From: Aeromonas molluscorum 848
GTDB taxonomy: Bacteria; Pseudomonadota; Gammaproteobacteria; Enterobacterales; Aeromonadaceae
Length of the DNA: 35,787 bases
Reading direction: 5' to 3'
Assembly: GCF_000388115.1 (NCBI RefSeq)
Contig: NZ_AQGQ01000022.1
Location: 1-35,787 of the forward strand
The translations under genes were made by a program, and so were the position numbers. The notes below the pieces were generated by a model. That model made no database searches. It was not told the DNA's origin and saw only the letters and a list, made by a program, of their open reading frames with translations. Position 1 is the stretch's first letter; each line of letters opens with the position of its first letter. This document shows positions 1 through 35,787 of the stretch, one piece after another.

Positions 1-98
1 TAGTGCTCGCTTATGCCAAAAATGAGAAAGATAGCCTGACATCGGCAGAGAAAGCCGATTTGAAGCGCTTGACCACGTTACTGAAAGGCGAGGTTTAA
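1..98 (+). CDS. RelE/ParE-type toxin, C-terminal fragment (cut by window edge)
   Basis: Only the last 31 codons are present, read from position 3 to the TAA at 96-98. The tail (AYAKNEKDSLTSAEK, then LKRLTTLLKGEV) matches the C-terminus usual in RelE/ParE-superfamily toxins of the type that pair with NadS/HigA-like antitoxins. Family members are mRNA interferases or gyrase poisons; which one this is cannot be told from the tail. The stop lies one base before the ATG of the next gene, an HTH antitoxin, so the pair is a toxin-first operon. The start and the catalytic part lie outside the window. Confidence 0.75.
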   Translation, partial: VLAYAKNEKDSLTSAEKADLKRLTTLLKGEV

Positions 99-99
99 C

Positions 100-384
100 A
101 TGAACATGTTTGACGAATTGAAGGCTTCCCTTGAGGAGGCTGTTGAGATTAAGCAGGGCCGTCTTGAGCCTGCCGTGAGAACTCGCTACGAGGTTGCTGA
201 CGTCAAGGCTATTCGCCTCGCGCTTAATGTCTCTCAGCAAGAGTTTGCTCAGGCTCTTGGGACGAGTGTTGATACTGTTAAAAGTTGGGAGACCCGACGT
301 CGGAACCCGACTGGACTGGCCGCGAAGGTATTGACGCTTATGCAAGAAAAGCCGGATCTCTATCGAGAATTAGCCACGCACTGA
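100..384 (+). CDS. NadS-like HTH antitoxin/transcriptional regulator
   Basis: A 94-residue protein. Residues ~30-80 form a Cro/C1-type helix-turn-helix: DVKAIRLALNVSQQEFAQAL, then TSVDTVKSWETRRRNPTG. This is the pattern of NadS/HigA-like antitoxins, which bind their RelE-type toxin and repress the shared promoter. The start follows the toxin stop by one base (TAA-C-ATG) and is preceded by GGCGAGG, so translation is probably coupled. The likely promoter lies upstream of the window. A hairpin follows 25 bases after the stop. The family call is firm; toxin partnership is inferred from the neighbour. Confidence 0.85.
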   Translation: MNMFDELKASLEEAVEIKQGRLEPAVRTRYEVADVKAIRLALNVSQQEFAQALGTSVDTVKSWETRRRNPTGLAAKVLTLMQEKPDLYRELATH

Positions 385-409
385 TGTGGTATTGAGCGAG
401 GTAGAGTGA

Positions 410-434
410 AGAGGCCCCAGGCAGTGGGGCCTCT
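410..434. terminator. Hairpin after toxin-antitoxin operon
   Basis: AGAGGCCCC / GGGGCCTCT form a 9-bp perfect stem around a 7-base loop, 25 bases past the antitoxin stop. No U-tract follows on the plus strand, so efficiency is uncertain. Confidence 0.55.
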
Positions 435-924
435 AATGACTTGCAAGATTTCAGTTATCCGTTCAACCCTAATGACATCTAACTAGCTGAAACAAAAAGC
501 TTTCCAGTTAATCCAAAGCAATCGCGCAGATCCTGTTCGATCGTCAAAACTCCCACGAAAAGTACGTTTCACCCTATATATTCAATGAGTTACGTTTTCG
601 CCTCTGCTCTCCAGAGCCCTTCTAAACTGTAAAAACCCTTCAAAAAAGATCCTTCTGTGCAGATCATCAACGCCCTGCGGATCCTTGGTGTGGCGCGGTC
701 TGGGCCTATGGTTTTGCGATAATCCACTTTTGCAAAAAGTTTTAGCGAGGCACCGCGCAGGCGGGAGCGGATGAGCGCGGACTCCGTGGCGCAGGCGCGC
801 CCGTGGGCTTTCCGTCGGGCGAAGTGGCGCCTGTGGGACTGTATTGGATATGATGCAGCACTACCTGATGCAATCCTTCCATGCGGCATTTCCTGGCCAT
901 GGGCAGGTGATGTCAGGCAGCCAA

Positions 925-953
925 AAGAAGGCCCCATATTGTGGGGCCTTCTT
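925..953 (-). terminator. Rho-independent terminator of the decayed minus-strand unit
   Basis: AAGAAGGCCCCA / TGGGGCCTTCTT form a perfect 12-bp stem with a 5-base loop. Read on the minus strand the right arm runs into TTCTTTT. It lies about 40 bases beyond the stop of the minus-strand reading frame that ends at 994, so it fits as the end of that transcription unit. Confidence 0.7.
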
Positions 954-993
954 GCGTTGATGGGTTACTCGATGATGGAGGATAGCTGACTGG

Positions 994-1248
994 TCAGTTG
1001 TCCGCTCGCTGTCTCTGGCTGTTGCGGGCGTTGCCCAGCCCCATCCAGGTGTGCGGCACGTCCAGGTGCTGCAGCTCTCCGGCAATGGGTCTAGGCCCAC
1101 AGTGTTCCAACACTAAATTCACAACTAGGCCCCCTATTACCCATATCAGCAGTAATTCAGAACTCAGTATTTGTACTTGATTATCAAATAGACAGCGATG
1201 CAAGCGACCATAGGCACAAGCCAGTCTAGCAAGCTCGCCATATCCCAA
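994..1248 (-). CDS. Possible small membrane protein (hypothetical)
   Basis: The minus-strand frame ending at 994 encodes a hydrophobic segment (SSELLLIWVIGGLVVNLVLE) and a polar tail (GPRPIAGELQHLDVPHTW). The first part of the frame overlaps the end of the decayed gene 1164-2314, so the true start is probably internal, near 1174. It may be a second gene of the same old operon or a displaced C-terminus of the first. A good terminator follows. I do not recognise the family. Coding potential rests only on composition and context. Confidence 0.3.
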   Translation of the reverse strand: MGYGELARLACAYGRLHRCLFDNQVQILSSELLLIWVIGGLVVNLVLEHCGPRPIAGELQHLDVPHTWMGLGNARNSQRQRADN

Positions 1249-2314
1249 ACCCGCAGGTCAAAACCTCCCCACCATGGCATATTGGCGCGCTTGCCATGAC
1301 CTAACATGGTGATCCAGCGATACTCGGCTTGCGTATGCTCACGAGCGATGAACCAGAGGCAGCCCAGGGCTCCTCCCACCCCCCACAGGCTATAGCGGGT
1401 GCCGATAATGGTCTGTCCTGCAACAGCCATCAGTGCGTGGTAAACCGGTGAGATATCGGGCATATACACCTTACTTAAAGTATGTGGTTCGCTTGTCGAA
1501 GAGACATTGTCAAAGCGTCCAGTTTGCTGGAAGGGTTGGGCCTGCTCCCCCGTAATGAAAACACAGTCGCTTGTTGCTACGATGGCGGACAGGTCAACGG
1601 TGGCGGGCCAGAGAGTACAACCAATCAGTTTCGTATGTTTGTCTAGTCTGTGGTTGGCGGGGGGCACCGACCCTGACACGGCTACCTGCAGGTTAGAATC
1701 TGTCAGTGATGCCTGTGGAGCATCCCCTTCGTGGCAATTGCAACTGCGGTCACGCCTGAGTTGCTGAGATCAATTTTGGAGACGACTCCGCTGCCGGCGA
1801 ATCGAACAGAATGATATCGCAAGCGGATACGTCGGTAAAAACGGTGCTGGGTTGCCTAGGGGGTGAACAGTATGCCTGCCCTTCGCGTGGCTGGTAGCGG
1901 CTGAGATCACATCATGGATCACCCGGCCATGGTGGAATCTATTGCCGGTTTTCAAAGGAGGCGTAATCCAGAGTTATGGCGAGCCTGTTGGACAGGTCAG
2001 AGCTGAAACCCTCGGCTATTACATTATGTGGCCCAATGACGAGACCAGTAAACTCGGGGGCTCGCGGCACACTGATGAGAAAATAGGTATTTGAACCATT
2101 CTCAATGCCAATCTGCCTGATATTGGAGATGCGGATAGTTTCTGGCCGCGGAGGCCGGGGCTAGGCTCCCGCACGGATGTGGGCCACCACATACCCTAGG
2201 TGTTCTCAGGTTCAGGTTGATAGCATCAACCTGATGCCACCAAAATAAGGCGCCGCCGTAGTCTGGGCGAGTATCGATGGGACGCAGTTTATCGCTGAAC
2301 AGTGAGCTACTCAT
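1164..2314 (-). pseudogene. Decayed gene for an unrecognised membrane protein
   Basis: Protein-like sequence continues across about 380 codons of the minus strand but jumps frame and meets in-frame stops. The N-terminus starts at ATG 2314 (MSSSLFSDKLRPIDTRPDYG) and stays open to about 2205. A second frame carries ETIRISNIRQIGIENGSNTY and FLISVPRAPEFTGLVIG (about 2140-1940), with a TAG near 2160 and another near 1945. A short piece in a third frame (VSKIDLSNSGVTAVAIATKG) spans about 1793-1730. The last frame, 1770-1164, is open for more than 170 codons and ends in hydrophobic segments (LLDWLVPMVACIAVYLIIKY). Each piece has plausible protein composition and the order is collinear, so one ancestral gene is the simplest reading. 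I do not recognise the family. Sequencing error is possible but would need several independent events. Confidence 0.6.
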
Positions 2315-2407
2315 ATTTCAAGCCATAGGTAACACCACGCCCTGTGAGCAAGATAGGCATCCATTTCGATAGATGTTTGTTGCCATTAAGATCAAAGACT
2401 GACGAAG

Positions 2408-2437
2408 AAGGCTGGCGATAGCGGCCTTTTTGTTTTT
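2408..2437 (+). terminator. Rho-independent terminator with no visible gene
   Basis: AAGGC / GCCTT stem, extendable by two pairs, is followed by TTTTTGTTTTTT on the plus strand. No plus-strand gene precedes it within 2 kb, so it may end an unannotated small RNA or be left over from lost DNA. Confidence 0.6.
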
Positions 2438-2603
2438 TCCTCAGTGTTCACTTCTTATCCACACAGATTGATTCTGGCAGTTCGTCCAGCTCCACTTGGC
2501 GTTACTGGCGGTGACCCTGGTCGCTGAGGTCGTGGACTGCCTAGGGCACAGAGCCGACATTTATCTTGGTAGTTTCACATTCGCCGTTGAAAGGTATGCT
2601 TTT

Positions 2604-2639
2604 CCAAGTCCAAGTCCAAGTCCAAGTCCAAGTCCAAGT
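2604..2639. repeat. Hexanucleotide microsatellite (CCAAGT)6
   Basis: Six perfect back-to-back copies of CCAAGT. Read as codons on the plus strand it gives a Pro-Ser repeat, but no real gene is visible around it. Confidence 0.95.
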
Positions 2640-2741
2640 TGGGGCGCCATCAACGAATGCAATGAACTAAGGCCATTCAAGGAGGGCCTCAGGTTTTTCT
2701 GCTTAGGGGGATGGACATCGGTCCATATTGTGTTGGCCACT

Positions 2742-2786
2742 GCCGAGCCGAGCCGAGCCGAGCCGAGCCGAGCCGAGCCGAGCCGA
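2742..2786. repeat. Pentanucleotide microsatellite (GCCGA)9
   Basis: Nine perfect back-to-back copies of GCCGA. The unit length is not a multiple of three, the type that can phase-vary by slipped-strand mispairing if it lies in a gene or promoter. It lies about 1.1 kb downstream of the acuI start and 110 bases beyond the acuI stop. Confidence 0.95.
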
Positions 2787-2860
2787 GTAGGGGGATCAGA
2801 CAAGTGAACGCCTCCTTGTGGCGTCAGGTCGAGAAGAGAGGATGGCGAAGTGGTTGAACA

Positions 2861-2887
2861 CCCAGGCGGGGACGTTGCCCGCCTGGG
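2861..2887 (-). terminator. Terminator after acuI
   Basis: CCCAGGCGGG / CCCGCCTGGG form a perfect 10-bp stem with a 7-base loop, starting eight bases after the acuI stop on the minus strand. No strong U-tract follows. Confidence 0.7.
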
Positions 2888-2894
2888 GTTGGGA

Positions 2895-3878
2895 TCAGCC
2901 TTGGATGTTGACCACTATCCGGCCGCGTACCTGACCCGCCAGGAAGGCGTCACCTTGCGCGACGGCCTGGGAGAGGGGGATTTCCTGGGTGAGGAGGTTG
3001 AGGCGCTCGATGTCGAGATCCTCGGCCAATCTGTCCCATGCTTGATGGCGCAGGGAGAGAGGGGCCATGACGCTGTCTATGCCACAAAGCGTCACGCCAC
3101 GCAGAATGAAAGGCATCACGGTAGAGGGGAAGTCCATGCCGCCAGCCAGTCCGCATGCCGTCACGACGCCGCCGTAGCGGGTCGTCGCGCAGGCATTGGC
3201 CAGGGTGTGGCTGCCCACGGTGTCCACGACGCCAGCCCAGCGCTCCTTGCCAAGGGGGCGACCCGGTTCGGACAGCTCGCTGCGGTCGATCACTTCTGCC
3301 GCGCCCAGTGACTTGAGGTAATCCGCTTCGGCGAGACGCCCGGTGGAGGCGACGACTCGGTAGCCCAGCTTGGCCAGCAGGGCAATGGCCACACTGCCAA
3401 CGCCGCCATTGGCGCCAGTGACCAGAATGCTGCCATCTCCCGGAGTCACGCCGTGCTTTTCCAGCGCCAGTACGCAGAGCATGGCGGTATAACCGGCCGT
3501 GCCAATGGCCATGGCCTCCCGGGCACTGAAGCGAGGGGGCAGGGCAACCAGCCACTCTCCCTTGACCCTGGCTTGTTCGGCCAGCCCACCGCAATGGGTT
3601 TCACCGACTCCCCAGCCATTGAGTACCACCTTGTCGCCAGCCTGCCAATCGGGGTGGCTGCTCTCCAGTACTGTGCCCGCGAAGTCGATCCCCGGGATCA
3701 TGGGGAACTTGCGTACCACCGGGGATGCCCCCGTCAGTGCCAGGCAGTCTTTGTAATTGAGCGATGACCACTCAACGGCCACAGTGACATCCCCCTCGGG
3801 CAACGTCTCCTGGGCGATGGCCTGGTAGGTGGCGCGATAGCCCGCCTCATCTTTCTCAATCAGGATACCCTTGAACAT
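2895..3878 (-). CDS. acuI: Acryloyl-CoA reductase, AcuI/YhdH family
   Basis: A 327-residue member of the zinc-free medium-chain dehydrogenase/reductase superfamily, the usual length for AcuI/YhdH. These enzymes reduce toxic acryloyl-CoA to propionyl-CoA with NADPH in the cytoplasm. Diagnostic features are the N-terminal groES-like part with SSLNYKD and GIDFAGTV, the nucleotide-binding glycine motif TGANGGVGSVA near residue 155, and the C-terminal LAGQVRGRIVV ending. The start at 3878 follows a TAAGGGAG-like Shine-Dalgarno. A TetR gene ends 49 bases upstream on the same strand. In Rhodobacter the pair acuR-acuI is acrylate-responsive, so the same control is inferred. No dddL-type DMSP lyase is visible nearby. 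Confidence 0.92.
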   Translation of the reverse strand: MFKGILIEKDEAGYRATYQAIAQETLPEGDVTVAVEWSSLNYKDCLALTGASPVVRKFPMIPGIDFAGTVLESSHPDWQAGDKVVLNGWGVGETHCGGLAEQARVKGEWLVALPPRFSAREAMAIGTAGYTAMLCVLALEKHGVTPGDGSILVTGANGGVGSVAIALLAKLGYRVVASTGRLAEADYLKSLGAAEVIDRSELSEPGRPLGKERWAGVVDTVGSHTLANACATTRYGGVVTACGLAGGMDFPSTVMPFILRGVTLCGIDSVMAPLSLRHQAWDRLAEDLDIERLNLLTQEIPLSQAVAQGDAFLAGQVRGRIVVNIQG

Positions 3879-3927
3879 CTGTGTACTCCCTTAATTGGAC
3901 TCGTTGGTTATTAATAAACGGTAAAAA

Positions 3928-4563
3928 TCAGGTCGCTATCTTCATGAAAAATTGCAGGAAAGAGATCATGGGCTCGGTGCTCCTCACCAATCTTGCCCGC
4001 AGCACAGCCCCCTCCCAACCGATCCAGAACACATGAGCAAGGGCCGCGCAGTCGGTCTCTGCGGCCAGATCTCCCGTGGTCATGGCGTCCTTGAGCGATT
4101 GCGCGAGCAGCGCCTCCCAGGCGCAGAGGATCTGCTCGAGGCGCAGACGCAGTGCAGGTTCGAGCTGGACGACCTCTTGACCCAGGTTGCCGATGAGACA
4201 ACCGCGTTTGAAATCAAACCTCTCCATACCCCGGCAGGCGCTATCGACGAAGGTTGCGAGCCTGGTCAGGGGGGGTTGGCTGCCATCCCCCAGATAGCGG
4301 GTCAGCTTGGCGCAGAAGTAGCGGTGATAAGCATCCATCACCGCCAGGGTGAACTCACTCTTGTTGGCAAAGTAGTGATAGAAGGAGCCTTTGGGGATCT
4401 GGGTGGATCTGAGCACCTCATCTATGGAGGTGGCACTGATGCCCCGCTCGGTCAGCAACTCCATGCCACGGCGGATCAGCAGGTCACGGGTGTCTGCATA
4501 GGATTGCCCGTGGAGGGCAGGGCGGCCACGGGGGCGGCGCGGAAGTGAGTCATTTGTTTGCAT
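3928..4563 (-). CDS. acuR: TetR-family regulator, AcuR-like
   Basis: A 211-residue TetR-family repressor. Residues ~22-70 form the TetR_N DNA-binding domain (TRDLLIRRGMELLTERGISA, then the KGSFYHYFANKSEF recognition helix). The C-terminal domain is of the AcuR/TetR_C_6 type with GCLIGNLGQEV. It probably represses itself and the adjacent acuI and is released by acrylate, as described for AcuR of Rhodobacter sphaeroides; this is inferred from sequence style and gene order. The basic N-terminal extension (RRPRGRPALHG) is common in this group. On the minus strand TTGATC (4595-4600) and TCTAAT (4572-4577) are 17 bases apart and could be the promoter, but they sit so close to the ATG that the message would be nearly leaderless. 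Confidence 0.85.
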   Translation of the reverse strand: MQTNDSLPRRPRGRPALHGQSYADTRDLLIRRGMELLTERGISATSIDEVLRSTQIPKGSFYHYFANKSEFTLAVMDAYHRYFCAKLTRYLGDGSQPPLTRLATFVDSACRGMERFDFKRGCLIGNLGQEVVQLEPALRLRLEQILCAWEALLAQSLKDAMTTGDLAAETDCAALAHVFWIGWEGAVLRARLVRSTEPMISFLQFFMKIAT

Positions 4564-5426
4564 AGGGAGTTATTAGACGCCTCAACTAGAAATAGATCAA
4601 GCCGTAATAAACGTGTGGATATAGCCAGTGGAAGCGACAGCCTCGGGTTGTATGACAGGGGTCAGCTCTGGCTGGGCTGGGCATTAACGTGATGATCAGA
4701 TGCCAGGCTCACCACGGCGGTCAGATCCCTTGCCGACTATCTGGTTTTGCACCATTCATTTAGCAAGCATTTGATTTTAAATGTTTTGATTTTTAATCGG
4801 CAACGTAGCCGGACGATGTTCATCCCCTCATCGGCTCAATAGGGATGGAACATACCCGGCAGGAGGCGACCTATGGCCAACTGACATGCTGGACAGGCAG
4901 TGGGATGGCTGAGGCCTGAATGTATTTATTTGGGTCTTAAGCCTCCCTTAAGAATGCTTGAGCATAGTGAGCAGCATCAACAAGAAACACGGGCTGCCGA
5001 CGATGACGCCAGATTTTCATCATACCGCTTGTGATAGCCCTCTTGCCGCAGGCTGCCGGGCTGATCAGATCCAGACAGCTGTTTCTGTTCGGATGCTGCC
5101 TGTCTCCTGGATCAAGGCTGCCTCAGGAGCACGGCCTGGTTGTCGATGGACGCCTTTGAACGCGATCGCCAGCCACTCTCATGGCGCCTCCGATATCCGC
5201 AAGATGCCGCCCATCCCCCAAGGACCTCCACTCCTCATCCCTTGATCAGGTGCGAGCCTGGCCTGAAAGCCTCTCAATAACGACCAGACGAGTCTCTACC
5301 CGGCTGCAGCCCGCTATTGGCCAGCGATATCGATCCCATCCGCAGGGCATGGCGACCAAGAACACAACATAGATGAAAATGGCCGGTTCAATGACGGAAC
5401 CGCCAAGCCAACAAGGAATATCAAGG
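4564..5426. other. Intergenic stretch between acuR and the PAP2 gene
   Basis: About 860 bases without a supportable gene. The frame 4958-5245 opens with TTG, lacks a Shine-Dalgarno and has no family resemblance. The clear element is the PmrA-like box at 4936-4952. The ~470 bases between the box and the PAP2 start are unexplained. Confidence 0.55.
4936..4952 (+). promoter_or_regulatory. PmrA-box-like direct repeat CTTAAG-N5-CTTAAG
   Basis: Two perfect CTTAAG half-sites are separated by five bases (CCTCC). This matches the PmrA (BasR) consensus of direct hexamers with a 5-bp gap. A CATAGT hexamer follows ten bases after the second half-site, the same layout as the second box at 6010-6026. The nearest plus-strand gene is the PAP2 gene at 5427. 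Confidence 0.7.
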
Positions 5427-5957
5427 ATGAAAAGAACAGTGATGATGCTGTGCCTTGGCGCAGCCCTGTGCCAAGGCGCCTGGGCCAGCAGTGCATTTGA
5501 AACCTATGGCGACATAGCCCAGTTTGCCATTCCCCTGGCCGCGCTCGGCATCTCCTGGTCCAAGGATGACTATGAAGGGATGCGTCAGCTCGGTTACTCG
5601 GCGGCCGCGACCGAAGGGACAGTGCTGATCCTGAAAAATACCGTTGATGCCACGCGCCCCAATGGCGGCGCCAAGAGCTTTCCTTCGGGCCATACGGCGC
5701 TGGCGTTCAGCGGCGCCAGCTATTTGCAACTTCGTTACGGTTGGCAGTACGGCGTACCGGCCATCATTGCCGCCAGTGCCGTGGGCTGGTCACGGGTCGA
5801 TGCCAAGCAGCACTACTGGCGTGACGTGATAGCCGGGGCGGCCATCGCCTCGGGGTTAAGCTATCTGATCACCACGCCCCAGCAGACCGAGCTTGCCGTG
5901 TTTCCGACCATGTTGCCCGATGGGGCGACCGGCATAGGTCTGAGTTATCGCTACTGA
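5427..5957 (+). CDS. Exported PAP2-family phosphatase (candidate lipid phosphatase)
   Basis: The start at 5427 is chosen because AAGGA lies nine bases upstream and the first residues form a signal peptide (MKRTVMMLCLGAALCQGAWA). The product is 176 residues. All three PAP2 acid-phosphatase motifs are present: KNTVDATRPNG, SFPSGHTA, and SRVDAKQHYWRDV. Such enzymes remove phosphate from lipids at the periplasmic face: lipid A 1- or 4'-phosphate, undecaprenyl pyrophosphate or phosphatidylglycerol phosphate. The substrate cannot be told from sequence. Its place between two PmrA-like boxes and upstream of eptA favours lipid A or undecaprenyl phosphate. The protein is short for the family and ends in GIGLSYRY, an aromatic-ended strand like those of outer-membrane proteins. 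Confidence 0.85.
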   Translation: MKRTVMMLCLGAALCQGAWASSAFETYGDIAQFAIPLAALGISWSKDDYEGMRQLGYSAAATEGTVLILKNTVDATRPNGGAKSFPSGHTALAFSGASYLQLRYGWQYGVPAIIAASAVGWSRVDAKQHYWRDVIAGAAIASGLSYLITTPQQTELAVFPTMLPDGATGIGLSYRY

Positions 5958-6009
5958 TCTCAGGGAGGGCAGCCCTTGATTGGCGAGGGTGACGAAGATG
6001 CGAGCGGGC

Positions 6010-6026
6010 CTTAAGTTTTCCTTAAG
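6010..6026 (+). promoter_or_regulatory. PmrA-box-like direct repeat CTTAAG-N5-CTTAAG
   Basis: A second perfect pair of CTTAAG half-sites with a 5-base gap (TTTTC) lies 52 bases after the PAP2 stop and upstream of the cytochrome b-eptA pair. Ten bases after it comes CATCAT, the same position as CATAGT after the first box. A separate TATAAT lies at 6107-6112 and may belong to a second promoter. Confidence 0.75.
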
Positions 6027-6174
6027 TCTCATCCGGCATCATGGTTGCCGAGTCATCAGGACGCCAAGCCACCCTCAACGAGGTGCTATCTCCCATATTG
6101 TAAAAATATAATTATTAATTAGCTGGCTTCAAATGTACCCTCTTCCCGTTGGTGGAGGGATCCGCTGACAAGGT

Positions 6175-6783
6175 ATGGATGCTGTGATGAAACCTAATCA
6201 ACTTGTGTTTGTGTGGGACGGGGTCGTGCGGCTCTTCCATTGGGCCACGGTACTGCTCTGCATGCTCAACTTCTTTGTGGTCAAGGAGGGCGGTCGCTAT
6301 CACAGATACATTGGCTACACCCTGGCGGGTCTGCTGCTGATCAGGATCATCTGGGGATTTGTCGGGGGGCACTATGCCAGATTTGGGCAGTGGTGGCCGA
6401 CCCCAACGCGGGTAAAGAGTTATCTGGCCGCCTTGAAGCGAGGGGAGCATCCATATTATCTGGGTCATAACCCAGGGGGCTCCTTGATGATCCTCATCAT
6501 GCTGGTCGGGCTGATAGGGACAGTGGTGACCGGGCTCATGACCCGCTACGAGTCTATCTTTGGCGATGATCTGCTGGAGGAGATCCATGGTCTGTTCGCC
6601 AACGGTTTGCAGTTTGCCATTCTGATCCATGTGCTGGCCGTGGTCTTCACCGATCTATTGACCAAGGGGGATCTTATCCGTGCCATGGTGACGGGGTGCA
6701 AGCGGGTGCCGGAAGAGACCTTGTGTCAGGATGTCAAACCGGATGCGCCTAGCAAGGCCAATATAGATAATTCCAATAAATAA
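6175..6783 (+). CDS. Cytochrome b561-family membrane protein
   Basis: About 200 residues with four hydrophobic segments, typical of the cytochrome b561 / Ni-Fe hydrogenase b-type family. Opening motif VWDGVVRLFHW carries H22; H43, H138 and H152 are further candidate haem ligands. Family members pass electrons between quinol and partner proteins in the inner membrane; the partner here is unknown. An alternative start at 6187 is equally plausible because AAGG abuts the 6175 ATG. The gene sits 39 bases upstream of eptA and downstream of a PmrA-like box, so the two are probably co-transcribed. The C-terminal tail is polar and has two extra cysteines. Confidence 0.88.
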   Translation: MDAVMKPNQLVFVWDGVVRLFHWATVLLCMLNFFVVKEGGRYHRYIGYTLAGLLLIRIIWGFVGGHYARFGQWWPTPTRVKSYLAALKRGEHPYYLGHNPGGSLMILIMLVGLIGTVVTGLMTRYESIFGDDLLEEIHGLFANGLQFAILIHVLAVVFTDLLTKGDLIRAMVTGCKRVPEETLCQDVKPDAPSKANIDNSNK

Positions 6784-6822
6784 CAATAACTAACTTGTTT
6801 TTTCAGGCAATCGGGACAATAA

Positions 6823-8436
6823 ATGCAATTGAAATTTGGTGTTGTTAAGCTGGTATTGATATTGGCTTTCGCGTTCGCCTTTATCTTGAATTGGTCGATT
6901 TTGATCCACTTCTATACCATTTTATCCACTCTGGAGCACTTCAAGCTGGGCTTTGCCATCTCCATTCCGCTGGTATTGGTGGCAGCCCTGAATGTCGTGT
7001 TCATGCCCTTCTCGTTCAAGTATCTGCTCAAGCCCTTCTTTGTGTTGATGTTTCTGCTCGGTTCCCTCGCCAGTTATGCGATGATCCGGTACCGGGTGCT
7101 GTTTGACTACGGAATGATCCAGAACATTTTCGAAACCAACCCCGGGGAGGCGAGCGCCTACCTCAACCCGACGCTGCTGTTCTGGTTGCTGCTGACCGGT
7201 GTGGTGCCTTCACTGCTGCTACTGCGCACTGAGATCATCTATCCGGCCAGCGGGTGGCGTGGTCTGGGGCAGCGACTGTTGTCGATGACCATCTCCCTGG
7301 TGCTGGTCGCCGGGGTGGCGGCACTTTACTACCAGGATTACGCCTCTGTGGGACGCAACAACCCCACCTTGAATCGCGAGATAGTGCCGGCCAACTTCGT
7401 CTATGGCACCTTCAAATATGTGAAAAATACCTATCTCACCAAGCGAGTACCCTTTGCCACCCTAGGTGAGGATGCCCGCCAGGTCGCCCGGGGTGACAAG
7501 CCGACCCTCCTGTTTCTGGTAATCGGGGAGACGGCGCGCAGCAGCAATTTTGCGCTCAATGGCTACGACAGGCCGACCAACCCCTTCACCGAGCAAGAAC
7601 CCGGGCTGGTCTCTTTTCGCCATGTGAGTTCTTGCGGCACGGCAACCGCCGTGTCAGTGCCCTGCATGTTCTCGAACATGACCCGCAAGACCTTTGACGG
7701 CAGCAAGGCGAGCAATAGCGAAGGGCTGCTTGATGTGGTTCAGCACGCCGGGGTCTCCGTGTTTTGGAAGGAGAATGACGGCGGCTGCAAAGGGGTTTGC
7801 GATCGGGTGCCGAACATGGTGGCAGATCCCAAGCTAAATCCGGACTTCTGCCGTGGTGAGACCTGTTTCGACGAAGTGCTGCTCAAAAATCTCGATCAGG
7901 AGATAGCACAGATGAAGGAGGACAAACTGATAGGATTTCATCTCATCGGCAGCCATGGCCCCACCTATTATCTGCGTTATCCCGACGCACAGCGTTTCTT
8001 TACCCCAGATTGCCCCCGTAGCGACATAGAGAACTGCAGCAATGAAGAGCTGCTCAACACCTATGACAATACCATTCGCTATACCGACTATGTGGTTGCC
8101 AAGTTGATTGCCAAGCTCAAGCACTATGAGCAGGATTACAACGTGGGCCTGATCTATCTGTCCGATCATGGCGAGTCGCTCGGCGCCATGGGCCTCTATC
8201 TGCACGGTACCCCCTACAAGTTCGCACCGGACGATCAGACCAAGGTACCGATGTTGAGCTGGCTCTCGCCGGGATTCCTGGCTCACAAGGGGATCGACAT
8301 GGGGTGCCTCAAGCAAGCCGCGGCCAGCAAACGCTACTCCCAGGACAACCTGTTCCACTCGGTGCTGGGGCTGCTCGGCATCAGCACCAGAGTCTACGAT
8401 CCCGTGCTGGACATCTTCGCCACCTGCCGCCGTTGA
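6823..8436 (+). CDS. eptA: Phosphoethanolamine-lipid A transferase, EptA/MCR-3-like
   Basis: A 537-residue inner-membrane enzyme that moves phosphoethanolamine from phosphatidylethanolamine to lipid A and so lowers binding of polymyxins. About five transmembrane helices fill residues 1-170; the rest is a periplasmic alkaline-phosphatase-like domain. Zinc and catalytic residues are visible: E236 (GETAR), nucleophile T275 (CGTATAVSVPC), H378, D448 and H449 (SDHGES), and H461. Cysteine pairs C271/C281, C321/C326, C343/C348 and C397/C405 match the family disulfides. By memory it resembles MCR-3 and chromosomal Aeromonas EptA in many blocks, including GGCKGVCDRVPN. MCR-3 usually sits beside dgkA; here it follows a cytochrome b gene, which favours a native chromosomal copy. 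A PmrA-like box lies upstream. Confidence 0.95.
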   Translation: MQLKFGVVKLVLILAFAFAFILNWSILIHFYTILSTLEHFKLGFAISIPLVLVAALNVVFMPFSFKYLLKPFFVLMFLLGSLASYAMIRYRVLFDYGMIQNIFETNPGEASAYLNPTLLFWLLLTGVVPSLLLLRTEIIYPASGWRGLGQRLLSMTISLVLVAGVAALYYQDYASVGRNNPTLNREIVPANFVYGTFKYVKNTYLTKRVPFATLGEDARQVARGDKPTLLFLVIGETARSSNFALNGYDRPTNPFTEQEPGLVSFRHVSSCGTATAVSVPCMFSNMTRKTFDGSKASNSEGLLDVVQHAGVSVFWKENDGGCKGVCDRVPNMVADPKLNPDFCRGETCFDEVLLKNLDQEIAQMKEDKLIGFHLIGSHGPTYYLRYPDAQRFFTPDCPRSDIENCSNEELLNTYDNTIRYTDYVVAKLIAKLKHYEQDYNVGLIYLSDHGESLGAMGLYLHGTPYKFAPDDQTKVPMLSWLSPGFLAHKGIDMGCLKQAAASKRYSQDNLFHSVLGLLGISTRVYDPVLDIFATCRR

Positions 8437-8454
8437 GCACAGTGACCTGCCAAT

Positions 8455-8482
8455 AAAAAGGGCGCCCCGGGGCGCCCTTTTT
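8455..8482. terminator. Bidirectional terminator between eptA and glsB-like gene
   Basis: AAAAAGGGCGCCCC / GGGGCGCCCTTTTT is a perfect 14+14 palindrome with a T-tract on each strand, placed between two convergent genes. Confidence 0.9.
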
Positions 8483-8502
8483 ACCTGCCATAGCCTGTCG
8501 GC

Positions 8503-8751
8503 TCAGTTGGCCATCTTCTTGTAGACAAAGAGCACCAGCAGCGCGCCGACCACGGCGATGACCAGGCTGGGGAGGTTGAAGCCAGTCACAGTGCCCATGC
8601 CGAGCAGGGTGCTGACGTAGCCCCCGACCATGGCACCGACCACCCCCAGTACCACCGTCATGATAAAACCGCCGCCATCTTTGCCCGGCATGATCCACTT
8701 GGCCAGTATGCCCACGATCAGACCCAGCACAATCCAGGAGAAGAATCCCAT
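8503..8751 (-). CDS. GlsB/YeaQ/YmgE-family small membrane protein
   Basis: An 82-residue protein of three glycine-rich transmembrane segments (MGFFSWIVLGLIVGILAKWI, TVVLGVVGAMVGGYV, and a C-terminal SLVIAVVGALLVLFVYKK). This is the transglycosylase-associated / GlsB-YeaQ-YmgE family, linked to envelope and general stress responses; molecular function is not known. The start is set at 8751 because GAGGA lies nine bases upstream and the family begins with a short MGxxxW motif; the frame is open further upstream. It is convergent with eptA and shares its terminator. Confidence 0.9.
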   Translation of the reverse strand: MGFFSWIVLGLIVGILAKWIMPGKDGGGFIMTVVLGVVGAMVGGYVSTLLGMGTVTGFNLPSLVIAVVGALLVLFVYKKMAN

Positions 8752-8870
8752 GACAAAATCCTCATCAATGTTTGGAAGTGAGACTATAGGCCCAAATGTC
8801 ACCTGATCACAGCTCCCCAGCGGGGCATGAGCCAGCAATCGTCGGACTCATGGGCCGTTAACAGCTTAGA

Positions 8871-9608
8871 TCATGGGGTTTGATGTGGCAGGGAGCGCTG
8901 TTCGAGATGCTGGCCACTGGGCTTGCACACCAGGATAGATCCCTGCTCGAACCAGTCTCCCAGCACGATGCGGCGGGCGCTGCGTTTGCCGAGGCGAAAA
9001 TCGTGAATGGCGGGCCTGTGGGTGTGACCGTGGATCAGCAACTGGCAGTCGTGGGCCTTCATCATGTCCGCGACGGCTTGCTCGGTGACATCCATGATGG
9101 TCTGGGGCTTATGGCTGTTTTGCTGCTGGCTCTGGCCCCGCAGCTTGCCCGCTATCTTGCGTCTGCGCGCCAGGGGCAGGCGCAGAAAGAGCCAACGTAG
9201 CCACGATAGCTGGGTGATGCGGCGAAACTTCTGATAATCGAGGTCCTCGGTGCAGAGCAGATCGCCGTGGCTGAGCAGGGTACGGGTGCCGTAGAGATCG
9301 ATGATGCAGGGATCGGGCAGCAGCATCATGCCAGCCCGTTTGGCAAAGCCCTTGCCGAGCAAGAAATCGCGATTGCCGTGGATGAAATAGAGCGGCACAC
9401 CGCGTTTGCTCAGGGCCAGGAAGGCATCGGCCACCTGGTTGTGGAGCGGGCAGGGATCGTCGTCGCCAATCCAGAACTCGAACAGATCGCCGAGTACATA
9501 GAGGGCATCGGCCCCCGGTGCCTCCTGTTGCAGAAACTGGATCAGGGCCGCCGTCATGTCGGGGCGGGCGCTGCAAAGATGAAGATCGCTGATAAAGAGG
9601 GTGCTCAT
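8871..9608 (-). CDS. lpxH: UDP-2,3-diacylglucosamine diphosphatase LpxH
   Basis: A 245-residue calcineurin-like metallophosphoesterase, the LpxH length. It hydrolyses UDP-2,3-diacylglucosamine to lipid X and UMP in lipid A synthesis at the inner face of the cytoplasmic membrane. Metal-binding motifs are in order: D8/H10 (FISDLHL), D41 (LGDLFEFWIGDD), N79 (HGNRD), H114 (LLSHGD), H195 and H197 (IHGHTHRP). The gene follows ppiB and the DUF4269 gene on the same strand, 72 bases after the latter. In many gamma-proteobacteria lpxH and ppiB are neighbours near cysS, as here. Confidence 0.97.
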   Translation of the reverse strand: MSTLFISDLHLCSARPDMTAALIQFLQQEAPGADALYVLGDLFEFWIGDDDPCPLHNQVADAFLALSKRGVPLYFIHGNRDFLLGKGFAKRAGMMLLPDPCIIDLYGTRTLLSHGDLLCTEDLDYQKFRRITQLSWLRWLFLRLPLARRRKIAGKLRGQSQQQNSHKPQTIMDVTEQAVADMMKAHDCQLLIHGHTHRPAIHDFRLGKRSARRIVLGDWFEQGSILVCKPSGQHLEQRSLPHQTP

Positions 9609-9680
9609 GGGGCCCTATTGGTGAAGGTCATGGCGAAACGCCGGGTAAAGGATTGAAAAAGGAGTGTCAGCTCCCGGGTA

Positions 9681-10331
9681 TCAAGGCGAGGGCCAGTGTA
9701 ACAAGCCAAGGTCACTCCCTTCCAGCGCCAGCAACCCTTGATAGGGATCGCCCGGCAGCGCCAGCAGCTGACAGATGGCCGCTTCCCCCTTGAGCCCCTG
9801 CGCCAATCGCAGCGCCAGCACGGCGCGGTAGAAGTCGATGCCCAAGTGCTCAAGCAGCGCCGCCATCAGGCTGAGATGACGCCAACCGTGCAAAGATTCA
9901 ATGGGCCGGGGCGTGACATAGAGCTCGATGGGCCAGGATTGGCCGTCTGGGCCGATGAGGTGCTGCTCCAGCAGCCAGATGTCGCGGCCATGCCAACCCT
10001 GTGCGGCGAGGCGGGTGGCAAGGCTGGCCGGATCCGGATGCTGGCAAATCACATCGAGGTCGCTGCCGGGCCTGTCCAGACCGATGGTCAGGGTGCTGAC
10101 CAGGGCCACGTCTTGGCAGATGGTCTGCAAGGCTGGCCAGAGGCCACGTTCGGCCAGCAGGGCATGGGCCGATCGCTGGCGGTCATTGCCGAGCGCCAGA
10201 TAATCGATGCGGCGCCAGTCAGCGCCAGATTGGCCGCGCGCAGATGGAAAAACTGCGGCCAAAGCCGCAGTGATGTCATCGCGCAAAAGGCAGCAATCAG
10301 TCAGCAAGGGTGACCTTGGTGATGACCACAT
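9681..10331 (-). CDS. DUF4269-family protein (nucleotidyltransferase-like)
   Basis: Up to 216 residues. The segment [20 protein letters not shown] followed by [16 protein letters not shown] fits the DUF4269 family, whose GSDLD-type motif resembles the GS...DxD signature of polymerase-beta nucleotidyltransferases. Activity and substrate are unknown. The start is uncertain: ATG 10331 overlaps ppiB by 35 bases, TTG at 10286 or 10262 would avoid this, and the ppiB terminator falls inside the first codons of the frame. It probably needs read-through or its own promoter. Transcription would continue toward lpxH. Confidence 0.75.
10252..10271 (-). terminator. Terminator of ppiB
   Basis: On the minus strand ACTGCGGC / GCCGCAGT with a 4-base loop is followed by TTTTTCC. 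It starts 26 bases after the ppiB stop and overlaps the start region of the DUF4269 gene. Confidence 0.85.
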
Positions 10332-10794
10332 CTTCTACCGGCACGTCTTGATGCATACGGCCGGAGTTGCCGGTCTTGACGCCCTTGATCTTGTTGACCA
10401 CGTCCATGCCGGCGGTCACTTCACCAAATACGCAGTAGCCAAAGCCCTGGGTGGTGGCGGATTTGAAATCGAGGAAGTCGTTGTTGCTGACGTTGATGAA
10501 GAACTGGGCGCTGGCGGAGTGCGGCTCGGAGGTGCGGGCCATGGCGATGGTGCCGACCTTGTTGGACAGACCGTTGGCCGCTTCGTTCTTGATGGGGGCG
10601 CGAGTCTCTTTCTCGTCAAAACCGGCGGCGTAGCCACCGCCCTGGATCATGAAGCCGTCGATGACGCGATGGAAGATGGTGTTGTCGTAGTGACCATCAC
10701 GGCAGTATTGCAGGAAGTTGGCCACGGTTTGGGGGGCTTTTTCGGCGTTCAGGGTGAGGGTGATGTCGCCGTGGTTGGTGTGCAGAGTAACCAT
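10297..10794 (-). CDS. ppiB: Peptidyl-prolyl cis-trans isomerase B (cyclophilin)
   Basis: A 165-residue cytoplasmic cyclophilin without a signal peptide. It speeds cis-trans isomerisation of prolyl bonds during folding. The active-site blocks are visible: [15 protein letters not shown] and [20 protein letters not shown]. The short loop and the C-terminus [11 protein letters not shown] are typical of bacterial PpiB. The gene is divergent from cysS across about 350 bases, the arrangement also found in Escherichia coli. Confidence 0.97.
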
Positions 10795-11144
10795 GATATG
10801 TCCTTTATTCTGTCGGGTGAAACATTGGGCATGTGACCGGGCCCGGAGGCAGTCACAGGCAAGCTTTCATCTAGGGGCAAAAATAGTGGCCGCAATTCTA
10901 GCCTATCGCAGCCCCCGGGCAAAGCCGCAAGGGCGCTCTCATTGCACAAGCCTGCGTCAATCTTGGGGGCGCGCCCAGGCCATATGCTCCTTTTGGCCGG
11001 TTCTTCGCCGACATGGCCGTCAATTGGCGAAAAAGCAGGCTGAACGGGGCAAAAAGGCCAGGCGCGCGCCGGGCCTCGGCTCGTTTTCTGACGGGGATGC
11101 GGTTAGAATGGCAGACCATTTCACTCACAGGCAGTGGTTCATCG
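10795..11144. other. Divergent promoter region ppiB/cysS
   Basis: No gene is supported here. It must hold the promoters of both neighbours. TAGAAT at 11104-11109 is a possible cysS -10 hexamer, with no strong -35. Confidence 0.5.
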
Positions 11145-12521
11145 ATGCTGAAGATATACAACACACTCACTCGTCAAAAAGAAGAATTCAAACCCATCCA
11201 CACCGGCAAGGTGGGCATGTATGTGTGTGGTGTCACTATCTATGATCACTGTCACATCGGCCATGGTCGCACCTTCGTCGCCTTCGACGTGGTGGCCCGT
11301 TACCTGCGCTACAGCGGCTACCAGCTCAACTATGTGCGCAACGTCACCGACGTGGATGACAAGATCATCAAGCGCGCCGCCGAGACCCAGGTGACTTGTG
11401 ACGACCTGACCGATCGCCTGATCGGTGACATGCACCAGGATTTTGATGCCCTCGGCATGGTGCGCCCGGACGTAGAGCCCCGCGCCACCCAGCACATCCC
11501 CGAAATCATCGACATGGTCGAAGCATTGATCGCCCGGGATCACGCCTACGTGGCCGACAACGGCGACGTCATGTTCATCGTCAACTCCTACGCCGACTAC
11601 GGTCGTCTCTCGGGTCAGGATCTCGATCAGCTGCAAGCCGGTGCCCGGGTCGACGTGGTCGATGCCAAACGCAACCCCCTGGACTTCGTGCTGTGGAAGA
11701 TGTCCAAGCCCGGCGAGCCGACCTGGGAGAGCCCCTGGGGCCCGGGTCGTCCCGGCTGGCACATCGAGTGCTCCGCCATGAACTCCAAGCACCTTGGCAA
11801 CCACTTCGACATCCACGGCGGCGGCTCTGACTTGCAGTTCCCCCACCACGAGAACGAGATCGCCCAGTCCTGCTGCGCCCACGAGGGCGAGTACGTCAAC
11901 ACCTGGATGCACAGCGGCATGGTGATGGTGGACAAAGAGAAGATGTCCAAATCCCTCGGCAACTTCTTCACCATCCGCGATGTGCTGGCCCACTATGACG
12001 CCGAGAGCGTGCGTTACTTCCTGATGTCCGGCCACTACCGCAGCCAGCTCAACTACTCGGAAGATAACCTCAAACAGGCCCGCGCCGCCCTGGAGCGCAT
12101 GTACACCGCCCTGCGCGACCTGCCGGTCGCCGCCGCCGCCGGTGGCGACGAGCAGGTGGCCCGCTTTGTTGATGCCATGGACGACGACTTCAACACCCCG
12201 GAAGCCTACTCTGCCCTGTTCGATCTGGTGCGCGAGATCAACCGCCAGAAGGCCGAAGACATGAGCGTGGCCGCAGGCCTGGGTGCCCGTCTGCGCGAAC
12301 TGGGCGCCGTGCTCGGCATTTTGCAACAAGACCCGGATGCCTTCTTGAAGGGTGGTGAAGCGGACGAAGAGGTTGCCGAGATTGAGCAACTGATCGCCCA
12401 GCGTAACCAGGCCCGCGCCGACAAGAACTGGGCTGCCGCAGATGCCGCGCGAAATCGTCTCACCGAGATGGGAATCGTGCTGGAAGACAGCGCCGGCAAG
12501 ACCAGCTGGCGCCGCGCCTGA
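11145..12521 (+). CDS. cysS: Cysteinyl-tRNA synthetase
   Basis: A 458-residue class I aminoacyl-tRNA synthetase that charges tRNA-Cys in the cytoplasm. The start at 11145 gives the standard N-terminus [15 protein letters not shown]; the longer open frame upstream is not conserved in the family. Visible signatures are the HIGH motif (CHIGHGRT), the KMSKS loop ([12 protein letters not shown]), zinc-ligand regions (YVCGVT and [18 protein letters not shown]) and the tRNA-binding end ([16 protein letters not shown]). Length and order match the E. coli enzyme. A strong terminator follows 28 bases after the stop. Confidence 0.98.
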
Positions 12522-12549
12522 GGCTCGCCGGTTGATGACCTGACGCAGA

Positions 12550-12580
12550 GCGCAGCCCTTGGGCTGCGCGTTTTTTTTTT
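12550..12580 (+). terminator. Terminator of cysS
   Basis: GCGCAGCCC / GGGCTGCGC form a 9-bp stem with a 2-base loop as written, followed by G and ten T residues. Confidence 0.93.
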
Positions 12581-12624
12581 CAGGGCGCTCCGTCCATGCA
12601 ATCGAACATAAGGAAGATGGCACC

Positions 12625-13245
12625 ATGAAGATACCTGGCTGGCCCTTGCTGGCGTTTGCCTTGTCTGTTCCGGCCCATGCCGGCACCGCCACCAGCGGAG
12701 TGCTGGAACCGACGGCCAGTGCCCGCGCCAAGGTGGCCGAGTTTCTGGTCTGGGAGCGCAGCGTCAAACCGAGCGGCCTCTATCAGGCAGACCTGGGCGG
12801 TGCGTTGCCCAACATCGTCTCCCCCGAGCTGCTCTGCCTGCTCAATGCCGCCTCCAAAGCGCGGGAGATAGCCACTCGCGAAACCCCGGACGAGAAGCCC
12901 CCCTTTGTTGAGGGCAACCCCTTCCTGCCCAACGCCTGGGATCATCTGCTGGGCTCGCAGATCCTCTCGTCCAGCCCGATCCCGGGCCATCAGGGGGAGA
13001 GCAAGGTCAAGGTGCGCTTCACCTTTGGCGAGCCGGGCACCCCGCTCGACGCCACCAGCGGCACCTACCGTTTTGTCAGCACCTATCAGGTGAAGGAGGG
13101 GCCCCAAGGCGCCCGCATCACCGACATCGATGCTGGCGGCAGCTGCGATTTCTGCCAATCCGGCAGCCTGCGCGCCGCCCTCGTTGATACGCTCGCCGCC
13201 TATCCCGCCGCAGGGGCAGCTCAGTGCAAGGGGTTGGCGAAATAG
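12625..13245 (+). CDS. Exported protein of unknown function
   Basis: A 206-residue protein. The start at 12625 is chosen for the AAGGAAGA Shine-Dalgarno and because the first 19 residues form a signal peptide (KIPGWPLLAFALSVPAHA). The mature part has few cysteines; two sit close together in GGSCDFCQSG near the C-terminus and could form a disulfide or bind metal. I do not recognise the family. The gene stands alone between the cysS terminator and its own terminator. Its last codons and its terminator are duplicated downstream (13705-13800), the mark of a past recombination at this 3' end. Confidence 0.75.
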   Translation: MKIPGWPLLAFALSVPAHAGTATSGVLEPTASARAKVAEFLVWERSVKPSGLYQADLGGALPNIVSPELLCLLNAASKAREIATRETPDEKPPFVEGNPFLPNAWDHLLGSQILSSSPIPGHQGESKVKVRFTFGEPGTPLDATSGTYRFVSTYQVKEGPQGARITDIDAGGSCDFCQSGSLRAALVDTLAAYPAAGAAQCKGLAK

Positions 13246-13321
13246 GGCTTTGGCTTGGGTCAAAGCGTGTTTGGGGAATAGAAATAAAAACCGCAGCTCA
13301 AGGCTGCGGTTTTTGATTGTG
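13226..13321. repeat. 96-bp direct repeat, copy 1 (gene 3' end plus terminator)
   Basis: Runs from the last codons of the exported-protein gene through its terminator. By eye about 84% identical to 13705-13800 (15 differences over 96 bases, no gaps). Confidence 0.9.
13286..13314. terminator. Bidirectional terminator after the exported-protein gene
   Basis: AAAAACCGCAG / CTGCGGTTTTT form an 11-bp stem with T-tracts on both strands. Confidence 0.92.
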
Positions 13322-13704
13322 CCCTGCCGTGAAGCCACGGCATCCTTCGGTCAGATCCCCTCGCCCCTTGGGGGAGAGGGCCAGGGTGAGGGGAGCTAAC
13401 GTCATTCCCCGTCTCGTCCAATGGAGCGGACGGAGCGCCGCAGACGGCACTTTGGTCTACGCCATCCCTGGCTTCGGTCAAAGCCCGCTTCGAACTTCCC
13501 TGTTCTCGCGCCAAATCGGGGTCGAGCAGTGCTCGCCCTGATCCGATTTGGCCCCTATGCCGACTGCGGCTGCGCCATCATCCCTGATGGCGCTCCTGAC
13601 CCGTTGAACTCGACTCGGCGGTTTGCAGGGGGAACCAATACCGTTCCCGCCCGTGGCTTTAGCTTGCATGTTGACTGCCTTTTTCGCTGAAAGGGGAAGG
13701 TAGA
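13322..13704. repeat. Diverged repeat element, left copy
   Basis: About 380 bases between the two 96-bp direct repeats. The core 13453-13555 (CATCCCTGGCTTCGGTCAAAG, then GCGCCAAATCGG and CGATTTGGCCCC) aligns with the minus strand of 16735-16840, and a weaker match continues (CTCGGCGG, CAGGGGGAACC). No gene is convincing. The surrounding 13246-13845 holds only this element, the direct repeats and terminators. Confidence 0.75.
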
Positions 13705-13800
13705 GCAAGGGGGTGGGGAAATAGGGTTTTGGCTTGAGTTAAAATGTGTCAGGGAAATAGAAATAAAAACCGCAGATCAGGGCTGCAGTTTTTATTTGTG
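13705..13800. repeat. 96-bp direct repeat, copy 2
   Basis: Diverged copy of 13226-13321, including the remnant of the gene's last codons and stop. It lies directly downstream of darG, and its hairpin serves that operon. Confidence 0.9.
13765..13793. terminator. Terminator of the darT-darG operon (duplicated copy)
   Basis: AAAAACCGCAG / CTGCAGTTTTT has one mismatch in the stem. On the minus strand it lies 53 bases after the darG stop and is followed by a T-rich run. Confidence 0.85.
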
Positions 13801-13845
13801 GTTCGTGATGGATTTTATAAAAAACTTTACATGTCATGATTGAGT

Positions 13846-14976
13846 TCATTCAAAATAGTTACGTAGCTGAAGATAAAAGTTAAATCGCTTTGCTCCAATT
13901 TCTAATGCAGCAGCTTCATCTTCGGGAGAGCTGTTTTCGGATACATAATAATATGTATCTAGTGATGACCAAGTAATTTTTCTCTTATGCTTTTGTAACC
14001 AATTAATCTTACTGGAGAAAAATATAATTTTATTAGAAATATGCATTCTCGCAAAAACAGAAGGCAGGAATTCCTTTTTATCAAAACCTACTACAGGATT
14101 GCCAATTGAAAGCAAGTTTGGTTTTTTCTGTTGCTTTACTGACGATATTTTTTTTACAGATTCATAGAATCCAGATGGCAGGAAACATCCACAGACTAAG
14201 CCTTTAGCAGAAAATTCAAAAGCTAATTTTTTCTCAAAAGCAGTTCCACCTAACAAAACACTGTGTTTTTCCTGAACACAAAATTCAATGAAGTTACGTA
14301 CAGTGTTAATTTCACTTTCCTTTGGCTTAGTACTACAGATAATGGAAAAGTCGTACGTAAATTTTCTTTTATTTTTGGGATAGTAATATAAATCTTTTTT
14401 TGTATAGTGTTGCAAGTTTTTCGGATATTCATCGGTCGAATTTTTTATAACGCCGGCTTCCACTGGATTAAGAAGTCTCTCGTAATCAGATAATGTTGTT
14501 TCGACAAGACCAGCCTTAATTGAATCATAAGGCTCAAATACGTATATGTGTGCAGGTGAATTTTCCAACCTGTCACTAATCATGTCTCGTACTCTATTCC
14601 AATCTAATCCTCCATGACCACAGCCTAATGCTGGGAGTGTAACCACTTTTCCACTTTTATTTTCTAGGTAAGTGGAAAGCCATTTCAACCCATCATCAAT
14701 GTAATGATATTCAGATGGTTTCTTCCAGTGATCCTTTGTAGGGAAGTTTATTATCTCTATTTCCTTCGAGATCATGTCTTTTTGAATCCAGACTGAAGGC
14801 GAACCTGGTCGAATAATTCCTGAGCTGCATTGTACTACGTAGTCATTGAACATTTCGGGGAATCGCTTCTTAAATGCAAGCGCGACCCCCGCGCCCATTA
14901 CGCCTACACAGTTAACGGTGTTGACCATAATGTCGGCATCAAATTCGAAAAAATCTCCTGATACAAATTCAATCAT
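13846..14976 (-). CDS. darG: DarG-like macro-domain antitoxin with DprA/SLOG-like C-terminal domain
   Basis: A 376-residue protein. Residues 1-~155 are a macro domain of the DarG type: MVNTVNCVGVMGAGVALAFK, then FPTKDHWKKPS (K81, candidate catalytic lysine) and LPALGCGHGGLDW. DarG macro domains remove ADP-ribose from thymidine on DNA and neutralise DarT. Residues ~205-345 look like a Rossmann-type fold close to DprA/SLOG proteins: FSIICSTKPKESEINTV, VLLGGTAFEKKLAFEF, CGCFLPSGFY, LLSIGNPV. In classical DarG the C-terminal part sequesters DarT, so this domain may do so or may bind a nucleotide ligand; that is inference. Its ATG overlaps the darT stop by four bases (ATGA), so translation is coupled. 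Codon use is AT-rich, unlike the neighbours. Confidence 0.88.
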   Translation of the reverse strand: MIEFVSGDFFEFDADIMVNTVNCVGVMGAGVALAFKKRFPEMFNDYVVQCSSGIIRPGSPSVWIQKDMISKEIEIINFPTKDHWKKPSEYHYIDDGLKWLSTYLENKSGKVVTLPALGCGHGGLDWNRVRDMISDRLENSPAHIYVFEPYDSIKAGLVETTLSDYERLLNPVEAGVIKNSTDEYPKNLQHYTKKDLYYYPKNKRKFTYDFSIICSTKPKESEINTVRNFIEFCVQEKHSVLLGGTAFEKKLAFEFSAKGLVCGCFLPSGFYESVKKISSVKQQKKPNLLSIGNPVVGFDKKEFLPSVFARMHISNKIIFFSSKINWLQKHKRKITWSSLDTYYYVSENSSPEDEAAALEIGAKRFNFYLQLRNYFE

Positions 14977-16319
14977 GAACCGTTACCTTGCAAATTTTGG
15001 AGCGCTTCATTCCTCAGGTTATCAATTTCACCAGAGACTTGCATCAACCAAATATTATTAAAAGAACCAATGTCAGCCTTGCTCAGAGCCACCAACATAT
15101 GGATGTCTTCTGGAGAGGTTACTATATCGAATAATTGGCTTTTGTTCCTCCCTTTAGCCACGATTTCACCCAATAAGTCATCATAGGTAACCAGCATCAC
15201 AATCTTCCGAACTAGATCGGTAGGCAAGACGGGTAAATCCTCCGTCAAAATTCGTTTCAACATGGGCAGGGACTTTCTAGGATGTTCCTCATCAGCTTTA
15301 TTCATAATGTTATTGGGCCAGCGAGTTTTTGGCCCTTTGCCTATATCATGTAGGTAGGCGGCCAGCTCCAAGATCTCACGATGAGTAGCATCTAACTGGT
15401 GGTACTCATGAGAGTTCTTAATAAGATCGGCAACACGCCTACTATGAGCGCCAACATCTCCACGATGAGGACCGTAGTTTGCAATCAAACCATTAATATC
15501 CTCTAGTTCCTTTATTGCTCCGAAGTTGGTTCGAACAGCATGCAAGGCATGCCCTAAACTCTGGAATTTAGGTATCCCTTGTCTTGGATGAGAATCTACA
15601 TCAGTAACGACCTGTTCGAATAAACTCTTGAGGACAATAGGACCTGTCACCAAAGAGCAACTCCAGTTTCCTGGCTGACAATAATAATGTTCTCCACCAC
15701 CCTCTACAACATTTGGTGCGGCAACGCCTTTATTTCTAAAAATCAGTCTTACCTGTTCTGATATATATTTGTTCCATGTTATAATCTGATTGACTTCATT
15801 CAGATGCACATGGTCTGGTAGCAAAAGTTCTGCCATCTTTCGATGTTTCTGATTCTCGTCAATATAACTCCATCCATTGCAGTCGATAGTTTGCCAATCC
15901 AATGTATCAAGCTGCTCTGCATTATTATTTCCAGAATGAAAGGTCGGCGGAATCACTGTGTTCGCTGATGCGTTGGTAAAATATGCGCCTAGTCTTGCTT
16001 CAAGCAGAAATATAGGAACTGAAAAGTAGATAATGAACTGCTGATCCACATTTTTTTTATGAAAAACAGCCAACTGCATTGGTGTTTTCTTAGCAAAATA
16101 AAATGGCACATAATCATGTACGACACGACCCCCCGCACCGGGCACTTGCATCTGTGCCCGACGCCTCTGTATACCTTCCTCTGCAACGTTTACATGGTTT
16201 ATGTTCCGAGCATTCTTCTGATTTGTTGAATAAAGTCCGTTATCAATAATGGATTCAAGATTCTCTATCGATGTAAAGTGATATGCATTACGATGTCTGT
16301 ATTTATCTGGAACTGCCAT
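14973..16319 (-). CDS. darT: DarT-type DNA ADP-ribosyltransferase fused to an HD domain
   Basis: A 448-residue protein, about twice the length of a standard DarT. Residues 1-~205 match DarT (DUF4433): YHFTSIENLESIIDNGLYS, the NAD-loop motif HDYVPFYFAKKTPM (69-81), and RKMAE with E164 as the likely catalytic glutamate. DarT attaches ADP-ribose to thymidine in single-stranded DNA. Residues ~285-420 form an HD-superfamily domain: AHSRRVADL (H292), LELAAYLHDIGKG (H324-D325), EHPRKS (H346), and possible fourth ligands D380 or D416 (ALSKADIG). HD domains are metal-dependent phosphohydrolases, often acting on nucleotides. The start at 16319 has AAGGA ten bases upstream. The operon is AT-rich and lies between inverted repeats, which indicates transfer. 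ADP-ribosylation is well supported; the role of the HD part is unknown. Confidence 0.88.
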   Translation of the reverse strand: MAVPDKYRHRNAYHFTSIENLESIIDNGLYSTNQKNARNINHVNVAEEGIQRRRAQMQVPGAGGRVVHDYVPFYFAKKTPMQLAVFHKKNVDQQFIIYFSVPIFLLEARLGAYFTNASANTVIPPTFHSGNNNAEQLDTLDWQTIDCNGWSYIDENQKHRKMAELLLPDHVHLNEVNQIITWNKYISEQVRLIFRNKGVAAPNVVEGGGEHYYCQPGNWSCSLVTGPIVLKSLFEQVVTDVDSHPRQGIPKFQSLGHALHAVRTNFGAIKELEDINGLIANYGPHRGDVGAHSRRVADLIKNSHEYHQLDATHREILELAAYLHDIGKGPKTRWPNNIMNKADEEHPRKSLPMLKRILTEDLPVLPTDLVRKIVMLVTYDDLLGEIVAKGRNKSQLFDIVTSPEDIHMLVALSKADIGSFNNIWLMQVSGEIDNLRNEALQNLQGNGS

Positions 16320-16639
16320 TTATTCGTTATCCTTTTCAGTTTTTCAATAAACGGGCTATAGATTAGATTAGTGAAGCGTAATCAGACGTTCGAGAAATAA
16401 GGTGGCTATCACTACAAAGCATTCACTATCGGTCCTTCATTATAAAACCGCTCCCCGATAGGGATATGTACCGCTTGCCGTTGTACTCATAATGATTTTT
16501 TCTATGAAACCATGTCGATGGCGCTTGTTGCATAGGGGTGACAATTTGGTCTCGCCATAGGGCTGGCAAGGGCCGGTTCAGAGATAACAACTCTCCAGAT
16601 CGTTGCCCCGAATAGCACAGGGTACTTTTAACTTGCCTC

Positions 16640-16840
16640 GGGGCTGAAGGTACGGGGTTGCCCCCTGTTGTTCGCCGAGGTGAGCCCGTTTGTCCAGGCC
16701 GCGAGGCAGGACGCCGAGCGAGCGCCGCTGGGCCAGGGGCCAAACCGGAATTGGCCGAGCAACGCTCGGCCCGGTTTGGCGCAAGGACAAGGATGTCCGC
16801 AGCGGACTTTGACCGACGCCAGGGATGGTGGAGGTCAAAG
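16640..16840. repeat. Diverged repeat element, right copy (inverted relative to left)
   Basis: Read on the minus strand, 16840-16735 gives CATCCCTGGCGTCGGTCAAAG, GCGCCAAACCGG and CCGGTTTGGCCCC, matching 13453-13555 on the plus strand in order and spacing. A second weaker block (CTCGGCGAACAACAGGGGGC) also matches. The two copies flank darT-darG in inverted orientation. Confidence 0.75.
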
Positions 16841-17048
16841 CCCATCGGCGCGTGCCGTAGGACAAACAGGTGAACCGAGGGAACCCGACGTAGGAGGGCG
16901 AACAAGTGGGGGATAAGACCTTTGGTGTTATTTGCCAAAGAGAGCGGGTCTTTCCAAAGTCACTCGCCAAGCCGCGCAGCGGCGGCGAAACCCCGTCGAG
17001 GGCAGGGCCCTCGTGTCCTGCATGGCGAAGCCATGCCAATAAGTTGCC

Positions 17049-17081
17049 GGTGCAATGCGCTGCGCTGCGCTTATTGGCACC
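17049..17081. repeat. REP-like palindrome, copy 1
   Basis: GGTGC-AATGCGC...GCGCTTATT-GGCACC followed by CTAC: imperfect hairpin of the type repeated across many proteobacterial intergenic regions. Confidence 0.75.
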
Positions 17082-17120
17082 CTACCTTGCTCCCGCAAGG
17101 GGAGAGGGAATTGTTACCGT

Positions 17121-17148
17121 GGTGCAATGCGCTCCGCTTATTGGCACC
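17121..17148. repeat. REP-like palindrome, copy 2
   Basis: GGTGCAATGCGCTCCGCTTA-TTGGCACC, same orientation as copy 1, 72 bases further on, again followed by CTAC. Confidence 0.8.
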
Positions 17149-17262
17149 CTACGTGCGTATTTCCCCCAACGCCGAAGGGGAGGGGGAACTCTCCCGTTGC
17201 TTGGAGCCTTATCCCCCGGATGCTAGGATGCTCAACTCCATCCAGAGCGAGCCCAATCAACC

Positions 17263-17559
17263 ATGGCAAACCAGTCAGTAAGCAGTAACAACAAAATTAT
17301 GCAGGCAGGGCGCTGGCTCGCGGCCAGGGTGGCCGAGCTCTGTGAGTTCCAGCAGCGCATCTGGGTGGTGAGCATCATCAAGGATGCCTACACAGACACC
17401 TTCATCGTCAATGAAGACAGCTTCGAGGAGCCGATGCAGTGGATGCACCGCAAGGGCTACAGCGCCGAGCTGCTGCAACGGGTCAATGAGATGCAGCGCT
17501 CCCAGGTGATCCAGCTTGAGCTCGGGGATGTCAGCCATCGCCTGATGCGGGTCAAATAA
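17263..17559 (+). CDS. Small protein of unknown function
   Basis: A 98-residue soluble protein with a moderately acidic C-terminal half and no signal peptide or membrane segment. Composition is convincing (for example VVSIIKDAYTDTFIVNEDSF and MQWMHRKGYSAELLQRVNEM). The Shine-Dalgarno is weak (GAGCGAGCCC). It stands alone after the REP-like palindromes. I do not recognise the family; a small conserved Aeromonas protein is my guess. Confidence 0.65.
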   Translation: MANQSVSSNNKIMQAGRWLAARVAELCEFQQRIWVVSIIKDAYTDTFIVNEDSFEEPMQWMHRKGYSAELLQRVNEMQRSQVIQLELGDVSHRLMRVK

Positions 17560-17668
17560 CCCCGCTGGGAGGCTCGGAGGCTCGTTTCGCCAACCCGGCA
17601 GCGGATGCCTTGGGCGGACAAGTACGCCCTTTCCCCACTGGTCCCGCGATGAGGGCCCGCGACACAGC

Positions 17669-17944
17669 TTATTTCAGCTTTGTTCTCTCCCCCTTCAAGG
17701 CCCCGGCATAGATGCAGAATGCCGAGTTGTAGTCGTTATAGGCAATGGCGTAATTGAAATCGCAAAAGTAGGCCGGGTGCTTGGTCGCAATGGCATCCCC
17801 AGCCTTGCACTGCGCCTGCATGTTCTCCACCAGTGAATCACTGTTCTCCCCCAGACACGCCTTACCCGTGGGCTTGTCGTCGCCGCAGGCCGTCAGCAGG
17901 GTACAGAGGGCGATGCCCATCAAGGGTTTGATTAGGTAATGCAT
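17669..17944 (-). CDS. Small lipoprotein of unknown function
   Basis: A 91-residue protein with a lipoprotein signal: IKPLMGIALCTLLTAC, with the lipobox cysteine at C20. The start at 17944 is set by AGGATC five bases upstream and by the signal peptide; the frame is open upstream but that part reads through repeats. The mature part (GDDKPTGKACLGENSDSLVE, then FCDFNYAIAYNDYNSAFC) has several cysteines that could pair in the periplasm. Not recognised beyond that. The residue after the lipobox cysteine is Gly, so outer-membrane sorting is possible. Confidence 0.75.
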   Translation of the reverse strand: MHYLIKPLMGIALCTLLTACGDDKPTGKACLGENSDSLVENMQAQCKAGDAIATKHPAYFCDFNYAIAYNDYNSAFCIYAGALKGERTKLK

Positions 17945-17986
17945 GTTGATCCTGATCTGGTGAGATGAATGCATTGGCGCAATGGA

Positions 17987-18014
17987 GGTGCCATGCGCTT
18001 CGCTGATTGGCCCC
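17987..18014. repeat. REP-like palindrome, copy 3 (degenerate)
   Basis: GGTGCCATGCGCTTCGCTGA-TTGGCCCC: same core as the copies at 17049 and 17121. Confidence 0.6.
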
Positions 18015-18078
18015 CTGGTTTGCCGCCGACTTGGCACTCTATGCGATACAAGGGCGCTGGGTATTGCGCGGGGCGCTT

Positions 18079-18106
18079 GGTGCCATGCGTTTGGCTGATC
18101 GGCGCC
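18079..18106. repeat. REP-like palindrome, copy 4 (degenerate)
   Basis: GGTGCCATGCGTTTGGCTGA-TCGGCGCC: same core, 92 bases after copy 3. Confidence 0.55.
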
Positions 18107-18553
18107 CTGCGGCGTGGGGGCCGCATCCGCCAAACACGCTACCGCCCCTGGCTTGTCGCTGCCACAGTGCGCTGACCCTGGATAAAAAGAGGGCCAACAG
18201 GCACCCATGGCCATTTTATGGATCCCGCGAGGCAGGAGTCACGGCATTGCGGCGATCCCGGCCGGAAATAACTGGTTTTCTTGCGCTGCTTCAAACTTCG
18301 GGCCATCCAGGTCCCTTTCTATCTCGCAAGCCGGGGTGGCCTGAGGGGGAAATCGTTGGCTGAACGGCCCAGTGACGGGTGCCAATGCGACCATGGATGA
18401 GGGGGCGGGCAGGGGCTGGTTGAAGGCGAAAGATGACGACATGTCTTGCGGTGCAAGGCGAGGGGGCTCGGGGGGCACGTCAGGGGCAATCCTGGTCGGC
18501 GACATGGGAGGCTGTGAGCCGCGACCTCTGGCGAGGCCGTGCTGAAGAAGGGA

Positions 18554-19315
18554 TCAGGGGGTGGGGAAGTACTTGCGCTGGATCTGCTGAAATTCGCTGC
18601 TGGCCAACACTTGGGTCAGGCCATTTTGGAAGGTCTTGACCACCGCATCATCGACCCCCTGGCTAAAGGCGTAGCAGAACTGCTCCGAGCTCAGCACCCA
18701 GCGCACCTGATAGCGGGCTGGATCCGCGTCCGGGCTGCTCAGCAGACTCATGACGGTGGTCTTGTTGGTCGACACCAGATCGACCCGGCCCGAGTCGAGC
18801 ATTTTGATGGCCTGACCCAGGCGGTTGGCACTCATCACCTTCTGTTCGTCAAAGCCGTTGTTGAGCAGCAGCTGCTCCCCCACATCGGCCCGCACCGCCC
18901 CTATGTTGTACTGCTGGGCATCTTCGAGCTTGTTGATGGTGATCGCGCGCCGGGTCAGACCCAGCAAGACGATCTCGGCGTAGCCGATGGGGCAGGCCCA
19001 TTTGAACAGCGGATCCCGCGCCTCGGTACGGGCGGTGGAGAAGAGCACCACATTGGGTTTCTGGGTCAGCAGGTAGTAACCCCGGGCCCAGGGCATGATG
19101 GCGATAGGCTGGGGCGGCGTTGCGGTCTGTTGCCAGACCCGTTGCAGCAGTTCGACCGCGAGGCCCGCAGGCTGGCCCGTCTCATCTAGGTAGTTGTAGG
19201 GGCGGTACTCTTCGCTCAAGTAATGCAGGCCCGCCAGCGGCGTGGCGGCCCAGGCCGGTACGGCGAGCATGGCAACGATCAACGGCAGACTGAATGTGGG
19301 GGTCCATGCTCTCAT
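18554..19315 (-). CDS. Periplasmic substrate-binding protein, SBP_bac_3 family
   Basis: A 253-residue exported protein. Residues 1-23 are a signal peptide ending VAMLAVPAWA. The mature part has the amino-acid-binding fold of SBP family 3 (LHYLSEEYRPYNYLDETGQP, GLAVELL, MPWARGYYLL, GQAIKMLDSGRVDLVS). Many stand-alone members in Aeromonas and Vibrio are not linked to an ABC transporter, and none is linked here. The ligand is unknown; amino acid or a related small molecule is a family-level guess. It lies downstream of the GDYXXLXY operon on the same strand with an 84-base gap. A second member is encoded at 28066-28830. Confidence 0.85.
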   Translation of the reverse strand: MRAWTPTFSLPLIVAMLAVPAWAATPLAGLHYLSEEYRPYNYLDETGQPAGLAVELLQRVWQQTATPPQPIAIMPWARGYYLLTQKPNVVLFSTARTEARDPLFKWACPIGYAEIVLLGLTRRAITINKLEDAQQYNIGAVRADVGEQLLLNNGFDEQKVMSANRLGQAIKMLDSGRVDLVSTNKTTVMSLLSSPDADPARYQVRWVLSSEQFCYAFSQGVDDAVVKTFQNGLTQVLASSEFQQIQRKYFPTP

Positions 19316-19399
19316 GCGGCCTTCTCCTGTACGCCCGGGTCAACCTTGAGTGTCGCCAACTAGCAGGATTTCGCCAGCCATGGCCCCTCGCCATGGGGC

Positions 19400-19900
19400 T
19401 CACCAGCGGCCGCGGGTCGCTCCCAGCGGGCGTAACTGCGCATCGCGCAAACCTAGCAACAGGCTGCTGCCATCGGGCTGCAGGCGAAACTCGCCATAGG
19501 CCGCCCCGGTCAGCGCCTCCCCTTGTCCCTCCTCGAAGAAGTAGGCGTTTGGCCCGACTTTGACGCTGCCCTCCCGATGAACGAGGTTGAGCAGCCGTTC
19601 GTCCGGCGCCAGTTTCCCAACCTCCCCGTGCGGCTGCCAGTGGGCCACGCCTTGGTTGTCTAGCCGGATCACCAGCTGGCTGCTGCCCGCCGGTTGCAGT
19701 GGGTGAGCCTGGGCCCATTGGCGGGCTATCTCGTAGTTGAGCCGCATATAGTCGCCCTGCATCAGGGAGCGGGGATCCACAGGGGCCAGACGCAGCAACA
19801 CGGGTTCGCCGCTGTCGATGGCATGCTCGAAACGCCAGACCTGGGCGTTGACGCCCAGCAAGATGGCGAGGCCACAGAGCAAGATGGCGAGGGTTCTCAT
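19400..19900 (-). CDS. GDYXXLXY-domain membrane-anchored protein
   Basis: A 166-residue protein with one N-terminal transmembrane segment (LAILLCGLAILLGVNAQVW) and the name-giving motif at residues 49-56 (GDYMRLNY). The start at 19900 overlaps the DUF4401 stop by four bases (ATGA). Such proteins are regularly encoded with DUF4401 and DUF2157 membrane proteins; their role is unknown. The C-terminal part continues the typical GEFRL...LLLGLRDAQLRPL ending. Confidence 0.88.
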   Translation of the reverse strand: MRTLAILLCGLAILLGVNAQVWRFEHAIDSGEPVLLRLAPVDPRSLMQGDYMRLNYEIARQWAQAHPLQPAGSSQLVIRLDNQGVAHWQPHGEVGKLAPDERLLNLVHREGSVKVGPNAYFFEEGQGEALTGAAYGEFRLQPDGSSLLLGLRDAQLRPLGATRGRW

Positions 19901-20907
19901 GAGTGTCTCCCAAGACGCAGCAACAGGGTGCGCACCAGCAAGAGGGCGGTGCCAGAGCCGAGCAGCAGCCAGGATTTGGTCATCAGCGGCAGCGCCAGAT
20001 CGTAGTAATAGAGAGAGCCGAAACCGAGCAGCAGCAGGGCGGCCAGGGTCATCATGCCCAGACTCCCGGCATAGAAGCCGAGCAGGAGTACCAGGGCGCC
20101 CGCCCCCATGCCGGGGATCAGGGCCGCCAGCAGCACCAGGGGCAGGGCAAAGAGGCCCTGGCGGCGAGGCAGCTTCAGGTGGTGGAGCAGGGCGAGCAGC
20201 AGGGCCGCGCACAGCAGCGGGTTGAGCCAATGGGGCAGGCGCGACTGCCCCAGCTCCTCGAGCACGTTGGTCTCGTCAAACAGCGGCTGATGCAAGCGCC
20301 CAAGCAGGATCAAGGAGAGGGCCAGGCCAAAGGCCATGGCCTCGAACCGTTCATGCTGATGAGGGCGGCGCTGTGCCCAGAGCCAGCAGGCGCAGAGCAG
20401 CCCCATCACCAGCGGCAAGGCCAGGATCTGCAAACCGAGGCAGGCGAGCGCCAGGGTCAGCAGCAGGGCGGCGACCAAGGTGTGAAACAGCCGGATCAGC
20501 CAATGTTCAAAGCAGAAGGCGATGGCGAATGCCAACCCCGAGAGCCCGGCCCAGGCGCCAACAGCGTGCACGTCCATCCGATCGATCAGGCCATAGAGCA
20601 GCCAGGCATCCGCCGCCAGGGTCAGGGCCAGCACAAACTGATCCCAGAGATCGCCGCTGCGGGCACTGCGGTTGAGCAACAGGGCCATGGCAAGCAGAGT
20701 CGCGCCAAGGGCCAGGGCATGATCCGGGCTGTCTATCACATCGCCAACGCTCAAAAAGAGGAAAAACAGCAAGAAGAGGGCGGCGAGCCAGCCAACCACC
20801 CCCAGCATGAAGCGATTGGCCCAGTGGGGCTCGTTATCCCGGGGTTCATCCCCCTCGACCAGCTTGGCCGAGCGCAGGATCTGCCAGAGTTCAGGCTGTG
20901 AGGGCAT
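19897..20907 (-). CDS. DUF4401-family integral membrane protein
   Basis: A 336-residue protein with about ten to eleven transmembrane segments and a short soluble N-terminus (PELWQILRSAKLVEG) characteristic of DUF4401. Function is unknown. It is the middle gene of a DUF2157-DUF4401-GDYXXLXY operon, 47 bases downstream of DUF2157 and overlapping the next gene by four bases. The conserved grouping suggests that the three proteins form one membrane complex; that is inference. Confidence 0.88.
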   Translation of the reverse strand: MPSQPELWQILRSAKLVEGDEPRDNEPHWANRFMLGVVGWLAALFLLFFLFLSVGDVIDSPDHALALGATLLAMALLLNRSARSGDLWDQFVLALTLAADAWLLYGLIDRMDVHAVGAWAGLSGLAFAIAFCFEHWLIRLFHTLVAALLLTLALACLGLQILALPLVMGLLCACWLWAQRRPHQHERFEAMAFGLALSLILLGRLHQPLFDETNVLEELGQSRLPHWLNPLLCAALLLALLHHLKLPRRQGLFALPLVLLAALIPGMGAGALVLLLGFYAGSLGMMTLAALLLLGFGSLYYYDLALPLMTKSWLLLGSGTALLLVRTLLLRLGRHS

Positions 20908-20954
20908 GGTGGCTCCGGCAAGCTAGGAAAACGGCACGGGCCGAGGCCCCCTGG

Positions 20955-21901
20955 TTACTGATTGGCAGCATGGTGACCTCTTTGTTGTTGCAGCCAGCGG
21001 CTCGCGGCCACCGACAGGCCAATGGCGATGAGGCTAAGCAGCAAGAAGCCATTCACATCCGGCTCCATCCATTTGCCGAGTGCCGCCAGCAAGACGACGA
21101 TGACGCTGAGGCATCCCATGGCGAGCCCGGTGATGAAGCTGTGGTGCCAGCAGCCATAGGCGGCGCCGAGCCAGAGTAGCCAGACCGGCCAAATCCAGGC
21201 AGAGGCGGCGTCGAACAGGGCGAGCAGGGCGAGCAGGGTGACCCCAAGCCCGGCCATCAGCGCGGGCAGATAAGCGGGCATCACCTTGTAGCGGGCAGGC
21301 AAGCCCCAGAGCAGCCCCCAGAGCAGAGCGTTGAGCAGGGTGAGGCACCAGGCCAGCCCCTCCTCATCGAAGGAGAAGAACAAGGCGAACAGACCGAGTC
21401 GCCAGTAGAGCACCAGGGCGAGCTGGGCCAGCAGCCAGCTGAAGGCCCAGAGCAGAGGACTCTTGCCGAGCAGGGCCCAGGGCAGCAGCAGCATGGCCCA
21501 GAGCGCAAACAGCTGCCAGGGATCGGCCCCGGTCTGATAGGTTTGGCCAACCAGGGCGAGCAGGGCGCCGAGATTGAGGGCGCACAAGCAGAGCAGCCCC
21601 TGACGGGCACCGTCACTGAGCCGGACGCGCCACAGCACCAGCATCATGGCGAGCAGGGGCAGCTCGACCAGGCCCAGGCGCGGCAGTCGCCCCAATGCCT
21701 GCCAGTTGAAGGCGACAAAGAAGATGAGACCGGCGCCAAGGCAGAGGCAACCGAGCAGCAGCAAGAGGCGGTCGAACAATCCCTGCCAGCGTGGGGGGCG
21801 GGGGGCAAGTCGGCCAGACGGAGGGCCTCGGGCAGCTGTGCTGGTGCGAGGTGGCCTCGCTTGACCCAGTCGAGCAGGGGACGGCGGGAGTGGCGGTGCA
21901 T
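20955..21901 (-). CDS. DUF2157-family membrane protein, frameshifted in this sequence
   Basis: The family N-terminus (PLLDWVKRGHLAPAQLPEAL) starts at ATG 21901 behind GGAG, but this frame is lost at 21796-21810, where two G runs (GGGGGGCGGGGGG) occur. The rest (RWQGLFDRLLLLLGCLCLG through GHHAANQ) continues in another frame to 20955. Adding one base to a G run would restore a protein of about 315 residues with roughly ten transmembrane segments. The location in a homopolymer points to a sequencing error or a recent slippage event. Function is unknown. It is the first gene of the DUF2157-DUF4401-GDYXXLXY operon. Confidence 0.82.
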
Positions 21902-22177
21902 GGCATGGCTCCGAATAAAGTGCCCCATTATGGCATAGGGCAGGGGCGCCAACACAATGCCGGGTTGCGGGGCCGGGGAGAGCGATTTCTGAACCCGGCG
22001 AGGGGCGCCAGCACCCGTCAGGGAGGGGCAAGCAGGGATAGGGGTGGAGCGAGGTTGGAGTGCTGGCTCTGCCTGTATGGCAAGGGCAGGCTGGCCCCGT
22101 GAAAAACGCAGGCCCCATCACAAGTGACGGGGCCTGACTCCATTCATGCAAGGGCGACTCGGGGTGGCCTTCGGCTA

Positions 22178-22738
22178 TCAGGCGGTGACAATGAGAGTGC
22201 TGATCCCCAGAATGATAAACAGGATGGCGCAGCCAATCCGGATGCTTTTGAGTGGCAGCTTGTCGGCGCCGAGCTTGCCGAGCAACACCACGGGCACGTT
22301 GGCCAGCATCATGCCGAGGGTGGTGCCGGTGATGACTTGCACGAGCGAGTCATATTTGGCCGCCAGCAACACTGTGGCTATCTGGGTCTTGTCGCCAATC
22401 TCGGCGATAAAGAAGAGCACAAAGGTGGCGAGGAAGGGGCCGTATTTGTCGAGCTTGCTATCTTCATCATCCATCTTGTCCGGTACCAGGATCCAGACCG
22501 CCATGGCGATAAAGGCTCCCGCAACCAGATAGGTCATCAGTTTGGGGTCGAGCCAGCGACTGATCATCTCACCAATCCAGGCGGCACCCGCATGGTTGAG
22601 CAGGGTCGCGGCAAACATGCCGGCAATGATGGGCCAGGGCTTGCGAAAGCGACAGATCAGCAGGAGTGCGAGCAGTTGGGTCTTATCGCCTATTTCGGCG
22701 ACGGCCACGCTCAGGGTGGAGGTTAACAGGGCTTCCAT
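22178..22738 (-). CDS. mneA: GDT1/UPF0016-family manganese exporter
   Basis: A 186-residue inner-membrane protein with six hydrophobic segments and two copies of the family signature EIGDKT (residues 15-20 and 113-118), the arrangement of the TMEM165/GDT1 family. The Vibrio member MneA exports Mn2+. The start at 22738 is chosen because it places the first EIGDKT at the usual distance; the open frame extends upstream into the riboswitch and is not coding. A yybP-ykoY manganese riboswitch precedes it, which independently supports manganese as substrate. The symbol follows the Vibrio protein. Confidence 0.92.
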   Translation of the reverse strand: MEALLTSTLSVAVAEIGDKTQLLALLLICRFRKPWPIIAGMFAATLLNHAGAAWIGEMISRWLDPKLMTYLVAGAFIAMAVWILVPDKMDDEDSKLDKYGPFLATFVLFFIAEIGDKTQIATVLLAAKYDSLVQVITGTTLGMMLANVPVVLLGKLGADKLPLKSIRIGCAILFIILGISTLIVTA

Positions 22739-22742
22739 AAAG

Positions 22743-22802
22743 ATACCGGGGGACGGAATTGTTATAAACCAAAGACAAGCCTGCGCCATCCGTCCCCGGT
22801 AT
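22743..22802 (-). promoter_or_regulatory. Expression-platform hairpin in the mneA leader
   Basis: ATACCGGGGACGGA (22802-22789, minus strand) pairs with TCCGTCCCCCGGTAT (22757-22743) with one bulged base. The distal arm ends five bases before the ATG and would hide the ribosome binding region, so translation control is likely. Confidence 0.65.
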
Positions 22803-22943
22803 TGGCACTGGCCCGTCAAAGGTCTTGTCAAATCCGGCATTGCTCGTTGCGGATCACGCTGACCATGGTGAGTTTGCACCAAGTATGTTGATCAGAGTCT
22901 GCGGGCTTTTTAGCCCGTCAGCGACTACTCCCCCTCGATGGGA
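22803..22943 (-). ncRNA. yybP-ykoY manganese riboswitch
   Basis: On the minus strand the conserved blocks occur in order: GGGGAGTAG (22933-22925), a GACGGGCTAAAAAGCCCG hairpin, TCAACATAC (22891-22883), and GACAAGACCTTTGACGGGCC (22829-22810). These are the hallmarks of the yybP-ykoY aptamer, which binds Mn2+ and turns on manganese exporter genes. It lies directly upstream of the GDT1-family exporter. A promoter with TTGTAA (22978-22973), a 17-base spacer and TAGAAT (22955-22950) fits a transcript start near 22943. Confidence 0.9.
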
Positions 22944-22949
22944 GCGGGC

Positions 22950-22978
22950 ATTCTAGGAAAGATGCCCGCTAATTACAA
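22950..22978 (-). promoter_or_regulatory. Predicted promoter of the riboswitch-mneA transcript
   Basis: TTGTAA, 17 bases, TAGAAT on the minus strand. The spacer lies within a perfect inverted repeat (AGCGGGCAT / ATGCCCGCT, 22943-22970), which may also act as the end of the yciH transcript. Confidence 0.6.
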
Positions 22979-23070
22979 GAGGTTGGCCAAGGTGGGTGCC
23001 TGAGGAGGGCGACTGGCTGGCAAAGCGCACATCCGGCGCTCTGCTATCGGGAAACCTGTGAGTCTCGGCC

Positions 23071-23400
23071 TTAGCCGCCGACCTGCTTGACGGTGAAGCC
23101 CGCCTTTTCCAGCTCGCTGCGGATGAGATCGCGCTTGTCGCCCTGGATCTCGATGATCCCCTCCTTCAAGCCGCCGCCGGTACCGCACTTTTTCTTGAGC
23201 AAAGTGGCAATGGTTTTTTGCTGTCCCTCCGGGACCCCATGAATGGTGATGACGCCGGCGCCCTTGCGCCCCTTGGTCTCGCGGCGAATACGCACCACGC
23301 CATCGGCGGGGAAGGGGGAGGCCGGGCTGGCCTGGGTGCTGGGGGCGATGACGCCGCCGTCCGTGCTGAAAACCAGACGGCTGTTGTTGTCCTGATGCAT
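23071..23400 (-). CDS. yciH: SUI1/eIF1-like protein YciH
   Basis: A 109-residue cytoplasmic protein of the SUI1 family. The C-terminal SUI1 domain is visible (TIHGVPEGQQKTIATLLKKK, CGTGGGLKEGIIEIQGD, then a KAGFTVKQVGG end). Bacterial YciH is related to eukaryotic eIF1 and is thought to affect initiation fidelity; it is not essential. The N-terminus (RLVFSTDGG) is also typical. It is divergent from feoA. Confidence 0.95.
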   Translation of the reverse strand: MHQDNNSRLVFSTDGGVIAPSTQASPASPFPADGVVRIRRETKGRKGAGVITIHGVPEGQQKTIATLLKKKCGTGGGLKEGIIEIQGDKRDLIRSELEKAGFTVKQVGG

Positions 23401-23429
23401 GGTGAACTCTGCAACTAGCTAAGCGAAGT

Positions 23430-23443
23430 TTGATTTTACGCAA
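23430..23443 (+). promoter_or_regulatory. Candidate FNR site of the feo promoter
   Basis: TTGAT-TTTA-CGCAA matches the FNR consensus TTGAT-N4-ATCAA perfectly in the left half and 3 of 5 in the right. Its centre lies about 40 bases upstream of the start expected from TATAAT at 23465-23470, the class II activator position. FNR control of feo is established in E. coli. I see no strong Fur box. Confidence 0.6.
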
Positions 23444-23464
23444 ATTATTGCGCAGGTCACAGCT

Positions 23465-23470
23465 TATAAT
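23465..23470 (+). promoter_or_regulatory. feoABC -10 hexamer
   Basis: A perfect TATAAT, 62 bases upstream of the feoA start, with no good -35 hexamer, as expected for an activator-dependent promoter. Confidence 0.6.
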
Positions 23471-23532
23471 GGCCACAGAAAAGAGAATTGTTCTTGTTTA
23501 GACTCATCACAGTTTCTACCTAGGGGTTGGCC

Positions 23533-23760
23533 ATGGTTCTCACGCAGTTATCACCGGGGCAGAGCGCTCGCATCAAAGATTTGAATGCACTCGATCGCAG
23601 CCTGCGCCGCAAGCTGATGGTGATGGGGCTCCTGCCTCAATCGGAGGTGACCCTGCTGCGTTTTGCTCCCCTGGGAGATCCGCTTCAGGTTCAGTGCCAG
23701 GGCATCTGCCTCTCGGTGCAAAAGAGTCTGGCCAATCAGATTGAGGTGGAGTCCCTATGA
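23533..23760 (+). CDS. feoA: Ferrous iron transport protein A
   Basis: A 75-residue SH3-like protein. ATG 23533 is chosen because AGGGG lies six bases upstream; a TTG at 23527 would add two residues. Visible features are the N-terminal LSPGQSARIKDL, the MGLLPQSEVTLLRFAPLGDP core and the VQVQCQGICLSVQK-like strand. FeoA is a cytoplasmic partner that supports FeoB-mediated Fe2+ uptake. It overlaps feoB by four bases (ATGA). Confidence 0.95.
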   Translation: MVLTQLSPGQSARIKDLNALDRSLRRKLMVMGLLPQSEVTLLRFAPLGDPLQVQCQGICLSVQKSLANQIEVESL

Positions 23761-26024
23761 GCGTCAACCTAGTCACAGTGGGCAATCCCAACAGCGGCAA
23801 GACCTCGCTGTTCAATGCCCTCACCGGCGCCCGTCAGCAGGTGGGCAACTGGAGCGGGGTCACGGTCGACAAGAAGATGGGTAGCTTTAGCGCAGGGGAG
23901 CAGGATTATCGGCTGACCGACTTGCCCGGCATCTATAGCCTGGCGGCGCAAGATGCCAGCCTGGATGAGCAGATTGCCAGTCGTTTCGTGCAGGGCCAGC
24001 GCCCGGACTTGCTGCTCAACGTCATCGATGCCGCCAGCCTGGAGCGCTCCCTCTATCTGACCTTGCAACTGCGTGAGCTGGGCCTGCCCATGCTGGTGGT
24101 GCTCAACAAGATGGATCTGCTGGAAAAACGGCGTATCACTGTTGACGAGACGCTGCTCAGTGCCCGGCTCGGCTGCCCCGTGGTGTCGCTTTCGGCCCAC
24201 AACCCGGGTCAGGTGCGGGCCCTCAAGGCCCGCCTCGATGATTTCATCGGCGTGCCCCAGACGGCGCTGCATCTCGATTACGGCCAGGGCCTGGAGGCGG
24301 ACATCGCCGAACTGGAGAGCCTGCTTGCCCCCCATCCTCTGGCGAGCCGTGGCCGGGCCCTGCGCCTGCTCGAAGAAGATCCCGTGATGGCAGAGACCCT
24401 GCTGCCCGGTCAGCAAACGGCGGCTGCCAACCTGGTGAGCCGTGCCCAGCGCCAGCAGGATATCGACTTGCAGCTGGCGGACGTGCGTTACGGCCACATC
24501 CACCTATGGTGTCAGCAGGCCTGCCAGCAGCGGGGCAAGCTCAACGCCGCCCAGAGCGAATGGCTGGATCGGGTGCTGCTCAATCGCTGGATAGGCATCC
24601 CTTTCTTCCTGCTGGTGATGTATCTGATGTTCATGTTCGCCATCAAGGTGGGCAGCGCCTTCATCGACTTCTTCGACATCCTGGGCGGCGCCCTGTTCGT
24701 CGATGGGGTTCATCATCTGCTGGGGCTACTCGATGCCCCCGAGTGGCTAGGTGCCATAGTGGCGGACGGCTTTGGCGCCGGTCTGCAGACGGTGGCGACC
24801 TTCATCCCCGTCATCGGCTGTCTCTATCTGTTTCTCGCCGTGCTGGAGAGTTCGGGCTATCTGGCCCGGGCCGCCTTCGTGGTCGATGCCCTGATGCGCC
24901 GTCTCGGCCTGCCCGGCAAGGCGTTCGTCCCCATGCTGATGGGCTTTGGTTGTACCGTGCCTGCGGTGATGGCGACCCGCACCCTCAACTCCGAGCGCGA
25001 ACGGCTGATGACGTCGGCCATGGCCCCCTTCATGTCGTGCGGGGCCCGCTTGCCGGTCTATGCCTTGTTCGCGGTGGCCTTCTTCCCAGAATCTGGCCAG
25101 AACCTGGTGTTCGGTCTCTATCTTGTCGGCATTCTGGTTGCCGTGCTCACCGGCCTCTTGCTGCGCAGCACCCTCTTGCCCGGCAAGAGTGACTCCATGT
25201 TGATGGAGATGCCTGATTACGAGCTGCCCCGCCCCATCAACGTGGGGATCAAAACCTGGCAGAAGCTTAAATCCTTCGTGCTGGGCGCCGGTAAAACCAT
25301 AGTGCTGGTGGTGGCGGTGCTGAGCGTTCTCAATTCGCTGGGCACGGATGGCAGCTTCGGCCATCAGGATCAGGAGAGCTCGGTGCTGAGCAAGGTGAGC
25401 CAAGGCGTGACGCCGCTGCTGCACCCCATCGGGATCCGCGAGGATAACTGGCAGGCCACGGTCGGCATCGTCACCGGTATCTTCGCCAAAGAGGCCGTGG
25501 TCGGCACCCTCAACAGCCTCTATGGGGGAGGCGAACAGGCCGCCGGTGCCGAGTACGATCTGTGGCAGAGTGTGCAAGATGCGCTGGCCAGCATCCCCGC
25601 CAATCTGGCGGCCATCAACCCGGCCGATCCCCTCGGCATAGACATCGGCGATGTCGGGGATGCCAGCGTCGCGGCGGCGGAGCAAGAGGTGAGCCTCTCC
25701 ACCTACGGCAACATGCAGGCCCACTTCGACGGGGCGGCGGGTGCCTTTGCCTACCTGCTGTTCATCCTGCTCTACATGCCATGCGCCGCTGCCATGGGCG
25801 CGCTGGTGCGCGAAACCGGTCGCCCCTGGGCTATCTACACCGCCCTCTGGTGCAACTACATGGCCTTCATGGGCGCCACGCTCTTCTATCAGGGGGCCAA
25901 CTTCGCCCGTCATCCCCAGCAGAGCCTGGCCTGGATTGGCTTTTATCTCGGCTCCCTGGCGCTGCTCTGGTGGCTGGGGCGCAGGCGCGGTGACATAGTG
26001 AGTCGCCGGGTGGTGGCACTGTGA
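23757..26024 (+). CDS. feoB: Ferrous iron transporter FeoB
   Basis: A 755-residue inner-membrane protein that imports Fe2+. The N-terminal G domain has G1 GNPNSGKT (9-16), G3 DLPG (55-58) and G4 NKMD (117-120), followed by a helical GDI-like segment. From about residue 275 come the two Gate-type transmembrane blocks, including FVPMLMGFGCTVPAVMATRT and FAKEAVVGTLNSLYG. Length and order are those of full-size gamma-proteobacterial FeoB. It overlaps feoA (ATGA) and feoC (GTGA), so the three are translationally coupled. Confidence 0.98.
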   Translation: MSVNLVTVGNPNSGKTSLFNALTGARQQVGNWSGVTVDKKMGSFSAGEQDYRLTDLPGIYSLAAQDASLDEQIASRFVQGQRPDLLLNVIDAASLERSLYLTLQLRELGLPMLVVLNKMDLLEKRRITVDETLLSARLGCPVVSLSAHNPGQVRALKARLDDFIGVPQTALHLDYGQGLEADIAELESLLAPHPLASRGRALRLLEEDPVMAETLLPGQQTAAANLVSRAQRQQDIDLQLADVRYGHIHLWCQQACQQRGKLNAAQSEWLDRVLLNRWIGIPFFLLVMYLMFMFAIKVGSAFIDFFDILGGALFVDGVHHLLGLLDAPEWLGAIVADGFGAGLQTVATFIPVIGCLYLFLAVLESSGYLARAAFVVDALMRRLGLPGKAFVPMLMGFGCTVPAVMATRTLNSERERLMTSAMAPFMSCGARLPVYALFAVAFFPESGQNLVFGLYLVGILVAVLTGLLLRSTLLPGKSDSMLMEMPDYELPRPINVGIKTWQKLKSFVLGAGKTIVLVVAVLSVLNSLGTDGSFGHQDQESSVLSKVSQGVTPLLHPIGIREDNWQATVGIVTGIFAKEAVVGTLNSLYGGGEQAAGAEYDLWQSVQDALASIPANLAAINPADPLGIDIGDVGDASVAAAEQEVSLSTYGNMQAHFDGAAGAFAYLLFILLYMPCAAAMGALVRETGRPWAIYTALWCNYMAFMGATLFYQGANFARHPQQSLAWIGFYLGSLALLWWLGRRRGDIVSRRVVAL

Positions 26025-26263
26025 TACTGCATGAATTGGGAGATTATCTGGCCCGGGAGCACAGGGCCAGCCGTCAGGATCTGGCCCGTCACTTCCACAC
26101 CTCGGAAGATGCCATCGAGGCCATGCTCGGGGTCTGGATGCGCAAGGGACGCATCATCAAGCAGGAGAGCCAGCTGTGTGGTGGCAGTTGCTGCGGCAAA
26201 CAGCAGCTGGTGATGTTCGAATGGTGCGAGCCGGGTCGCATTGGTCTGGTACAACGCGGCTAG
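26021..26263 (+). CDS. feoC: FeoC-type winged-helix regulator
   Basis: An 80-residue protein with GTG start overlapping the feoB stop. The helix-turn-helix part is ILHELGDYLAREHRASRQDL then HFHTSEDAIEAMLGVWMRKG. C53, C57 and C58 (LCGGSCCGK) plus C69 form a cysteine set that fits Fe-S binding, as known for Klebsiella FeoC. FeoC binds and protects FeoB and may also regulate transcription. Confidence 0.93.
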   Translation: MILHELGDYLAREHRASRQDLARHFHTSEDAIEAMLGVWMRKGRIIKQESQLCGGSCCGKQQLVMFEWCEPGRIGLVQRG

Positions 26264-26287
26264 CCGCGACAATTCCCCTGTTATGCA

Positions 26288-26314
26288 AGAACCCGCCAGC
26301 GGCGGGTTCTTTTT
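26288..26314. terminator. Terminator between feoC and pilU
   Basis: AGAACCCGCC / GGCGGGTTCT with a 3-base loop is followed by TTTT on the plus strand, placed between convergent genes. Confidence 0.92.
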
Positions 26315-26332
26315 GATGGGATGGCGTCTGTG

Positions 26333-27478
26333 TCAGGTCCAGTCCAGCTCGTCCTTGTCATCTTTGCCGGGCTCCAGGCTCCAACCGCTGGCGTCGCTGC
26401 TGTTGGCAATCTGGCCCTTGTCACGCCACAACTTTATCTTGAGGCGCAGGTTCGTTTGCGAATCCGCATTCTTGACCGCCTCCTCTTCGCCTATTACCCC
26501 TTCCACCACCAGATCGAACAGCGCCTCGTCGAAGGTGACCATGCCAAGGGTCCGGGATTTCTCCATTACCTCCTTGAGGCCGCCAAACTCGCCGCGCTTG
26601 ATCATGTCGCGAATGGTGTGGGTACCGAGCATGATCTCCACCGCCGCCCGGCGTCCGCCATCAGTGGTTTTCACCAGGCGCTGGGAGACGAAGGCCTTGA
26701 GGTTGTTGCCCAAGTCGTTGAGCAGTTGCGGGCGGCGCTCCTCGGGGAAGAAGTTGATGATGCGATCCAGCGCCTGGTTGGCGTTGTTGGCGTGCAGGGT
26801 GGAGATGGCCAGGTGGCCGGTCTCCGAGAAGGCCAGGGCATGCTCCATGGTCTCACGGTCACGGATCTCGCCAATGAGGATCACGTCCGGAGCCTGACGC
26901 AGGGTATTTTTCAGGGCCGCATGGAAGCTGCGGGTATCCACACCCACTTCGCGCTGGTTGATGATGCTTTTGCGGTGGCGGTGCACATATTCCACCGGAT
27001 CCTCGATGGTGATGATGTGGCCGCCGCTGTTGCGATTGCGATGGTCGATCAGCGCCGCCAGCGAGGTGGATTTGCCCGAGCCGGTGCCGCCGACGAAGAG
27101 CACCAGACCCCGTTTTTCCATGATGGTCTCGAGCAGCACAGGGGGCAGCTTGAGGTCCTCGAAGCGGGGGATCTCGGTTTTGATGTTGCGCGCGACCAGC
27201 GAGACCTCGTTGCGCTGCTTGAAGATGTTGACGCGAAAGCGGCCAATCTGGGGCAGGGAGATGGCAAGGTTCATCTCCAGCTCCTTGTCGAACTGCTGCT
27301 TCTGCTCAAGATCCATGATGTCGGCGGCGATGGCGGCCACCTCGCCCGGGGCGAGAGGGGCCTCGCTGAGGGTGCGCAACACCCCCTGAAACTTGGCGCT
27401 GGGGGGCGCGCCGGTGGAGAGGTAGAGGTCGGAGCCATCCTGGCTCGCCAATAGCTTCAGCATCTCGTGCAGATCCAT
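26333..27478 (-). CDS. pilU: Type IV pilus retraction ATPase PilU
   Basis: A 381-residue PilT-family hexameric ATPase. Walker A is GGTGSGKST (130-138), the Asp box is around IITIEDPVEYVH (155-166), Walker B is APDVILIGEIRDRETM (196-211) and the His box is GHLAISTLHANNA (221-233). The long polar C-terminal tail (LEPGKDDKDELDW) and the length distinguish PilU from PilT (~345 residues). PilU assists PilT in retraction of type IVa pili. pilT is commonly adjacent upstream, but here the upstream neighbour is a DUF486 gene, so pilU stands alone in this window. Confidence 0.9.
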   Translation of the reverse strand: MDLHEMLKLLASQDGSDLYLSTGAPPSAKFQGVLRTLSEAPLAPGEVAAIAADIMDLEQKQQFDKELEMNLAISLPQIGRFRVNIFKQRNEVSLVARNIKTEIPRFEDLKLPPVLLETIMEKRGLVLFVGGTGSGKSTSLAALIDHRNRNSGGHIITIEDPVEYVHRHRKSIINQREVGVDTRSFHAALKNTLRQAPDVILIGEIRDRETMEHALAFSETGHLAISTLHANNANQALDRIINFFPEERRPQLLNDLGNNLKAFVSQRLVKTTDGGRRAAVEIMLGTHTIRDMIKRGEFGGLKEVMEKSRTLGMVTFDEALFDLVVEGVIGEEEAVKNADSQTNLRLKIKLWRDKGQIANSSDASGWSLEPGKDDKDELDWT

Positions 27479-27535
27479 GACTCGTCTCGCTTAGCCGTCA
27501 ATGATGTGTGTAATCAAACAGATTGTATCCGGTTA

Positions 27536-27889
27536 TCAACTCATGAGTTTCTCGCGAAACACAAAAAAGACCGCCCCCATGATGCAGAGCCCGGCCCAGA
27601 GGTAGTCCCACTTGAGATCCTCCTTGAGATAGAAGACCGAGAAAGGCACGAAGATGGTGAGGGTGATCACCTCCTGCAAGATCTTGAGTTGGCCCACATT
27701 GAGTACCGTGTGGCCGATGCGGTTGGCGGGTACCTGAAACAGGTATTCAAGCAGGGCGATGCCCCAGCTCACCAGGGCGGCGATGATCCAGGGCTTGTGG
27801 TTCATCTCCTTGAGGTGGGCATACCAGGCGAAGGTCATGAAGACATTGCTGCAGATTAACAGTCCGATGCTGGCCAGAATAGGGTTCAT
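27536..27889 (-). CDS. DUF486 / DMT-family small membrane protein
   Basis: A 117-residue protein with four transmembrane segments. The start at 27889 is chosen because AAGGAG lies seven bases upstream. The blocks SNVFMTFAWYAHLKEM, ALLEYLFQVPANRIGH and QLKILQEVITLTIFVPFSVF identify DUF486, a group of half-size drug/metabolite-transporter-like proteins. Substrate and function are unknown. It lies 57 bases upstream of pilU on the same strand. Confidence 0.92.
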   Translation of the reverse strand: MNPILASIGLLICSNVFMTFAWYAHLKEMNHKPWIIAALVSWGIALLEYLFQVPANRIGHTVLNVGQLKILQEVITLTIFVPFSVFYLKEDLKWDYLWAGLCIMGAVFFVFREKLMS

Positions 27890-28065
27890 GAATGGCTCCT
27901 TGGCATAAGGGGTTGGTTGCATACTGGCGTTTTTGCGCTGACGAATATGCCATGCCTGAGTGGCTCCATCGCGCAATGGCGCCTGTTATATCTCAGCCGA
28001 GTCATATCCATAAAGCCCTCTTCTAAGGTATTTTTAGCGAACCATCTCAACGAGGAAAGCAGGGA

Positions 28066-28830
28066 ATGTTCAAGTGGAGCTGGCTATCTGTTGTCCTGAT
28101 ATGGGCCAGCCTGGCGCAGGAGGCGCAAGGGTTACCGGACGGTCAGGGGGCACCCGCCATGTTGACGGTCGCGACTGACGTCTGGCCCCCGTTTCGAATA
28201 CTCAAGAGCGATGGCAGTTTCGAGGGACTGGATGTGGATATTCTGGCGGCCTTGGCGCGCCACATCGATGTGCCCATCAAGGTCGAGCGGTTCCCCTGGG
28301 GACGCGCCTTGCACCGGATGCAGACTGGCCAGGTCGATCTCATGATAGGGCTGGCCAAGACCCCGGAGCGCACCGTCTTTATCGATTATCTGCAACCGGC
28401 TTATTATCAGTGTCGGCCCGCGTTCTATGCCGAGCCGCTGCTCGCCGCCCAGATCCGCCGCTACGGGGACTTGGCCCACCACGAGGTGGGCTATGTGCTC
28501 AAGTCGGTCTACTTCAGCCCTTTCGATGGCGACAGAGCCCTGGAAAAGCACGGGGTGGCCACCGAAGAGCAGCTGCTTGGCATGGTCTCGCGGGGACACC
28601 TGCCGCTGATGATTGGCACGGATTGCCAGGTTGATTACGCCCTGAGCCGCGCCAACCCGGCGGGCCTCATCAAGACGCGCTATCGCCCGGATAAACCGGT
28701 CACCCTTTATCTGGGCATGAGCAAGCACTCAAGGGCCCAGCCGCTCAAGGGCAAGCTGGAGGCGGCCTTGAGCGAGATGGTGGCAAGCGGCGAGATTGGC
28801 CGGTTGGCCGAAAGGTACAAGCCCCGCTGA
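28066..28830 (+). CDS. Periplasmic substrate-binding protein, SBP_bac_3 family
   Basis: A 254-residue exported protein with a signal peptide (residues 1-22, ending AQEAQG). The mature part shows the SBP family 3 pattern: LTVATDVWPPFRI, FEGLDVDILAALARHIDVPI, FPWGRALHRMQTGQVDLMIG, then a C-terminal ALSEMVASGEIGRLAERY. The ligand is unknown; no transporter genes are linked. It belongs to the same family as the protein encoded at 18554-19315. Shine-Dalgarno GAGGAAAGCAGGGA precedes the ATG. Confidence 0.88.
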   Translation: MFKWSWLSVVLIWASLAQEAQGLPDGQGAPAMLTVATDVWPPFRILKSDGSFEGLDVDILAALARHIDVPIKVERFPWGRALHRMQTGQVDLMIGLAKTPERTVFIDYLQPAYYQCRPAFYAEPLLAAQIRRYGDLAHHEVGYVLKSVYFSPFDGDRALEKHGVATEEQLLGMVSRGHLPLMIGTDCQVDYALSRANPAGLIKTRYRPDKPVTLYLGMSKHSRAQPLKGKLEAALSEMVASGEIGRLAERYKPR

Positions 28831-28898
28831 GCTGGCCCAACTGGTGCAACGCTACTCTCCCGAGCCTGGCGCGGATGCCAAGACCCCTTAGCGGGTTC

Positions 28899-28929
28899 TT
28901 GACCACATGGCCCTCTGCCTTGCTATCAT
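28899..28929 (+). promoter_or_regulatory. Candidate btuCD promoter
   Basis: TTGACC (28899-28904) and an extended -10 TGCTATCAT (-10 TATCAT at 28924-28929) are 19 bases apart. I do not see cobalamin riboswitch motifs in the 170 bases before btuC. Confidence 0.45.
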
Positions 28930-28998
28930 GGCGGCCATGATGAGGGGCCTTATCGATCCCCTCGGTTTTGGTCCACAGACTTCTGCCCGGGATACGCC

Positions 28999-30006
28999 TT
29001 GTTTACCACCTTGATCGCCCGCCAGCGCCGCTGGCAGCGGGGCCTGCTGCTTGGCCTGCTCTGCCTGACCCTGTTGCTGTTTCTACTGTCGCTCTGCGTC
29101 GGTGCCTTCATGGTGTTGCCTTGGCAGCCGCTGGGGGCGCTGGAACAGCAAATTTTGCTGGAACTGCGGTTGCCCCGCGCCCTGCTTGCCCTGCTGGCAG
29201 GAGCCTCCCTGGCCTGTGGCGGCGCCGTGTTGCAGGTCATGCTGCACAATCCGGTGGCCGAGCCCGGTCTGCTTGGGGTATCAAGCGGGGCTGGACTTGC
29301 CGCCATGGTCGCCATGGCGCTGGCCAAGGGCGCCGACATGGCGCTGCCGGGCTGGGCCCTCTCCCTGGCAGCCTTCGGCGGCGCCCTGCTGGTGACTATC
29401 CTGCTGCTGCTGGCTGCCCGGCGAGCCCACCTGGGGCACGCTCGCCTGCTCCTGCTTGGGGTGGCGATCGGCATACTCACCAACGCCGTGATGACCTGGC
29501 TGATGTATTTCGCCGACGATGGTTCAGTGCGCGAGTTCATGTTCTGGATGATGGGCAGCCTGGCCTATGGCAGTCAGCAGCTCGGTTGGTGGTGGCTATT
29601 GATGCCATTGACCCTGCTCTGGCTGATTGGTCAGGGCCGGGCGCTGCAGCAGCTGTTGCTGGGGGAGACCCAGGCCCGCCTGATGGGGCTGGATGTGCAT
29701 CGGCTGCGCGTACGCCTGGTGTTGGCAGTCTGCCTGCTGACCGGACTCGCCGTGGCATTGTGCGGCGTCATCGGCTTTGTCGGTCTGGTGGTGCCCCATC
29801 TGCTGCGTCTGTGCGGGGTGAGCGATCAGCGTTTCTTGCTGCCAGCCTCTGCCCTGGGGGGCGGCGCCTTGCTGCTGGGGGCGGATCTCAGTGCCCGGAC
29901 TCTGCTGGCGGCTGGGGAGCTGCCCATCGGAGTGGTGACCGCCTCGGTCGGCGCCCCCCTCTTCATCTACCTTCTGCTCAGGCAATCCCATGACCAACCC
30001 CGTTGA
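28999..30006 (+). CDS. btuC: Vitamin B12 ABC transporter permease BtuC
   Basis: A 335-residue FecCD-family permease with about ten transmembrane segments; the TTG start at 28999 gives the usual short basic N-terminus (ARQRRWQRG). Family blocks seen are LRLPRALLALLAGASLACGG, NPVAEPGLLGVSSGAG, MGSLAYGSQ, and GVIGFVGLVVPHLLRLCGV. BtuC forms the inner-membrane channel of the BtuCDF cobalamin importer. It overlaps btuD by 17 bases. A FecCD homologue for a siderophore cannot be fully excluded, but btuD-type pairing and length fit BtuC. The binding protein BtuF is not in the window. Confidence 0.9.
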   Translation: MFTTLIARQRRWQRGLLLGLLCLTLLLFLLSLCVGAFMVLPWQPLGALEQQILLELRLPRALLALLAGASLACGGAVLQVMLHNPVAEPGLLGVSSGAGLAAMVAMALAKGADMALPGWALSLAAFGGALLVTILLLLAARRAHLGHARLLLLGVAIGILTNAVMTWLMYFADDGSVREFMFWMMGSLAYGSQQLGWWWLLMPLTLLWLIGQGRALQQLLLGETQARLMGLDVHRLRVRLVLAVCLLTGLAVALCGVIGFVGLVVPHLLRLCGVSDQRFLLPASALGGGALLLGADLSARTLLAAGELPIGVVTASVGAPLFIYLLLRQSHDQPR

Positions 30007-30769
30007 TGACAAGGCGCTGCTCTGCGCCCGGCAACTGAGCCTGACGGGCCGATTGGCACCGCTCTGCCTCGATTGGCAGGGCGGCCAGCTGGTGGCCCTG
30101 CTCGGCCCCAATGGCAGCGGGAAATCGACGCTGCTCGGCGCTCTGGCCGGTCTGCTCCCCGCTGCAGGCAGCATCACCCTGGCAGGGGAGGATCTGGCTT
30201 CATTGAACCTGCATGATCTGGCAAGACGCCGGGCCATGCTGCCCCAACGCCAGCCCCATCTGTTTCACACCCCGGTGTTCTCGGTGTTGGCACTGGGTCT
30301 GGGGGCGTCTGGCGCCGTCAGTCGGGCTGCCCGGGAGGCTATGACAGCTCTCTGCCTGGCCCTGGAGCTCGATAGCCTGCTGGCACGGGATTTTAGCCAG
30401 CTTTCGGGGGGAGAGCAGCAGCGGGTATTGATTGCCCGTACCCTGTTGCAGGTCTGGCCAGGACTCAATCCCGAGGGGCGGCTGCTGTTGCTCGATGAAC
30501 CCTTGGCTGGGCTGGACTTGCACCATCAGCTGGCGCTGCTGCGCCTGCTCAAGTCGGTCAGTCGACAGGGATTGCTGGTGGTGATGGCCATTCATGACAT
30601 CAATCTGGCCATCGACTGGGCCGATCGCCTGCTCTGCCTGCAAGGGGGGGCCATGGTGTGTGAAGGGGGCGTCGAACTCATCGATGAGGCGCTGCTGGAG
30701 CAAGTGTTCCAGATCAAGACCGATCGCATCGAGGCGGCCGGCCGAGTCTGGTTTATGCCGAGTATGTAG
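29990..30769 (+). CDS. btuD: Vitamin B12 ABC transporter ATPase BtuD
   Basis: A 259-residue ABC ATPase. Walker A GPNGSGKST is at 39-47, the signature LSGGEQQR at 138-145, Walker B LLLLDEP at 165-171, and the switch histidine in VMAIHDINLA. It powers cobalamin import together with BtuC, with which it overlaps by 17 bases. A 15-bp terminator follows. Confidence 0.92.
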   Translation: MTNPVDDKALLCARQLSLTGRLAPLCLDWQGGQLVALLGPNGSGKSTLLGALAGLLPAAGSITLAGEDLASLNLHDLARRRAMLPQRQPHLFHTPVFSVLALGLGASGAVSRAAREAMTALCLALELDSLLARDFSQLSGGEQQRVLIARTLLQVWPGLNPEGRLLLLDEPLAGLDLHHQLALLRLLKSVSRQGLLVVMAIHDINLAIDWADRLLCLQGGAMVCEGGVELIDEALLEQVFQIKTDRIEAAGRVWFMPSM

Positions 30770-30791
30770 CGGGCCGCCGGTCGCGCAAGAG

Positions 30792-30824
30792 AAAGGGGCA
30801 GGTGTCCGTGACACCTGCCCCTTT
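30792..30824. terminator. Terminator between btuD and aroH
   Basis: AAAGGGGCAGGTGTC / GACACCTGCCCCTTT form a perfect 15-bp stem with a 3-base loop, placed between convergent genes. T-tracts are short on both strands. Confidence 0.85.
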
Positions 30825-30855
30825 GCGTGACAACCCATCGCGCCTGGCGCGGCCG

Positions 30856-31923
30856 TTAGCGCAGGTTTGCCTTGCTGATCCGCACCTGGGCCGCCTCGGC
30901 CAGCATGGCCAGCAGGGTTTCGGTGTCATCCCAGGAGAGGCAGGCATCGGTGATGCTCTGGCCGAAGGTGGCCGCGCAACCGTTCTCTACGTCCTGACGT
31001 CCTTCCACCAGGAAACTTTCGGCCATGATGCCGGCGATGCCAGTGCGGCCACGGCGCAGCTGATCGCAGATATCCTGCGCCACCAGCAGCTGGCGACGAT
31101 GATCCTTCATGCTGTTGCCATGGCTGAAATCCACGACCAGCCGCTCGGGCAGATTGACCTTGGCCAGGGCCTCGCAGGCTTCATCCACGCTGGCGGTGTC
31201 GTAGTTGGGCCTGTGGCCGCCACGTAGGATCACATGACCATAGGGGTTGCCCGCGGTGCGATAGATGGTCATCTTGCCGTCTTTATCCGGCGAGTAGAAG
31301 ATGTGGCTGTGGCGGGCTGCGCGCACCGCATCGATGGCGATGCGCGTGTTGCCGTCGGTGCCGTTCTTGAAGCCAACCGGGCAGGAGAGGGCGGAGGCCA
31401 TCTCGCGGTGTACCTGGGATTCGGTGGTGCGCGCGCCAATGGCGCCCCAGGTGATCAGGTCGGCGATATACTGACCGGTCACCATATCGAGGAACTCGGT
31501 GGCGGTGGGCAGGCCCAGGGCGTTGATGTCTGCCAGCAGCTTGCGCGCCAGCTTGAGTCCTTCATTGACGTCGAAGCTGCCGTCCAGGCGCGGATCGTTG
31601 ATGAGCCCCTTCCAGCCGACAATGGTGCGCGGCTTTTCGAAGTAGGTGCGCATCACTATGCACAGTGTTTCTTGGTATTGGTCGCGCAGGGCATTGAGCC
31701 GGGTGGCATATTCCAAGGCGGCGATGGGATCGTGGATGGAGCAGGGACCCACCACCACTAGCAGGCGCTGGTCGTTCCCGGCCAGTATGGCCTCGACGTC
31801 GCGGCGGGCATTGAGCAGGTTCTGGGCGATCGCATCAGTAATGGGGAAGGCGCTGGCGAGTTCGCTCGGGGTGATGAGGGACTCCAGGCGTCGGGTGCGC
31901 AATTCATCGGTGTGAATGGACAT
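30856..31923 (-). CDS. aroH: 3-deoxy-7-phosphoheptulonate synthase, AroH-like
   Basis: A 355-residue class I DAHP synthase that condenses phosphoenolpyruvate and erythrose 4-phosphate, the first step of the shikimate pathway. Family motifs are LVVVGPCSIHDP, RTYFEKPRT, VGWKGLINDP, GARTTESQ, GFKNGTDGN, and VVDFSHGNS. The N-terminus (TDELRTRRLESLITPSEL) and ATEFLDMVTGQYIADL are much closer to E. coli AroH (Trp-sensitive) than to AroF or AroG as I remember them. I do not see a TrpR operator upstream, so the feedback class rests on resemblance only. It is divergent from dgkA. Confidence 0.92.
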   Translation of the reverse strand: MSIHTDELRTRRLESLITPSELASAFPITDAIAQNLLNARRDVEAILAGNDQRLLVVVGPCSIHDPIAALEYATRLNALRDQYQETLCIVMRTYFEKPRTIVGWKGLINDPRLDGSFDVNEGLKLARKLLADINALGLPTATEFLDMVTGQYIADLITWGAIGARTTESQVHREMASALSCPVGFKNGTDGNTRIAIDAVRAARHSHIFYSPDKDGKMTIYRTAGNPYGHVILRGGHRPNYDTASVDEACEALAKVNLPERLVVDFSHGNSMKDHRRQLLVAQDICDQLRRGRTGIAGIMAESFLVEGRQDVENGCAATFGQSITDACLSWDDTETLLAMLAEAAQVRISKANLR

Positions 31924-32004
31924 ACAAACTCAAGTCTCGAGTGGGTGGCATAGCCACAGGCGGCGAAAAAAGCAAAGAGATAAAATAAAGCAAAACCCTG
32001 TCGA

Positions 32005-32032
32005 TTGAAACCTTGAGCGGCTCTGATAGGAT
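32005..32032 (+). promoter_or_regulatory. Predicted dgkA promoter
   Basis: TTGAAA (32005-32010), a 16-base spacer and TAGGAT (32027-32032), 36 bases upstream of the GTG start. Confidence 0.55.
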
Positions 32033-32067
32033 GTGAGGCCATTTCATCCCTACCCGAGGTAGTTTTT

Positions 32068-32448
32068 GTGGCAAAACCTGGCGCGACCGGTCTGACCCGT
32101 ATCATCAATGCAACCGGCTATAGCATGAAGGGGCTGAAATCGGCCTGGCTCAACGAGGCCGCCTTCCGCCAGGAGCTGGTATTGATCCTGCTGTTGATGC
32201 CGCTTGCCTTCTGGGTCGGGGGTGATCTCAACCAGATACTGTTGCTGATCGCGGTGAGCTGGCTGGTGGTGATTGTTGAGGTGCTCAACTCGGCAGTAGA
32301 GGCGGTGGTGGACCGGATAGGCTCTGAGCATCATGAGCTCTCTGGGCGAGCCAAGGACTTGGGCTCAGCTGCCGTTTTCCTCGCGCTGGCGTTGAATGTC
32401 GTGGTGTGGGGCGCGCTGGCGGGGCGTAATCTGCTCGGCTGGTGGTAA
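32068..32448 (+). CDS. dgkA: Diacylglycerol kinase
   Basis: A 126-residue inner-membrane enzyme with three transmembrane helices that phosphorylates diacylglycerol to phosphatidic acid. GTG start at 32068 follows GAGGT. Catalytic blocks are visible: NEAAFRQELVLI, EVLNSAVEAVVDRI and ELSGRAKDLGSAAVF. It recycles the diacylglycerol that EptA and osmoregulated glucan synthesis release. This is the ordinary chromosomal dgkA, not a partner gene next to eptA. Confidence 0.97.
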   Translation: MAKPGATGLTRIINATGYSMKGLKSAWLNEAAFRQELVLILLLMPLAFWVGGDLNQILLLIAVSWLVVIVEVLNSAVEAVVDRIGSEHHELSGRAKDLGSAAVFLALALNVVVWGALAGRNLLGWW

Positions 32449-32471
32449 GCCTGCGAACACGGCTAGCAAAG

Positions 32472-32499
32472 AATAAAGGCGCCTGATGGCGCCTTTATT
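32472..32499. terminator. Bidirectional terminator between dgkA and a small basic gene
   Basis: AATAAAGGCGCC / GGCGCCTTTATT form a perfect 12-bp stem around TGAT, placed between convergent genes. Confidence 0.9.
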
Positions 32500-32519
32500 C
32501 TTGGTCCGGTTTGGCTGAC

Positions 32520-32657
32520 TCACTCTGCGATGAGCAGGGTGTAGGAGCGGTTGCGGCGCCAGATCTTGCGTTTGGTGTCATTGAGCTTGAGTTTGCGTCT
32601 GGGGCTCCAGCCGCTCTTTGTCGCTTTGACCAGACGGATCTTTCTACGTTTTTGCAT
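32520..32657 (-). CDS. Small highly basic protein (45 residues)
   Basis: A 45-residue frame on the minus strand starting MQKRRKIRLVKATKSGWSPR and ending RNRSYTLLIAE. A near-perfect Shine-Dalgarno (TAAGGAGGAGACC) sits eight bases before the ATG, and a strong terminator lies 20 bases past the stop. About a third of the residues are Arg or Lys, so RNA or DNA contact or ribosome association is possible; this is inference. I do not recognise the family. Confidence 0.7.
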   Translation of the reverse strand: MQKRRKIRLVKATKSGWSPRRKLKLNDTKRKIWRRNRSYTLLIAE

Positions 32658-32850
32658 CTTGGTCTCCTCCTTAATGGCATGACAGGCCGGTGGCCGTCAG
32701 GTGACATCATTGGAACTTAAGGGTGGAGCCCATCTGAAAGTGCTGTCTGCTATCTCGACCTGGGGGGTGTGAGGGACAAAAACAATTTCGGATAGGCTCC
32801 GATGTGACAGGATGATAGCAGGCTTGCACGGGCTTAGACAGACGCTTGAT

Positions 32851-34353
32851 TCAGCCTTGTTCGGCACCCGTGATCCGGCTCACTACCTCGGCGATGGGGC
32901 TGGGGTGGGATGCCTCGTCGCTGGCGGGTTCACTGTCATCCTCATCCAGCTCCTCACGTCGTTGGGCCTTCTGCTGTTCGTTGTCGAGCCAAAGCAGGCT
33001 CTGGTAGTACTGGCGCACGTTGTTGACGTAGTTGCGCGCCTCGCCGCCGCGGGCATAGCCGTAACGTACCTTGCTGTGCCAGCGGGCCTGTTGCAGCAGC
33101 GGCAGCACTTCCTTGACGTCTCCCCAGCTGTCGGGATCCTTGCCCAACTGCTTGGTGAGCCGCCTGGCATCCATCATATGGCCATAGCCGATGTTGTAGG
33201 CGGTGAGGGCAAACCACACCTTCTCGTCGTCGGGTACCGAGTCCGGTACCTTGTCGATCATCAGCTTGAGGTAGCGGGCGCCCCCCTCGATGCTCTCCTC
33301 GGGATGGGTTCTGTCCTTGACTCCCATGGCCTTGGCGGTGTTTTCGGTCAGCATCATCATACCGCGCACCCCGGTATAGGAGCGGGCATCAGGATCCCAG
33401 TGGGACTCCTGATAACTGATGGCGGCCAGCAGGCGCCAGTCAATCTCCAGGGCATGTTGCTTGAACAGCTCCTGATACTTGGGCAGCAGCTCCTTGGCCC
33501 GGCGCAGGAAGGTGCGGGTATCGACAAAATCGAAGTTCTGCACATGGCCAAAATACTTCTCGTCGAGCTTGGCAATGGCGCCATCCATGAAGCGTTGGCC
33601 GAAGAAGTCGATGACACCGGCATAGAGGCTGTCATCGGGCAGCCGGTTCATGACCCAGGCCACGGTCTGGCTATCGGAGAGGGTGAGTGCCTCGGCAAGC
33701 TCGGGGTAGTAGCGCTGGGTGCGGGCCAATACGGTATTTGGCACTATGGTGTAGTCAATTTTCCCCTCAGCCAGCATCTTGAGCAGATCGTCGGTATCCG
33801 ACTTGGGGTCGGCTTGCCAGCTGAGCTTGGGGTGGGTCTTGTGAAATGCCTTGAGTAGATCTTCGCCACTGGATCCCTTGGCTACCACCAGCTTGCCGTC
33901 TATGTCATCCAGGCTGCGCGGGCGCCGGGAACCATTGCGATAGACCAGCTTGGGAGAGACCTGGTAGAAACCGGGGCCGAAACGAAATTGGGCGCGACGT
34001 TCAGGGGTGACGACGATGGCGGCGGCAACGAGGTCCAGTTTGCCACCCTCAAGCAGCCCGACCAGTTCAGCACTGGTGTTGACTGGAATGATGGTCAGTT
34101 TGACGCCGAGCCAGTCGGCAAAAGATTGAGCCAGCTCGTAATCGTAGCCGAATGCGGTGTCGTCTCTCTGGTAATAGGAGGTGGGTCCATATAGGGTGCC
34201 GACCCGGATCTCGCCTCGCTGACGGATCTGCTCCAGCTGGCTGGAGGGGGTGTGAAAGTCACAGCTGGCGAGGAGCAGCGTCATGATCACGGCGAGAAAT
34301 AGTCGAACAATGTGGCGCAAGTAGGCGAGTACCCTTGTTGAAAAATTCGGCAT
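32851..34353 (-). CDS. mltF: Membrane-bound lytic murein transglycosylase F
   Basis: A 500-residue outer-membrane lipoprotein. The signal ends at LLLASC, with C31 as the lipid-anchor cysteine. Residues ~40-265 form an SBP_bac_3-like regulatory module (IRVGTLYGPTSYYQ, GKLDLVAAAIVVT), and residues ~298-450 the SLT lysozyme-like domain with catalytic E316 (ISYQESHWDPDA) and ALTAYNIGYGHMMDAR. It cleaves peptidoglycan to 1,6-anhydromuropeptides. It is divergent from purL, as in E. coli (formerly yfhD). Confidence 0.96.
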   Translation of the reverse strand: MPNFSTRVLAYLRHIVRLFLAVIMTLLLASCDFHTPSSQLEQIRQRGEIRVGTLYGPTSYYQRDDTAFGYDYELAQSFADWLGVKLTIIPVNTSAELVGLLEGGKLDLVAAAIVVTPERRAQFRFGPGFYQVSPKLVYRNGSRRPRSLDDIDGKLVVAKGSSGEDLLKAFHKTHPKLSWQADPKSDTDDLLKMLAEGKIDYTIVPNTVLARTQRYYPELAEALTLSDSQTVAWVMNRLPDDSLYAGVIDFFGQRFMDGAIAKLDEKYFGHVQNFDFVDTRTFLRRAKELLPKYQELFKQHALEIDWRLLAAISYQESHWDPDARSYTGVRGMMMLTENTAKAMGVKDRTHPEESIEGGARYLKLMIDKVPDSVPDDEKVWFALTAYNIGYGHMMDARRLTKQLGKDPDSWGDVKEVLPLLQQARWHSKVRYGYARGGEARNYVNNVRQYYQSLLWLDNEQQKAQRREELDEDDSEPASDEASHPSPIAEVVSRITGAEQG

Positions 34354-34414
34354 TTGTCAAAAAAGAGGCTCCTTTATACCAGAGAGTCCGAGGCGAGTCA
34401 CACCGGCGCCGTGG

Positions 34415-34430
34415 ATAAAAACGTTTGTCC
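34415..34430 (+). promoter_or_regulatory. PurR operator in the purL promoter
   Basis: ATAAAAACGTTTGTCC matches the core (AAACGTTT) of the PurR consensus ACGCAAACGTTTGCGT. It overlaps the -35 hexamer TTGTCC (34425-34430); TATAAT at 34448-34453 follows after a 17-base spacer. Repression of purL by PurR is established in E. coli. Confidence 0.75.
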
Positions 34431-34503
34431 GGCAGGGGAGGGATCCCTATAATACGCGCGTCTCAAATCCCCCCACACATTAAAACTTGGTGAGAAAGGT
34501 CAT

Positions 34504-35787
34504 ATGGAAATCTTGCGAGGTGCGCCTGCACTGTCTGAGTTTCGTATCAACAAGTTGCTGCAAAGCTTCGCGCACAGAGGACTCGAGATAAGCAGTATCT
34601 ATGCCGAATATGTGCATTTTGCCGAGTTGTCGGCCCCGCTCACGGATGCTGAGCGAACGACACTGGGACGGTTGCTGCGCTACGGCCCGACTATCCCCGA
34701 ACACGCCCCCAGCGGCCAACTCTTCCTCGTCACACCCCGTCCCGGCACTATCTCCCCCTGGTCTTCCAAAGCAAGCGACATCGCCCACAACTGCGGCCTG
34801 ACTCAGGTCAAGCGGTTGGAGCGTGGTATTGCCTACTATGTGGAAGGCGAGTTTGATGCTGCCCAGCGCGCCGATATCACCGCCCTGCTCCATGACCGCA
34901 TGATGGAGACGGTGTTCAGCGCCCCTGAACAGGCGAGTGCCCTCTTTGCCCATCAGGCACCGCGTCCCTTCACTCAGGTGGACGTACTGGGTGGTGGCCG
35001 CGCCGCCCTGGCTGAGGCCAACATGGCGCTCGGCCTGGCCCTGGCCGAGGATGAGATCGACTATCTGGTGGAGAACTTCACCAAGCTTGGTCGCAACCCC
35101 AACGACATCGAGCTCTACATGTTTGCCCAGGCGAACTCCGAGCACTGTCGTCACAAGATCTTCAACGCCGACTGGACCATAGATGGCGAGCGCCAGCCCA
35201 AGTCGCTGTTCAAGATGATCAAGAACACCTTCGAGCAGACCCCGGACTATGTGCTGTCTGCCTACAAAGACAACGCCGCCGTGATGGAAGGGAGCCAGGG
35301 TGGCCGCTTCTTCCCGAGCAGCAAGGGTGAGTATCAGTATCACCAGGAGCGCGTCGACATCCTGATGAAGGTCGAGACCCACAACCACCCGACCGCCATC
35401 TCCCCCTTCCCCGGAGCCGCTACTGGCTCCGGTGGCGAGATCCGCGACGAGGGCGCGACCGGACGCGGTGCCAAGCCCAAGGCCGGCCTGGTCGGTTTCT
35501 CCGTCTCCAACCTGCGCATCCCCGGTTTCGAGCAGCCCTGGGAGCAGGATTTCGGCAAGCCGAGCCGCATCGTCAGCGCCTTTGACATCATGCAAGAAGG
35601 CCCGCTCGGCGGCGCCGCGTTCAACACGAGTTCGGCCGTCGGCCCTGCTCGGTTACTTCCGTACCTTCGAAGAGCAGGTACCCAGCCACAACGGTATCGA
35701 AGTACGTGGCTATCACAAGCCCCATCGATGCTGGCCGGTGGCCTTGGGCAACATCCCGGCAGCGAGCATGTGCAAAAAGGCGGAGAT
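34504..35787 (+). CDS. purL: Phosphoribosylformylglycinamidine synthase, N-terminal part
   Basis: About 428 codons of an enzyme that is normally ~1,300 residues. It makes formylglycinamidine ribonucleotide from FGAR, glutamine and ATP in purine synthesis. The N-terminus ([20 protein letters not shown]) and the blocks [39 protein letters not shown] and [16 protein letters not shown] are characteristic. After AAFN (~35622) the frame is lost; the expected sequence continues in other frames ([31 protein letters not shown]) because of several single-base indels. The start follows a weak GTGAGAAAGG Shine-Dalgarno. The gene runs off the window. Confidence 0.95.

Follow-up and report, generated by a model that had tools for sequence, protein, structure and literature searches.

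The window, a stretch of 35,787 nucleotides from Aeromonas molluscorum 848, encodes a toxin in which a DarT ADP-ribosyltransferase is fused to an HD phosphohydrolase domain (DarT-HD), next to a DarG-type antitoxin whose macrodomain is followed by a predicted DprA-like domain. DarTG is an actively studied system of phage defence and replication control with two described classes. The DarT-HD toxin and its altered DarG form a rare but widespread branch of this family, with a second enzyme added to the toxin; the antitoxin appears to have swapped its sequestering domain for one of the type found in the ShosTA antitoxin. We give roughly even odds (about 0.5) to the reading that this branch is a distinct DarTG subfamily with a toxin of two catalytic domains, a macro plus DprA-like antitoxin and a two-step mechanism, very probably directed against phages.

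Architecture of the toxin and its antitoxin

Table 1. Features of the DarT-HD/DarG locus, in positions of the window.
Feature	Position	Strand	Details
darT-HD fusion gene	14973..16319	-	448 aa, ATG start, ORF
DarT ADP-ribosyltransferase domain, residues 13-206	15702..16283	-	PF14487 and alignment to 7omv
HD phosphohydrolase domain and helical surround, residues 246-448	14976..15584	-	PF01966 and 3wfp match
DarG-type antitoxin gene, 376 aa	13846..14976	-	overlaps darT by 4 bases (ATGA)
DarG macrodomain, residues 1-150, catalytic-type Lys81 (NFPTK)	14527..14976	-	5m31 match
Predicted DprA/ShosA-like domain, residues 151-376, replacing the canonical DarG C-terminal domain	13849..14526	-	structure model
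Low-GC island lying between cysS and the gene at 17263	13600..16500		about 33-44% GC vs 58-65% around

The earlier note had proposed that the N-terminal ~205 residues of the toxin are a DarT domain and its C-terminal half an HD domain, and had suggested an HMM search and a structure prediction; both were run and both domains were recovered. The Pfam models scored above their cut-offs, DarT (PF14487) at residues 13-206 (E 8.1e-40, 137.1 bits, cut-off 22.5) and HD (PF01966) at residues 290-374 (E 6.6e-8, 33.3 bits, cut-off 22). AlphaFold2 returned a confident model (pLDDT 91.6, pTM 0.84, 16 sequences in the alignment) that matched both folds: in a second look with VIA, residues 4-213 superposed on Thermus DarT 7omv (Z 26.1, rmsd 2.0, 201 aligned); for residues 246-448 the match was the HD half of 3wfp, a 'tRNA processing enzyme' (Z 15.8, rmsd 3.6, 180 aligned). 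Among the plain Foldseek matches only DarTs passed E 0.001, and the HD-type ones were weak, GppA being the best at 0.017. Both structure predictions, of the toxin and of DarG, were made without three plasmid rows. These matches support reading the toxin as a DarT joined to an HD phosphohydrolase domain.

Classical DarTs had been put at about half the length of this toxin, and for most of the 27 DarT matches the open frame is indeed 200-264 aa long. Longer frames belong to the window (448 aa), a DarT-macro fusion (404 aa) and a third match (372 aa), where an HD profile search gave no match. A chance origin of the fusion is excluded because both halves are conserved across phyla; a frameshift or mis-joined reading frame was ruled out, the fusion being intact in many genomes. 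A Cas3-type HD nuclease was likewise ruled out, the Cas3 matches (PADLOC, NCBIfam) being weak and short, with E 8e-5 and above. The literature searched contained no published description of a DarT fused to an HD phosphohydrolase, in line with the earlier statement that no characterised DarTG was known to carry this fusion.

On the antitoxin side, Pfam Macro (PF01661) matched, the PADLOC DarG model covered residues 1-196, and the macrodomain matched Thermus DarG 5m31 with E 1.9e-32. The N[FL]PTK motif is present in 19/19 DarT-HD partners, including the lysine whose catalytic role is described in an excerpt of PMC7003065. The C-terminal half was modelled with pLDDT 87.0, and the model best matched ShosA 8zva (Z 15.6) and DprA (Z 15.1-15.3), with LOG and MoCo carrier proteins at Z 11.5 or below. 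One relative scores above the Pfam DprA cut-off (33.3 vs 29.6 bits). A PDB sequence search with the C-terminal half alone gave no credible match. When the DprA-like domain was compared by hhalign with 21 canonical DarG C-terminal domains, the probability was 0.1, that is, no kinship by profile; the idea that the canonical domain is merely a diverged DprA was ruled out on this value. As modelled, the canonical DarT-sequestering domain appears to be absent, with a DprA-type Rossmann/SLOG fold in its place.

The whole window DarG also matched NF048014 over residues 2-333 (242.1 bits, cut-off 250), a match that, taken alone, would point to a canonical C-terminus; residues 153-376 alone gave no match to this model.

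Conserved active sites, a single clade and the exchanged antitoxin domain

DarT-HD is a recurrent subfamily and not peculiar to the Aeromonas window: 24 such proteins were aligned, which come from several phyla and also from plasmids and viral contigs. Both active sites are conserved among them. The DarT glutamate named earlier, E164, is identical in 24/24. Of the HD ligands put forward with it, H292, H324, D325, H346 and D416 held in 24/24, but at position 380, offered as an alternative to D416, 10 have D and 14 have H, with the neighbouring D381 invariant. R54, H68, Y74 and M81 are identical in the 23/23 rows that cover them (row L018 is without its first ~30 residues, row L027 without its first 117). 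Aligned to 7omv, these four and E164 correspond to R51, H65, Y71, M78 and E160 of Thermus DarT2, and the catalytic Arg, Tyr, Met and Glu of the DarT family (R51, Y71, M78, E160) are all present; the roles of these residues, and of H119 and Q158, follow sections of PMC9967889 and PMC11281641.

The acceptor pocket, judged from the aligned residues, probably differs from that of thymidine-type DarT. S118 and M162 of the window occupy the DarT2 H119 and Q158 positions. Across the subfamily the Q158 position is Met throughout, and the base-holding His119 position is Ser in 23/24 and Ala in 1/24, the thymidine-type His being absent, in a mapping that is alignment-dependent because the DarT-HD loop is one residue longer. 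Among plain DarTs the same position is Asn in 17/36, counted with 13 divergent or partial loci dropped (L007, L041, L046, L047, L049, L050, L076, L098, L106, L108, L109, L112, L121), plus the partial L027. Asn120, two residues past Ser118, is invariant in DarT-HD and could serve as base holder. Because the thymidine-type H119 is not conserved, the DNA target of DarT-HD may differ as well.

In a tree of 64 DarTs, with short matches dropped, DarT-HD proteins form a single clade (support 97/98), and every sampled member of it keeps the HD. Because they form one clade of DarT, one fusion event suffices. A structure search of viral proteins returned two matches under E 0.001, neither shown to carry both domains. 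A few E. coli strains carry the DarT-HD pair as well; in avian E. coli it lies between icd and intE.

A survey of co-occurrence with DarG, suggested earlier, was run and showed the macro gene at 23 DarT-HD loci. The DprA-like domain replaces the canonical one at 20/23 of these, whereas it does so at 0/50 plain DarT loci; the first set contributed 16/19 vs 0/45, and later loci with the macro gene in view 4/4 vs 0/5. The association in the first set has a Fisher p of 2e-12, in which near copies (L010/L018, L016/L017, L008/L028) overstate independence. The first-set count leaves out duplicates (L001, L045, L057-L066) and L050, L108 and L121, which are without a macro gene in view; L170 stands outside the later count, its contig ending before the macro gene. 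Among the 45 plain partners, L047 and L106 are DarT-macro fusions, and the C-termini of L007, L033, L035, L046 and L109 may be incomplete because fewer than 300 aa of each fall within the stretch read (L033 touches its end). The E. coli loci read also carry the DprA-like antitoxin. The partners at DarT-HD locus L013 are a plain DarT and a plain DarG; a DprA-like domain was looked for in this DarG and not found, and the DarG of L019 shows a weak trace of the domain only. Toxin fusion and replacement of the antitoxin domain go together.

These observations bear on two alternative explanations. PADLOC and NCBIfam models label the window pair DarT and DarG (132.3 bits for the toxin with toxin_DarT NF048013, below the 150-bit equivalog cut-off), and public E. 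coli records say DarT family protein, as would fit a regular DarTG2 whose HD is an inert passenger; one clade that always keeps the HD, full conservation of the active site and the replaced antitoxin domain make this highly improbable. The HD could instead be a regulator, switching DarT upon binding a nucleotide or metal, or offering the DprA-like domain a docking site. Co-occurrence of the two domains would be expected if they touch, but catalytic ligands invariant in 24/24 across phyla are unusual for a purely regulatory domain and at L013 the HD occurs with no DprA-like partner alongside, and we consider this role quite unlikely.

Kinship of the HD domain and possible modes of action

By hhalign, the HD of DarT-HD scored 129.1 with HD-Pnk, 105.6 with CCA-adding enzymes and 101.8 with GlnD, and only these three scores are comparable because they come from family alignments and other HDs entered as single sequences. 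The best PDB structure after DarT in the VIA list is a CCA-type HD (Z 15.4-15.8); a PDB search with a sequence profile of the HD half gave matches only at E 0.02 or above. An HD tree groups DarT-HD with GlnD, not with HD-Pnk or CCA (DarT-HD group support 88/82, with a long-branch warning). The HDs of HD-Pnk, CCA-adding enzyme and GlnD, closest by profile or structure, match DarT-HD in their ligand set, but no fusion of any of them to an ADP-ribosyltransferase was seen at the loci examined; their substrates are 2',3'-phosphate or UMP-Tyr. From this kinship we infer an active phosphoesterase that acts on nucleic acid or on an ADP-ribose adduct of it.

A SAMHD1-like dNTPase had been considered as first choice and was set aside for its lower structural score. 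More broadly, the HD might act on free nucleotides (dNTPs, or NAD-derived products such as ADP-ribose phosphates), which would starve the phage or adjust the use of NAD, with DarT alone working on DNA. Some members of the superfamily hydrolyse nucleotides, the VIA list contains SAMHD1 (Z up to 9.8) and PPX/GppA (Z up to 11.0), and GppA is the best HD-type match of Foldseek's own list. Both nevertheless fall well below the CCA-type HD, and fusion to a nucleic-acid-modifying enzyme, together with the kinship to HD-Pnk, CCA and GlnD, favours a macromolecule-bound phosphoester, which leaves the free-nucleotide substrate doubtful.

Having HD-Pnk and CCA enzymes as nearest HDs also fits a two-step tRNA or RNA toxin, in which RNA or nucleic-acid ends would be ADP-ribosylated and the HD would trim 2',3'- or terminal phosphates. 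Ser or Ala at the base-holding His position of DarT2 and Met at its Q158 position point the same way, as does a Deinococcus operon that, in the portion of PMC11833690 concerned, couples ligase, PARG and HD-polynucleotide kinase. Against such a target, DarT2 is described as inactive on RNA in the relevant part of PMC11281641, the macrodomain is of DarG type, and the invariant Asn120 could hold a base. We regard an RNA or end target as unlikely.

In the two-step mechanism that we favour, the DprA-like domain would bind the toxin and/or ssDNA and restrain the toxin, taking over from the canonical DarT-sequestering domain, until phage replication or recombination upsets this restraint. The released DarT would put ADP-ribose on a base of single-stranded nucleic acid, and the HD would then, in a metal-dependent manner, cleave a phosphoester in that nucleic acid or in the ADP-ribose adduct. 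While the complex holds, the macrodomain would strip ADP-ribose and shield the host. We infer that both enzymes are active and that the phage is stopped, and likewise the direction of regulation and the substrate of the HD. Should the HD act on the modified strand, ADP-ribosylation of DNA would not have to remain one reversible mark, and should the DprA-like domain sense ssDNA, it would directly answer how DarTG is triggered. Since E. coli carries natural copies, questions about the HD and the trigger are testable in ordinary laboratory strains.

A bolder version, which we offer tentatively as a rather unlikely one, makes the pair a third DarTG class, with toxin and antitoxin rebuilt together and an acceptor that is neither thymine nor guanine. 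The HD would cut the adduct or the strand and leave a lesion that the macrodomain cannot undo, the DprA-like domain would be a sensor of phage or ssDNA, and the pair would serve BREX-related systems as an exchangeable effector.

Known systems and genomic context

With DarTG2 (EPEC, Thermus, M. tuberculosis) the window pair shares the DarT fold, the equivalents of R51, H65, Y71, M78 and E160, an adjacent macrodomain antitoxin with catalytic lysine, and a toxin-then-antitoxin operon. In contrast to DarTG2, the toxin is twice as long and carries an HD domain, the C-terminal domain of DarG is unrelated by profile, and Ser and Met stand at the H119 and Q158 positions. In DarTG1 (DarT1-NADAR), too, a toxin of the DarT family acts in a system of reversible DNA ADP-ribosylation, which for the window is predicted from its genes, but the window antitoxin is a macrodomain and not NADAR; the portions of DarTG1 descriptions consulted do not mention an HD domain. 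ShosTA, SyrTA and RqlHI have in common with the window an antitoxin with a DprA-like domain, but their toxins are of other kinds (ShosT is a phosphoribosyltransferase-type protein), whereas in the window the DprA-like domain shares one protein with a macrodomain and has DarT-HD as its partner. That DprA homologues serve as antitoxins in these three systems is stated in an extract of PMC9122126.

Genome context suggests that DarT-HD/DarG is probably an anti-phage module of DarTG type. A scan of selected neighbour genes at 17 loci revealed three genomes, from two phyla, in which the pair is linked or fused to relatives of the DUF499/DUF1156 defence proteins. In Desulfosarcina the pair is in an operon with a DrmD-like helicase, a DUF1156 methyltransferase and DUF499, and sits between the helicase and DUF1156 genes, a setting that resembles DUF499-centred BREX-related (BR) systems; in two Sumerlaeota genomes DarG is fused to DUF1156, and a Sumerlaeota fusion combines macro, DprA-like and DUF1156 parts. 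We call these neighbours relatives because their NCBIfam DUF499, DUF1156 and DrmD matches lie far below the equivalog cut-offs (e.g. 138.3/1200, 174.8/1000 and 375.3/610 bits); L019 passes Pfam DUF1156 (65.3 bits, cut-off 24). BR systems as described have nucleases as effectors (PMC12839542), and the words DarT, DprA, SLOG and ADP-ribosyl are absent from the main text of that paper.

A scan of the locus for promoters and terminators gave fewer than expected by chance. DarT-HD/DarG is a mobile module. Phage genes adjoin it at loci L028-L030, SIR2-HerA adjoins it in Sinorhizobium, and in two Aeromonas genomes (L136, L138) cysS and the 17263-type gene are nearly adjacent.

The fused toxin and its relatives

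The earlier note had read the window toxin as a DarT domain joined to an HD phosphohydrolase-like domain, an assignment upheld by both family models and predicted structure. More specifically, residues 13–206 match the Pfam DarT model (137.1 bits against a cut-off of 22.5), residues 290–374 match the HD model (33.3 bits against a cut-off of 22), and all residues named for the two sites are present. The structure predicted from 16 input sequences has a mean pLDDT of 91.6 and a pTM of 0.84. DarTs alone reach an E value of 0.001 or better in Foldseek's own list, the first HD-type match being GppA at 0.017. In the subsequent VIA comparison with solved structures, model residues 4–213 superpose on Thermus DarT (7omv) with Z 26.1 over 201 aligned residues (rmsd 2.0). 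For residues 246–448 the best match is the HD half of entries 3wfo–3wfs, titled 'tRNA processing enzyme', which we take to be CCA-adding enzymes (Z 15.4–15.8), followed by PPX/GppA (Z ≤11.0) and SAMHD1 (Z ≤9.8).

Features of the window locus
Feature	Positions	Strand	Remark
DarT-HD gene (darT)	14973–16319	minus	ORF of 448 residues
Antitoxin gene (darG)	13846–14976		4-base overlap with darT
Direct repeat, first copy	13198–13321		124 nt, two copies with 78% identity, at the low-GC edge downstream of darG
Direct repeat, second copy	13677–13800		as first copy

This architecture is real and recurrent, and represents a new DarTG variant. Relatives with both halves occur in Xanthomonas, Duncaniella, Desulfosarcina, Novosphingobium, three rhizobia, a second Bacteroidales genome, two Sumerlaeota genomes, one species congeneric with the window's and a further member of the same order, as well as on plasmids of Klebsiella, Agrobacterium and Sinorhizobium and on viral contigs. 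E164, N120, M162, H292, H324, D325, H346, D381, R391 and D416 are identical in all 24 aligned rows, and R54, H68, Y74 and M81 in the 23 rows covering them.

The DarT-HD subfamily is rare: 369 gammaproteobacterial genomes gave 27 PF14487 matches and a single fusion, the window's own. Further samples, counted after setting the starting genomes aside, yielded two copies among 61 genomes (G001 and G059), one among 295 (G959) and one among 40 (G1464), with no additional DarT-HD in samples of 397, 317 and 178 genomes. Eight of 5,426 complete Escherichia coli genomes have a DNA match; the toxin gene is whole in two of the three loci read and split by IS50R in the third, MDR_56, where the DarT half is broken and the HD half and DarG are still present (L174, 4109–7022). 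Separately, the 493-residue DarT of locus L121 (1450–2928) has a second half for which Pfam gives nothing at E 0.05.

No description of the architecture was found in the literature searched, outside which most subscription papers lie, and an earlier mention is possible; DUF4433 with an HD domain was likewise not found there. In the excerpts available, 'HD domain' beside DarT denoted the PARP helical domain or stood in a reference list alone, further listed matches concerned drug-target engagement and sirtuins, toxin–antitoxin texts on DarT and phosphohydrolases did not describe the fusion, and among the matches listed for DarT, DprA and macro the sole defence-related subject was Thoeris.

Acceptor pocket and proposed HD chemistry

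According to excerpts of the papers cited, H119 of Thermus DarT2 locks thymine while R51, Y71 and M78 carry out the chemistry next to the key glutamate E160 (PMC9967889, PMC11281641), and N104 of DarT1, the counterpart of H119, holds guanine (PMC11543638). Of 24 DarT-HD rows, 23 have Ser where H119 aligns and all 24 have Met where Q158 does, whereas the 36 plain DarTs, which lack the HD domain, have His (19) or Asn (17) at the former position and Gln (26), Glu (8) or Met (2) at the latter. Because the DarT-HD loop contains one extra residue, the invariant Asn120 may replace H119. Judging from the altered positions in the alignment, the acceptor should not be presumed to be thymine, and we question the automated annotation that names the E. 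coli gene product a 'DarT ssDNA thymidine ADP-ribosyltransferase family protein'.

In Deinococcus, a ligase, a PARG and an HD-polynucleotide kinase share an operon (PMC11833690). The best non-fused profile matches to the HD domain of DarT-HD are HD-polynucleotide kinases (129.1), CCA enzymes (105.6) and GlnD (101.8; hhalign). The HD tree places DarT-HD with GlnD, opposite the kinases and CCA enzymes, under a long-branch warning. All three families act on nucleotidyl or terminal phosphoesters on macromolecules. On the strength of this kinship and of the Deinococcus operon, we favour a reading in which the HD domain would cleave a second phosphoester, either on nucleic acid or on the ADP-ribose adduct. 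The architecture, its conservation and the accompanying antitoxin swap come from computation; this two-step chemistry is a testable proposal. In Proteus mirabilis (L011, 2238–4074), an RNA ligase gene precedes the gene for the HD-polynucleotide kinase that gave the first lead as an HD relative, the two forming a nucleic-acid repair pair.

A DprA-like domain in the antitoxin

The macrodomain of the window DarG matches Thermus DarG (5m31, E 1.9e-32), and the N[FL]PTK lysine is kept there and in all 19 partners examined. The whole protein matches the DarG family model over residues 2–333 (242.1 bits); residues 153–376 alone give no match to it. Compared by hhalign, 15 C-terminal domains of this type and 21 canonical ones have a probability of 0.1. 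The predicted C-terminal fold (pLDDT 87.0, pTM 0.85) is DprA-like, with ShosA (8zva; Foldseek E 1.9e-7, Z 15.6) and DprA (Z 15.1–15.3) ahead of LOG/MoCo-carrier folds (Z ≤11.5); the Desulfosarcina domain exceeds the Pfam DprA cut-off (33.3 versus 29.6 bits).

DarT-HD and this domain are strongly associated. The domain is present at 16 of 19 DarT-HD loci; the 45 plain DarT loci that have a macro gene lack it throughout, and 5 of these may have incomplete partners. Where a macro gene was visible at loci added later, the counts are 4/4 for DarT-HD and 0/5 for plain DarT, omitting L170, whose contig ends before that gene. Three DarT-HD loci have no clear DprA-like partner: L027 is cut by a contig end; at L013 (Duncaniella muris, 5323–8369) a plain DarT and then a plain DarG come directly after DarT-HD, giving two toxins and one canonical antitoxin; and L019 encodes a macro-DUF1156 protein with a weak trace of the domain.

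In E. coli APEC O2-211 (L173, 6286–9479), identity to the window is 71% for DarT-HD and 46% for DarG, and about 700 bases separate the genes; toxin and antitoxin thus appear to have been swapped separately. At L156 (3214–3597), a plain DarG is closely followed downstream by a separate 128-residue DprA-like ORF that matches dprA weakly, possibly a split form of the macro/DprA-like pairing. Canonical DarG C-terminal domains (e.g. L004, 2079–3155) bear the motif YGPYAxNLxHVL, presumably reminiscent of Panacea/SocA-type antitoxin domains.

Origin, mobility and defence context

One fusion event suffices to account for DarT-HD, which has moved widely. In the DarT-domain tree (64 rows), its 18 rows form a single group (97/98, one change needed), as they do again in the HD-domain tree with support of just 88/82; the rows closest to the window's are those of its congener and of Xanthomonas pisi. 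The group neighbouring DarT-HD in the DarT-domain tree includes single proteins that fuse DarT with a macrodomain (L047, 1438–2649; L106, 886–2052).

The window locus stands out as an island of low GC (33–44% versus 58–65% in its surroundings) between cysS and a gene at 17263. The congener, G001, carries its locus at the same cysS site, and in two further congeneric genomes (L136 and L138) cysS and the 17263-type gene are nearly adjacent, as at an empty site; the remaining loci are uninformative, since cysS was not found in the stretch examined (~1.5 kb per side). Other copies adjoin phage genes, either NinG, Q and lambdoid replication genes or one for a tail fibre, and in an avian E. coli strain the locus lies between icd and intE, which we take to be the e14 site.

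Selected neighbouring genes were scanned at 17 loci. In Desulfosarcina, a SNF2/DrmD-like helicase, DarT-HD, DarG, a DUF1156 methyltransferase and DUF499 lie on one strand, 3–25 bases apart by mechanical ORF coordinates. One Sumerlaeota antitoxin combines macro, DprA-like and DUF1156 methyltransferase domains in a single protein running off the contig; the other is macro-DUF1156, near DUF499, Piwi-domain, SIR2_2, Abi_C and NOV_C genes. Because their NCBIfam scores fall far below the equivalog cut-offs, the proteins matched as DUF499, DUF1156 and DrmD are to be read as relatives of these families. Loci combining DUF499, DUF1156 and Snf2 have been described as 'BREX-related' systems (PMC12839542), a paper whose main text, in the part available, lacks the words DarT, DprA, SLOG and ADP-ribosyl. 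A SIR2-HerA pair adjoins the Sinorhizobium copy. This genomic context makes a role of the DarT-HD pair in phage defence likely.

In Sumerlaeota locus L128 (2117–19489), a dense defence-like cluster of DUF499-related, Piwi-domain, SIR2_2, Abi_C and NOV_C genes surrounds DarT-HD, the Piwi-domain protein scoring 44.1 bits. Near the Agrobacterium vitis copy, a large helicase (L017, 8756–12595) matches the PADLOC DpdF, PsyrT and GajB models, and a viral contig with a DarT-HD/DarG pair carries a Mom-like DNA-modification gene (L030, 8656–9375).
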